Source of the DNA: Prevotella sp.
GTDB taxonomy: Bacteria; Bacteroidota; Bacteroidia; Bacteroidales; Bacteroidaceae
DNA: 44,552 nt
Direction: 5' to 3'
NCBI GenBank assembly: GCA_017847725.1
Contig: JAGAXW010000023.1
Location: 1-44,552 of the forward strand
Every line of letters begins with the position of its first letter. Position 1 is the stretch's first letter. Shown here piece by piece: positions 1 to 44,552 of the stretch. Made by a program: the position numbers and the translations under genes. The notes beneath the pieces are model-generated. The model was not told the origin of the DNA. It worked only from the letters and a program-made list of their open reading frames with translations, and did not search any database.

Positions 1-1
1 G

Positions 2-706
2 AACGAGAAAGTCTCCATCACTGTCGAGAATTCTACCGAGTTTAAAGCCGGTGATATAGGCAAGTATCTGACTGGATTTGAAGTGTTAAATCCCGATTTG
101 GTGATTTGTCATTTAGATTCCAAAGCTTCGATGCAGATTGATCTTTCTATCAACAAGGGCCGCGGCTATGTCCCCGCTGATGAGAATCGCGAGTTCTGTA
201 CCGATGTCAATGTGATAGCTATCGACTCAATCTACACTCCAATCCGCAACGTCAAGTACAGCGTAGAGCCCTATCGTGTCGAGCAGAAGACCGACTACGA
301 CAAGCTCGTGCTGGAGGTGACGACGGATGGTTCCATACACCCGAAGGATGCCTTGAAGGAGGCTGCCAAAATCCTCATCTACCACTTCATGCTCTTCTCC
401 GACGAGAAGATTACCCTTGAGAATAATGACGTCGAGGGCAATCAGGAGTTCGATGAGGAAGTGCTGCACATGCGTCAGCTGCTGAAGACCAAGCTGGTAG
501 ACATGAACCTCTCGGTTCGTGCCCTCAACTGTCTGAAGGCTGCCGACGTCGAGACCCTTGGTGATCTCGTACAGTACAACAAGACCGACCTTCTCAAGTT
601 CCGCAACTTCGGTAAGAAATCGCTCACTGAGCTTGATGATTTGCTCGAGAGTCTGAATCTGTCGTTTGGAACCGATATTTCAAAATACAAACTTGATAAA
701 GAGTAA
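2..706 (+). CDS. rpoA: DNA-directed RNA polymerase subunit alpha (5'-truncated)
   Basis: This is the C-terminal two thirds of the RNA polymerase alpha subunit, which assembles the core enzyme and touches regulators and upstream DNA. The frame is open from base 2, so the start lies before the window. The visible part covers the end of the N-terminal dimerisation/assembly domain (for example the RGYVPADEN stretch), an acidic linker, and the C-terminal domain with two helix-hairpin-helix segments near the end ([20 protein letters not shown] and [19 protein letters not shown]). The stop TAA is at 704-706. rplQ follows after 8 bases, the conserved order at the end of the alpha operon. Identification is secure; only the 5' part is missing because of the window edge. 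Confidence 0.97.
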
Positions 707-714
707 GAACAAAA

Positions 715-1227
715 ATGAGACACGGAAAGAAATTCAATCATCTGGGCCGTACTGCTGACCACCGCCGTGCCATGCTTGCCAACATGGCCATCTCGCTGAT
801 CATGCACAAAAGAATCACTACGACCCTCGCCAAGGCAAAGGCACTCAAGAAATATGTTGAGCCGCTCATCACGCGCTCTAAGGACGACAGCACCAACAGC
901 CGTCGTGTAGTCTTCAGCTACCTCCAGAACAAGGAGGCTCTGAAAGAGCTCTTCGGCCCGGTAGCCCAGAAGGTAGGCGACCGTCCTGGTGGCTATACCC
1001 GCATCATCAAGCTTGGCTTCCGTCAGGGCGATGCTGCAGAGAAGGCTTTCATCGAGCTCGTAGACTTCGACGAGAACATGCTCAAGACTCCGAAGGCTGA
1101 GGCCAAGAAGACTCGCCGTTCACGCAAGTCTGCCGCTAAGGCTGAAGCTCCCGCTGAGGAGGCTCCGAAGGCTGAGGAAGCTCCCGCTGCTGAGGCACCT
1201 GCTGCCGAGGAGGCAAAGGCTGAGTAA
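715..1227 (+). CDS. rplQ: 50S ribosomal protein L17
   Basis: L17 is a structural protein of the large ribosomal subunit. The N-terminal 120 residues match the family closely ([20 protein letters not shown], then the [19 protein letters not shown] helix). The protein is 170 residues, longer than the roughly 120-130 of many bacteria. The surplus is a low-complexity tail from about residue 125 rich in Ala, Glu and Lys with repeated EAP/AEE units; such extensions occur in Bacteroidota. It is cotranscribed with rpoA and closes the operon, since a strong hairpin follows its stop. Confidence 0.97.
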
Positions 1228-1250
1228 TATTTCAGAGAGATTCTATATAG

Positions 1251-1286
1251 AGTGGGGCGCTGTCATCTGGCTGTGCCCCACTTTTT
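1251..1286 (+). terminator. Rho-independent terminator of the rpoA-rplQ operon
   Basis: The arms AGTGGGGC (1251-1258) and GCCCCACT (1275-1282) form a perfect 8-bp stem followed directly by TTTT. It lies 24 bases after the rplQ stop and ends the ribosomal operon. Confidence 0.85.
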
Positions 1287-1318
1287 ATTAAGAGTATAGT
1301 ATATGATTCTTGAATAGG

Positions 1319-3043
1319 ATGCGGAAGATAATTGTATTCATTGCCTTTGTATTTACGTTAGCTTCATGCAGTTGGGACCATACGTTCCCCAAATTGTTAG
1401 TAGAGGCAGACAGTTTGCTAATGAGAGGAGCTTATATAGAAGCGGACAGCCTGTTGGCATTGTATGACAGCACTTCTACAGACAATAGTGAAGCATCGGC
1501 AAACTATCGCCAGTTGTTGCGTGTAGGAAGATTGTTTGTCGATGAGAATTTGTCAACGTCCGACTATTCTCTTGTTGATAGTTTGTGTCGTTATTATGAA
1601 TACAAAGGGTCACTTGACAAGTATGCAAAAGCTTTATGCTTTATGGGGGCAGTATATCAGGTAAGTGATGATTATCCATCGGCAATGGATTCCTATCTGA
1701 AAGCAAAAGATAAAGCAGAAAGTTGTGGAGACCGTTTTCTGATGTGCTGGATACTTCAATGTATTGGAAATTTGTATTTTGCTCAGCACATGTACGAGGA
1801 TTGTGTTGATTTCTATTATAAATATTATAATCTGTCCCAAAGTAATAATGATACACTAAGAATGGCTTTGTCTTCTTTTGATATGGCCAGAGTTTATACT
1901 ATTCAAAATAATGTGGATAGTATACTATTCTATTATAATAAATCCATAGATTTGGCGAAGCACACCCAGTGTCCAGAAAATATAATACCTGCGGCACAGA
2001 GAAATGTATGTGATATTTACATTCAAATAGGACAATATGAGAAAGCCCGTGAATATTTATCCAGCGATTCATTATGTGATGCCAACTGGGCTTATTGGTA
2101 TTTGGGCCAGAATCGAGTAGATTCTGCTGTCGTCTATTTTGAGAAAATACGGGATCGTTATGGAGTATATGGTCAAGAAGAAATATATAGGCATTTAGCT
2201 CAGTTAGAAGAGCGCCAATATAATGTGTTGAATTCATTGGCATATTATAAGAAACTACAGGCTGTGACAGATTCTATAAAGAGACTGTCACAAGTAGTCG
2301 AAACAAAGAAAATAAATGCACAATATAATTTTAGCAAGATAAAGAGAGAACGTGATAATATAGAAAAACATAGTAAGAATATTGAAGCACTTTTGTATAT
2401 TCTTTTCTTTCTTTTTGTTTTTCTTGTAATACTAGGAATATATATATGGAAGTATAATAAGCAAAAGCATAGTGCGGAGATTGCTCAGGAAAAGCTACTG
2501 CGTCATATTGAGGAAGAGAAATATAGCCAAAGTATTGTTCAAGTAGATAAGAATAAAAGGCGGATAGCCGAGTTGGAATCCTTACTGCGTGATGCGGATA
2601 AACGTAATGATACTAATGCAATAACCATGATAGAGTTGGATGCTGAACAATTGAGGACTGAAAACATGAAGATAGAAGCTTACCATCGTAAGCAGAAATA
2701 TCTGTTGAATGAGTTTACCAATACCTCCTTATATATGAGGATAAAGAAATATGCAGGTAATGATGGTTTCCATCTGACCGAAGAAGAATGGCAAGAAGTG
2801 GGAGAAGGTATTGATACTGTTTACGACAACTTTACTCAAAGATTATTTGCATTAGTTAGTTTGTCTGATGTAGAACTTAAAACATGCTATTTAATTAAGT
2901 TAAGAATATCACCAGCTGATATTGCAGTAATGTTGTTTAAAAGCAAAGCGGCAATCACTATGCTTCGACAGCGGCTATATGAGAAAATTACACATAAAAA
3001 GGGAACGGCCAAACAAATGGACGAGTTTGTGTTAAATTTCTGA
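1319..3043 (+). CDS. Membrane-anchored TPR protein with C-terminal helix-turn-helix-like domain
   Basis: The product is 574 residues from the ATG at 1319; an upstream in-frame TTG at 1310 is less likely. It begins with a lipoprotein-like signal (charged start, hydrophobic stretch, LASC lipobox near residue 17). TPR-like helical pairs follow to about residue 330 (for example MLCWILQCIGNLYFAQHMYE-type units). One transmembrane segment lies near residues 357-378 (LLYILFFLFVFLVILGIYIW) and a charged coiled coil follows. The last 60 residues look like a DNA-binding helix-turn-helix of the LuxR/SusR kind (LSDVELKTCYLIKLRISPAD). This layout is a common Bacteroidales sensor/regulator type: periplasmic TPR input, cytoplasmic HTH output. 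The ligand is unknown. The gene is visibly richer in A and T than rpoA and rplQ, which suggests transfer. It lies before a secreted barrel gene at 3184, a possible target. Confidence 0.72.
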   Translation: MRKIIVFIAFVFTLASCSWDHTFPKLLVEADSLLMRGAYIEADSLLALYDSTSTDNSEASANYRQLLRVGRLFVDENLSTSDYSLVDSLCRYYEYKGSLDKYAKALCFMGAVYQVSDDYPSAMDSYLKAKDKAESCGDRFLMCWILQCIGNLYFAQHMYEDCVDFYYKYYNLSQSNNDTLRMALSSFDMARVYTIQNNVDSILFYYNKSIDLAKHTQCPENIIPAAQRNVCDIYIQIGQYEKAREYLSSDSLCDANWAYWYLGQNRVDSAVVYFEKIRDRYGVYGQEEIYRHLAQLEERQYNVLNSLAYYKKLQAVTDSIKRLSQVVETKKINAQYNFSKIKRERDNIEKHSKNIEALLYILFFLFVFLVILGIYIWKYNKQKHSAEIAQEKLLRHIEEEKYSQSIVQVDKNKRRIAELESLLRDADKRNDTNAITMIELDAEQLRTENMKIEAYHRKQKYLLNEFTNTSLYMRIKKYAGNDGFHLTEEEWQEVGEGIDTVYDNFTQRLFALVSLSDVELKTCYLIKLRISPADIAVMLFKSKAAITMLRQRLYEKITHKKGTAKQMDEFVLNF

Positions 3044-3138
3044 TAACATTTGCTTCTTGACAGTTCACAGTCTGTTAATATATCCAAAGTGTAAACAAAT
3101 TGTGAATTCTGCTTGGATATCATTACTTCAGAAAGTCT

Positions 3139-3146
3139 TATCTTTG
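3139..3146 (+). promoter_or_regulatory. Bacteroidota -7 promoter box before 3184
   Basis: TATCTTTG fits the -7 consensus TAnnTTTG and lies 37 bases before the ATG at 3184. No clear TTTG is found at the usual -33 spacing; the nearest is CTTG at 3112-3115, about 23 bases away. Confidence 0.5.
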
Positions 3147-3183
3147 CATCCGAAAGTTGAACGATATACGGAAGTAAAGAAGA

Positions 3184-3705
3184 ATGAAAAAACTATTATT
3201 AGCATTGCTGCTTGTCTGTACGTTGAATGCACAGGGTCAGTGCGCAGCTGATGGAGAGAAAAAGTCATTACGCATGAGTATTGAGCTGGGTATGCAGACG
3301 TCATTACGGAATAAGGGGATGACGATGCATGGATATCACCTGGATCTGGGAGTGGTTGTATATAAGCACCTGTCTGTATTGGGCGGCCTTGACATCCTGA
3401 GCCACCATCTGCGACAAGACGGCACAAAAAGCTACTACAATAGTGTCGACTTAGGCGGAGGCCTGATGTATGACTTTATAGACAAGCCGAGTTATTCGCT
3501 GCCGTTGAAGCTGAAAATCGGTTCCACCATCGGCAGTCCAGACTGGAAACATACTTTTTATGATACCTCTCTGTCGTGGAACCAACTCTTTGGAAAGTCG
3601 AAAGTTGCAGGGGTCTTGGGCATAGGCTACCGTTATGAGAAGTCGCGAAACGATTTGATGCCAAGTCATGGCTTTGTCTATTTTACAGCAGGAATAAAGT
3701 TGTAA
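3184..3705 (+). CDS. Small secreted, probably outer-membrane beta-barrel protein
   Basis: The protein is 173 residues with a clear signal peptide (MKKLLLALLLVCTLNAQGQC, probable cleavage around residues 18-20). The remainder alternates polar and hydrophobic residues in short strands ending in aromatic or glycine turns (HLDLGVVVYKHLSVLGGLDI, GVLGIGYRYEKS). It finishes in FVYFTAGIKL, typical of the last strand of a small outer-membrane barrel. About eight strands can be counted, the size of an OmpA/OmpW-like 8-strand barrel. No enzyme motif is seen. It has its own -7 box and a strong terminator, so it appears monocistronic. Function unknown; the upstream TPR/HTH regulator may control it. Confidence 0.65.
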   Translation: MKKLLLALLLVCTLNAQGQCAADGEKKSLRMSIELGMQTSLRNKGMTMHGYHLDLGVVVYKHLSVLGGLDILSHHLRQDGTKSYYNSVDLGGGLMYDFIDKPSYSLPLKLKIGSTIGSPDWKHTFYDTSLSWNQLFGKSKVAGVLGIGYRYEKSRNDLMPSHGFVYFTAGIKL

Positions 3706-3746
3706 TCCTTAGCAGACGCTATTCCCCATTTCTTACAGAGGTGAGA

Positions 3747-3793
3747 GCAGGGATTCCCTAAACGATTTTGAGGGAATCCCTGCTTTTGTTTTT
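3747..3793 (+). terminator. Strong hairpin terminator, copy 1 of a repeated element
   Basis: GCAGGGATTCCCT (3747-3759) and AGGGAATCCCTGC (3771-3783) make a perfect 13-bp stem with an 11-base loop, followed by TTTTGTTTTT. It ends the 3184 gene. The hairpin and about 25 bases before it (from roughly 3721, including CTTACAGAGGTGAGAG) recur almost unchanged at 5314-5390. Confidence 0.9.
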
Positions 3794-4187
3794 AACGCGA
3801 GTTCGATGCACAAAATGTAGCTTCATAGATACATGTATATCATTGAAGTCTAATATTTACCACGGCCGTCGCACGATATGAACTTAGGCTCTCCAGACGG
3901 TGAAATATCTGGTGTAGATGATGGTACAACCTAATTTGATAGATAGCACCCACCAGGACTGCATGCCTGTGTTCTCCAAAACTTAGTTTCACGCCTAAAA
4001 CACAGTCACATAGAGTAATACGAGCTTTTGTGAACCTTGTTTTTTTTAAGGAGTTCGGTGTTTATATCAAAATACTTTATGTGGAACTACGCGAGTCCGT
4101 CGAATTCATGTTGTTTTTAGGAAAACCCAGCGGGTGGGTCATAGAGTCTGGAAAAAGACCCTTGTGCGAACTTTTTCCACCCGAAAG
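3794..4187. other. Gene-free spacer with two inverted repeats
   Basis: No convincing gene or tRNA is seen here on either strand. Two palindromes stand out. One is at 3821-3848, centred on ATACATGTAT and flanked by CTTCA and TGAAG. The other pairs CGGGTGG (4131-4137) with CCACCCG (4177-4183), enclosing a second perfect stem GGAAAAAG (4150-4157) and CTTTTTCC (4171-4178). The latter ends 4 bases before the -33 box of the next promoter, so it could be an operator or the terminator of an upstream transcript. Confidence 0.4.
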
Positions 4188-4219
4188 TTTGGTTGGCTCA
4201 GAAATAATTTCTATTTTTG
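4188..4219 (+). promoter_or_regulatory. Bacteroidota promoter (-33/-7) for the 4364 lipoprotein
   Basis: TTTG (4188-4191) and TATTTTTG (4212-4219) match the -33 and -7 consensus with a 20-base spacer. Transcription would start near 4223, giving a leader of about 140 bases. Confidence 0.7.
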
Positions 4220-4363
4220 CGCCCAACAGAGGAAAAGGCATTTTATTGTGCGAGTTGTGACGACAATATCTACATTAAATAACTCCCATGCTGCATCCGT
4301 CCGAGATAATAAAAGTAAAATAGCCGAATTAGGGAGACAGGAGGCAAAAAATGATAAAAAGTT

Positions 4364-5233
4364 ATGAAGAAATTATTAAACCTATTTTGTGTGGCACTCA
4401 TCGCAGTTTCCGCAATGTTCGTATCATGCAGCTCCGACAGCAACAATGACGACTCCGCAGGAGGCCCGTTAGACACCCCCAAGTACGAGAGTAGCAGTGC
4501 CCTGTACAACATAACTGACGCCAACAGTGCCTACAAGTCCATCGAGTTCACTGCCAGCGGCAACTACGTTATCACCAAGAATACAGGCAGCCGCGCTGCC
4601 GCACCGACATTCATCAGCCCCATAGATGCTACCCGTAGTGTCACCTACCAGAACATCATTTACGGCACCTATACCAAGAACGGTGATACCTACGTGCTCG
4701 ATGGCTTTGGCACCATCACTGTCAAGGGAGGCGCTAATAATGCCGTTTCGCTCGACATTACCACCACCGACGGCACCCAGATTACCGTAGGAGCACAGCC
4801 TCAGGCTCAGTATTCTTCCAGTACTAAGACCAATATGCTTTGTCGCACGTGGATTTTCTCTAAGATCCGCGTCAGTGGCTCCTACCAAGGCACATCCTTC
4901 GACCGTACCTTCAATACGTATGAAGAGTACGATAAGGAGATGCGCGGTGGTGACGGTGGGTCTGTCTATCCCCAGCAGGTCATCTTTACCAAGTCAGGAA
5001 CTTATGTTGTGTTCTACACCAACGGTATGCTGGCTGTCTCCACTTGGAAATGGGACAACGAAGAAGCAGGAACAGCCCGTTATTCTTGGAACTATGAGTC
5101 CCTCAACGACCCAAGCAAGTCAGGCACTATCAATATTGCTTTCGAGGGCAGTCAGCTGCTTATCACCGAGAGCGTAAGCGGAGGCCAAGGCACCACTATC
5201 AGCGTAGTCTACTACCTCGTCGAGGTCCAATAG
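4364..5233 (+). CDS. Secreted lipoprotein of unknown function, two beta-rich halves
   Basis: The protein is 289 residues with a lipoprotein signal peptide (MKKLLNLFCVALIAVSAMFV, lipobox VSC near residues 20-22), then a Ser/Asn/Asp-rich linker SSDSNNDDS of the kind that favours surface display. The mature part is beta-rich and seems to hold two halves. In residues 40-145, strand pairs such as YKSIEFTASGNYVITKN, YGTYTKNGDTYVLDGFGTI and VSLDITTTDG resemble lipocalin-like domains of Bacteroidales lipoproteins. In residues 155-289, RTWIFSKIRVSG, VIFTKSGTYVVFYTNGML and LLITESVSGG follow the same pattern. No catalytic motif is visible. AGGAGG lies about 24 bases before the ATG, too far for an ordinary ribosome site. 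It has its own promoter and terminator. Confidence 0.7.
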   Translation: MKKLLNLFCVALIAVSAMFVSCSSDSNNDDSAGGPLDTPKYESSSALYNITDANSAYKSIEFTASGNYVITKNTGSRAAAPTFISPIDATRSVTYQNIIYGTYTKNGDTYVLDGFGTITVKGGANNAVSLDITTTDGTQITVGAQPQAQYSSSTKTNMLCRTWIFSKIRVSGSYQGTSFDRTFNTYEEYDKEMRGGDGGSVYPQQVIFTKSGTYVVFYTNGMLAVSTWKWDNEEAGTARYSWNYESLNDPSKSGTINIAFEGSQLLITESVSGGQGTTISVVYYLVEVQ

Positions 5234-5268
5234 CCCTGTACCGTTATCATCAAACATCTCTATACTCG

Positions 5269-5304
5269 CGCCCATCGTAACATCTGCTACGTGGGCGTGT
5301 TTTT
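5269..5304 (+). terminator. Terminator of the 4364 lipoprotein gene
   Basis: CGCCCATCGTA (5269-5279) pairs with TACGTGGGCG (5288-5297) with one bulge, followed by TGTTTTT. It lies 36 bases after the stop. Confidence 0.7.
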
Positions 5305-5340
5305 GGTGTTATACCATTCCTCTTCTTACAGAGGTGAGAG

Positions 5341-5389
5341 AGTAGGGGATTCCCTAAACGATTTTGGGGGAATCCCTGCTTTTGTTTTT
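5341..5389 (+). terminator. Terminator-like repeat, copy 2
   Basis: GGGATTCCC (5346-5354) pairs with GGGAATCCC (5368-5376) across a loop with the same core as copy 1 (AAACGATTTTG), followed by TGCTTTTGTTTTT. The preceding 27 bases also match copy 1. Here it lies after another terminator and directly before the next gene's promoter, so it is redundant as a terminator, which suggests a dispersed repeat. Confidence 0.75.
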
Positions 5390-5400
5390 AGGAAAATGAT

Positions 5401-5408
5401 TACCTTTG
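5401..5408 (+). promoter_or_regulatory. -7 promoter box before 5436
   Basis: TACCTTTG fits TAnnTTTG. The nearest TTTG upstream (5381-5384) lies in the T-run of the repeat hairpin, 16 bases away, shorter than usual. Start would be near 5412, giving a leader of about 24 bases. Confidence 0.5.
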
Positions 5409-5435
5409 CAATGTGAAACTTTAAATATTGAAGGA

Positions 5436-6275
5436 ATGAAGAAAATTGCGTTTATGATAACTGGTGCGGTTCTGCTGATGAGCAGTTGTGGCACGTATAC
5501 AGGACAGGGCGCTGTCGTGGGCGGCTCGTTTGGTGCCGTGTTGGGGTCGGCCATCGGTGGCGTTGCCGGCGGCTGGCGAGGCAGCGACATCGGTACGATA
5601 GTCGGTATGGCCAGCGGTGCTGCGATAGGTGCCTCTGTCGGTGCTGCTGCCGACCAACAGGAGGCCGAGAAGTATGAGCAGTACCGTCGTGAGCGTGAAG
5701 CACGCCGTGCACAACGAGACTATGGCTATCAGCAGGATGAGCGCGTGGACCAGAGCGGCTACGATGCCACAAACAGTGGCGACGACCGTATCGACTTTGA
5801 TGCCCCCGGTCCTCGTGGAGGCAACACGGCTTCTCCCCGCAGTGGAGGCTACACGGCTGCCGTTCCCCAGTCCTATGACCCTGTGCCCTCCCGTGTCGAG
5901 CCTGGCTACAGCATCAAGTACAACTCACTGATAGAGATTCGTAATGCCCGCTTTATCGATGCCGACCACGACGGTGTGATTCGGCGTGGCGAAGAGTGCC
6001 GCGTGACGTTTGAGATTATGAACCGCTCCTCAATGACACTCTACGACGTACAGCCAATGGTGTTCGAGACATCGGGCAACAAGCACATCCGTATCTCTCC
6101 CAACCTGCACGTCGAGAGCATTGCCCCCAACAGTGGTGTGCGTTATACAGCCACCGTGCTGGCCGACAAGAAACTGAAGGACGGGCAGGTGGTCATACGT
6201 GTTGCCGTGGCCCAGGGTAATCACGAAATCACTTCACAGGTGAAGGAATTCACCGTGACGACGAGCAAGCATTAG
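5436..6275 (+). CDS. Glycine-zipper lipoprotein with C-terminal beta-sandwich domain
   Basis: From the ATG at 5436 the protein has 279 residues; an upstream TTG overlaps the -7 box and is rejected. It opens with a lipoprotein signal (MKKIAFMITGAVLLMSSC, cysteine near residue 18). Residues 25-70 form a glycine zipper of GxxxG type (GAVVGGSFGAVLGSAIGG, GMASGAAIGASVGAA) that probably inserts in a membrane. A charged helix (QQEAEKYEQYRREREARRAQ) and a disordered Gly/Ser/Pro linker follow. The last 110 residues look like an immunoglobulin-like or CARDB-type fold (IEIRNARFIDADHDGVIRRG, then VRYTATVLADKKLKDGQVVI). An envelope structural or stress role is a guess. Convergent with rlpA. Confidence 0.7.
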   Translation: MKKIAFMITGAVLLMSSCGTYTGQGAVVGGSFGAVLGSAIGGVAGGWRGSDIGTIVGMASGAAIGASVGAAADQQEAEKYEQYRREREARRAQRDYGYQQDERVDQSGYDATNSGDDRIDFDAPGPRGGNTASPRSGGYTAAVPQSYDPVPSRVEPGYSIKYNSLIEIRNARFIDADHDGVIRRGEECRVTFEIMNRSSMTLYDVQPMVFETSGNKHIRISPNLHVESIAPNSGVRYTATVLADKKLKDGQVVIRVAVAQGNHEITSQVKEFTVTTSKH

Positions 6276-6309
6276 AGGGGTCAGGATTCTTCATGCGAAA
6301 GTAAAGGAC

Positions 6310-6846
6310 TTACCGTTTCTTCTTATGTTGCGGTGAGTCTTTTTTCGTATCTCTCCAATCGGGAGTCTGGGCTGGTGCACCGTCGTTGGTTTCCAGGTCA
6401 AGCTCCGGCAGCTCTATCTCGTCTGTAGGCAAGAACGGGACAACGAAATCGGAGACTTTCTGGACAATAACCACCGCTACCCCCTGAGAGATGATACCCA
6501 ACTCCTTGGCGGCTCGCCATGACAGGTCGATGAGTCTTCCTCTTACAAAGGGGCCTCTGTCGATGACGCGCACAATGACACTGCACCCGTTGGCCGGGTT
6601 GTAGACACGCAGTCTTGTGCCAAACGGATAATAGCGGTGGGCACAAGTCAGGCTGTCTGCATGCAGGCGCTCGCCGCTGGCAGTCTTCTTGCCGCTGAGC
6701 CTCTTGGCATAGTAGGATGCCTTGCCTTGTTGTAGGGATTGGGAGTAGGAAAAAGAGAGAAAATGGGAGATGAAGAGGGCGCAACACAGAACGGCCGTTC
6801 GTGGTGAAAGTATGTGTGCTATGATGTTTCTTCTTCTATCTCCCAT
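6310..6846 (-). CDS. rlpA: RlpA-like septal ring lytic transglycosylase/lipoprotein-type protein
   Basis: RlpA proteins have a double-psi beta-barrel that in some bacteria cleaves naked glycan strands at the division septum. The 178-residue product has a hydrophobic export segment near residues 17-35 and no lipobox at the usual spot. The RlpA core spans residues 40-140: [19 protein letters not shown], then [19 protein letters not shown], then [20 protein letters not shown]. The Asp-Arg-Gly-Pro-Phe motif and the conserved His of the family are present. No SPOR domain follows; the end is a short charged tail. It lies downstream of gdhA on the same strand. Whether it is an active enzyme cannot be judged here. 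Confidence 0.88.
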
Positions 6847-6873
6847 TATCTCTTAAAATGTTATATAATGCCT

Positions 6874-6904
6874 CTTGGCTTCGCCGAGCTATACAATGCC
6901 CTGT
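6874..6904. repeat. 31-bp direct repeat, copy 1 (displaced copy of the gdhA 3' end)
   Basis: Thirty-one bases are identical to 6923-6953. On the minus strand they hold the last four codons and stop of gdhA (Gln-Gly-Ile-Val-stop) plus 16 bases of 3' flank. This copy is outside the gene, 49 bases from the genuine end. The flank holds the weak palindrome CTCGGC-GAA-GCCAAG. Confidence 0.85.
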
Positions 6905-6922
6905 TCTCACGGGCGTATATAC

Positions 6923-6953
6923 CTTGGCTTCGCCGAGCTATACAATGCCCTGT
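6923..6953. repeat. 31-bp direct repeat, copy 2 (overlaps the gdhA stop)
   Basis: This copy contains the real gdhA stop (6938-6940). It lies in a larger imperfect palindrome reading GTATA...TATAC around the CTCGGC-GAA-GCCAAG core. Confidence 0.85.
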
Positions 6954-8275
6954 GCCAGCATGGCCTTGGCCACCTTCATGAAGCCGGCAACATTGGCTCC
7001 CTTCACGTAGTTGATGTAGTCGCCTTCTCTACCGTACTTCACACACTGGGCGTGGATGCCCGACATAATCTGATGCAGCTTCTGGTCGACCTCAGCCTCA
7101 GTCCATGCGATGCGCATCGAGTTCTGGGTCATCTCCAGACCGCTGGTAGCCACGCCACCGGCATTGACAGCCTTACCTGGAGCAAACAGCTGACCGGCAG
7201 CGATAAACTTGTTGACAGCATCGGCCGTGCAGCCCATGTTTGACACCTCGGCTACGCAGAGCGGCTTCTGAGCCAGTATCTTGTCGGCGTCGTCGCCGTT
7301 GAGCTCATTCTGGGTGGCGCAAGGCAGGTAGATGTCGGCCTTCTGCTCCCAAGGCTTCTTGTTGGCAAAGAACTGGCTGCCGGGGAACTCGTCGGCATAG
7401 GGCTGGCAGACATCGTTGCCCGAGGCCCGGAGCTCCAGCATGTATTCAATCTTCTCGTCGTCCAGTCCGGCCGGGTCGTAGATATATCCGTCGGGACCGC
7501 TGATGGTGATAACCTTGGCTCCCAGTTCGGTAGCTTTCTTGGCAGCGCCCCAGGCCACATTGCCGAAACCAGAGAGGGCAACCGTCTTTCCCTTGATGTC
7601 GAGTCCGTGCTCCTCCATCATCTGGTGGACAAAATAGAGGGCGCCAAAGCCGGTAGCTTCAGGACGCAGGATGCTGCCGCCCCACTCAAGTCCCTTACCG
7701 GTAAGTGTAGCGCCGTGGAACTGGCTGGTCAGTTTTTTATACATGCCAAAGAGATAGCCGATTTCGCGTCCGCCAACACCGATGTCGCCAGCGGGAACGT
7801 CCATGTCAGGACCTATCACCTTATATAGTTCACACATGAAAGCCTGACAGAAACGCATGATTTCTGCGTCGCTCTTGCCGCGGGGAGCAAAGTCGGAACC
7901 GCCTTTGCCGCCGCCCATGGGCAGTGTGGTGAGTGCGTTCTTGAAAGTCTGCTCGAAGCCGAGGAACTTCAAGATGCTCAGATTCACCGAGGGATGGAAG
8001 CGCAGTCCGCCTTTGTATGGGCCGATGGCGCTGTTGAACTGCACGCGGTAGCCGATGTTTACCTGTACTTCGCCCTTGTCGTCGACCCAGGGCACACGGA
8101 ATGTCGTGATGCGCTCGGGCTCCACGATGCGCTCTACAATCTTGGCCTTCTCAAATTCAGGATGCTGATTGTACACATCCTTGATAGACTCAAGCACTTC
8201 GCGTACAGCCTGAAGGAACTCTACTTCGCCCGGATGCTTCTGCTCCAAGCCTTGCATGATTTTCTCTACATTCAT
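6938..8275 (-). CDS. gdhA: NADP-specific glutamate dehydrogenase
   Basis: This enzyme makes glutamate from 2-oxoglutarate and ammonia in the cytoplasm, the main ammonium assimilation route in many gut Bacteroidales. The 445-residue length is normal for the hexameric class. Visible signatures are the dimerisation/substrate domain with PYKGGLRFHPSVNLSILKFL and LPMGGGKGGSDFAPRGKS (catalytic Lys region near residues 110-130), GPDMDVPAGDIGVGGREIGY, and the Rossmann fold with ALSGFGNVAWGAAKKATELG near 235. The C-terminus keeps NAGGVATSGLEMTQNSMRIA. The gene stands alone with a well-formed promoter on the minus strand at 8334-8364. Its last codons are duplicated downstream. Confidence 0.97.
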   Translation of the reverse strand: MNVEKIMQGLEQKHPGEVEFLQAVREVLESIKDVYNQHPEFEKAKIVERIVEPERITTFRVPWVDDKGEVQVNIGYRVQFNSAIGPYKGGLRFHPSVNLSILKFLGFEQTFKNALTTLPMGGGKGGSDFAPRGKSDAEIMRFCQAFMCELYKVIGPDMDVPAGDIGVGGREIGYLFGMYKKLTSQFHGATLTGKGLEWGGSILRPEATGFGALYFVHQMMEEHGLDIKGKTVALSGFGNVAWGAAKKATELGAKVITISGPDGYIYDPAGLDDEKIEYMLELRASGNDVCQPYADEFPGSQFFANKKPWEQKADIYLPCATQNELNGDDADKILAQKPLCVAEVSNMGCTADAVNKFIAAGQLFAPGKAVNAGGVATSGLEMTQNSMRIAWTEAEVDQKLHQIMSGIHAQCVKYGREGDYINYVKGANVAGFMKVAKAMLAQGIV

Positions 8276-8333
8276 AGTATAAAGATTTTAATAGTTTTAA
8301 GTAAAATAATATCATATTGTCATCAAGACAACG

Positions 8334-8364
8334 CAAAAGTAGGTTATTTTATTGGAATGGCAAA
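8334..8364 (-). promoter_or_regulatory. Promoter of gdhA
   Basis: On the minus strand TTTG (8364-8361) and TACTTTTG (8341-8334) match the -33 and -7 boxes with a 19-base spacer. The leader is about 55 bases. Confidence 0.75.
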
Positions 8365-8503
8365 GAAAATCAGCGAAAAAATTATCGAAAATGCTACATT
8401 TTGCTAATTCTGCCATACCGCAGCAGTACGCCTACTGCACTACAAAGTTACAAATTTTTTTGAATAAACGGCACATTCTGTCAGAAATTCGTGAAAAAAA
8501 TAC

Positions 8504-8511
8504 TACCTTTG
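8504..8511 (+). promoter_or_regulatory. -7 promoter box of the 8530 gene
   Basis: TACCTTTG fits TAnnTTTG and lies 18 bases before the ATG. A weak -33 candidate TCTG is 23 bases upstream. Confidence 0.5.
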
Positions 8512-8529
8512 CGAAAAGAATAGCAGAAT

Positions 8530-11500
8530 ATGAGTGCAAACATACCCCAGGAGTTCAATAATTTCTTTCTGAAGGATGTGTCGTTCGTCAACCTGATGAC
8601 GCGGCGCATCTTTAACGTCTTGATAGTTGCCAACCCCTATGACGCGTTCATGCTGGAGGACGACGGACGGGTGGACGAGAAGATATTCGACGAGTATATG
8701 GAACTCGGTCTTCGCTATCCGCCCACGTTCACCCAGGTATCTACCTCTGAGGAGGCCGACCAGGTGCTCAAGACCACCGACATCGACCTCGTCATCTGTA
8801 TGCCGGGCAATGCCGACAACGATGCGTTTGCCGTGGCACGCGACGTCAAGCAGATGGCTCCGCAGGTGCCCTGCGTGGTGCTGACCCCCTTCTCTCACGG
8901 CATCACCAAGCGCATCGAGCATGAGGATATGTCCATCTTCGACTACGTCTTCTGCTGGCTGGGCAATACGAACCTCATTCTGAGCATCATCAAGCTCATC
9001 GAGGACAAGATGAATATCGAGCACGACATCCATGAGGCCGGTGTGCAGATGATCATGCTGGTAGAAGACAATATCCGTTTCTACTCTTCGGTGCTCCCCA
9101 ATCTGTACAACTATATCCTGGCACAGTCGAAGAATTTCTCGACAGAGGCGCTCAACCCGCATGCTGCCGCCCAGCGCAAGCGCGGCCGCCCCAAGGTGGT
9201 GCTGGCCACCAACTACGAGGAGGCCATGGAGTGGTATGAGCGCTATCCTGACAATGTGCTGGGTGTTATCAGCGACACCCGCTTCCCCATGAAGACCACC
9301 GCCGGCAGGCTGTCGCATGTGGAGGAGGGCGATGCCGAGGCTGGCCTGAAGCTGCTCCGCGAGATACGTCGGCGCGACGAGTACGTGCCCCTCATCCTCC
9401 AGAGCTCAGAGATTGTCAACAAGAAGAAGGCCGAGGCAGAAAAGTTCCATTTTGTGGACAAGAACTCAAAGAAGATGAACGTAGACCTGCGCCAGCTCAT
9501 CGAGGAGCACATGGGCTTTGGCGATTTCATCTTCCGCGATCCGCAGACGAAGGCAGAGATAGCCCGTGTGTCGTCCCTGAAGGAGCTGCAGGACAACATC
9601 TTCAAGATTCCCAACGACTCGATGCTCTACCACGTGTCGCGCAACCACATGAGCCGCTGGCTCTGTGCCCGTGCCATCTTCCCCGTGAGTCAGTTTCTGA
9701 AGACCGTCACGTGGCATAAGCTGCAAGACGTCGACGCCCACCGCCAGATTATCTTCGATGCCATCGTGCAGTACCGCCGCATGAAGAACATCGGCGTCGT
9801 GGCCGTCTTCGACCGTCTGAAGTTCGACCGCTATGCCCACTTTGCCCGCATCGGCGACGGCTCGCTGGGCGGCAAGGGTCGTGGCCTGGCCTTTCTCGAC
9901 AATATCATCAAGCGCCATCCCGAACTCAACCAGTTGGCGGGTGCCACCGTGCAGATACCCAAGACCGTGGTGCTCTGTACCGACTTCTTCGATGAGTTCA
10001 TGGATAAGAACAACCTGTGGACGATAGCCCTCAGCGACGCCAGCGACGAAGAGATACTGCAGCACTTCCTGCGTGCCCAGTTGCCCGATTCGCTTATTGC
10101 CGACTTCTTCACCTTCTTCGATGCCGTCAAGTCGCCCATCGCCGTCCGCTCGTCGTCGTTGCTCGAAGACAGCCACTATCAGCCCTTCGCCGGCATCTAC
10201 TCCACCTATATGATACCCTATCTCGACGACAAGTATGAGATGCTGCGCATGCTGGCCTGTGCCATCAAGGGTGTCTACGCCTCCGTCTACTACCGCGACT
10301 CCAAGGCCTATATGACCGCCACCTCTAATGTCATCGACCAGGAGAAGATGGCCGTCATCCTGCAGGAGGTCATCGGTCAGCAGCATGAGAACCGCTTCTA
10401 TCCTACCTTCAGCGGTGTGCTACGCTCCCTCAACTACTATCCCATAGGAGACGAGCTGGCCGAAGAGGGCATCGCATCGCTGGCACTCGGACTGGGCAAG
10501 TATATTGTCGACGGCGGACAGACGCTGCGCGTCTCGCCCTACCACCCCAAACAGGTGCTGCAGACCAGCGAGATGGATACAGCCCTCCGTGAGACGCAGA
10601 CCCGCTTCTACGCCCTCGACATGTCGCATGTCGGCGCCGACTTCAAGGTCGACGACGGTTTCAACATCCTCAACCTGCGCGTCAAGGAGGCCGACAAGGA
10701 TGGAGCCCTGCAGGGCATCGCCTCCACCTACGACCCCTACGACCAGGTTATCCGCGACGGCATCTACGAAGGAGGGCGCAAGGTCATCTCCTTCTGTGGC
10801 GTGCTGCAACACGGGGTGTTCCCCCTGCCCGAGATTCTGCAGCTCTCGCAGAAGTTTGGTGCCGACGAGATGCGCCGGCCCGTCGAGATAGAGTTCGCCT
10901 GCAACCTCTATGGCGGCAACGGACAGCCCGTGAGGGGAGACTTCTTCCTGCTCCAGATACGTCCCATCGTCGACTCCAAGCAGGTGCTCGACGAGGACCT
11001 CGCAGCCCTCCCCGACGAGCAGTGCCTGTTGCGCTCTCACAACTCGCTGGGCCACGGCATCTCCGAGGATGTCGTCGATGTGGTCTATGTCAAGGCCGAC
11101 GACGACTTCACGGCCGCCAACAATCCGCAGATAGCCGACGAGATAGAGCAGATCAACCGTCGCTTCCTCGCCGCCGACAAGAACTATGTGCTCATCGGTC
11201 CCGGACGGTGGGGCTCCAGTGACTACTGGCTGGGCATTCCCGTCAAGTGGCCGCACATCTCGGCAGCCCGTGTCATCGTTGAGGCCGGCCTGAAGAACTA
11301 CCACGTAGACCCCTCGCAGGGCACCCACTTCTTCCAAAACCTTACTTCGTTTGGCGTGGGTTATTTCACCATCAACACCTTCACGGGCGACGGCGTCTTC
11401 CAGCGTGGCATACTCGATGCCATGCCGGCTGTCGAGGAAACCCAGTTCGTGCGCCATGTCCGTTTCGAGCGTCCGCTGAAGATTATGATGGACGGCAAGA

Positions 11501-11544
11501 AGCAGCATGGGGTGGTGTTGCTGCCGCAAACCGCAGATTCGTGA
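8530..11544 (+). CDS. Receiver-like/PPDK-N (PEP synthase-type ATP-grasp) hybrid protein
   Basis: The 1004-residue protein joins signalling-like and ATP-binding parts. Residues 23-160 resemble a degenerate response-regulator receiver (NVLIVANPYDAF, LVICMPGN, VVLTPFSHG). Residues 173-330 form a second receiver-like unit with an insertion (IMLVEDNIRF, ISDTRFP, LILQSSE, FVDKNSK), keeping an acidic pair, an Asp in the phosphorylation position and a Lys. From about residue 440 comes the pyruvate phosphate dikinase N-terminal ATP-grasp: GDGSLGGKGRGLAFLDNII near 440-458 and PIAVRSSSLLEDSHYQPFAG near 536-555. The phosphohistidine swivel domain and the PEP-binding TIM barrel of true PEP synthase or PPDK are not recognisable, so PEP synthase activity is doubtful. 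Such proteins are annotated as PEP/pyruvate-binding proteins in Bacteroidota. A TPR/HTH regulator follows after 10 bases, probably cotranscribed. Confidence 0.8.
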   Translation: MSANIPQEFNNFFLKDVSFVNLMTRRIFNVLIVANPYDAFMLEDDGRVDEKIFDEYMELGLRYPPTFTQVSTSEEADQVLKTTDIDLVICMPGNADNDAFAVARDVKQMAPQVPCVVLTPFSHGITKRIEHEDMSIFDYVFCWLGNTNLILSIIKLIEDKMNIEHDIHEAGVQMIMLVEDNIRFYSSVLPNLYNYILAQSKNFSTEALNPHAAAQRKRGRPKVVLATNYEEAMEWYERYPDNVLGVISDTRFPMKTTAGRLSHVEEGDAEAGLKLLREIRRRDEYVPLILQSSEIVNKKKAEAEKFHFVDKNSKKMNVDLRQLIEEHMGFGDFIFRDPQTKAEIARVSSLKELQDNIFKIPNDSMLYHVSRNHMSRWLCARAIFPVSQFLKTVTWHKLQDVDAHRQIIFDAIVQYRRMKNIGVVAVFDRLKFDRYAHFARIGDGSLGGKGRGLAFLDNIIKRHPELNQLAGATVQIPKTVVLCTDFFDEFMDKNNLWTIALSDASDEEILQHFLRAQLPDSLIADFFTFFDAVKSPIAVRSSSLLEDSHYQPFAGIYSTYMIPYLDDKYEMLRMLACAIKGVYASVYYRDSKAYMTATSNVIDQEKMAVILQEVIGQQHENRFYPTFSGVLRSLNYYPIGDELAEEGIASLALGLGKYIVDGGQTLRVSPYHPKQVLQTSEMDTALRETQTRFYALDMSHVGADFKVDDGFNILNLRVKEADKDGALQGIASTYDPYDQVIRDGIYEGGRKVISFCGVLQHGVFPLPEILQLSQKFGADEMRRPVEIEFACNLYGGNGQPVRGDFFLLQIRPIVDSKQVLDEDLAALPDEQCLLRSHNSLGHGISEDVVDVVYVKADDDFTAANNPQIADEIEQINRRFLAADKNYVLIGPGRWGSSDYWLGIPVKWPHISAARVIVEAGLKNYHVDPSQGTHFFQNLTSFGVGYFTINTFTGDGVFQRGILDAMPAVEETQFVRHVRFERPLKIMMDGKKQHGVVLLPQTADS

Positions 11545-11554
11545 ACAGACCGTG

Positions 11555-12781
11555 ATGATGCTTTCTGCCGATAAGCGACTGTTGATACTGTGTGTCGTCG
11601 TGGCGGCCCTCTTGCAGAGTTGTCGGAACGGTGACTCAGACTACCTTCGTGCAGTAGCCAAGTACGAAGAGGGCCAGCACGACGCGGCCATCTCAATGCT
11701 CCGTGACGGGGCGCAGGCCGCCACAAGTTTCGGCGACGCCAGCATCCTGCCAAAGTATCATGAAAGCCTCTGTATGGCGTACGATTTCGCAGGTGACGGC
11801 CAGCAGATGATGAGCTATGCCAAAATGCTCCAAGCCGATGCGCAGCAGTTGGCCGACACCTTCCTGATGGCCCGCGCCATGGATGAACTGGCGCAGGCCT
11901 ATATAAAACAAGGTGACACGCTGCGGGCGAGGTCTACCTGGTTGAAGACGTTCCGGCTGCTACCCTCTCTGGATGATATCAGTGCGGCCTACTTGGTGAT
12001 GAGTATGGGCGCATACAAGGGCGGTGCCCCAGAAAGCCGTGGCGTGAATATTGAGGTTGAGGGCGGCCCTGATTCCGACGTCTATCAAGAGCGTGGTGCT
12101 GTACATATCCGGAAGGGTGGCAGGTCACATCTTGCCTCCGGATGGGTGGGCGGCTTCCATTCCAACGACTCAAGCCACCAGACCGACAAGCTGCCGGTGA
12201 TACTCACCCTGTATCAGAAACGGCACGACGGCAGCAGTGTCCTGGCACTCTCAGAGCGTATACACGAGCAAAACAAGCGTATGGCAAAGGTGTCCCAGAG
12301 CCAGTATCTCAAAGTATGGACGTGGCTGAAGTGGGTGATACTCCTGTCGGTGCTGGCCGCCGTCTGCTACCTGCTCCACCATAGATATACCGTGCGTGCG
12401 TATATGAAGAGGCTCCATCAGGCCAACGTCACCCATACCAGTGAGGTCGCCAGCCTACAGCGTGACATCAGCAACAGGCGGAAAGATGCTAACAGGCGGA
12501 TTGGCCGAGGCCGCGAACTGTACGATGCAGCTCTGCGCGGTGAAAAGCTAAACTTGCAAAACGACGGAGAGAAATGTCTTATCGAGTTTTTCTCGATAGC
12601 CCATTATGAGACTTTTGATGTCTGGATGAAGCAGTACAAGAGTCTGACGCCTCGCCTTACTACGATTCTTATCCTGCAGGACATGGGCAAGTCTGATAAA
12701 GAGATGGAGGCGATTCTATGCATTGGCAATTCTACAGTCCGCTCCTATAAGACGCGCCTGAAAGCGAAGAAAAAGGACTGA
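11555..12781 (+). CDS. Membrane-anchored TPR protein with C-terminal helix-turn-helix-like domain
   Basis: From the ATG pair at 11555/11558 the product is 408 residues. It has a lipoprotein-like start (LLILCVVVAALLQSC) and an N-terminal helical TPR-like part (YLRAVAKYEEGQHDAAISML, LMARAMDELAQAYIKQGDTL) of about 130 residues. A central beta-rich stretch, one transmembrane segment (WVILLSVLAAVCYLL, about residues 267-283) and a coiled coil follow. The C-terminal HTH-like end is TTILILQDMGKSDKEMEAIL then IGNSTVRSYKTRLKAK. It shares its architecture with the 1319 gene but is shorter. Ten bases after the hybrid kinase-like gene, it is probably its operon partner; alternatively it controls the peptide cassette downstream. 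Target unknown. Confidence 0.7.
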   Translation: MMLSADKRLLILCVVVAALLQSCRNGDSDYLRAVAKYEEGQHDAAISMLRDGAQAATSFGDASILPKYHESLCMAYDFAGDGQQMMSYAKMLQADAQQLADTFLMARAMDELAQAYIKQGDTLRARSTWLKTFRLLPSLDDISAAYLVMSMGAYKGGAPESRGVNIEVEGGPDSDVYQERGAVHIRKGGRSHLASGWVGGFHSNDSSHQTDKLPVILTLYQKRHDGSSVLALSERIHEQNKRMAKVSQSQYLKVWTWLKWVILLSVLAAVCYLLHHRYTVRAYMKRLHQANVTHTSEVASLQRDISNRRKDANRRIGRGRELYDAALRGEKLNLQNDGEKCLIEFFSIAHYETFDVWMKQYKSLTPRLTTILILQDMGKSDKEMEAILCIGNSTVRSYKTRLKAKKKD

Positions 12782-12907
12782 GCGTGCCCCCATTCTGCTG
12801 CAATTCGGGCTGTTTGTGCAGCGATATAATTGTGTATATATCTCTGAAGATAAGGATGTTGCAGTGTCAACTGGCTTGCAGCGCCCCACAAAAATAATCT
12901 GACAGAA

Positions 12908-12940
12908 TTTCGTCCGTTCCTTTTCTTCTTCCTATATTTG
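12908..12940 (+). promoter_or_regulatory. Promoter of the peptide-GLPGLI-barrel cassette
   Basis: TATATTTG (12933-12940) is a full -7 match. TTTC (12908-12911) is a 3/4 match to -33 at 21 bases. The leader to the ATG at 13015 would be about 70 bases. Confidence 0.6.
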
Positions 12941-13014
12941 CGACAGAAACCTTTATCTGTATTTGCGCAAAAAAGATAAGAAGGTCGTTTTATTAACCAA
13001 TAAAAACAAGGAAC

Positions 13015-13257
13015 ATGAGAAAAATTTTATTAGCATTTTGCTTATTTGCAGGAACACTGTCAGTCTTTGCGGAGAATGATGATGAGGAACAAGAGCAAGA
13101 TGGTTGCTGCTATGTTACAGAATGCGGAACCATGGGGACCACTGTTGGAGAGGAATTCTTTGACGGAGATGAAGAAGCTTTAATAGAGTATATGGCGGAA
13201 CTGGTAGAAGCAGAGTGTGGGGAACCTAATACCCATTTTAGTTTTTGGTGTCCCTAA
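13015..13257 (+). CDS. Small secreted, extremely acidic, cysteine-containing peptide
   Basis: The 80-residue product has a textbook signal peptide (MRKILLAFCLFAGTLSVFA, cleavage after residue 19), leaving a 61-residue mature form. The mature form has 19 Asp/Glu and no Lys or Arg. An acidic run follows the cleavage site (ENDDEEQEQDG). Then come five cysteines at residues 31, 32, 37, 68 and 79, with the last next to the C-terminus (FWCP). A short amphipathic helix is likely at EEALIEYMAELVEAE. It matches no family I can name; the NVEALA motif of other small Bacteroidales peptides is absent. It has its own promoter, and a hairpin between it and the GLPGLI gene suggests it is the most abundant product of the cassette. 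An exported bioactive or metal-binding peptide is one reading; unproven. Confidence 0.7.
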   Translation: MRKILLAFCLFAGTLSVFAENDDEEQEQDGCCYVTECGTMGTTVGEEFFDGDEEALIEYMAELVEAECGEPNTHFSFWCP

Positions 13258-13266
13258 ATAGTTTGG

Positions 13267-13314
13267 ATGCAAAGATCCTCATAGTATTATATTGTGAGAT
13301 CTTTGCATTTCTTT
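13267..13314 (+). terminator. Intercistronic hairpin, partial terminator or processing site
   Basis: ATGCAAAGATC followed by CTCA (13267-13281) pairs with TGAGATCTTTGCAT (13295-13308) with one bulged base, then TTCTTT. It lies between the peptide and GLPGLI genes and would reduce downstream transcription or stabilise the peptide mRNA. Its right arm contains GATCTTTG, one base from a -7 box. Confidence 0.65.
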
Positions 13315-13346
13315 AACATTATATAGGTCAATAAAGATATTTGATT

Positions 13347-14198
13347 ATGAATAAGAATACGATAATTTTGTTTTTGTGCCTATTGCCTGTCGTGTCGTTA
13401 GCCCAAAATATAACATACTTAGGCGGATCGTGTGATAACAACAGAATAAAGCTTTCTCCTCAAGAGAAAATCGACACCTGTCTGTTTGAATGTATCTATC
13501 TACACACGACGACAGATCCTAAACACAATGTCTTCCAGACAGAGCGATATGAAATTCTTCAAATTGGAGAAATGTTCTCAAAATACAGTGAGTATGGGAG
13601 ATACCGTTTAGATTCTGTATTGTCTTGCCGAGATATTTCTAAAATTCGGAAGGCAGAATATGCAGAGATGTACAGCAGATACAAGCCCAAGAGTGATCTC
13701 CTGATTCGCGAAATAGGCTCGGACAAGCTGGTCGCATACGACAGGGTTTTTATAGACAACTATACATATACGGATAGCCTGTATGATTTGAACTGGCAGT
13801 TGTCAGACGAAACGAAGACGGTGTGTGGACAGCAGTGTAGGAAAGCCACTTGTGATTTCAGAGGTCGCAAATGGTCGGCATGGTATTGTGATTTGCCAAT
13901 AGCCTGCGGCCCCTGGAAATTCTCAGGTCTGCCAGGGTTGATACTGGAAGTGGAAGACAGCACAAAAGAACATTTCATCTCTGCCATTTCTGTCAGGAAG
14001 GCACATTCGACGATTATGGAGACTAAGAAAAACTATTTGCGTACCACTCGCGAGAAGTTCAACCGCACCTTAGACTATTATATGAAGAACTCCGGCAAGG
14101 TGATTAGTGGAAGTGTGGCTGCTCCCAAGAACAGAGATGGAAGTCCTAAAAGACTTCCGAATCGTAAACGGTTCTTTAATCCGATGGAAAGAGAATAG
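13347..14198 (+). CDS. GLPGLI family secreted protein
   Basis: The protein has 283 residues from the ATG at 13347. A signal peptide is present (MNKNTIILFLCLLPVVSLAQ). The defining motif reads CGPWKFSGLPGLILEVED with GLPGLI at residues 194-199, and the C-terminus FFNPMERE is also typical of the family. The family (Porph_ging in Pfam) is restricted mainly to Bacteroidota and has no established biochemical role; members often lie beside TonB-receptor-like genes, as here. The ATG follows the peptide gene by 89 bases, with a hairpin between, and the barrel gene begins 6 bases after its stop, so the pair is cotranscribed. Base composition is AT-richer than the housekeeping genes. Confidence 0.9.
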   Translation: MNKNTIILFLCLLPVVSLAQNITYLGGSCDNNRIKLSPQEKIDTCLFECIYLHTTTDPKHNVFQTERYEILQIGEMFSKYSEYGRYRLDSVLSCRDISKIRKAEYAEMYSRYKPKSDLLIREIGSDKLVAYDRVFIDNYTYTDSLYDLNWQLSDETKTVCGQQCRKATCDFRGRKWSAWYCDLPIACGPWKFSGLPGLILEVEDSTKEHFISAISVRKAHSTIMETKKNYLRTTREKFNRTLDYYMKNSGKVISGSVAAPKNRDGSPKRLPNRKRFFNPMERE

Positions 14199-14204
14199 AT
14201 ACAG

Positions 14205-16802
14205 ATGAAATTGTTGTATACAATCCTTATTCCTTTTCTGGTTGCCATTCCCTGCCTGTCGCAGACAAATGTGAAAGGTATAGTCCGGGATGGTAATGGT
14301 AGGCCGATCAAGTCAGTTGTCGTCAAGCTATGTTCAGAGGGAGGGCATCTGCTGGCATACGGACTTACCAATCAGGAAGGAATATTCGATATATTGATTC
14401 CGTATACTTATTCTCTGCCAATACGCATCATGTCTTCACATGTAGGTTATAAGCAACAAACGTTATTGGTGAAGAACGCCAGTGAACGTCAGTATGTGGT
14501 AATGGAGCGTGGCAATACGGTGTTGCCCGAAGTTACCATCAAGGGCACACCAATCATGGCAATCGGGGATACCTTGCACTATCATGTGAGTCAATTCCGT
14601 AAATTCTCAGACCGGACCTTGGAAGACGTGCTCAGGCGTCTGCCTGGCATACATGTAGAGGAGTCAGGGCGTATCACCTATAGAGGGGAAGGTATCAGCA
14701 AGTTTTATATTGAAGGGCTCGACTTGTTGTCCGGTCAGTATGCCATCGCGACAAGAAACCTGAAAGTGGATGATATTGCAGCAGTCAGCGTTTATGAGAA
14801 CCATCAGCCGCAGCGCGTTTTAAGGGGCATCCAGTTTAGCGATAAAGCTGCTTTGAATATTAAGTTGAAGGAAGGCAGAAAGTTCCGCCCGTTTGGTTCT
14901 GTGACGTTAGGCTGTGGTGCCGGAAGTGAGGGACTGTGGATTGGTGAGGGCTTTGGAATGTATGCAGGCTCCAGGGGGCAGTCGCTGGTAACACTGAAGG
15001 GGAACAATACTGGAGGTTCGTATGGCGATGAGCACCGTTTCTTGGTCGAAACCGGCCTGCCGGCATCTTCACCTCTTTCTGATTTGTTTATCAAACAGCC
15101 TTTTAGCTCAAATAAACTGTCTTCAGATAGGTATAAGCAGAACACTTCGTTTGCGCTGTCTTACAATCATATCATGAAGATGAAAAAAGACGTCGTACTG
15201 TCCGTCAACACAAATTATGTGAGTGATGTTTTCGATTATTCAAGCGTAAAAAGAACCGTTTTCTTTGATGGCAGCAACCGTGCCGTTTCTGTGTCAAACA
15301 GCAACCACTCTGATATCCATGCTAAACAGGTGAAAACGAATTTCAAACTGGAGAGCAATAAAGAGAAGGTGTATTTGCTGGATAATTTAAGCTTGGCGGG
15401 GACGTTTACCAGTAATCATTATGCCATACATGAAGGTGTACGGTTGAGACAAGACATCGGCATCCGGGAATACCACGTAAAAAACAGCCTGAATACAACT
15501 GTCCGCCATCATAATAAGGTGTTTGTTTTTAGTTCGGACATCGCCCTTGCACATCTCCCGAAAAACCAGATTTCTGCTGCGGAAGAAGACAAGGATTCGC
15601 TTGTTGTCAGTCAAGAATTCAGGACGACAACTTTTCAGACAAGAGAAAAAACAGAGTTTACGTGGATGTTGGGGAATCACGCAGACTTGGCTTTAAAAGT
15701 GAATTTTGACTCATACTATGTTAAACTGAATGAGAACTTGATTAGAAACCAGTCGAATACTACAGACGCAGGTAACGGCTATAAATTGACAACAACATTT
15801 ATCCCCCAATTCCAGTATCATAGGAGTCGGTTGAGATTTAAGTTCGACCTACCCATATCGGTGTATAATCTAAAGGTGCAGAGTCGGACTTTAAATGAGG
15901 ACGGCAGGTTTGATAGAATAGGAGTCGGAGTGTCTATGTCGGCCCATTATTCGTTTAAGGCCAATACGAATCTGTCATTAACCGTGGGACGCCATTATTC
16001 GGTGGGCGATGTCTTAGACTATTTCGCCATCCCCGTGTACGAGACTTATCGTGATAGGAGCAATCTTGGTTATGGTCATTTGAAGGAGAGCCACACGACA
16101 AGTGCTACCGCAACCTTCAATTATAGGAACACCCTTTCAGGACTCTTTATGACCATACGAGGTACATGGATGATGGCCGACAGGAACACGATGAAGAGCA
16201 GCCTGGCAGATCGCGAAAAGACAATCTATAAAACAGAAGGTAGAAAAAACAGGAGCACCACATCGAACATGTATATATATGCGTCGAAAAATTTCTATGA
16301 GGCCGATTTGCAGTTGTCCATGATGGGAAATGCCACGTACGGTGAGCAGAAAATGGCCAGACAAGACAGGGAATACACGCTAAAGAGCCGTATGTTCGAC
16401 ATAGACTTGAGCATGAGGAAGGGTTGGCTGCACGGCATGATGTCAACTGACGTCACATATAAAATGATGTATAACAAGCGTCTTGTAGACACAGAGAGCC
16501 ACAGCAAACTGGTTGAGCATAAGCTTTACATCCATCTTACAGTAAATCCTATTGCCCAATTAGAATTGTTCGTAAAGAGCGGATACCATCATGGGAGCCT
16601 CCAGCAGAATGCTTATCACAGTCTTTTCCTGGACAGTGGAGTACGTTACAAGGCCAGGCGCATGGAATTAGAGCTCCAGTTGAAGAATCTGAATAACAGG
16701 CAGAGTTTCGAATATTGCAGGATTGATGGCTTTGATACTTACTCATATACATACCAGCTTCGGCCGATGGAGGGGGTGCTCCTACTAAAATATACGCTGT
16801 AA
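14205..16802 (+). CDS. TonB-dependent-receptor-like outer membrane protein with carboxypeptidase-regulatory-like N-domain
   Basis: The 865-residue product has a signal peptide (MKLLYTILIPFLVAIPCLSQ) and an N-terminal beta-sandwich of the CarboxypepD_reg type at residues 22-105 (VKGIVRDGNGRPIKSVVVKL, with LVKNASERQYVVMERG at the end). A plug-like region follows at about 110-225 (TLEDVLRRLPGIHVEESGRI, KFYIEGLDLLSGQY, VSVYENHQPQRVLRG). The remainder is a long beta barrel ending in GVLLLKYTL. I do not see a clear TonB box, so uptake by TonB is assumed from the family. Together with the GLPGLI protein it forms a typical Bacteroidota pair; in this case the acidic peptide is the probable third partner, as substrate or ligand. 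The inverted-repeat element starts 10 bases after its stop. Confidence 0.82.
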   Translation: MKLLYTILIPFLVAIPCLSQTNVKGIVRDGNGRPIKSVVVKLCSEGGHLLAYGLTNQEGIFDILIPYTYSLPIRIMSSHVGYKQQTLLVKNASERQYVVMERGNTVLPEVTIKGTPIMAIGDTLHYHVSQFRKFSDRTLEDVLRRLPGIHVEESGRITYRGEGISKFYIEGLDLLSGQYAIATRNLKVDDIAAVSVYENHQPQRVLRGIQFSDKAALNIKLKEGRKFRPFGSVTLGCGAGSEGLWIGEGFGMYAGSRGQSLVTLKGNNTGGSYGDEHRFLVETGLPASSPLSDLFIKQPFSSNKLSSDRYKQNTSFALSYNHIMKMKKDVVLSVNTNYVSDVFDYSSVKRTVFFDGSNRAVSVSNSNHSDIHAKQVKTNFKLESNKEKVYLLDNLSLAGTFTSNHYAIHEGVRLRQDIGIREYHVKNSLNTTVRHHNKVFVFSSDIALAHLPKNQISAAEEDKDSLVVSQEFRTTTFQTREKTEFTWMLGNHADLALKVNFDSYYVKLNENLIRNQSNTTDAGNGYKLTTTFIPQFQYHRSRLRFKFDLPISVYNLKVQSRTLNEDGRFDRIGVGVSMSAHYSFKANTNLSLTVGRHYSVGDVLDYFAIPVYETYRDRSNLGYGHLKESHTTSATATFNYRNTLSGLFMTIRGTWMMADRNTMKSSLADREKTIYKTEGRKNRSTTSNMYIYASKNFYEADLQLSMMGNATYGEQKMARQDREYTLKSRMFDIDLSMRKGWLHGMMSTDVTYKMMYNKRLVDTESHSKLVEHKLYIHLTVNPIAQLELFVKSGYHHGSLQQNAYHSLFLDSGVRYKARRMELELQLKNLNNRQSFEYCRIDGFDTYSYTYQLRPMEGVLLLKYTL

Positions 16803-16812
16803 CTTCGCTTTT

Positions 16813-17200
16813 CGATTTTTTTCCTTCACCTTCACCCGATTGTCCGAAAGCCCTTTGTATAAAGGAGGTTTGCGCAGGCGGGGACGCCGCGTGATCCGTT
16901 TTCTCCGTCACCTTTCCTTCACCCCCGTCAGCACTTGGCGATGGAAAAACGGTGAGCGTTTTTCTGGAAACGGTGAGCGTTCTGCCATAAACGGTGAGCG
17001 TTTTCAGAAATTGCTGCTTGTCTTGGCGACAGCGCCGACTGTCCTGCGCGCCAGTGCATGCGTGCGCGAGGCGCCTTGGTGCGGGACGGGTGAAGGAAGG
17101 GTGAAGGCCGCCGGCCCCCTCGCGCGCACGGCCACACCCCCGCGAGGCCCGTGTACAAAGGGCTTTCGGACAATCGGGTGAAGGTGAAGGAAAAAAATCG
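16813..17200. mobile_element. 388-bp element bounded by perfect 47-bp inverted repeats (MITE-like or giant hairpin)
   Basis: Bases 16813-16859 are the exact reverse complement of 17154-17200 (47 of 47). Just inside lies a second, imperfect inverted pair (around 16904-16928 and 17087-17106, core GGTGAAGGAA). The middle holds three 21-bp direct repeats. The element fills the space between two convergent genes, ending 10 and 17 bases from their stops. No real gene is present: the frames that cross it have repeat-driven, low-complexity products. No clean target-site duplication was found. It may be a non-autonomous transposable element, or a structured bidirectional terminator or RNA. Confidence 0.75.
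16947..17009. repeat. Three direct repeats at exact 21-bp period
   Basis: AACGGTGAGCGTT occurs at 16948-16960, 16969-16981 and 16990-17002. Each unit is 14 conserved bases (AAACGGTGAGCGTT) plus 7 variable bases. The core is partly palindromic (AACG...CGTT). Two-helical-turn spacing is what an array of protein-binding sites would show. Three units are too few and too close for CRISPR. Confidence 0.85.
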
Positions 17201-17217
17201 ATTTCGGAATATGGGCG

Positions 17218-18204
17218 CTACTGCCCGCCGAGGCGTGAGAAGTATTCGCCGATGTCCTCCCACGTCTTGAATGTGTCGGAGCTGTAGTCGAGCAGGGTGG
17301 CCATGGGGTCGCCCTCCGCTCCCTGGCTTATCAGGTAGTCGCCGTAGAGCAGGTCGCGGCGGTGGGTATAGACGGTATGGTGCCAGGCGGGCACGTTGAT
17401 GTAGTCTTCGAGCCAGGCGGCTGTCGCGGCGAGGCTGTCTGTGCCGTCGACGAAGTAGACCTGATAGTGCTCGATGAGCTGGCGGACGGTCTTCTGTACG
17501 GACGAGGCGGGCTTCCGGAAGGAGTCCATCATGGTCTCCACTCCTATATATATGATGGGGCGCTCACGGTGTTCCTGGCGGTCGTCGATCCAGCGGATGA
17601 CGGGCACCACGCTGTGCATAAACGACTTGTCGTTCATGCGGTGCTCGCCGTGGAAGTGGATGGCCTGGGGGTAGACGGCGCGGAAGAGGTCGTAGGTGTC
17701 GACGGTGGTGTCCTCGTCGCCGAAGAGTCCGATGACGCGCTGGCGCTCCTGGTCGTCGGCCCCTTCGAAGCGGTGCTCTGACACCTCCTTATACTCCTTG
17801 ACGAGCGCCTTGTCGACGTAGAACTCCTGTATGCCGTCGCGGCGCGGGTTCTGGAACTGCTGGGTGCCCGTCATGCCGTGGGCTTTCATGGTCTCGCCCA
17901 TCTCCATGGCGGGGTTGACGCAGATGCGGTCGTAGCCGTAGAGCTGTTCGGCATACATGCCGCCCATCGATGTGCCGATGATGAGGTGGGGCTGTTCGTC
18001 CCTGCAGATGCAGTGGAGCAGGTCGATGGCCTCTTGCGGGTGGACGGGCAGGTCGGGTGCTACGATTCTGGCCTGCGGCATGACGGTGCGCAGGCGTTCC
18101 ACGGTGCCCGACTGGCCGCTTGAGGCGAAGCCGTGACAGTAGAGTACGGTTTTGCCGGCCATCATGTCGGGGAATTGCTTGACGTAGGGATTTTCTGTTA
18201 CCAT
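17218..18204 (-). CDS. YqiA/YcfP-like alpha/beta hydrolase fused to a degenerate 5'-nucleotidase-like domain
   Basis: The 328-residue protein has two parts. Residues 15-215 are a YqiA-type esterase fold: LYCHGFASSGQSG, the nucleophile elbow GTSMGG near residues 78-83, a probable acid in GLFGDEDTTVD and a histidine in FHGEHRMND. Residues 220-315 resemble the NT5C 5'(3')-deoxyribonucleotidase fold (RPIIYIGVETMMDSF, AAWLEDYINVPAWHHTVYTH, RRDLLYGDYLIS). However, the Asp nucleophile pair of that family is absent where IGVET stands, so this half is probably non-catalytic. The -7 box lies 4 bases before the ATG at 18204, so the mRNA would be leaderless, or the true start is Met14/15. The substrate is unknown. 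Confidence 0.8.
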   Translation of the reverse strand: MVTENPYVKQFPDMMAGKTVLYCHGFASSGQSGTVERLRTVMPQARIVAPDLPVHPQEAIDLLHCICRDEQPHLIIGTSMGGMYAEQLYGYDRICVNPAMEMGETMKAHGMTGTQQFQNPRRDGIQEFYVDKALVKEYKEVSEHRFEGADDQERQRVIGLFGDEDTTVDTYDLFRAVYPQAIHFHGEHRMNDKSFMHSVVPVIRWIDDRQEHRERPIIYIGVETMMDSFRKPASSVQKTVRQLIEHYQVYFVDGTDSLAATAAWLEDYINVPAWHHTVYTHRRDLLYGDYLISQGAEGDPMATLLDYSSDTFKTWEDIGEYFSRLGGQ

Positions 18205-18208
18205 GCTG

Positions 18209-18216
18209 CAAAGTTA
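18209..18216 (-). promoter_or_regulatory. -7 promoter box of the YqiA-like gene
   Basis: On the minus strand TAACTTTG is followed by CAGC and then ATG. This predicts a transcript starting at or next to the start codon. No good -33 match is seen. Confidence 0.55.
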
Positions 18217-18234
18217 CAAATTTTGTCCGATTTA

Positions 18235-18266
18235 CTTGCTTTATTCAATATTTTTAGTTACTTTTG
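18235..18266 (+). promoter_or_regulatory. Promoter of aqpZ
   Basis: CTTG (18235-18238, 3/4 match) and TACTTTTG (18259-18266) are 20 bases apart. The ATG follows 37 bases after the -7 box. Confidence 0.65.
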
Positions 18267-18303
18267 CGTGCAAAATATAAATTAATACTCAAATAATTAG
18301 ACT

Positions 18304-18981
18304 ATGAAAAAGTATTTAGCAGAAATGGTGGGCACTATGGTGCTCGTACTGATGGGCTGCGGCGTGGCCGTGAGCCTGGGTTGTGATCCTGTCAATAATA
18401 TTCCTGCCGTGGTGGGTACGGCGCTGGCCTTCGGCTTGGCCGTGGTCGCAATGGCTTACACCATCGGTGGCATCTCCGGCTGCCATATCAATCCTGCAAT
18501 CACCTTGGGCTGTTTCCTGAGCGGTCGCATGGATGCCAAGGACTGCGGCATGTACATGCTGTTCCAGTGCATCGGCGCCTTCATCGGCAGTCTGCTGCTC
18601 TATATCCTGACTGCCAATGTCCCCGGTCTGGAGGGTACCGGCGCCAATGACCTGCAGGTCAATGTCAGTGTGCTTGGCGGCTTGCTGGCTGAGATTGTCT
18701 TCACCTGCGTCTTCGTGCTCGTCGTCCTCGGTGCCACCGCCAAGACCAACGGCGCTACCAACAACTTCGCAGGACTGGCCATCGGCCTGAGCCTCGTACT
18801 GGTTCACCTGGTTTGCATCCGCTACACGGGTACGTCTGTGAATCCCGCCCGTTCGCTGGCTCCTGCCATCTTCCAGGGTGGCACGGCTTTGGCCAACCTT
18901 TGGATCTTCATCGTCGGTCCGTTTGTCGGCGGTGCTTGTGCAGCCGGTATCTGGAAAATGATTGAACCCGCAGAGAAATAA
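18304..18981 (+). CDS. aqpZ: Aquaporin / MIP-family channel
   Basis: MIP-family channels carry water, some also glycerol, across the inner membrane. The 225-residue protein has six hydrophobic segments and both NPA boxes: SGCHINPAITLG near residues 58-69 and TSVNPARSLAPAIF near 177-190. The Arg after the second NPA, part of the selectivity filter, is present. The length and the short loops favour a water channel of the AqpZ type over GlpF, but selectivity cannot be proved. The promoter is divergent from that of the YqiA-like gene, and fba follows after 35 bases. Confidence 0.93.
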   Translation: MKKYLAEMVGTMVLVLMGCGVAVSLGCDPVNNIPAVVGTALAFGLAVVAMAYTIGGISGCHINPAITLGCFLSGRMDAKDCGMYMLFQCIGAFIGSLLLYILTANVPGLEGTGANDLQVNVSVLGGLLAEIVFTCVFVLVVLGATAKTNGATNNFAGLAIGLSLVLVHLVCIRYTGTSVNPARSLAPAIFQGGTALANLWIFIVGPFVGGACAAGIWKMIEPAEK

Positions 18982-19016
18982 GGAATTGTTTAATAACTAA
19001 AATTTAACAAACAACT

Positions 19017-20021
19017 ATGGTAAATTACAAGGAATTAGGTCTCGTCAATACGCGCGAGATGTTTAAGAGAGCAGTGGCTGGCGGCTATGCCATCCCCGCC
19101 TTCAACTTCAACACAATGGAGCAGATGCAGGCCATCGTGCAGGCTGCCGTTGAGACAAAGTCGCCCGTCATCATGCAGGTGTCGAAGGGCGCCCGCAACT
19201 ATGCCAACGCTACCATTCTGCGCTACATGGCCGAGGGAGCCGTGGCCTACGCCAAGGAACTGGGCTGTGAGCATCCTGAGATTGTGCTGCACCTGGACCA
19301 CGGCGACAGCTTCGAGCTCTGCAAGGACTGTATCGACATGGGCTTCTCTTCAGTGATGTACGACGGTAGCGCACTGCCCTACGAGGAGAATATCAAGATT
19401 TCGCGCCAGGTGGTAGAGTATGCCCACCAGTTCGACGTCACCGTAGAGTGCGAGCTCGGTGTGCTCGCCGGTGTTGAGGACGAGGTGGCCTCAGAGGTGA
19501 GCCACTACACCAAGCCCGAGGAGGTGATCGACTTCGCTACCCGTACCGGTTGCGACTCGCTGGCCATCTCTATCGGTACCTCTCACGGCGCCTACAAGTT
19601 CAAGCCCGAGCAGTGCACCCGCGACCCGAAGACCGGCAAGCTCGTACCTCCTCCCTTGGCATTCGACGTGCTGCATGAGATTGAGAAGAAGCTCCCCGGC
19701 TTCCCCATCGTGCTCCATGGCTCAAGCTCTGTTCCCCAGGAGGAGGTCGACATCATCAACAAGTTCGGTGGTAACCTGCCCGATGCTATCGGTATTCCCG
19801 AGGATCAGCTCCGCGAGGCTTCGAAGAGCGCCGTCTGCAAGATCAACATCGACTCAGACTCTCGTCTGGCCATGACCGCAGCCATTCGCCAGTATCTGGC
19901 CGAGCATCCCGACCACTTCGATCCGCGCCAGTATCTGAAGCCCGCCCGTGAGAACATGAAGAAGATGTACATCCACAAGATTGTGAATGTGCTTGGTTCT
20001 GACGGCAAGCTGGCCCAGTAA
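19017..20021 (+). CDS. fba: Class II fructose-bisphosphate aldolase
   Basis: This zinc enzyme splits fructose 1,6-bisphosphate to dihydroxyacetone phosphate and glyceraldehyde 3-phosphate in glycolysis and runs in reverse in gluconeogenesis. The 334-residue length fits the Bacteroidales class II enzyme. Visible motifs are PAFNFNTMEQMQAIVQAA (16-34), the metal and catalytic segment LHLDHGDSFELCKDC near 84-98, the acidic ECELGVLAGVEDE near 140-152, SIGTSHGAYKFKP with a zinc-binding His, and VLHGSSSVP with a further zinc His and phosphate contacts. A strong terminator follows. The gap of 35 bases to aqpZ shows no promoter match, so cotranscription is possible. Confidence 0.95.
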   Translation: MVNYKELGLVNTREMFKRAVAGGYAIPAFNFNTMEQMQAIVQAAVETKSPVIMQVSKGARNYANATILRYMAEGAVAYAKELGCEHPEIVLHLDHGDSFELCKDCIDMGFSSVMYDGSALPYEENIKISRQVVEYAHQFDVTVECELGVLAGVEDEVASEVSHYTKPEEVIDFATRTGCDSLAISIGTSHGAYKFKPEQCTRDPKTGKLVPPPLAFDVLHEIEKKLPGFPIVLHGSSSVPQEEVDIINKFGGNLPDAIGIPEDQLREASKSAVCKINIDSDSRLAMTAAIRQYLAEHPDHFDPRQYLKPARENMKKMYIHKIVNVLGSDGKLAQ

Positions 20022-20040
20022 GACGTATATTCCTATATAT

Positions 20041-20082
20041 ATTAGCGTCGCCATCCGAAAGATGACGACGCTAATTGTTTTC
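20041..20082 (+). terminator. Terminator of fba
   Basis: ATTAGCGTCGCCATC (20041-20055) pairs with GATGACGACGCTAAT (20061-20075) with one mismatch across the loop CGAAA, followed by TGTTTTC. Confidence 0.8.
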
Positions 20083-20099
20083 TGGGGGGACGGCCGGGT

Positions 20100-21614
20100 C
20101 TATTCGTAGAGCCGTTTGAAGGCTTGCGGCAGACAGCGGATGATGTCGCTGGCTACCAGGCTCTCCTCGCCCACTTCGGCGGCGGCAATGTCGCCGGCCA
20201 GTCCGTGCAGGTAGACCCCGACGATGCAGGCATCCTGTGGCGTGTAGCCGCGCGCCAGCAGTCCGGTGAGGATGCCTGTCAGCACGTCGCCGCTGCCGGC
20301 CGTTGCCATGCCTGCGTTGCCGGTCGGGTTGAACATGATATGACCGTCGGGCAGGCAGATGGCGGTATAGTGCCCCTTGACGATGATGTAGCCGTGGATG
20401 CGTTCGGCCAGGTTGCATGCCTTGGTCAGCCGCTCGTAGCTGTCGGCGGAGTGCCCTTCCAGCTGGTCGAACTCCTTGGGGTGGGGCGTCATGATGATGT
20501 CCTTGGGCAGTTGCTGCAGCCACGCCTTGCGCGTCGAGAGGATGTTGATGGCGTCGGCATCGACGACGATGGGACACTGCGTGCGCCGCAGTTGGGTGAT
20601 GAGCGCAATGGCCGTCTGCTCGCTCTGTCCCAGTCCGGGGCCGATGCCCAGGGCCTGGAAGTCGTCGGTCTCCACCACCTCTGCAAATAGCGTCTCCTCG
20701 CTGCCGGGCCGCACGATAGCCTCTGGCACGGCTATCTGCAGGATGGGAATGTTTCGGCGGGGTGAGTTGACGGTCACCTTCCCGACACCGGCGCGCAGGC
20801 ATGCCTTGCTGGCCAGGATTGCCGCGCCCGCCATTCCGTAGCTGCCGGCAATGAGCAGGGCGTTGCCCATTTGGCCCTTGTGGGCAAACATGTCGCGTGG
20901 CAGCAGTCGGCTTCGTATGTCGTTCTCCTCCAGGATGGTATACTGCGACTCGGTCTTCTGTATGCCCTCCTGGCTCAGGCGGATGTCCAGCACACGCAGT
21001 TGTCCGACGTATATCTGGTTCTCTGGAAACAGGAACGACAGCTTCGGCTGGCCCAGTGTCAGCGTGAGGTTGGCCCGTATGATGTGTGCCCGTACGTTGT
21101 AGGCGTTGTCCTCCGTCATGAGTCCTGAAGGCACGTCGATGCTGACCACCTGTGCGGCCGATGCATTGATGTACTTCACCAGCGAGGCGAAACCGCCTGC
21201 CAGTGGCTTGTTGAGGCCAGAGCCAAACAGACCGTCGACGACCAGCATGCCCTCGTCCAGTCGTGGCGGGTCAAACTGCTCGGTGACCTCGATGTATTCG
21301 TTCCGGCGCTTACATTCTTGCAGTCGTTTCTTGTTGGTGGCACACTCCGGCGAGAGATGGCCGCTGATGTTGAAGAGATAGGTGCATACCTTGTAGTCCT
21401 GTTCGGCCAGCATGCGTGCCACGGCCAGTGCGTCGCCGCCGTTGTTGCCCGCTCCGGCAAAGACCACCACGGGCGTTGATACGGGCCATACTTCCATGAT
21501 GGCGCGTGTCAGTGCCTTGGCGGCTCGCTCCATGAGGTCGATGCTGCTGATAGGCTCATTCTCGATGGTATATCTGTCAAGCTCGTGGATCTGAGCGTTC
21601 GTAAATATCTTCAT
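20100..21614 (-). CDS. nnr: Bifunctional NAD(P)H-hydrate repair enzyme (epimerase and ADP-dependent dehydratase)
   Basis: The protein repairs damaged, hydrated NAD(P)H. The N-terminal YjeF_N epimerase half (residues 1-215) shows VVFAGAGNNGGDALAVARML and DGLFGSGLNKPL. The C-terminal ribokinase-like dehydratase half (residues 225-500) shows GNALLIAGSYGMAGAAILAS, LGIGPGLGQ, the DADAIN motif and GNAGMATAGSGDVLTGIL, which includes the catalytic Asp of this fold. The start MKIFTNAQIHELDRYTIENE matches the family, so the ATG at 21614 was chosen over an upstream TTG. The -7 box lies 6 bases before it. Length 504 is normal for the fused form. Confidence 0.95.
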   Translation of the reverse strand: MKIFTNAQIHELDRYTIENEPISSIDLMERAAKALTRAIMEVWPVSTPVVVFAGAGNNGGDALAVARMLAEQDYKVCTYLFNISGHLSPECATNKKRLQECKRRNEYIEVTEQFDPPRLDEGMLVVDGLFGSGLNKPLAGGFASLVKYINASAAQVVSIDVPSGLMTEDNAYNVRAHIIRANLTLTLGQPKLSFLFPENQIYVGQLRVLDIRLSQEGIQKTESQYTILEENDIRSRLLPRDMFAHKGQMGNALLIAGSYGMAGAAILASKACLRAGVGKVTVNSPRRNIPILQIAVPEAIVRPGSEETLFAEVVETDDFQALGIGPGLGQSEQTAIALITQLRRTQCPIVVDADAINILSTRKAWLQQLPKDIIMTPHPKEFDQLEGHSADSYERLTKACNLAERIHGYIIVKGHYTAICLPDGHIMFNPTGNAGMATAGSGDVLTGILTGLLARGYTPQDACIVGVYLHGLAGDIAAAEVGEESLVASDIIRCLPQAFKRLYE

Positions 21615-21620
21615 ACGATG

Positions 21621-21628
21621 CAAAAATA
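21621..21628 (-). promoter_or_regulatory. -7 promoter box of nnr
   Basis: On the minus strand TATTTTTG is followed by CATCGT and ATG, predicting a leader of 0-3 bases. No -33 match is seen at the normal distance. Confidence 0.5.
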
Positions 21629-21671
21629 CGAAAAATATGCTAATCTATAACATTCTTTGCCAAAAAATTAG

Positions 21672-21679
21672 TAATTTTG
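21672..21679 (+). promoter_or_regulatory. -7 promoter box of hpt
   Basis: TAATTTTG fits TAnnTTTG, 24 bases before the ATG at 21704. It is divergent from the nnr box 43 bases away. Confidence 0.5.
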
Positions 21680-21703
21680 TCGCAAATTTCATCTTTTGAC
21701 AAA

Positions 21704-22243
21704 ATGAGTATTATTAAAATCAAGGACAAGACCTTCAAAACGTCTATCGCAGAAGCTGAAATAAAACAGCGTATCAAGGACATCGCCGCCCGCATCAATC
21801 AGGACATGGCAGGCAAGAACCCCCTCTTCCTCAGTGTGCTCAACGGGGCCTTTATGTTCGCGGCCGACCTGTTGAGGGAAATCACCATTCCGTGCGAGGT
21901 GTCTTTCGTGAAACTGGCATCCTACGAGGGAGTGCTGTCGACGGGAAAGGTGAAGGAGGTCATCGGCCTCAATGTAGATATCAGCGGCCGTACGGTTGTC
22001 ATCGTGGAGGACATCGTCGACACGGGGCGCACCATGCGCCAGATGCTCGAAACCCTGACGGTACGCAATCCGCAGTCTATACATATCTGCACCCTGTTTG
22101 TCAAGCCCGAGAAGCTGGAGGAAAAGCTGGACATAGACTATGCCGCCTTCTCCATACCCAACGACTTCATCGTCGGCTATGGACTGGACTACGACCAGCA
22201 GGGCCGCAACCTGAAGGAGATATATACACTGGCTGAGGAATGA
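21704..22243 (+). CDS. hpt: Hypoxanthine phosphoribosyltransferase
   Basis: The enzyme salvages hypoxanthine (often guanine too) to the nucleotide with PRPP. From the ATG at 21704 the protein has 179 residues, normal for the family. The PRPP-binding loop reads VVIVEDIVDTGRTM near residues 98-111, with the two acidic residues before DTGRT. LSVLNGAFMFAADLLREI (about 44-61) is the pyrophosphate loop region, and YAAFSIPNDFIVGYGLDY near the end is the base-binding segment. The nine codons before this start fall in the -7 box region and are rejected. adk and obg follow on the same strand. Confidence 0.93.
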   Translation: MSIIKIKDKTFKTSIAEAEIKQRIKDIAARINQDMAGKNPLFLSVLNGAFMFAADLLREITIPCEVSFVKLASYEGVLSTGKVKEVIGLNVDISGRTVVIVEDIVDTGRTMRQMLETLTVRNPQSIHICTLFVKPEKLEEKLDIDYAAFSIPNDFIVGYGLDYDQQGRNLKEIYTLAEE

Positions 22244-22368
22244 GACAAATCGTACTGCCACATCTGCCCAGTGATGTAGAGGCCCAGAAAGGTGACCTCG
22301 TGACAGACTTGTGGCTGAAAGGAAAAGAAACAATCATCAATAAGGATAAAAAAAAGGTAAAAATCAGG

Positions 22369-22941
22369 ATGAAGAATATTGTCATTTTCGGAGCTCCGGG
22401 TTCCGGCAAGGGAACGCAGAGCGATTTGCTGATAGAGCATTATGGACTGGGCCACATCTCGACAGGAGACGTGCTGCGCAGTGAAATCAAGAAGGGTACG
22501 GAACTGGGTAAGCTGGCCGCCAGCTATATTGACGGAGGCAACCTGATTCCCGACGACCTGATGGTGAGCATACTGGCCAAGGTGTACGACGCTTACGGCC
22601 GTGGCCATAAGGGGGTTATCTTCGACGGCTTCCCCCGCACCATTCCGCAGGCCGAGGCCCTGAAGAAGATGCTGGACGAGCGCGGTGACAAGGTGGCCGC
22701 CATGATAGAGCTGGATGTTCCGGAAGAGGAACTGATGACGCGACTGGTCAAGCGCGGCAAGGACAGCGGCAGGGCTGACGACAACGAGGAAACCATCAAG
22801 AAGCGCCTCGTCGTCTACCACTCTCAGACGCAGCCGCTCATCGAATGGTATAAACAGGAGGGACTGCACCACCACATCAATGGCTTTGGCAGTCTGGAGC
22901 GTATTTTTGCCGATATCTGTAAAGTCATCGATGAACTGTAG
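22369..22941 (+). CDS. adk: Adenylate kinase
   Basis: It equilibrates ATP + AMP with 2 ADP. From the ATG at 22369 the protein has 190 residues, the size of the short-lid type. The P-loop GAPGSGKGTQ (residues 8-17), STGDVLR, the AMP-binding FDGFPRTIPQAEAL and the Arg-containing RGKDSGRADDNEE lid are visible; no zinc cysteines are present. An ATG at 22240 overlapping the hpt stop (ATGA) gives a 43-residue extension with no family resemblance; I treat it as noise. The adk stop abuts the obg start with no gap, so translation is probably coupled. Confidence 0.95.
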   Translation: MKNIVIFGAPGSGKGTQSDLLIEHYGLGHISTGDVLRSEIKKGTELGKLAASYIDGGNLIPDDLMVSILAKVYDAYGRGHKGVIFDGFPRTIPQAEALKKMLDERGDKVAAMIELDVPEEELMTRLVKRGKDSGRADDNEETIKKRLVVYHSQTQPLIEWYKQEGLHHHINGFGSLERIFADICKVIDEL

Positions 22942-24105
22942 ATGGAGTCGAACTTTGTAGACTATGTGAAGATACTGTGTCGTTCGGGCAAGGGCGGGCG
23001 AGGGTCGATGCACCTCCGCCACGTGAAGTATAACCCCAACGGCGGACCGGACGGCGGTGACGGCGGCAAGGGTGGCAGCATCATCCTGCGCGGCAACCAT
23101 AACTACTGGACCCTGCTGCACCTGAAGTACGAACGCCATATCTTTGCCGAACATGGCGGCAACGGAGGGCGCGACAAGTGTCATGGCACGGACGGCAAGG
23201 ATGTCTATATCGACGTGCCCTGCGGTACGGTGGTCTACGATGCTGAGACGGGTAAGTATGTCTGCGACATCACGTACGACGGACAGGAGATTGTCCTGCT
23301 GAAGGGCGGACGCGGCGGACTGGGCAACTACCAGTTCCGGTCGGCCACCAACCAGGCGCCCCGCTATGCACAGCCTGGCGAGCCGATGCAGGAGATGACC
23401 GTCATCCTCGAACTGAAGCTGCTGGCCGACGTGGGCTTGGTGGGCTTCCCCAATGCAGGCAAGTCAACCCTGTTGTCTGCTGTCTCCAATGCCCGCCCGA
23501 AGATAGCCAACTACCCCTTTACCACTATGGAGCCCTCGCTGGGCATCGTGGGCTACAGGGACGGCAAGTCGTTTGTGATGGCCGACATCCCCGGTATCAT
23601 CGAGGGTGCCTCGGAAGGCAAGGGCCTGGGCCTGCGCTTCCTGCGACATATCGAGCGCAACTCGCTGCTGCTCTTTATGGTGCCGGGCGATACCGACGAC
23701 ATCAAGCGTGAGTATGAGATACTGCTCAATGAGCTGCGGCAGTTTAATCCCGAGATGGTCGACAAGCACCGTGTGCTGGCCGTCACCAAGTGCGACCTGC
23801 TGGACGACGAACTCGTCGAGATGCTGCGTGAGACGCTGCCCCAAGACCTGCCCTGTGTCTTTATCTCTGCCGTGGCCAACAAGGGCCTCGACGAACTGAA
23901 GGACGTGCTCTGGCGCGAACTGAATGCCGAGAGCAACAAGTTGGCGGCGGTGATGGCCGAAGACACGCTGGTGCACCGCGACAAAGACATGACGCGCTTT
24001 GCCGAGGAACTGGCCGACGAGGGCGAAGACGAGAACATAGAGTATGTCGACGAAGAAGATGTAGAGGATATCGAGGACTACGAAGACTTTGAGTATACGG
24101 AGTAG
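22942..24105 (+). CDS. obg: Obg family GTPase
   Basis: Obg proteins act in large ribosomal subunit assembly and stress signalling. The 387-residue protein has the glycine-rich Obg fold at residues 1-158 ([34 protein letters not shown]). The G domain follows, with P-loop GFPNAGKST near 168, switch-region [14 protein letters not shown]3 [16 protein letters not shown] and G4 TKCDLL. The C-terminus is a highly acidic tail ([19 protein letters not shown]) in place of the OCT domain of Firmicutes. It starts directly after the adk stop, and a peptidase gene follows after 13 bases. Confidence 0.96.
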
Positions 24106-24118
24106 CCAGCAAAGAAAG

Positions 24119-25171
24119 ATGATGATCAAGGCAAAGTACATAATACTTCTTGCAGCACTGACGCTGACGCTCCTGAGCTGTGCACAGACCAAGTTCACCG
24201 CCCTGGAACAGCAGCAGATCAGTATGGAAGACCCCCTGCTGTTTGAGAAGTCTGACGCCTTTACCATCGACTTTACCGGAGGACGCGACAAGGACTACTG
24301 CTTTCCGCTGCCTGTGGGTAAGGCCAAGATGGGCAAGGACTATAGTGTTGTGATAGAAACCACGAAGGGTGACGCCGTGAAGGCGATGTTTGACGGTGTT
24401 GTACGCCTCTCGCGCAACAATCCGCCATTTGGCAATGTCATTGTCGTCCGTCATGGCAACGGACTGGAGACCGTCTATGGTAACAACGCCGAGAATCTGG
24501 TGAAGTCGGGCGACCGTGTGAAGGCGGGACAGACCATTGCCATCGTGGGAACCAACAAAGGGCAAACGTACTGTGAGTTTGCCATGATGGTGAATGGCGG
24601 GCGTGTCAATCCCGAGATTTTCTTCAGCCTGGAGAGCCATCGCTTGCGCAAGCAGGTGGTCTTGTTTCGGAAGACAGCCGGTTGGAAGGTGGACGTCAGC
24701 GTGCTGAAGGCACCGCAGCCGGATGAGGAGATAGCCCGCCAGTGGTGGTGCTACCCGTTGCCGGGTGCCAAGGTAATCAGTCCTTATGGGGGACGTGGCG
24801 GCAGGCGGCACACAGGTATGGACCTGAAGACGAAGCCCAACGACAACATCCTGGCTGCCTTCGACGGTGAGGTCGTCTTCTCTGCCAGGTATGCCGGATA
24901 TGGCAATCTGATACGTATCAAGCATCCGAACGGCCTGGAGACTTATTATAGCCACAACTCCAAAAACATGGTCAAGGTGGGCGATCGCGTAAAGGCCGGG
25001 CAGGTGATAGCCCTGACGGGACGTACGGGAAGGGCCACTACGGAACATCTGCATTTTGAAACCCGCCTGAACGGAAAGGCCGTCAACCCCAACAAGTATT
25101 TCGACCACGTGAACCATACCATCCGCCTCTCGGCATTCCGGAAGACGAAGAACGGCTATGTGGCGCGATAA
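24119..25171 (+). CDS. M23 peptidase lipoprotein with duplicated domain
   Basis: M23 enzymes cut peptidoglycan cross-links, and inactive ones activate amidases. From the ATG at 24119 the protein has 350 residues with a lipoprotein signal (YIILLAALTLTLLSC). Two M23-like domains are seen. The first (residues 60-170) keeps the fold pattern (VKAMFDGVVRLSRNNPPFGN, HGNGLETVYGNNAENLVKSG) but has neither HxxxD nor HxH, so it is inactive. The second (residues 215-330) reads HTGMDLKTKPN, then SHNSKNMVKVGDRVKAGQVI and TEHLHFETRLNG, with the zinc-binding His, Asp and His. It therefore looks like a catalytic domain preceded by a degenerate copy. It follows obg by 13 bases and precedes a HAD lipoprotein gene by 26. 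Confidence 0.9.
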   Translation: MMIKAKYIILLAALTLTLLSCAQTKFTALEQQQISMEDPLLFEKSDAFTIDFTGGRDKDYCFPLPVGKAKMGKDYSVVIETTKGDAVKAMFDGVVRLSRNNPPFGNVIVVRHGNGLETVYGNNAENLVKSGDRVKAGQTIAIVGTNKGQTYCEFAMMVNGGRVNPEIFFSLESHRLRKQVVLFRKTAGWKVDVSVLKAPQPDEEIARQWWCYPLPGAKVISPYGGRGGRRHTGMDLKTKPNDNILAAFDGEVVFSARYAGYGNLIRIKHPNGLETYYSHNSKNMVKVGDRVKAGQVIALTGRTGRATTEHLHFETRLNGKAVNPNKYFDHVNHTIRLSAFRKTKNGYVAR

Positions 25172-25197
25172 CGGAACAATAGACGATAGGTGAGAAT

Positions 25198-26277
25198 ATG
25201 AGAAAGAATCTGCTATGGATGCTGGCTGCCATCCTGATAGTCTGCAGCCCTGTGCTGACATCGTGCAGCAAGGAGGACAATGTCACGACGACACCAACAT
25301 CGAAAGAGTATTTCACACAGTGGAACAAGTGCGAGGCGCTGACGGCCCTGCAGGAGTATGTGGAGGATGTGACCAATCCGGAGTCGGCCAACTATATCGA
25401 GGCGGAAGACCGCATTGCCACCTTCGACATGGACGGCACCTTCGTGGCTGAGCTATACCCTTCCTATTTTGAGTATAATATGCTGGAATACCGCGTGCTC
25501 GACGATGCCTCCTATCGCGACAGGGCTCCGGAGGATGTGCGGCAGGTGGCACAGCAGATACGCGACTTCGTGCGTCAGGGTACCGCCCTGCCCGCCCACT
25601 TCGACATGATTCATGCCCGTGCGGCAGCCAAGGCGTATGCCGGTATGAGCGTCGCCGAGTTCGACAAATATGTGAAGGACTATGCTGCCCTGCCGGCCAA
25701 CGGCTTCACGGGCATGACCAATGGGCAGGGTATTTACAAGCCGATGGTCGAAGTGTTCAATTACTTGACCGCCAACGGCTTCACCTTCTATGTCGTCTCC
25801 GGCTCCGACCGTTTCATCTGCCGTGCCCTTGTCGAACCGCTTGGCATCGCCCCCAACAGGGTTATTGGCATGGACGTGAAGCTCAAGTCGAGCAAGCAGG
25901 GCGACGCAGAAGGCGTCAACTATACCATGGGCAAGGAGGAACAACTCATCCGTACCGACGAACTGATTATCAAGAACCTGAAGACCAATAAGGTGCTGCA
26001 GATTTCGCAGGAGATAGGCAAGGTGCCCGTCCTGTCATTTGGCAACAGCGGCGGCGACTGCGCCATGCACAACTACTGTCTGGGTAATAGCAAGCACCGC
26101 ACGGCTGCCTTCATGCTGGTGGCCGACGACGATGTGCGCGACCATGCCAACCGTGAGAAGGCGCTCAAGTTGGCAACCCAGTGGCGCGAAGCCGGCTATC
26201 ACGTCATCTCCATGCGCGACGACTTCCGTACCATCTACGGTGACGGCGTGAAGCTGGTACCCTTCACTTTCCAATAG
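25198..26277 (+). CDS. HAD-superfamily phosphatase lipoprotein
   Basis: The 359-residue product has a lipoprotein signal (LLWMLAAILIVCSPVLTSC, cysteine about residue 23), so it works in the periplasm or on the surface. The HAD motifs are in order: motif I FDMDGTF near residue 77, motif II VVSGSDRFIC near 199, a lysine in the LKTNKVLQ region, and motif IV SFGNSGGDCAM near 281. An alpha-helical cap sits between motifs I and II. The best guess is a phosphatase of the phosphoserine/phosphorylcholine type; the substrate is unknown. It is the last gene of the hpt-to-HAD run and converges on the minus-strand gene at 26305. Confidence 0.85.
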   Translation: MRKNLLWMLAAILIVCSPVLTSCSKEDNVTTTPTSKEYFTQWNKCEALTALQEYVEDVTNPESANYIEAEDRIATFDMDGTFVAELYPSYFEYNMLEYRVLDDASYRDRAPEDVRQVAQQIRDFVRQGTALPAHFDMIHARAAAKAYAGMSVAEFDKYVKDYAALPANGFTGMTNGQGIYKPMVEVFNYLTANGFTFYVVSGSDRFICRALVEPLGIAPNRVIGMDVKLKSSKQGDAEGVNYTMGKEEQLIRTDELIIKNLKTNKVLQISQEIGKVPVLSFGNSGGDCAMHNYCLGNSKHRTAAFMLVADDDVRDHANREKALKLATQWREAGYHVISMRDDFRTIYGDGVKLVPFTFQ

Positions 26278-26304
26278 TTTGTTGGCAAGCTCCGGGTGCT
26301 CGCC

Positions 26305-28029
26305 TTATTCAATCACCCGCTGGTGATGCACGATGGTTCCGTCGTCGCTCACGCCTTCGATGGTCACGAGGTAGCGGTGGCTGATGTCGGAGGCGTAGAA
26401 GCGGACGGTGGTATGGCCGTTGGCATCGGTCTTGACTTTGGGGTTCCAGTAGAGCGTGGTGCGCTGGTCGGGACGCGTCTTGTGTGACGGGTTGGGGTAT
26501 TGCGGCGAGTAGAATTCTACGGGCTGTTCGTAGCCTAACTGCCGGACGGTAGCCATCGACAGCGGGCGGTTGCCCTTAGAGTGGACTATCTCGGAGCCGT
26601 CCTTCAGGAAGATGAACAGAACGCCGGGTATCGTACCATTTTTGAGAGGGCGGACGCCGAACATACCATTAATGGCGTTGTTTGCAGGGAAGTATTCAAT
26701 AGACCGGACGTTTTGGGGAGTGATGTTCAGCACGTCGCCATCCTCTCCGTCCGCAATGCTGTACTCCATGTTGTCTACGTAAATTTTGCCAACGTACTGC
26801 GGCGAGGCATATGAATTGATGTGCTCGCGGCCGGCAGCATCAATAAAGGTGTAGATTCCGAAACGGTGCAGTAGCATGCCCATGCGGACAGCTCTGTCTA
26901 TCCATGGGTCGCCAGGCTTGAGACCACGTGGTGCCTCCATGTTCAGAAAGTTTGACTTTTGAATCTCAGGCTTCTTGCCCACCTTCTCCACCTCGGGCAA
27001 CTCAATGTAGTTGGCTCGGTTGTACATCTGCTGGAGCTGCGACTGCGTGGTGAAGGCTGCATGGCCGTTGGCTCCCGTCGTCAACTGGTAGTGGGGAAGC
27101 TTCAGCTTAGGGAAGGTCAGCGAGTCGATTTGCAGTTCCACTAAACTGGTGCGACCGTTGCGGCGGGTACCTTCCAGCGTGAATGTCGTGCCGTTGGGAT
27201 TGTCGACGGCGAGTGCAAAGCGCGTGCTGTCGCCCAGTTCGAACGCTTTGCGGTGGCCCGTCCGGTTGTTCACCACGAGCAGGCGCGGATTCTTGATGCG
27301 CTGGCCCAACGAGCCTTTTATGCGACCGGTGATGAGCTGCTGCTGCTGGAATGGATAGGTGATGGTGTAGGACGTGTCCGTCCTGTTGGCGAATTGCTGG
27401 CGAATCAGGCTCTGGCGGATGTCGCCAAACAGGCTGTCCGGCTTCACCACGTCGTAGTCGGTCACGGAGAGTGCAAAGATGCCGCTGAGCGGTAGTCCGT
27501 CGTGGTCTTGGATATCGATGTCAAGGGTCATGGGCCTGTTGTCGGTGGCGGCTTCTCCGCAGATGCTTACCTTGGCATCGTGCCGTGACAGGAGGTGTAG
27601 TGGAATGCGGTGGCCTCGCACACGCTGTCCTCCCGCCACCGTCAGGGGCTGGTAGCAGAAATGCTCTGGTCCGAAGTTGCGCATCCATTGCGTATAGGCT
27701 GCCAAGGTGTAGACACCGCTTTTCATGGTCTTTGGCAACAGGAGGGCATTGGCAAACACACCGTCCTCGTCAGCCTTCAGCATCAGGCGCTGGCAGAGCG
27801 TGTCTGCTTCCTGATGGTGCAGTTCGACATAGAGAAAGCGCGAACGGCTGACGGGTCTGTTGGTGGTGGCGTCCACCAGGTGTGCACGCAGCCACACCGT
27901 GTCACCGGCGGCATAGTAGGGCTTGTCCGTCTGCAGGTATATCTTTTCCAGCGGTATCTGTGTGGTGATCTGTGCCGAGACTGTCAGCAGGCTTGCCGTA
28001 TATATAATAAGGTGTAGCAGTCGTTTCAT
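26305..28029 (-). CDS. Secreted MG2-like/plug-like surface protein
   Basis: The 574-residue protein has a signal peptide (MKRLLHLIIYTASLLTVSAQ). Residues 25-120 look like the macroglobulin MG2 domain (LEKIYLQTDKPYYAAGDTV, LRAHLVDATTNRPVSRSRF, YTLAAYTQWMRNFG). A long beta-rich middle follows. Residues 420-500 resemble a TonB-receptor plug (GKIYVDNMEYSI, NVRSIEYFPANNAINGMFGV, PGVLFIFLKDGS), without a barrel behind it. Similar MG2-plus-plug proteins occur in Bacteroidota and are annotated as TonB-dependent receptor plug domain proteins. Their role is unclear; protein-protein contact at the outer membrane is a guess. No promoter match was found within 60 bases upstream. Confidence 0.75.
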   Translation of the reverse strand: MKRLLHLIIYTASLLTVSAQITTQIPLEKIYLQTDKPYYAAGDTVWLRAHLVDATTNRPVSRSRFLYVELHHQEADTLCQRLMLKADEDGVFANALLLPKTMKSGVYTLAAYTQWMRNFGPEHFCYQPLTVAGGQRVRGHRIPLHLLSRHDAKVSICGEAATDNRPMTLDIDIQDHDGLPLSGIFALSVTDYDVVKPDSLFGDIRQSLIRQQFANRTDTSYTITYPFQQQQLITGRIKGSLGQRIKNPRLLVVNNRTGHRKAFELGDSTRFALAVDNPNGTTFTLEGTRRNGRTSLVELQIDSLTFPKLKLPHYQLTTGANGHAAFTTQSQLQQMYNRANYIELPEVEKVGKKPEIQKSNFLNMEAPRGLKPGDPWIDRAVRMGMLLHRFGIYTFIDAAGREHINSYASPQYVGKIYVDNMEYSIADGEDGDVLNITPQNVRSIEYFPANNAINGMFGVRPLKNGTIPGVLFIFLKDGSEIVHSKGNRPLSMATVRQLGYEQPVEFYSPQYPNPSHKTRPDQRTTLYWNPKVKTDANGHTTVRFYASDISHRYLVTIEGVSDDGTIVHHQRVIE

Positions 28030-28116
28030 TGTCGTAAAGGTGATAAGCGTTTATAACCTATACGCATCTGGGGAGTGAATGTTAAGCACGGACGACCACT
28101 TTTTGATTTTTATCAG

Positions 28117-28153
28117 AAAAAGGAGCGGCACCTTCTTCTGGAGGGTGCCGCTC
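28117..28153 (-). terminator. Terminator of the M23-LysM gene
   Basis: GAGCGGCACC (28123-28132) pairs perfectly with GGTGCCGCTC (28144-28153). On the minus strand the stem is followed by CTTTTTC, so it ends the 28171-29112 gene. Confidence 0.85.
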
Positions 28154-28170
28154 ATATTGTTTCGCTTGTC

Positions 28171-29112
28171 TTAGTTGAACTTCAGAATCTGGCCCGGGCG
28201 CAGCTTTGAGCGCTTCGAGAGGTGGTTCAGCTTCATGAGGGCTGCTATGGTGGTGTTGCGGTGGCGGGCGATAGAATAGAGCGTCTCGCCGCGCTTCACC
28301 TTGTGGAAGCGGGTCTCCTGGTCATACGATGCGTCAGGTGCTGCAGCAGCCAGCTCCACAACGTCGTCGGTATCGCTTGAGCCGAAACTGATGCCATTGA
28401 CACCGCGCAGGCGGGTGGCAATGGTAGACTCCTTCTGATAGGAAGACTTGTGGAAGACATAGTAGTCGTCGACCACGTCTTGATTGCGGAAGTCGAACAT
28501 CAGGGCCGGGTTCAGGGCTACGCCACAGAGGCGGGTCTCGAAGTGCAGGTGCGATCCGGTGCTACGGCCGGTGTTGCCGCCAAGTCCGATGGGGTCGCCG
28601 GCGCGTACTTCCTGATCTTCCGTAACCAGCTGTTTCGACATGTGTCCGTAGATGGTCTCCAGTCCGTTGTAGTGACGGATGACGACATATTTGCCGTAGC
28701 CTCGTCTCTCATAGCGTACAATGCGCACCTTGCCACTGAATGCAGCACGGATGGTGTCGCCGATGTATACCTTAATGTCCAGACCTTTGTGCTGGCGTCC
28801 CCAGCGGGCACCGAAATTGCTGGTCAGTACGCGGCTGGTGGTCGGCATGCAGAAGTCTCTCAGCGAGATACGGAAAGAGTCGGGCAGTGCCGTTTCACGA
28901 TGTGCGTATTTATTGCTCCAGTCTTCGTACAAATCCTCGGCTGGAGAGTCGTAGTTCTCTGTGTATATGAGTCGCCGCAGAGCTACGCTGTCTACAGCTT
29001 TCATTCTGCGGTCTACTGGTGCCTGGCGTGCCAAAAGATCCTGGCCTGACGCCTGGATGGTGGATATACTGGCAATAGTAAATATGAGTAATTTCTTTAT
29101 GTTCAGAATCAT
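28171..29112 (-). CDS. M23 peptidase with C-terminal LysM domain
   Basis: The 313-residue protein is exported (MILNIKKLLIFTIASISTIQ). The peptidase domain (residues 95-205) has the zinc motifs HKGLDIKVYIGD and SHLHFETRLCGVALNP, plus the typical YGHMSKQLVTEDQEVRAGD loop. The last 45 residues form a LysM peptidoglycan-binding motif (HKVKRGETLYSIARHRNTTI, SKLRPGQILKFN). It is therefore a cell-wall hydrolase anchored to its substrate, and the catalytic residues are intact. It has a -7 box at 29167-29174 and its own terminator, so it is monocistronic and downstream of recG. Confidence 0.93.
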   Translation of the reverse strand: MILNIKKLLIFTIASISTIQASGQDLLARQAPVDRRMKAVDSVALRRLIYTENYDSPAEDLYEDWSNKYAHRETALPDSFRISLRDFCMPTTSRVLTSNFGARWGRQHKGLDIKVYIGDTIRAAFSGKVRIVRYERRGYGKYVVIRHYNGLETIYGHMSKQLVTEDQEVRAGDPIGLGGNTGRSTGSHLHFETRLCGVALNPALMFDFRNQDVVDDYYVFHKSSYQKESTIATRLRGVNGISFGSSDTDDVVELAAAAPDASYDQETRFHKVKRGETLYSIARHRNTTIAALMKLNHLSKRSKLRPGQILKFN

Positions 29113-29166
29113 AAGTTATTGTGATTTTGGACGTAAAAAACGCCTCTGTTTTTTCTAAAAACTTTG

Positions 29167-29174
29167 CAAAGATA
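29167..29174 (-). promoter_or_regulatory. -7 promoter box of the M23-LysM gene
   Basis: On the minus strand TATCTTTG lies 54 bases before the ATG. A second box, TACCTTTG, lies at 29243-29250, ten bases after the recG stop, and could serve as an additional start. Confidence 0.5.
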
Positions 29175-29260
29175 CAAAATATTTCAGTGGAACACGTCTA
29201 AAGAGTGCTTATTTTGTGTCTTTTAACATTTAGGCGCTTTTGCAAAGGTACTTTTAACGA

Positions 29261-31363
29261 TTAGGAGATGGCAGCCCAGTTGATATTGGTCTTTCGCAGT
29301 TCTTTTAGCCGACGCCAGAGTAGGGAATAGCGTTCCGACTGGCACGTCGGGTCGTTGTCGATAATCATTTGGGCTTCGTCGCGAGCCATCTGAACCAGTT
29401 GGCCGTCGCGGGCGATGTCGGCAATTTTCAGGTCGAAGGCCATGCCGCTCTGTTGGGTGCCCTCCAAGTCGCCGGGACCGCGCAGCTTCAGGTCTGCCTC
29501 GGCGATGCGGAAGCCGTCGTTTGTCTCGCACATGATGTCGATGCGCTTGCGAGTGTCTTCGGCCAGTTTATAGCCCGTCACGAGAATGCAATAGCTCTGG
29601 TCGGCTCCGCGGCCGACGCGCCCCCGGAGCTGGTGTAGCTGCGAGAGTCCGAAGCGCTGGGCCTCGAGGATGACCATGACGGAGGCGTTGGGCACGTTGA
29701 CGCCTACCTCGATGACGGTGGTGGCCACGAGTATCTGTGTCTCGCCGCGAACGAACTTCTGCATCTCGGCCTCCTTGTCGGCAGGCTTCATTTTGCCGTG
29801 TACCTTGCTGAGGCGGAACTCGGGGAATACCTGGCGCAGCACTTCAAAACCGTCTTCCAGGTTCTTGAGGTCTATCTTCTCGCTCTCCTCAATCAGTGGG
29901 AAGACAATATAAATCTGGCGACCTTCGCGGATTTGCCGGCGTATACCGTCGTAGAGCGATGGCATGCTGCGGTCGAAGACATGGGTTGTCACCACGGGTT
30001 TGCGGCCTGGCGGAAGCTCGTCGATGACACTGACGTCCAGGTCGCCGTAGAGCGTCATGGCCAGTGTGCGGGGGATGGGCGTTGCCGTCATGACCAGGAC
30101 GTGTGGCGGGTTGACACTCTTGTTCCACAGTTTGGCACGCTGTGCAACACCGAAGCGGTGCTGCTCGTCGACCACCACCATGCCGAGGCGGGCAAACTGC
30201 ACGGTGTCTTCGATGACGGCATGGGTGCCGACCAGTATCTGTACGCTGCCATCGAGCAAGCCGTCGAGGATTTCCTGTCGTTTCTTTCCTTTCACAATGC
30301 CGGTCAGCATGGCCACCCGGATTGGCATGTCGTGCAGGAAGTCCATGATGGTCTGCAGGTGCTGCTCTGCCAAAATCTCCGTAGGTGCCATGATGCAGGC
30401 CTGATAGCCGTTGTCCAGTGCGATGAGCATCGACATCAGGGCCACCAGTGTCTTGCCGCTGCCCACGTCGCCCTGCAGCAGGCGGTTCATCTGCCGGCCG
30501 CTGCCCATGTCCTTGCGGATTTCGCGGATGACACGCTTCTGGGCCTCTGTCAGTGGGAAGGGAAGGTTGTGGTGATAGAAGTTGTTGAAGTGGTCGCCCA
30601 CCTTTGAGAAGACATAGCCGCGGTACTTGCGGCGCTGGTCGCTGGCATATCTTAGGATGTTCAGCTGGACGTAGAACAGCTCTTCAAACTTCAGCCGCAG
30701 GCGGGCCCGCTCCAGTTCCTTGGCATTCAGGGGATAGTGTATCTTGCGCAGGGCCTCGTCGCGCGACATGAGATGTAGTTTCTGGGTGATGAAGTCGGGG
30801 AGTGTTTCGCTGATTGGTGTTTTCAGGGCCTCTGTCAGTGACTTGGTAAACCTCTCGATGGAGCGTGAGTTGAGGCCGGCTTTCTTCATCTTCTCCGTGG
30901 TGTTATAGTAGGGCTGCATCGCCATGGCCGACAACTCTAACTGGTTGGCCTCTTCCATGTCCGGATGTACGACTTGGATGCGCCCATTGAACACCTGTGG
31001 CCGACCGAAGGCTACATACGCTGTTCCTATCTTATATTTCTTGATGGCGCTGTCGGCATAGTTGAACCACGTCAGGTCCATCACCTTGCCGGTGCCGTCT
31101 GTGAAGTGGGCTACGACACGCTTCTTCCGTGCCCCTGTCTTGAACGTCTCAAAACTGAGGATTTGACCTCTCACCTGCACAAACGGCATGTCGCCCGTCA
31201 GCTCTCCTATGTGGTAGAGCCGTGAGCGGTCGACGTGCTTGTAGGGATAATACTGCAGCAAGTCACCAAACGTCGTGATGCCCAATTCCTCGTTGAGCAT
31301 TTTCTTGCGCGACGGTCCTACGCCCGGCAGGTATTGTATGTCTTGTTGCAGGATGTCGTTCAT
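29261..31363 (-). CDS. recG: ATP-dependent DNA helicase RecG
   Basis: RecG remodels stalled replication forks and recombination intermediates. The 700-residue protein has the full layout: N-terminal wedge/OB part ([51 protein letters not shown]), Walker [16 protein letters not shown] near residue 300, DEQHRFG (DEAH-like box), the [19 protein letters not shown] motif, and the C-terminal helicase lobe with [13 protein letters not shown] and [14 protein letters not shown]. It is the last gene of pdxJ-yajL-ispD-recG; its ATG overlaps the ispD stop by four bases. Confidence 0.97.
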
Positions 31364-32034
31364 GCTAACAACGCTTCGGCAATTTTCAGGTCGTAGGGAG
31401 TGGTAATCTTGATGTTCTCGCGGTTGCCGTCGACGAGGGTGATGGGGTGGCCGTAGGCTTCCACCACAGAGGCATCGTCGGTGAAGTTGTCGTCGTAGGG
31501 TTGGCGGTTGGCGGCTTTAAGCAGTTGGATGTCAAACGTCTGCGGCGTCTGTACCAAGCGGTAGTCTCCGCGTGGCTTGGTGCCTTCCGCCACGTGGCGG
31601 AGGGTCTCGACCACGGGGATGACGGGGACGACGGCCTTTTGCTCGCGAGCCGTTTCATAGCAGTTGCGGATGACGTCTATCGAGGGGAAGGGGCGCACGC
31701 CGTCGTGCACGCCGACCACGCCTTTGGCATCGTCGGGAATGAGGGCCAGACCGTGCTGTACCGAGTGGAAACGCGTCTCGCCGCCGTCGGCCAGTTGGTA
31801 GGATACTGTGAAGTGATAGTCACGGCACAGTTGTTGCCAGTAGTCCTGTTGGGCCTTGGGCAGTACGAGGATGATTTGCAGTTCCTCAGAATACTCACGG
31901 AACCGCTCCAGCGTTCGCATCAGCACCGGTTTGCCGCCAATGGGCAGAAACTGCTTGGGTATGTCGCTTCCCATGCGCAGTCCCTTGCCGCCTGCGACGA
32001 TGATTACATAGTCTGTCATTTCTCTGGTAATCAT
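31360..32034 (-). CDS. ispD: 2-C-methyl-D-erythritol 4-phosphate cytidylyltransferase
   Basis: The enzyme makes CDP-methylerythritol, the third step of the MEP isoprenoid pathway. The CTP-binding start [20 protein letters not shown], the [10 protein letters not shown] segment and [15 protein letters not shown] are all present. Length is 224 residues from the ATG overlapping the yajL stop (ATGA, 32031-32034); a second Met five codons in (32019) is equally close to the family start. The overlaps at both ends show translational coupling in the operon. Confidence 0.95.
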
Positions 32035-32594
32035 GCCATCAGGTGCTTGAAGCGCATGCCCTCGGCAATCTGGTCGGAGGTCTGCTTGTCGACCAGCTGG
32101 GCCAGGAGCTCATAGGCGAAGGGGAAGGCAGCGGCAGGGCCTTCACCAGTGGTGACGTTGCCGTCGACAGTGACGAGGTCGCCTGTGTAGGTGGCATCTT
32201 CCAGAGCCGATTCAAAGCCAGGATAGCAGGTGGCGCGCTTGCCGTTCAGAATACCTAACGGAGCCAGTACGACAGCCGGTGAGGCGCAGATGGCGGCAAC
32301 CTTCTTACCTGCGGCATGCTGGTCGACGATGGCCTTGCAGACACCCTTGTGGGCAAAAAGATTGCTGGCTCCAGGCATGCCGCCCGGCAGAAACAGCAGG
32401 TCGGCGTCAGAGAAGTCGCCCTGCTCGAACATGATGTCAGCCTCCATGCTTACTCCGTGGGCCGACTGTACCAGTGGGAAGTCGGTGATGCTTACGGTTG
32501 TAACGTCTACACCGCCGCGACGCAGCACGTCGACGGGTATCAGGGCCTCGACATCCTCGAAGCCGTCAGCTAAGAATACATATACCTTTGCCAT
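32031..32594 (-). CDS. yajL: DJ-1/PfpI family protein (YajL-like)
   Basis: DJ-1 family proteins are small cytoplasmic stress proteins, proposed to deal with glyoxal or oxidative damage. The 187-residue protein has the family start [20 protein letters not shown] with the conserved Glu, [14 protein letters not shown], and the nucleophile elbow [14 protein letters not shown] with Cys near residue 105. The following [11 protein letters not shown] and [16 protein letters not shown] are also conserved. It is cotranscribed with pdxJ (5-base gap) and ispD (overlap). Biochemical activity in this organism is unknown. Confidence 0.92.
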
Positions 32595-32599
32595 AATGT

Positions 32600-33313
32600 T
32601 TATTTGAGTGCTTGTAAATATTGCTTAATGGTTTCGCGCAGCCCCATGTAGAGGGCGTCGCAGATAAGGGCATGGCCGATAGACACCTCGTCGGTCCAGG
32701 GAATGAGCTGGTGGTAGTAGTGCAGGTTCTCCAGCGACAGGTCGTGGCCGGCGTTGAGGCCCAGCCCCACGCGACGAGCCTCTTCTGCGGCGGCGATGAA
32801 TGGGGCGATGGCAGCCTCGCGGTTGGCTTTGTAGCCAGAAGCGTATGGCTCTGTGTACAGCTCTACGCGGTCTGCACCGCATGCCTTGGCACCTTCCACC
32901 ATCTTGGGTTCGGGGTCAACGAAGATGCTGGTGCGGATGCCTGCCTGCTTGAAGGTGCGGCAGATGTCTGATAGGAATGTCTTGTTCTCCAGTGTGTTCC
33001 AACCGTGATTGCTGGTGAGCTGGTCGTTGCTGTCGGGTACGAGCGTCACTTGTGTGGGAATCACTTCCAGGACAAGTTTGGTAAACGAGTCAATCGGATT
33101 TCCTTCAATATTCAGCTCCGTCGTAATCTGCGGTTTCAGCTCGCGCACGTCTTGATAGCGGATATGCCGCTCGTCGGGACGCGGGTGTACCGTGATACCC
33201 TGTGCGCCAAACAACTCTGCATCACGGGCTACAGCCAGCACATTGGGATTGTTGCCTCCGCGGGCATTGCGCAGAGTGGCTATTTTGTTGATGTTTACAC
33301 TGAGTTTTGTCAT
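32600..33313 (-). CDS. pdxJ: Pyridoxine 5'-phosphate synthase
   Basis: PdxJ closes the ring of pyridoxine 5'-phosphate in the DXP-dependent vitamin B6 route. From the ATG at 33313 the protein has 237 residues, normal for the family. Motifs are KLSVNINKIATLRNARGGNN, the TIM-barrel loop ITVHPRPDERHIRYQDV, LELNIEGNP-like TTELNIEGNPID, LVPDSNDQLTSNHGW, and GLNAGHDLSLENL near the end. The open frame runs far upstream, but the extra residues overlap nadK and the promoter region and show no resemblance, so the start at 33313 is firm. It heads the operon with yajL, ispD and recG. Confidence 0.96.
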   Translation of the reverse strand: MTKLSVNINKIATLRNARGGNNPNVLAVARDAELFGAQGITVHPRPDERHIRYQDVRELKPQITTELNIEGNPIDSFTKLVLEVIPTQVTLVPDSNDQLTSNHGWNTLENKTFLSDICRTFKQAGIRTSIFVDPEPKMVEGAKACGADRVELYTEPYASGYKANREAAIAPFIAAAEEARRVGLGLNAGHDLSLENLHYYHQLIPWTDEVSIGHALICDALYMGLRETIKQYLQALK

Positions 33314-33350
33314 TTTTTTGTTTGTTTTAATGCGATTACGTGAAAAATCA

Positions 33351-33374
33351 GTATCTTTGCAACGGCAAAGATAC
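33351..33374. promoter_or_regulatory. Face-to-face -7 boxes of pdxJ and nadK in one palindrome
   Basis: GTATCTTTG (33351-33359) and CAAAGATAC (33366-33374) are perfect 9-bp inverted arms around a 6-base centre. The left arm holds TATCTTTG for rightward nadK and the right arm the same box for leftward pdxJ. Each start would lie inside the other box, so polymerase binding at the two should be mutually exclusive. Confidence 0.65.
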
Positions 33375-33415
33375 GAAATCTTTGGCAAACAAAGGCTAAA
33401 AGGGCAATAAAATTT

Positions 33416-34303
33416 ATGATTTCGAGAAGACTCCGTTTTGCCATCTTCGGCAATGTGTACCAACCGAAGAAGTCGGTTTCCATTCAGCGGCTGCTGGAGG
33501 TCTTGTCTCAGCGGCAGGCTGCGGTATGCGTTGAGCGCGAGTTCTATACTTTCCTGACAGACAACCGGCGACTGCCTATCCAGGGGGTGGAGGTGTTTGA
33601 CGGGCGCGACTTTCAGGCTGATATCGTCGTATCTATGGGTGGCGACGGCACCTTCTTGAGAGCTGCCAGCATGGTGGGCGACAAGCAAATACCCATTCTG
33701 GGTGTCAATACCGGGCGTCTGGGCTTCTTGGCCGACGTCAACGCCCAAGAAATCGAACATACCATTCAGGCCATCTATGAGGGCGACTATGCCGTCGACA
33801 CCCGTTCGGTGATACAGGTAAGCACCAACGGACAGCCGTTGTCAGGCTATGATTGCGCCCTCAACGATGTTGCTATCTTGAAACGTGACAACGCTTCCAT
33901 GATTTCTATACATGTGACGATTAATGGGGATGCAGTCACCACTTATATGGCAGACGGTCTGGTGATGAGTACGCCCACGGGCTCGACTGCTTACTCTCTG
34001 TCGAATGGAGGTGCCATCATTGTTCCCGGTACCCACGTGTTCTCGCTGGTGGCTGTAGCTCCACATTCGCTCAACGTGCGACCGATTGTCTTTTCCGAGG
34101 ATTCGGAGGTGACGCTCACCGTGGAGAGCAGGACCCACAACTATCTGGTGGCCTTGGACGGGCGCTCGGAAAACCTGCCCGACACTACTCGTCTCACGTT
34201 GCGTAAGGCGCCCTATCGTGTGAAAGTCATCAAGCGGGCAGAGACGAAATATTTCCATACCTTGCGTGCCAAGATGATGTGGGGCGCAGACACACGCGAG
34301 TAA
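33416..34303 (+). CDS. nadK: NAD kinase
   Basis: NadK makes NADP from NAD and ATP. The 295-residue protein shows the GGDG motif in VSMGGDGTFLRAASMVGDKQ near residue 78, GVNTGRLGFLADV, the NDVAILKRD segment and MSTPTGSTAYSLSNGGAIIV near 185, and VVPxxPHSL-like VAVAPHSLNVRPIVF. The start MISRRLRFAIFGNVY is at 33416. It is divergent from the pdxJ operon and converges on the esterase gene at 34319, with only 15 bases between stops. Confidence 0.95.
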   Translation: MISRRLRFAIFGNVYQPKKSVSIQRLLEVLSQRQAAVCVEREFYTFLTDNRRLPIQGVEVFDGRDFQADIVVSMGGDGTFLRAASMVGDKQIPILGVNTGRLGFLADVNAQEIEHTIQAIYEGDYAVDTRSVIQVSTNGQPLSGYDCALNDVAILKRDNASMISIHVTINGDAVTTYMADGLVMSTPTGSTAYSLSNGGAIIVPGTHVFSLVAVAPHSLNVRPIVFSEDSEVTLTVESRTHNYLVALDGRSENLPDTTRLTLRKAPYRVKVIKRAETKYFHTLRAKMMWGADTRE

Positions 34304-34318
34304 GCGAAGGAGGTCGCC

Positions 34319-35956
34319 TTATCTAAGATAGGCGGACAGTGGCGAGTGAATGTCGCGCAATCCTTTTGCAATGCTCTGTGCAATGGCCCTGGCTCCTTTC
34401 TGTGACGAGTGGGTGTGGTCGTGACAGTAATAGGGGGCTACGGCTTGCTGCCCTAATCGGTCGTAGTGGTCGGCCGCAATATTATGCAGGTCGACATAGG
34501 CTACTCCCGTTTGCTCCACCACTTCGTGATACCATTTTCCATAGGTGTCGTTGCGACGCTCGATGTGTCCGTTTTTCCACTCGTTGCGAGGGGTTAGCGA
34601 CACGAGGATAGGGATGCCTCCTTTCTCGCGGACGTCTTCGATGAACCGGCGCAGATACCAGCCAAAACTGTATACCAGTTCGTAGTGCCCGTTCGACTGC
34701 ATCTTATAGACGTGGCAGGTGTCTGCCGTACCTGCAATGGCTGCACGCTCGGGCTTCTTGTCGATAGCGCCTATGTCGTTGTGCCCAAACTGGATGAGTA
34801 CATAGTCGCCTGGCCGGATGCTGTTGTACACCTGCTCCCATCGCTTCTCGTTAAGGAAGGTGCGACACGAGCGCCCGGCCTTGGCACAGTTGGCGATGGT
34901 GATTTTCGAGGTGTCGAAGATGTCGTCGGCCACGGCTCCCCAGCCCCACATACCGTCAGACTTCTTGTCTTCGTTTTTTACAGTGCTGTCACCAGTCAGA
35001 AAGACAACGGGTTTCCCGTCTTCCCGCTTCACGTTCACGATGGGTAACTCGGTGTTGCGCATCCACCCCTTTAGCGTGTTGAGGGCTGGATGCGGGCAGG
35101 CGACCAGTCCCTCTGCGGCACTGCGCGCATTGAGCTCAGCCCCCCATTTGCTCGTATGGATCAAGTCGCCGTGGAAGTACCATTTCATCTTTTCCGCGCC
35201 AAAGGCTTCCAGCTTGCGGGCAGACAGTTCGTTGAGGTCGATATAGGGCACGTCCTCCTGCGCTGCAACCTGCTGGCACCACTGGCTGTGTATCTTTCTT
35301 ACCACGTGTCCGTTCTCCCACGCATTGCGAGGGGTGAGTGACATGAGGATGGGGTGGGCACCTGCTGCACGCGTTTCATGGATGTATTTGCGGAGGTAGC
35401 CTCCATAGGTGTATACGGTCTCTGCGCGGTAGGTGGTGTCCTTGCCGTGTATCTCTTGTACGTTGACGTGTAGCGTGTCGTTACCAATGCCGTTGATGCT
35501 GGCGCGCGCCCGTCCTTTGTCAAATGGGCCGTTGTCGTTGTGCCCAATAGAGATAATCACCCAGTCGCCGGGGCGTAGCGCTTGGCGGATGTCCGGCCAC
35601 AGGTTGTTGTAGAAGGTGCGGCTGCTGGTGCCGCCCAGTGCCTGGTTCTCGACGGTGATGGAGTCGGTGTTGAAGTAGTCCTCGGCATAGTAGCCCCATC
35701 CCCACTGTCCGTTGCGGCCGTCTCCTCGCGTGCCGTTGCGCATCGTGGAGTTGCCTACCAGAAAGAGTACGGGATGATTGCCTTTCCTGCTGCTGCCGGG
35801 ACTGACACGTGACTGGCGCACCTTGTCCAGACTGTCCAGCGTGAGGTCTGTAACATGATTGTCATCCGCCATACCCTGCAGCTGGCGCTTTTGGGCGTTG
35901 CAGCAAAGTATGGCGAATGACAATGCGAGGACTACATATATTCTTCTCATGCTCAT
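34319..35956 (-). CDS. Tandem SGNH hydrolase (rhamnogalacturonan acetylesterase-like)
   Basis: The 545-residue protein is exported (IYVVLALSFAILCCNAQ) and holds two SGNH esterase domains. Domain 1 (about residues 60-280) has FLVGNSTMR, ALGGTSSRTF, SIGHNDNGPF and HGDLIHTSKWGA. Domain 2 (about 315-535) has FLTGDSTVK, AKAGRSCRTF, QFGHNDIGAI and CHDHTHSSQKGA. Each has the Ser, Gly, Asn and terminal Asp/His set, so both may be active. The family includes deacetylases of plant pectin and rhamnogalacturonan; a gut polysaccharide role is an inference. No SusC/D pair is nearby. It follows a 65-residue gene by 5 bases on the same strand. Confidence 0.88.
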   Translation of the reverse strand: MSMRRIYVVLALSFAILCCNAQKRQLQGMADDNHVTDLTLDSLDKVRQSRVSPGSSRKGNHPVLFLVGNSTMRNGTRGDGRNGQWGWGYYAEDYFNTDSITVENQALGGTSSRTFYNNLWPDIRQALRPGDWVIISIGHNDNGPFDKGRARASINGIGNDTLHVNVQEIHGKDTTYRAETVYTYGGYLRKYIHETRAAGAHPILMSLTPRNAWENGHVVRKIHSQWCQQVAAQEDVPYIDLNELSARKLEAFGAEKMKWYFHGDLIHTSKWGAELNARSAAEGLVACPHPALNTLKGWMRNTELPIVNVKREDGKPVVFLTGDSTVKNEDKKSDGMWGWGAVADDIFDTSKITIANCAKAGRSCRTFLNEKRWEQVYNSIRPGDYVLIQFGHNDIGAIDKKPERAAIAGTADTCHVYKMQSNGHYELVYSFGWYLRRFIEDVREKGGIPILVSLTPRNEWKNGHIERRNDTYGKWYHEVVEQTGVAYVDLHNIAADHYDRLGQQAVAPYYCHDHTHSSQKGARAIAQSIAKGLRDIHSPLSAYLR

Positions 35957-35961
35957 ATGTC

Positions 35962-36159
35962 TTAGCCCTTATGGCGATTAGCTCGTTGCTCACGGTATTT
36001 CGCCTTCTGCCGTGCAGAGCCGCTACCGTGCGCTCCGGTTATATACTTTTTCTTCTTGGCCTTGGTTTTCACCTTGTCGCTGGTGGGGCGTGGTCCGCCA
36101 CCACGTCCAAACGAAATGCCATTCTCGAGTATACTCTGAAAATCGTCTTCCTTACTCAT
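35962..36159 (-). CDS. Small basic protein of unknown function
   Basis: The 65-residue frame lies between AICAR formyltransferase (9 bases upstream) and the esterase (5 bases downstream), all on the minus strand. The N-terminus is acidic and polar (MSKEDDFQSILENGISFG); the rest is very basic (KTKAKKKKYITGAHG, QKAKYREQRANRHKG), which suggests nucleic acid or ribosome contact. No family is recognised and no export signal is present. The tight spacing supports a real gene; length and composition alone do not prove it. Confidence 0.5.
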   Translation of the reverse strand: MSKEDDFQSILENGISFGRGGGPRPTSDKVKTKAKKKKYITGAHGSGSARQKAKYREQRANRHKG

Positions 36160-36168
36160 TTCTTGTCT

Positions 36169-37356
36169 TTAATGATGGAACAGGCGAACGCCGGTGAAGG
36201 CCATCGCAATGTTGTATTTGTCGCAGGTCATGATGACATGGTCGTCGCGTACGGAGCCGCCGGCCTGTGCAATATACTGTACGCCACTCTTGTGGGCACG
36301 CTCGATATTGTCGCCAAAGGGGAAGAAGGCGTCAGAGCCGAGGGCTACCTGTGTGTTCTTGGCTATCCACTCCTGTTTCTCCTCCTTGGTGAGCACTTCG
36401 GGCTGACGGGTGAAGAACTGCTGCCAGGCTCCGTCGCGCAGCACGTCGTCGTGCTCGTCTTCCGATATATACACGTCGATGGTGTTGTCGCGGTCGGCGC
36501 GGCGTATTCCCTCCTTGAAGGGCAGCGCCATTACTTTCGGGTGCTGGCGCAGCCACCAGATGTCAGCCTTGTTGCCGGCCAGGCGTGTGCAGTGGATGCG
36601 GCTTTGCTGTCCGGCACCGATGCCAATGGCCTGTCCGTCCTTGACGTAGCACACGCTGTTGGACTGGGTGTACTTCAGGGTGATGAGCGCGATGATGAGG
36701 TCGCGCTTGGCTGCTTCGCTGAATGTCTTGTTCTGTGTGGGGATGTTCTCAAACAGGGCGGGGTCGTCTAACTGTATCTCGTTGCGCCCCTGCTCGAAGG
36801 TGACGCCAAAGCACTGCTTGCGCTCGATGGGGTCGGGCTTGTAGGCAGGGTCTATCTTGATGACGTTGTAGGTTCCTTTGCGCTTGTCTTTCAGAATCTC
36901 GATGGCCTCTGCCGTGAAGTCGGGGGCAATGACGCCGTCGCTGACCTCACGCTTCAGAATCAGTGCTGTCGTGGCATCGCAGGTGTCGGAGAGTGCTACG
37001 AAGTCGCCGTACGACGACATGCGGTCGGCACCGCGTGCCCGAGCGTAGGCACAGGCGATGGGCGAGTCGTCGAGTCCCTTGATGTCGTCTACGAAATAGA
37101 TCTTCTTCAGGGTGTCGCTAAGTGGCAGTCCGACGGCTGCACCCGCAGGCGAGACGTGCTTGAAAGAGGCTGCAGCCGGCAGTCCCGTGGCTGTCTTCAG
37201 CTCTCGCACCAGTTGCCAGGCGTTCAGCGCGTCGAGAAAGTTGATGTAGCCGGGGCGGCCGTTGATTACTTCAATGGGGAGCTCTCCCTCCTGCATGAAA
37301 ATGCGCGAGGGCTTCTGGTTGGGGTTACACCCATACTTCAATTGCAATTCTTTCAT
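36169..37356 (-). CDS. Stand-alone AICAR formyltransferase (PurH C-terminal domain homologue)
   Basis: The 395-residue protein matches the formyltransferase half of PurH, which turns AICAR into FAICAR with 10-formyltetrahydrofolate. It has LKYGCNPNQKPSRIF at the start, ASFKHVSPAGAAVGLPLSDT near residues 62-81 with the catalytic Lys-His, GLDDSPIACAYARARGADRM, and IGIGAGQQSRIHCTRLAGNK near 245. The IMP cyclohydrolase domain found in normal PurH is absent, and there is no room for it upstream. Separate copies of this kind occur in Bacteroidota alongside a full PurH. A -7 box is at 37389-37396. Confidence 0.93.
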   Translation of the reverse strand: MKELQLKYGCNPNQKPSRIFMQEGELPIEVINGRPGYINFLDALNAWQLVRELKTATGLPAAASFKHVSPAGAAVGLPLSDTLKKIYFVDDIKGLDDSPIACAYARARGADRMSSYGDFVALSDTCDATTALILKREVSDGVIAPDFTAEAIEILKDKRKGTYNVIKIDPAYKPDPIERKQCFGVTFEQGRNEIQLDDPALFENIPTQNKTFSEAAKRDLIIALITLKYTQSNSVCYVKDGQAIGIGAGQQSRIHCTRLAGNKADIWWLRQHPKVMALPFKEGIRRADRDNTIDVYISEDEHDDVLRDGAWQQFFTRQPEVLTKEEKQEWIAKNTQVALGSDAFFPFGDNIERAHKSGVQYIAQAGGSVRDDHVIMTCDKYNIAMAFTGVRLFHH

Positions 37357-37388
37357 TGTACAAAAAGGTATATATGCTACTTTGACTG

Positions 37389-37396
37389 CAAAGATA
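37389..37396 (-). promoter_or_regulatory. -7 promoter box of the AICAR formyltransferase gene
   Basis: On the minus strand TATCTTTG lies 32 bases before the ATG at 37356. No -33 match is seen at the usual spacing. Confidence 0.5.
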
Positions 37397-37430
37397 CGAA
37401 ATAATTTTTATTTTCTTCTCCTTTGTAATA

Positions 37431-37466
37431 CAAAAAGAGACACCACAATAGTGTTGTGATATCTCT
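37431..37466 (-). terminator. Terminator of rplS
   Basis: On the minus strand AGAGATATCACAA pairs with TTGTGGTGTCTCT (13 bp including two G-U pairs) around a 5-base loop, followed by TTTTTG. It lies 30 bases after the rplS stop. Confidence 0.8.
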
Positions 37467-37495
37467 TTTATGATTGCAGGCTTATTTGTTTTTTC

Positions 37496-37858
37496 TTACT
37501 CACCAACGATGCCCGAGCGCTTCTCCTTGATGCGGGCTGCCTTACCGGTCAGCTTGCGCAGGTAGTACAGCTTAGCGCGACGAACCTTACCAACCTTGTT
37601 CACTTCGATGCTCTCGATGTTGGGAGACTCCAGGGGGAAGATACGCTCTACACCTACTGTACCCGACATCTTGCGAACGGTGAAGCGCTTCTTCTCCTGA
37701 TGGCCGCTAATCTTGATGACTACGCCACGGTAGAGCTGGATACGCTCCTTTGAACCCTCGATAATTTTGTAAGCGACAGTGACAGTGTCGCCAGCCTTGA
37801 AACTGGGATGCTGCTTGCCGGTTGCAAATGCTTCTTCAGCAACTTTGATTAAATCCAT
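37496..37858 (-). CDS. rplS: 50S ribosomal protein L19
   Basis: L19 sits at the interface of the ribosomal subunits. From the ATG at 37858 the protein is 120 residues, the normal length. Motifs include [58 protein letters not shown] and [20 protein letters not shown]. The open frame continues upstream for 42 codons, but that stretch contains the mRNA leader. The leader from the promoter at 37955 to the ATG is about 95 bases and could hold an autoregulatory structure. It is monocistronic with its own promoter and terminator. Confidence 0.96.
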
Positions 37859-37954
37859 TTTTGTCTTTTGTAATTTAAATGTTGTTGTATCGTTCCAACG
37901 CAACATAACAGGCCTCTCGAAACTTCCTGCCAGCGATTGCGCCGAAAGCGGGTG

Positions 37955-37985
37955 CAAAGGTACGAAGAAGTGGGCAAAATACAAA
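37955..37985 (-). promoter_or_regulatory. Promoter of rplS
   Basis: On the minus strand TTTG (37985-37982) and TACCTTTG (37962-37955) match -33 and -7 with a 19-base spacer. Confidence 0.75.
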
Positions 37986-38180
37986 ACATTTTCCCGTTTT
38001 TTTTAGTTTGTGCATGAAAAAGGTGCTGCTACTCCTACCTTATTATATATAGCGTGCGGTTCCCGACGGCCCAAACGGTTCTGTCTTGTTGCTAACTCCC
38101 GCTGGTAGTGAAAGTTGTGAAAAATGGATATAGTTTATCTGCGTCCATTAACTATTTTTTGCAAATTTTTCTTTCCAAGT

Positions 38181-38214
38181 TTTGAATAGTTTATGCTTAT
38201 ATTTTGTATCTTTG
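38181..38214 (+). promoter_or_regulatory. Promoter of nrdD-nrdG
   Basis: TTTG (38181-38184) and TATCTTTG (38207-38214) are 22 bases apart, one more than ideal. The leader to the nrdD ATG would be about 180 bases. Upstream, 37986-38180 shows nothing else that I recognise. Confidence 0.6.
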
Positions 38215-38226
38215 CAATCGCTAAGT

Positions 38227-38292
38227 GTTTCCCGAAATGGGAAACTTTTTGTGGGTAAAAAACTAAAAAGTTGTCCAAAATGGAAAACTTTT
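38227..38292 (+). promoter_or_regulatory. Twin similar hairpins in the nrdD leader
   Basis: Hairpin 1: GTTTCCC (38227-38233), loop GAAAT, GGGAAAC (38239-38245), a perfect 7-bp stem. Hairpin 2: AAAAGTTGTCC (38266-38276), loop AAAAT, GGAAAACTTTT (38282-38292), 11 bp with one mismatch. The two are clearly related in sequence (TCC-NAAAT-GGA core, then AACTTTT), as if duplicated. They begin about 10 bases after the predicted start of transcription. Confidence 0.6.
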
Positions 38293-38400
38293 CAAACTAA
38301 GTGGGACTTGCAAGATTGCTTGAAACCCTTTTAAATAAAGGAAAAGCTTGAATGAATTCAACCTGTAATTGGGAAACAATATAAATATAAAAGTTTAAAA

Positions 38401-40500
38401 ATGGAAATTAAGAACTTTACCATTACCAAACGCGACGGCACAAAAGACCAGTTCTCGCTTGACAAGATTATGAATGCCATCGTCAAGGCATTCGAGAGTG
38501 TGAACCAGCCTGCAGAGCTTGGTACCATCTCAAGAATCCTCAGTCATCTGGACATCAAGGACGACATTACCGTTGAGGATATCCAGAATCAGGTAGAGGA
38601 GGCTCTTATGCGCGAAGGCTTCTATAAGGTTGCCAAGTCGTTCATGCTTTATCGCCAGCAGCATACCGAGGATCGTGAGACGCTGGCCAAGCTGCAGTTC
38701 CTGAGCGACTATATGGAGTCGGCCAATGCGGCCACTGCTTCTAAGTTTGATGCCAATGCCAACGTGGAACACAAGAATATCGCCACGCTCATTGGCGAAC
38801 TGCCCAAGTCGAACTTTATCCGCCTGAACCGCAGACTGCTGACTGAGCGCATCAAGAAGATGTACGGCAAGGAACTGGCCGACGAGTACATTGATAAGCT
38901 GACCCACCACTTTATATATAAGAACGACGAGACATCGCTGGCCAACTACTGTGCGTCTATCACGATGTACCCCTGGCTCATTGGTGGAACGACGGCCATC
39001 GGTGGCAACTCGACGGCTCCCACCAACCTGAAGTCGTTTGCCGGAGGATTCATCAACATGGTGTTCATGGTCAGCTCGATGCTGGCAGGTGCCTGCGCCA
39101 CGCCCGAGTTCCTGATGTACATGAACTACTTCATCGGCAAGGAGTATGGCAAGGACTACTGGCAGCACCCCGACCAGCAGGGCGACCTGTCGCTGAAGAA
39201 GCGCACCATCGACAAGATTATCACCGACTACTTCGAGCAAATCGTCTACTCGCTGAACCAGCCCACGGGCGCCCGCAACTACCAGGCCGTGTTCTGGAAC
39301 GTGGCCTATTATGACCGCTACTACTTCGAGAGCATCTTCGGTGAGTTCTACTTCCCCGACGGCTCTCAGCCCGACTGGGACGGACTCTCGTGGCTGCAGA
39401 AACGCTTCATGAAGTGGTTCAATCAGGAGCGCACCAAGACGATGCTCACCTTCCCCGTAGAGACGATGGCGCTGCTGGTCGACGAGAAGGGGGAGCCGAA
39501 GGATAAGGAGTGGGGCGAGTTTACTGCCGAGATGTACTCTGAGGGACATTCGTTCTTCACCTATATGAGCGACAATGCCGACTCGCTGTCCAGCTGCTGC
39601 CGCCTGCGCAACGAGATTACGGACAACGGATTCAGCTATACCCTCGGAGCCGGTGGCGTGTCGACGGGTTCCAAGTCTGTGCTCACCATCAATCTCAACC
39701 GCTGCATCCAGTATGCCGTCAACCACAAGATGGACTATCTGGAGTATCTGGGCGGTATCATCGACATGTGCCATAAGGTGCAACTGGCCTACAACGAGAA
39801 CTTGAAGGACCTGCAGGCTCACGGCATGCTGCCGCTCTTCGATGCCGGCTATATCAATATCGCTCGCCAGTATCTTACCATTGGCATCAACGGACTGGTG
39901 GAGGCTGCCGAGTTCATGGGCCTCAAGATAACGCCCAACGACGACTACAAGCACTTCGTACAGGGCATTCTCGGACTCATCGAGAAGTACAACAAGCAGT
40001 ATCGCTCCAAGGACGTGATGTTCAACTGTGAGATGATTCCGGCAGAGAATGTAGGTGTGAAGCATGCCAAGTGGGATAAAGAGGATGGCTACTTCGTGCC
40101 TCGCGACTGCTACAACTCGTATTTCTACGTCGTCGAGGATGATTCACTTTCCGTCATCGACAAGTTCAAGTTGCACGGACGCCCCTATATCGAGCATCTT
40201 ACGGGTGGCTCTGCCCTCCACATGAACCTCGACGAGCACCTGTCGAAACAGCAGTATCTCCACCTGCTGAAGGTGGCTGCCCAGGAGGGATGCAACTACT
40301 TCACGTTCAACATTCCCAACACGGTGTGCAACGACTGTGGCCACATCGACAAGCGCTACCTGCACGAGTGCCCGCACTGCCACTCCAAGAATGTAGACTA
40401 CATGACTCGAATCATCGGCTATCTGAAGCGTGTCAGCAATTTCTCGCAAGCCCGTCAGGAGGAGGCCGCCCGCCGCTATTATGCCCACGCTGCAAAGTAG
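38401..40500 (+). CDS. nrdD: Anaerobic ribonucleoside-triphosphate reductase (class III)
   Basis: NrdD reduces ribonucleoside triphosphates to dNTPs with a glycyl radical, under anaerobic conditions. The 699-residue protein has an N-terminal ATP cone (residues 4-95; ITKRDGTKDQFSLDKIMNAI) for allosteric control and a large barrel with NSTAPTNLKSFAGGFINMVF and LSSCCRLRNEITDNGFSYTL. Zinc cysteines occur in VCNDCGHIDKRYLHECPHCH, and the C-terminal glycyl radical site lies in TRIIGYLKRVSNFSQARQEE. The activase gene nrdG starts 25 bases after its stop. The long structured leader suggests regulation. Confidence 0.97.
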   Translation: MEIKNFTITKRDGTKDQFSLDKIMNAIVKAFESVNQPAELGTISRILSHLDIKDDITVEDIQNQVEEALMREGFYKVAKSFMLYRQQHTEDRETLAKLQFLSDYMESANAATASKFDANANVEHKNIATLIGELPKSNFIRLNRRLLTERIKKMYGKELADEYIDKLTHHFIYKNDETSLANYCASITMYPWLIGGTTAIGGNSTAPTNLKSFAGGFINMVFMVSSMLAGACATPEFLMYMNYFIGKEYGKDYWQHPDQQGDLSLKKRTIDKIITDYFEQIVYSLNQPTGARNYQAVFWNVAYYDRYYFESIFGEFYFPDGSQPDWDGLSWLQKRFMKWFNQERTKTMLTFPVETMALLVDEKGEPKDKEWGEFTAEMYSEGHSFFTYMSDNADSLSSCCRLRNEITDNGFSYTLGAGGVSTGSKSVLTINLNRCIQYAVNHKMDYLEYLGGIIDMCHKVQLAYNENLKDLQAHGMLPLFDAGYINIARQYLTIGINGLVEAAEFMGLKITPNDDYKHFVQGILGLIEKYNKQYRSKDVMFNCEMIPAENVGVKHAKWDKEDGYFVPRDCYNSYFYVVEDDSLSVIDKFKLHGRPYIEHLTGGSALHMNLDEHLSKQQYLHLLKVAAQEGCNYFTFNIPNTVCNDCGHIDKRYLHECPHCHSKNVDYMTRIIGYLKRVSNFSQARQEEAARRYYAHAAK

Positions 40501-40525
40501 CCAACAGCAAATTGCCAACAGCCAA

Positions 40526-41008
40526 ATGCTAAAATACGTAAATACAGGCATCGTCTTTCAGGAGATTCCCGACGAGGTGACACTGGCCATCAACATCAGC
40601 AATTGCCCTTGTCAGTGCCCGGGTTGCCACAGCCGGTATCTCTGGGAGGACGTAGGCGTGCCGCTTACCACGGATGCCATCGACGATTTTGTGTCGCAGT
40701 ACGGGACCGACATCACCTGCATCGCCTTCATGGGCGGCGATGCCGACCCGCGAGGCGTCAACCAGCTGGCGCAGTATATCCACGAATACCACCCTCAGTT
40801 CCATGTAGCATGGTACAGCGGCAGGCTGCGGGTGCCCTCTATCGTCAACAAGTCTGATTTTGACTTTATCAAGATAGGCCCCTACATCAAGCATCTGGGC
40901 CCTCTGAAGTCGCCCACTACCAATCAGCGTATGTATCGCTGCCTGCCGGACGGCACCTTCGAGGATATCACCTACCGCTTCTGGCGACAAAGAGATGTAG
41001 CGATTTAG
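40526..41008 (+). CDS. nrdG: Anaerobic ribonucleotide reductase activating protein (radical SAM)
   Basis: NrdG uses a 4Fe-4S cluster and S-adenosylmethionine to put the glycyl radical on NrdD. From the ATG at 40526 the protein has 160 residues. The cluster motif CxxxCxxC is within NISNCPCQCPGCHSRYLWED near residues 25-45. FMGGDADPRGVNQLAQYI fits the GGE-like SAM contact, and KIGPYIKHLGPL is conserved near the end. The short spacer after nrdD contains two near-identical GCCAACAGC-AAAT units. An intrinsic terminator follows. Confidence 0.94.
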   Translation: MLKYVNTGIVFQEIPDEVTLAINISNCPCQCPGCHSRYLWEDVGVPLTTDAIDDFVSQYGTDITCIAFMGGDADPRGVNQLAQYIHEYHPQFHVAWYSGRLRVPSIVNKSDFDFIKIGPYIKHLGPLKSPTTNQRMYRCLPDGTFEDITYRFWRQRDVAI

Positions 41009-41021
41009 TAAATAGAAAAAA

Positions 41022-41053
41022 GCAGGAAGGCGTCCCTCGCCTTCCTGCTTTTT
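41022..41053. terminator. Bidirectional terminator between nrdG and the FucP-like gene
   Basis: GCAGGAAGGCG (41022-41032) pairs perfectly with CGCCTTCCTGC (41038-41048). T's follow on the plus side and, because A's precede, also on the minus side, so it can serve both convergent genes. Confidence 0.9.
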
Positions 41054-41060
41054 GTTTTGT

Positions 41061-42371
41061 TTATTTGGTGCGCTGGTACGTCCTGTACCCGTAGACGATG
41101 ATAACCAGGAAGCACAGCAGCGGCAGTATGAACGAGACGTTGACGGCGGGCATGCCAAACAGCGTGTGCTGGTCGATGATGGTGGCCTGCAGAGGAGGCA
41201 GCACGCTACCGCCAAGAATGGCCATGATGAGGCCAGCGGCACCAAACTTGGCATCGTCGCCCAGTCCCTGCAGCGCAATACCATAAATGGTGGGGAACAT
41301 CAGCGACATGCAGGCAGAGATGGCCACCAGGCAGTAGAGCCCCCAGCGGCCGTCAATCAGGATGACGCCGCAGGTGAGCAGTGCACCCGCCACAGCCAGC
41401 ACTCCCAGCAGGGCCCCGGCGTTGACGTATTTCAGGAAATAGGTGCAGATGAAGCGGCTCGTCACGAAGATAATCATGGCAATGATGTTGTACTGCTGCG
41501 ACATGACCTCGGCATCGCGCTCTGTCATTCCTTCTTCCATCAGCACGCGTGTACCATATTGTATGATAAATGTCCAGCACATAATCTGCACACCCACATA
41601 GAAGAACTGTGCGATGACTCCCTCGCGATAGTAGTCGATGCGGCAAATGCGCCGTAGTGTTGCCAGCGGATGCACGTCGTGGTTCTTGTCTGCGTTGTGG
41701 GGCATCTTGGTGAAGTAGATGACGGCAAACATGATGGCAATCACCAGGCCAATAGCCAGATAGGGGGTGATGAGCACCGACAGGTCGGCGTCGCGCATGG
41801 CTGCAAAGTCGGCGTCGCTCAGCAGGGCCCGCTCTTCCGTAGAGGCTGGGTGCAGCTTGGCCTGTATGAAGTTCATGGCTACATACATGCCGCACAGCGA
41901 GCCCATGGGGTTGAAGCACTGGGCCATGTTCAGCCTTCGCGTCGCCGTCTCCTCATTTCCCATTGACAGGATGTAGGGATTGCAGCTCGTCTCCAGGAAC
42001 GAGAGCCCGCATGTCAGGATGAAGTAGGCCACGAGAAACGGATAATACATGCCCGTCCATGACGCAGGCAGGAAGAGCAGTGCTCCTACGGCGTAGAGCC
42101 CCAGTCCCATCAGCACACCCGCCTTGTAGCTATACTTGCGGATAAACATGGCGGCGGGAAAGGCCATGGCGAAATAGCCGCCATAGAAGGCCACCTGCAC
42201 CAGTGCTCCGTCAGTGACGCTCATACGGAAAATCTTGGAGAAGGCCTTCACCATGGGATTCGTGATGTCGTTGGCAAAGCCCCACAGGGCAAAGCATGAG
42301 GTTACGAGTATAAAAGGTACAAGATAGCTCACACCATCCTTGTGTAGAATCGATTGGTCTTTTGATTTCAT
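41061..42371 (-). CDS. fucP: Sugar:H+ symporter of the FucP family (major facilitator)
   Basis: FucP-type transporters import L-fucose or related sugars with protons. From the ATG at 42371 the protein has 436 residues and 12 hydrophobic segments. The start region YLVPFILVTSCFALWGFAND then ITNPMVKAF is typical of FucP, as are FLETSCNPYILSMGNEETAT and RLNMAQCFNPMGSLCG (about residues 125-165). Two further halves of six helices are visible, with a charged loop between. Members also carry glucose or galactose, so the substrate is not certain; no fucose catabolic gene is in the window. It has a clear promoter at 42409-42439 and shares a bidirectional terminator with nrdG. Confidence 0.87.
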   Translation of the reverse strand: MKSKDQSILHKDGVSYLVPFILVTSCFALWGFANDITNPMVKAFSKIFRMSVTDGALVQVAFYGGYFAMAFPAAMFIRKYSYKAGVLMGLGLYAVGALLFLPASWTGMYYPFLVAYFILTCGLSFLETSCNPYILSMGNEETATRRLNMAQCFNPMGSLCGMYVAMNFIQAKLHPASTEERALLSDADFAAMRDADLSVLITPYLAIGLVIAIMFAVIYFTKMPHNADKNHDVHPLATLRRICRIDYYREGVIAQFFYVGVQIMCWTFIIQYGTRVLMEEGMTERDAEVMSQQYNIIAMIIFVTSRFICTYFLKYVNAGALLGVLAVAGALLTCGVILIDGRWGLYCLVAISACMSLMFPTIYGIALQGLGDDAKFGAAGLIMAILGGSVLPPLQATIIDQHTLFGMPAVNVSFILPLLCFLVIIVYGYRTYQRTK

Positions 42372-42408
42372 TTTAGGATTTATCAGTAGTTTATAGTAAA
42401 GTCCACTG

Positions 42409-42439
42409 CAAAGGTACAAAAAGTTGCGAAAAGAGCAAA
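42409..42439 (-). promoter_or_regulatory. Promoter of the FucP-like gene
   Basis: On the minus strand TTTG (42439-42436) and TACCTTTG (42416-42409) are 19 bases apart, a full match. The leader is about 35 bases. Confidence 0.75.
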
Positions 42440-42457
42440 AAAATTAGCCAATTTCTT

Positions 42458-42976
42458 TTATACCATGCCCCCCGGCTGTGGTTTCGACTGGTGTGCCCGT
42501 ACCAGTTCTATAGCCTCCTTGCCCGTCAAGTGCTCAATGTCGAAACGGATCATCAACATTCGGGAAAGACCATGTTCCAGTTCTTTCCGAAGACTCTCCT
42601 CGTCGTTGGGGTTATACCTGCGGCCAAGCAAGCGTGCCATCTCCAGTTTCTCCACTTCGTCCTCGATGACATGCACCCTGCCAAAGGCTATCACGCTGCG
42701 GAAATAGGTGGTGTACTCCTTCGGTTGCACGCTGTCCTGCTCGATGACGCAGAACGAAGCCCTGTCGCAGCCACGGATGGCATCCACCTTATGACCGCTC
42801 ATGGCGCTGTGGAAATATAGCCGTCCGTCGACGTAGACATAACTGATGGGTACGGCGTAGGGATAGCCTCCGTCGCCAAGTAGTGCCAATGTGCCCGAAG
42901 TGGCCTTCTGCAAGATGCCAATGCTCTCTTCCTCTGACAGTTGCTGGCGCTTGCGCCTCATCTCTCTGAATTCCAT
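42458..42976 (-). CDS. Pyridoxamine 5'-phosphate oxidase-fold flavoprotein, Nim-like
   Basis: The 172-residue protein (ATG at 42976) belongs to the split-barrel FMN-binding family that includes the 5-nitroimidazole reductases NimA-J. It begins MEFREMRRKRQQLSEEES as those proteins do, followed by GTLALLGDGGYPYAVPISYV, YFHSAMSGHKVDAIRG and YTTYFRSVIAFGRVHVI, and ends LTGKEAIELVRAHQSK. Similar proteins are common in Bacteroidales and not all confer resistance. An upstream start at 43036 would include the promoter and is rejected. The -7 box at 43034-43041 is intact but the sequence beyond 43052 belongs to an insertion sequence. Confidence 0.82.
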   Translation of the reverse strand: MEFREMRRKRQQLSEEESIGILQKATSGTLALLGDGGYPYAVPISYVYVDGRLYFHSAMSGHKVDAIRGCDRASFCVIEQDSVQPKEYTTYFRSVIAFGRVHVIEDEVEKLEMARLLGRRYNPNDEESLRKELEHGLSRMLMIRFDIEHLTGKEAIELVRAHQSKPQPGGMV

Positions 42977-43033
42977 ATTTTCGATATTGTATTTAATTTG
43001 ACAATCGACGCCATGAGCGCCGTAAGGACACTG

Positions 43034-43065
43034 CAAAGATACAAAAAAATAGGGGTCACATGAAA
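43034..43065 (-). promoter_or_regulatory. Hybrid promoter: native -7 box plus a -33-like box from the insertion sequence
   Basis: On the minus strand TATCTTTG (43041-43034) is a full -7 match. Twenty bases upstream lies TTTC (43065-43062), inside the insertion sequence's terminal repeat, a 3/4 match to the -33 TTTG. The native -33 region has been separated by the insertion. Confidence 0.55.
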
Positions 43066-43074
43066 AAACGTGTG
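43053..43074 (+). repeat. Left terminal inverted repeat of the insertion sequence
   Basis: It starts GGGTCACATGAAAAAACG and ends with TGTG, three bases before the transposase stop. The right repeat differs only at the A/C after GGGTCAC. Confidence 0.88.
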
Positions 43075-43076
43075 GC

Positions 43077-44123
43077 TTATGCGTAGATTTTTGTCAATCT
43101 GAACAGGAAAAACTTTCTATCTATGATGCCACGCAACAGAGCCCTGAATTGTTTCACTTTTGCATTAAAGGATTCAGCAGATGCATTTGTAGACCGATTG
43201 ACAAAGTAGTTAAGGATTTCATTCTCTCTGTCATACATAGCTGCCGCTATATCATTGAAGGCTTTATTCCCAAATTCAGCTACTTTGCCATACCATGAGC
43301 GTAAACATTCCGCTCCTTGTTCTTTGCTGCATTTTTGTGAGAAAATCATTCTTAGGGAGTGTGTGAGAGAGAATGCCGTCTTAATGGCAGGAAACTCTCT
43401 GAACAAGATTTCGGCACGCTCTTTCTGTGTATCCGTCCATTTGTTGGGGGACATCATCAGAAGCCCCTTACTACGTGCAAGCAACTCTGCCCTTGTCTCC
43501 TCATTCTCCAAACGTTTGGGGTAGAACTTCGCATTGCGCCTTATGGGATTGCCATCCTCATCAATCCACGGACCGTCATTCTTTGCCAACTCTTTCATCC
43601 TCAACCTATGTTCCTCCCTGTCATTGGCATCCTTTGTCATCTGCTCCCGGCGGTATTCCCTGCGCACTTCCTGCAACGCCTCCAGGCAGAATTGCTGATG
43701 ATGGAATCTGTCAAGTGTGCGCATGGCGTTGGGAAAGCATTTCTCCACTATGCTGTGCATGCTGTCAGAGAAGTCCAACGTGACCTCTACGACACTCATT
43801 CTCAGCATCTCCGGTATTTTCTCCAGTGCCTTGATTACTTCCTTTGCCTTTGTACCTCTAACAATGGCAATGATGCTGCCTTTGCGTCCATGCGCCTCCT
43901 TGTTGCATACTATTGTATAGACCTCGCCTGCGGAAAGGCACGTCTCGTCAATACTGACATGTTGGCCTATGTTTTCAGGAAAAACAAGCCACTCGTCGGA
44001 ATGTTCCAATTCAGACCATTCCCTAAAACCGCTGAGATGGTTCTTGTACGCCTTTTCGTAATTGTCCCCATCAACAAAATAGTCTTTTTCAAATGAACGG
44101 GCCGTTATAGGGAGCGTCTCCAA
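43077..44123 (-). CDS. ISAon1-type transposase, catalytic part (second frame)
   Basis: The 348-residue frame encodes the DDE catalytic part. Candidate acidic residues lie in VSIDETCLS (about residue 58), TLDRFHHQQF (about 138) and NASAESFNAKVKQFR (about 313), and a long insertion of charged helices separates the last two. The listed start is a TTG; no ATG is near. The frame overlaps the first transposase frame by 35 bases and is shifted by +1 relative to it, so a fused protein would need +1 or -2 frameshifting, or the second frame starts by itself. The stop is 3 bases from the left terminal repeat. Confidence 0.85.
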   Translation of the reverse strand: METLPITARSFEKDYFVDGDNYEKAYKNHLSGFREWSELEHSDEWLVFPENIGQHVSIDETCLSAGEVYTIVCNKEAHGRKGSIIAIVRGTKAKEVIKALEKIPEMLRMSVVEVTLDFSDSMHSIVEKCFPNAMRTLDRFHHQQFCLEALQEVRREYRREQMTKDANDREEHRLRMKELAKNDGPWIDEDGNPIRRNAKFYPKRLENEETRAELLARSKGLLMMSPNKWTDTQKERAEILFREFPAIKTAFSLTHSLRMIFSQKCSKEQGAECLRSWYGKVAEFGNKAFNDIAAAMYDRENEILNYFVNRSTNASAESFNAKVKQFRALLRGIIDRKFFLFRLTKIYA

Positions 44124-44469
44124 ACGCTTGTTTTAAAAAAGCCGCCAACTCCGTAGAGCAGCGGGTGCTTTCTTGAATGAATTTGCATTCCGTCATCACG
44201 TTATGGTTTCCTTCATCAAGCCATCTGCGGCGGCGAACATGAAGCAATACCTCATGCCCTCTTATGGGGAAATCATGAAACACGCTCTCACGTGTAAAGC
44301 CATTGGGGCGGAGGTCTGTTCTTCCGTCTGGTGTGAGTTCGTTCTCGTCAAGGTAAATATGAACCAACTTGGTGTCATCCTTTATCTCAACATGTACGTT
44401 TGCAAGTTCGAACCAATCCAACATGTGTTCAGGCAAAAGGCATTCTGCAAGGAGTCTATACTGTTCCAT
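44089..44469 (-). CDS. ISAon1-type transposase, N-terminal part (first frame)
   Basis: The 126-residue protein is typical of the first gene of ISAon1-type elements (MEQYRLLAECLLPEHMLDWF, with a beta-rich centre VHVEIKDDTKLVHIYLDENE and HDFPIRGHEVLLHVRRRRW). It probably supplies DNA binding. Near its end the mRNA contains GCTTTTTTAAAACAAG, a run of six U and four A just where the second frame overlaps. It lies 62 bases inside the right terminal repeat. Confidence 0.85.
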   Translation of the reverse strand: MEQYRLLAECLLPEHMLDWFELANVHVEIKDDTKLVHIYLDENELTPDGRTDLRPNGFTRESVFHDFPIRGHEVLLHVRRRRWLDEGNHNVMTECKFIQESTRCSTELAAFLKQAFGDAPYNGPFI

Positions 44470-44530
44470 TCTTATACGTTGTTTTATTCATTACAACGTG
44501 GACAAGGGATATTTATTGCAATAAACTATA

Positions 44531-44552
44531 CACACGTTTTTTCAGGTGACCC
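44531..44552 (-). repeat. Right terminal inverted repeat of the insertion sequence
   Basis: Read on the minus strand it starts GGGTCACCTGAAAAAACG and ends with TGTG, 21 of 22 bases equal to the left end. It reaches the window edge. Confidence 0.88.

Follow-up and report, generated by a model that had tools for sequence, protein, structure and literature searches.

A gene-less inverted-repeat element between two convergent Prevotella genes and its probable place in a family of VapE-carrying mobile elements

Results

The locus and its neighbours

The window, by which we mean the whole stretch of 44,552 nucleotides analyzed here, contains a gene-less element that lies between two convergent genes and is built of an arm, an array and an inverted second arm. 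Its features are as follows.

16812..17201, no strand: whole gene-less element (arm, array, arm), from the inverted-repeat search and copies elsewhere
16812..16859, + strand: left outer arm, perfect inverted repeat of 17154-17201, from the inverted-repeat search
17154..17201, - strand: right outer arm, from the inverted-repeat search
16823..16835, + strand: outer iteron-like pair of the left arm (CCTTCACCTTCAC), putative role
17178..17190, - strand: outer iteron-like pair of the right arm, putative role
16852..16865, no strand: palindromic block of the left arm, CCTTTGTATAAAGG, from arm comparison
17148..17162, no strand: corresponding block of the right arm (CCCGTGTACAAAGGG), from arm comparison
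16905..16922, + strand: inner iteron-like repeats of the left arm, CCGTCAC and CCTTCAC, 11 bp apart
17090..17107, - strand: inner iteron-like repeats of the right arm, 11 bp apart
16947..17009, + strand: three-unit 21-bp array with a AAACGGTGAGCGTT core, from the repeat search; its counterpart in locus L183 lies just before the VapE gene
14205..16802, + strand: left neighbour gene, 865 aa, CarboxypepD_reg below cut-off, outside the element
17218..18204, - strand: right neighbour gene, 328 aa, UPF0227, outside the element

The outer arms are 48 nt each and 100% complementary. A previous sequence-only reading of this DNA had described them as perfect over 47 bp; the perfection stands, while the true length is one base more on each side. 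The near-identical inner pair that it reported was found at 16905-16924/17088-17107 (20 nt, 90% complementary), as were the three core repeats at a 21-bp period, which are 21-nt direct copies at 16947, 16968 and 16989, each beginning with AAACGGTGAGCGTT. The tight fit between the convergent genes was likewise borne out, with 9 spare bases on the left and 16 on the right. A 48-bp repeat lies well outside chance expectation here, as no other exact inverted repeat spaced within 2 kb anywhere in the 44.5-kb window exceeds 16 bp. The element is overlapped by three ORFs of 111-120 aa, none of which gave a Pfam match. The element thus shows the traits of a miniature inverted-repeat transposable element (MITE), being short, without a protein gene, bounded by terminal inverted repeats and present in several copies.

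The left neighbour gene is preceded by a gene for a GLPGLI-family protein (13341-14198; TIGR01200, E 5e-47) and this, in turn, by an 80-aa ORF (13015-13257) that begins like a signal peptide, includes a CCYVTECGT stretch and has no family match. A second copy of the right-hand gene, 79% identical, is found elsewhere in the window genome (G000:C44:12810-13487), with no element match beside it.

Folded as RNA, the element reaches -232.8 kcal/mol (z -15.95), and we take the strength of this fold to be mostly due to the perfect arms. Such a fold, together with the perfect arms and the short distance from stop codons at this site and in some other copies, would suit a site that serves the host, namely a terminator, a structured RNA or a regulator array selected at gene ends. 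We give this explanation a very small probability, as it is opposed by several results. A GC stem followed by a T run was not found in the element, and it was therefore rejected as an intrinsic terminator; it also gave no match to an Rfam covariance model up to E 1 and was rejected as a known RNA of that collection. No consensus RNA fold emerged from 58 arms of the family, and in the full elements described below the arms lie about 1.3-2.3 kb apart. The gene context of 59 elements was tandem in 25, convergent in 15, divergent in 14 and undetermined in 5, with no excess of convergent sites. Nor is the place conserved, as the element was matched in 0/59 other genomes. The bidirectional terminator and the structured RNA that the sequence-only reading had offered were thus both abandoned.

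Gene-less copies in the same genome and elsewhere

Diverged relatives of the element occur at contigs C36, C17 and C3 of the window genome (2.39 Mb in 56 contigs, 80.6% complete). To describe them we refer to R1, an arm-only profile made from 58 arms, including the two arms of the window and one each of loci L183 and L186. In this genome R1 matched seven arms at E<=1.7e-5, namely the window pair, the C36 pair, the C17 pair and a half element at C3, while an eighth match (E 0.02) was left uncounted. The window arms themselves scored E 7.2e-15 and 1.4e-14 in their own genome, and it should be noted that both belong to the training arms of R1. At C17 and C36 the array is not enclosed by the arms but lies beyond them, and further arrays, at C24 and C49, have no arm matched by R1. 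Array units in this genome occur in both orientations, at 21-bp spacing.

Searching other genomes for the arm and the unit, as had been proposed, yielded relatives in rumen Prevotella MAGs. The arms and core are not unique to the window, as the sequence-only reading had allowed that they might be, with copies present in its own genome and in others. The two-unit 21-bp pattern was found in 5/299 genomes of the genus, one of which (G283) is probably a simple repeat, and in five named MAG records, with 18 stretches in all: CAMJZV (7), JAFUDJ (6), CACWFV (3) and CADCAG (1), which are Prevotella, Prevotellaceae or Bacteroidales MAGs, and CADBNB (1), binned as Lachnospiraceae. The last of these is a short contig (CADBNB010000378.1, locus L040) that carries an element of the family and is probably a binning error. 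Many copies are also found in genome G242. Most copies have in common an arm measuring about 115 bp, together with a core whose arrays include several unit types. As most of the gene-less copies were retrieved with the 21-bp pattern itself, their 21-bp period is partly selected.

In the CAMJZV genome, two copies (L039 and L049) agree at 99.6% of positions across 562 bp and three others (L042, L043 and L044) at 97.5-98.1% across 395-420 bp, with unrelated flanks in both cases among the matches listed; L043 and L044 have about 25 bp extra in common on the left. Near-identical copies at unrelated sites mean that the family disperses, whatever the mechanism. Dispersal of the gene-less copies is therefore an observation, and one that agrees with the non-autonomous transposable element that the sequence-only reading had considered, as do the gene-carrying full versions. 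Its expected partner did not follow: the partner gene encodes no transposase, and no target duplication was seen.

Full elements carrying VapE

R1 matched 29/200 genomes of the genus at E<=1e-4 (10/86 good-quality genomes). In five of these (G114, G069, G177, G212 and G221) arm pairs 1.4-1.8 kb apart enclose a gene for a VapE-type ATPase, which in L140-L143 encodes 403-424 aa (PF05272, E 3e-30 to 2e-37) and in the G221 pair (L144) is internally deleted and accompanied by a DUF6078 gene. Another pair, 3.4 kb apart (L145), probably represents two separate elements; between its arms lie a gene for an AraC-type regulator and two ORFs that matched no transposase.

We then considered a clade of short VapE proteins, defined among the loci fetched by at least 49% identity to L140. 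In a test independent of R1, inverted repeats flanked all 19 intact testable loci, at E<1e-6 in 18 of them and at 2.5e-6 in L153; four of the 19 (L152, L154, L165 and L174) had first been met through R1. These repeats measure 41-135 bp and are at least 74 bp long in 17/19 loci. Two broken VapE genes (L167 and L176) showed no flanking inverted repeats, and L161 was unsuited to the test. As controls, 0/133 other genes of genome G324 had such repeats, and neither did any of the 77 testable VapE-like loci from viral collections. In the viral control, 80 of the 109 profile-matched loci were kept and the longest ORF near the middle of the locus was taken, so that some of these ORFs may not be the VapE gene.

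Long proteins of 687-726 aa, which combine BT4734-like_N and VapE domains, also lie between arms (L182, L183, L186, L190, L194 and L199), with one weak arm in L186. Full elements are 1470-2500 bp long with arms of about 75-135 bp. All 25 full-element proteins matched PF05272 and, in Pfam, none matched a transposase family at E<=0.01; their content is VapE, DUF5906, mostly DUF3874 and, in the long forms, BT4734-like_N. Outside the VapE gene, 23/25 full elements have no second ORF of at least 100 aa, and in the other two (L158 and L172) the second ORF is a DUF6078 gene; the Pfam scan covered ORFs longer than 74 aa. The full elements thus have neither the transposase gene of an insertion sequence nor the integrase and phage-packaging genes of SaPI/PICI islands.

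DUF6078 occurs in three VapE elements in all (L144:2305-2766, L158:1044-1490 and L172:634-1092), one of them with the deleted VapE gene, and in a Parabacteroides distasonis record a DUF6078 gene lies right before a BT4734/BF3469 gene (L234:956-1396). It is possible that this gene is cargo or a partner gene.

The arms are not a property of all VapE genes. A clade of 13 distinct long VapE proteins showed no such repeats (two, at contig ends, were untestable), and among plasmid and phage records 2/7 had arms, namely Bacteroides finegoldii L235 (61 bp) and the human faecal phage contig L240 (107 bp). An order-wide search at the strict E<=1e-60 matched 0/295, a negative that carries little weight; the same query matched 19/19 chosen genomes of the genus at 1e-10. 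In the window genome, at 80.6% completeness, no full element with matching arms was seen, and its sole VapE match, at C28 (32% identity), is not flanked by arms. When one genome contains several full elements, these are 78-91% alike, hence old, and movement is not evident from them. It should also be considered that the data are mostly MAGs.

The nearest full relative of the window element is L183, which comprises an arm (679-791), a three-unit 21-bp array (units at 843, 864 and 885), a BT4734/VapE gene (967-3030) and a second arm (3019-3110). Its array reads AAACGGTGAGCGTT, AAACGGTGAGCGAT, AAACGGTGAGCGTT at 21 bp and is window-like, in the same orientation. The order in L183 is arm, a stretch starting GTGGAAAAACGGTGAGCGTTTTGCC, three units, gene and arm, and in the window arm, a stretch starting GATGGAAAAACGGTGAGCGTTTTTC, three units, a GC-rich stretch and arm. 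As the two orders match apart from the gene, the window element has the plan of L183 without its gene, and it is most likely a non-autonomous member of the VapE inverted-repeat element family.

Another explanation of arms without genes is that these copies are origin decoys or satellites, which titrate or parasitise the initiator of phages or of VapE elements. The gene-less copies do have origin-like arms, a VapE relative is encoded in 109 viral stretches (profile search) and the faecal phage contig L240 does carry such arms. Nonetheless, no contig of the viral collections showed the 21-bp array pattern, single-protein queries also matched none, and arms were absent from the viral VapE-like loci of the control above. 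We regard a decoy or satellite as extremely unlikely.

Arm repeats and the core array

In the arm of a full element, outer repeats mostly 7-8 bp apart are followed by a conserved TGTACAAAGGG-like block and by inner repeats mostly 11 bp apart. Over 23 elements and 46 arms, the window included, the outer spacing is 7-8 bp in 33/44 cases and the inner spacing is 11 bp in 42/78; as the repeat word was chosen by a script with one mismatch allowed, a part of these positions is noise. Outer and inner repeats are separated by 65-67 bp in 26/46 arms and by 45 bp in 5/6 arms of L190, L194 and L199, while the window, at 76/77 bp, is unlike the 65-67 bp group. The block between the two sets is close to GCCGATGTACAAAGGGG, and its 17-mer scored a median of 13/17 in 48 arms against 8 in shuffled sequence, although some arms scored 9 or less and the consensus was drawn from the same arms on which it was scored.

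The repeat sequence itself varies by element (CCCTCAC, CTCTTCA, CCTAACA, TTCCCCA, GAGACTG and others), and its similarity tracks the identity of the VapE protein, with a Mantel r of 0.44 (p 0.0005) over 22 elements and of 0.28 (p 0.002) over the 19 elements of the short clade. Likeness between arms was 0.83 for an arm's own partner versus 0.72 for other elements, the own partner being the nearest for 26/78 arms. In the pairs L163/L173, L157/L172 and L160/L175, with genes 91, 87 and 78% identical, arms agree better within than between elements; this excess is absent in L194/L199, which have a common site, and in L190/L194 the two values are about equal. The perfect 48 bp of the window is the extreme of this within-element likeness.

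As for the core array, the best period is 20-22 bp in 18/18 gene-less cores, partly by selection, upstream of 6/14 arm-bearing genes (it is absent in 8/14), in 3/5 upstream regions of arm-less Prevotella relatives and in 5/6 of plasmid and phage records, the sixth having 25 bp. The period test was based on single-base shuffles. Dyad symmetry of the units was found at p<=0.05 in 13 of 17 testable arrays (19 in all), and since most arrays have one unit type in common, these p values are not independent. Among arrays of other unit types or without the 13-mer (L055, L163, L150, L234, L237, L240, L187 and L196), 5/8 passed. The binding array suggested in the sequence-only reading is thus plausible with regard to the dyad units, the two-turn period and the 20-22-bp arrays upstream of related VapE genes, though these arrays accompany only some of the genes. 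The 21-bp dyad array is most likely an operator or an accessory origin site.

Arrays with a 22-bp period also lie upstream of BT4734/VapE genes in Parabacteroides (L234:1397-1580), Bacteroides (L237:2070-2395) and the human faecal phage contig (L240:2032-2700), with sequences unrelated to that of the window.

Arrays and arms of this kind may also recall REP/BIME-like palindromes, in which units and arms would be substrates of a RAYT-type enzyme and VapE genes merely common beside them. The mosaic make-up, the mixed-orientation units at fixed spacing, the arrays at C24 and C49 without an R1-matched arm and the lack of target duplication all fit such palindromes. The enclosure of VapE by inverted repeats in 18/19 short-clade loci does not, and neither do the lengths (about 390-560 bp and 1.5-2.5 kb) and the unit geometry, which are unlike those of REPs. 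We therefore consider this explanation highly unlikely.

Insertion sites

No target duplication was seen in the 26 elements inspected, whose exact borders are uncertain by a few bases. In a numerical test of 39 elements, the two flanks of an element shared 5.13 bases versus 4.61 for cross comparisons, with no fixed positions. The search for empty sites, proposed with the original observation as a check for target duplications, yielded none for the window: its flanks matched 218/299 genomes, by the right-hand gene only among the matches listed, and none of the listed matches of that gene reached into the element. The flanks of 16 loci from G242 were compared with 400 kb of G324 and with other loci of this analysis, and here too an empty site was absent. 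The one good match, at 96.6%, came from the left flank of L052/L088, two loci at the same place, and lay next to the L053 element; that of L190 hit L194, which is also occupied, and L214; and three right flanks hit L208, adjoining another arm pair.

These data bear on the classical MITE, in which an undetected DDE or other host transposase would recognise the arms and the VapE elements would be passengers. The gene-less copies are short, end in inverted repeats and number several per genome, as one would expect of a MITE, and 0/59 elements lie inside a foreign ORF of at least 90 aa (in 8/59 such an ORF overlaps one end). To our knowledge, moreover, transposition chemistry is not expected of VapE itself. 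The missing target duplication, the five opened arm pairs of 1.4-1.8 kb that enclose VapE genes and the multiple spaced repeats in the arms, whose sequence tracks the VapE protein, nonetheless argue against it, and we consider a classical MITE unlikely. The narrower version, a MITE with a transposase-encoding partner, was rejected, as the arms pair around VapE genes and a transposase family is found in 0/25 of the proteins.

Discussion

The full elements of this family consist of a gene for a VapE-type AAA+ ATPase, with or without an N-terminal BT4734 (primase-like) domain, between inverted arms. We find it probable that the window element is a gene-less, non-autonomous member of this chromosomal VapE mobile-element family of Prevotella. 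Evidence that counts against this view is that the window genome showed no matching full element, that empty sites were not found, that many related VapE genes have no arms, that the upstream array is missing in 8/14 arm-bearing loci, that the outer-inner gap of the window departs from the usual value and that the full elements give no sign of recent movement. By analogy with SaPI Rep, VapE may act as a self-loading replication initiator helicase that would bind the iteron-like repeats of each arm, with the arms serving as origins, and would open the conserved TGTACAAAGGG-like block and drive copying of the element. A VapE with specificity for the repeats of a gene-less copy could then act on that copy in trans. 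A stronger proposal, that the elements are bounded by two inverted origins and spread by a self-loading replicative helicase, mostly the sole gene product, without a transposase, nuclease or integrase of their own, with arms kept alike through copying and gene-less copies carried in trans, is possible, and we advance it tentatively.

The VapE profile had one significant relative among solved structures, 7pds ('Similar to D. nodosus vapE', E 5e-22), which we take to be a SaPI protein. The short VapE forms are without the primase-like domain, and in the arm-bearing long forms acidic motif I of the primase, as given in PMC5862659, is not evident by inspection. Helicase activity and origin recognition therefore seem to be the functions that are kept.

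No description of such elements was found in the open-licence PMC literature, and several known systems should be compared. SaPI Rep helicases recognise iterons beside their own gene (PMC7581432), and the likeness of SaPI Rep and SCCmec Cch2 to the proteins considered here would lie in a self-loading helicase whose cognate short repeats adjoin its gene. According to the same source, their origin occurs once, on the downstream side of the gene, and the islands contain further genes, whereas here an origin-like block is inverted at both ends and forms the border of the element. The proteins of the full elements belong to the family of BT4734-like archaeo-eukaryotic primases with VirE ATPases (PMC5862659), in the main text of which the term 'inverted repeat' does not occur; the short proteins here differ in lacking the primase domain.

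Two described repeats were rejected as this family on the basis of their published descriptions. BrickBuilt is a MITE of Porphyromonas gingivalis with 23-nt core repeats and 12-nt IS5-family-like ends (PMC4596501). It resembles the present elements as an intergenic Bacteroidales element with inverted ends, core repeats of about two turns (23 nt, versus 21 nt here) and no protein gene. Here, however, the arms are about 115 bp long, with spaced repeats common to VapE elements, and the core is made of short dyad units, whose orientation is mixed in other copies; in a comparison of printed ends, those of BrickBuilt (GAGACCTTTGCA, PMC4596501) do not resemble our arms. PINSR, a 188-bp repeat of Prevotella intermedia/nigrescens whose mechanism is given as unknown (PMC4755523), is likewise an intergenic repeat of the Prevotella lineage, but as described there it has no terminal inverted repeats.

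If the proposed explanation is true, some of the gut-Bacteroidales genes annotated as 'BT4734/BF3469 family' or 'VapE domain' belong to mobile elements with definable ends, and DNA is able to disperse while encoding mainly or solely a replicative helicase. The 22 elements form a natural series of initiators and iterons; as they largely keep the spacing while the repeat sequence changes, a VapE recognition code becomes testable. For annotation, scattered intergenic palindromes of rumen Prevotella become a family with borders.

With regard to these borders, a sequence near GGGACTGACACCTGATCTG adjoins the arm at several loci of more than one genome, in the left flanks of L043 and L044 and in the right flanks of L024/L101 and L040; it may belong to a longer end or represent a REP-like target that is preferred. 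In two loci the first element is closely followed by another arm pair, which is shorter (L042:1370-1581 and L089:2056-2267). A GCGC-rich block near GGTTCGCGCGTGCGCACGC recurs in many copies from several genomes, just outside one arm in L039, L045, L054, L087, L090, L091, L099 and L147.
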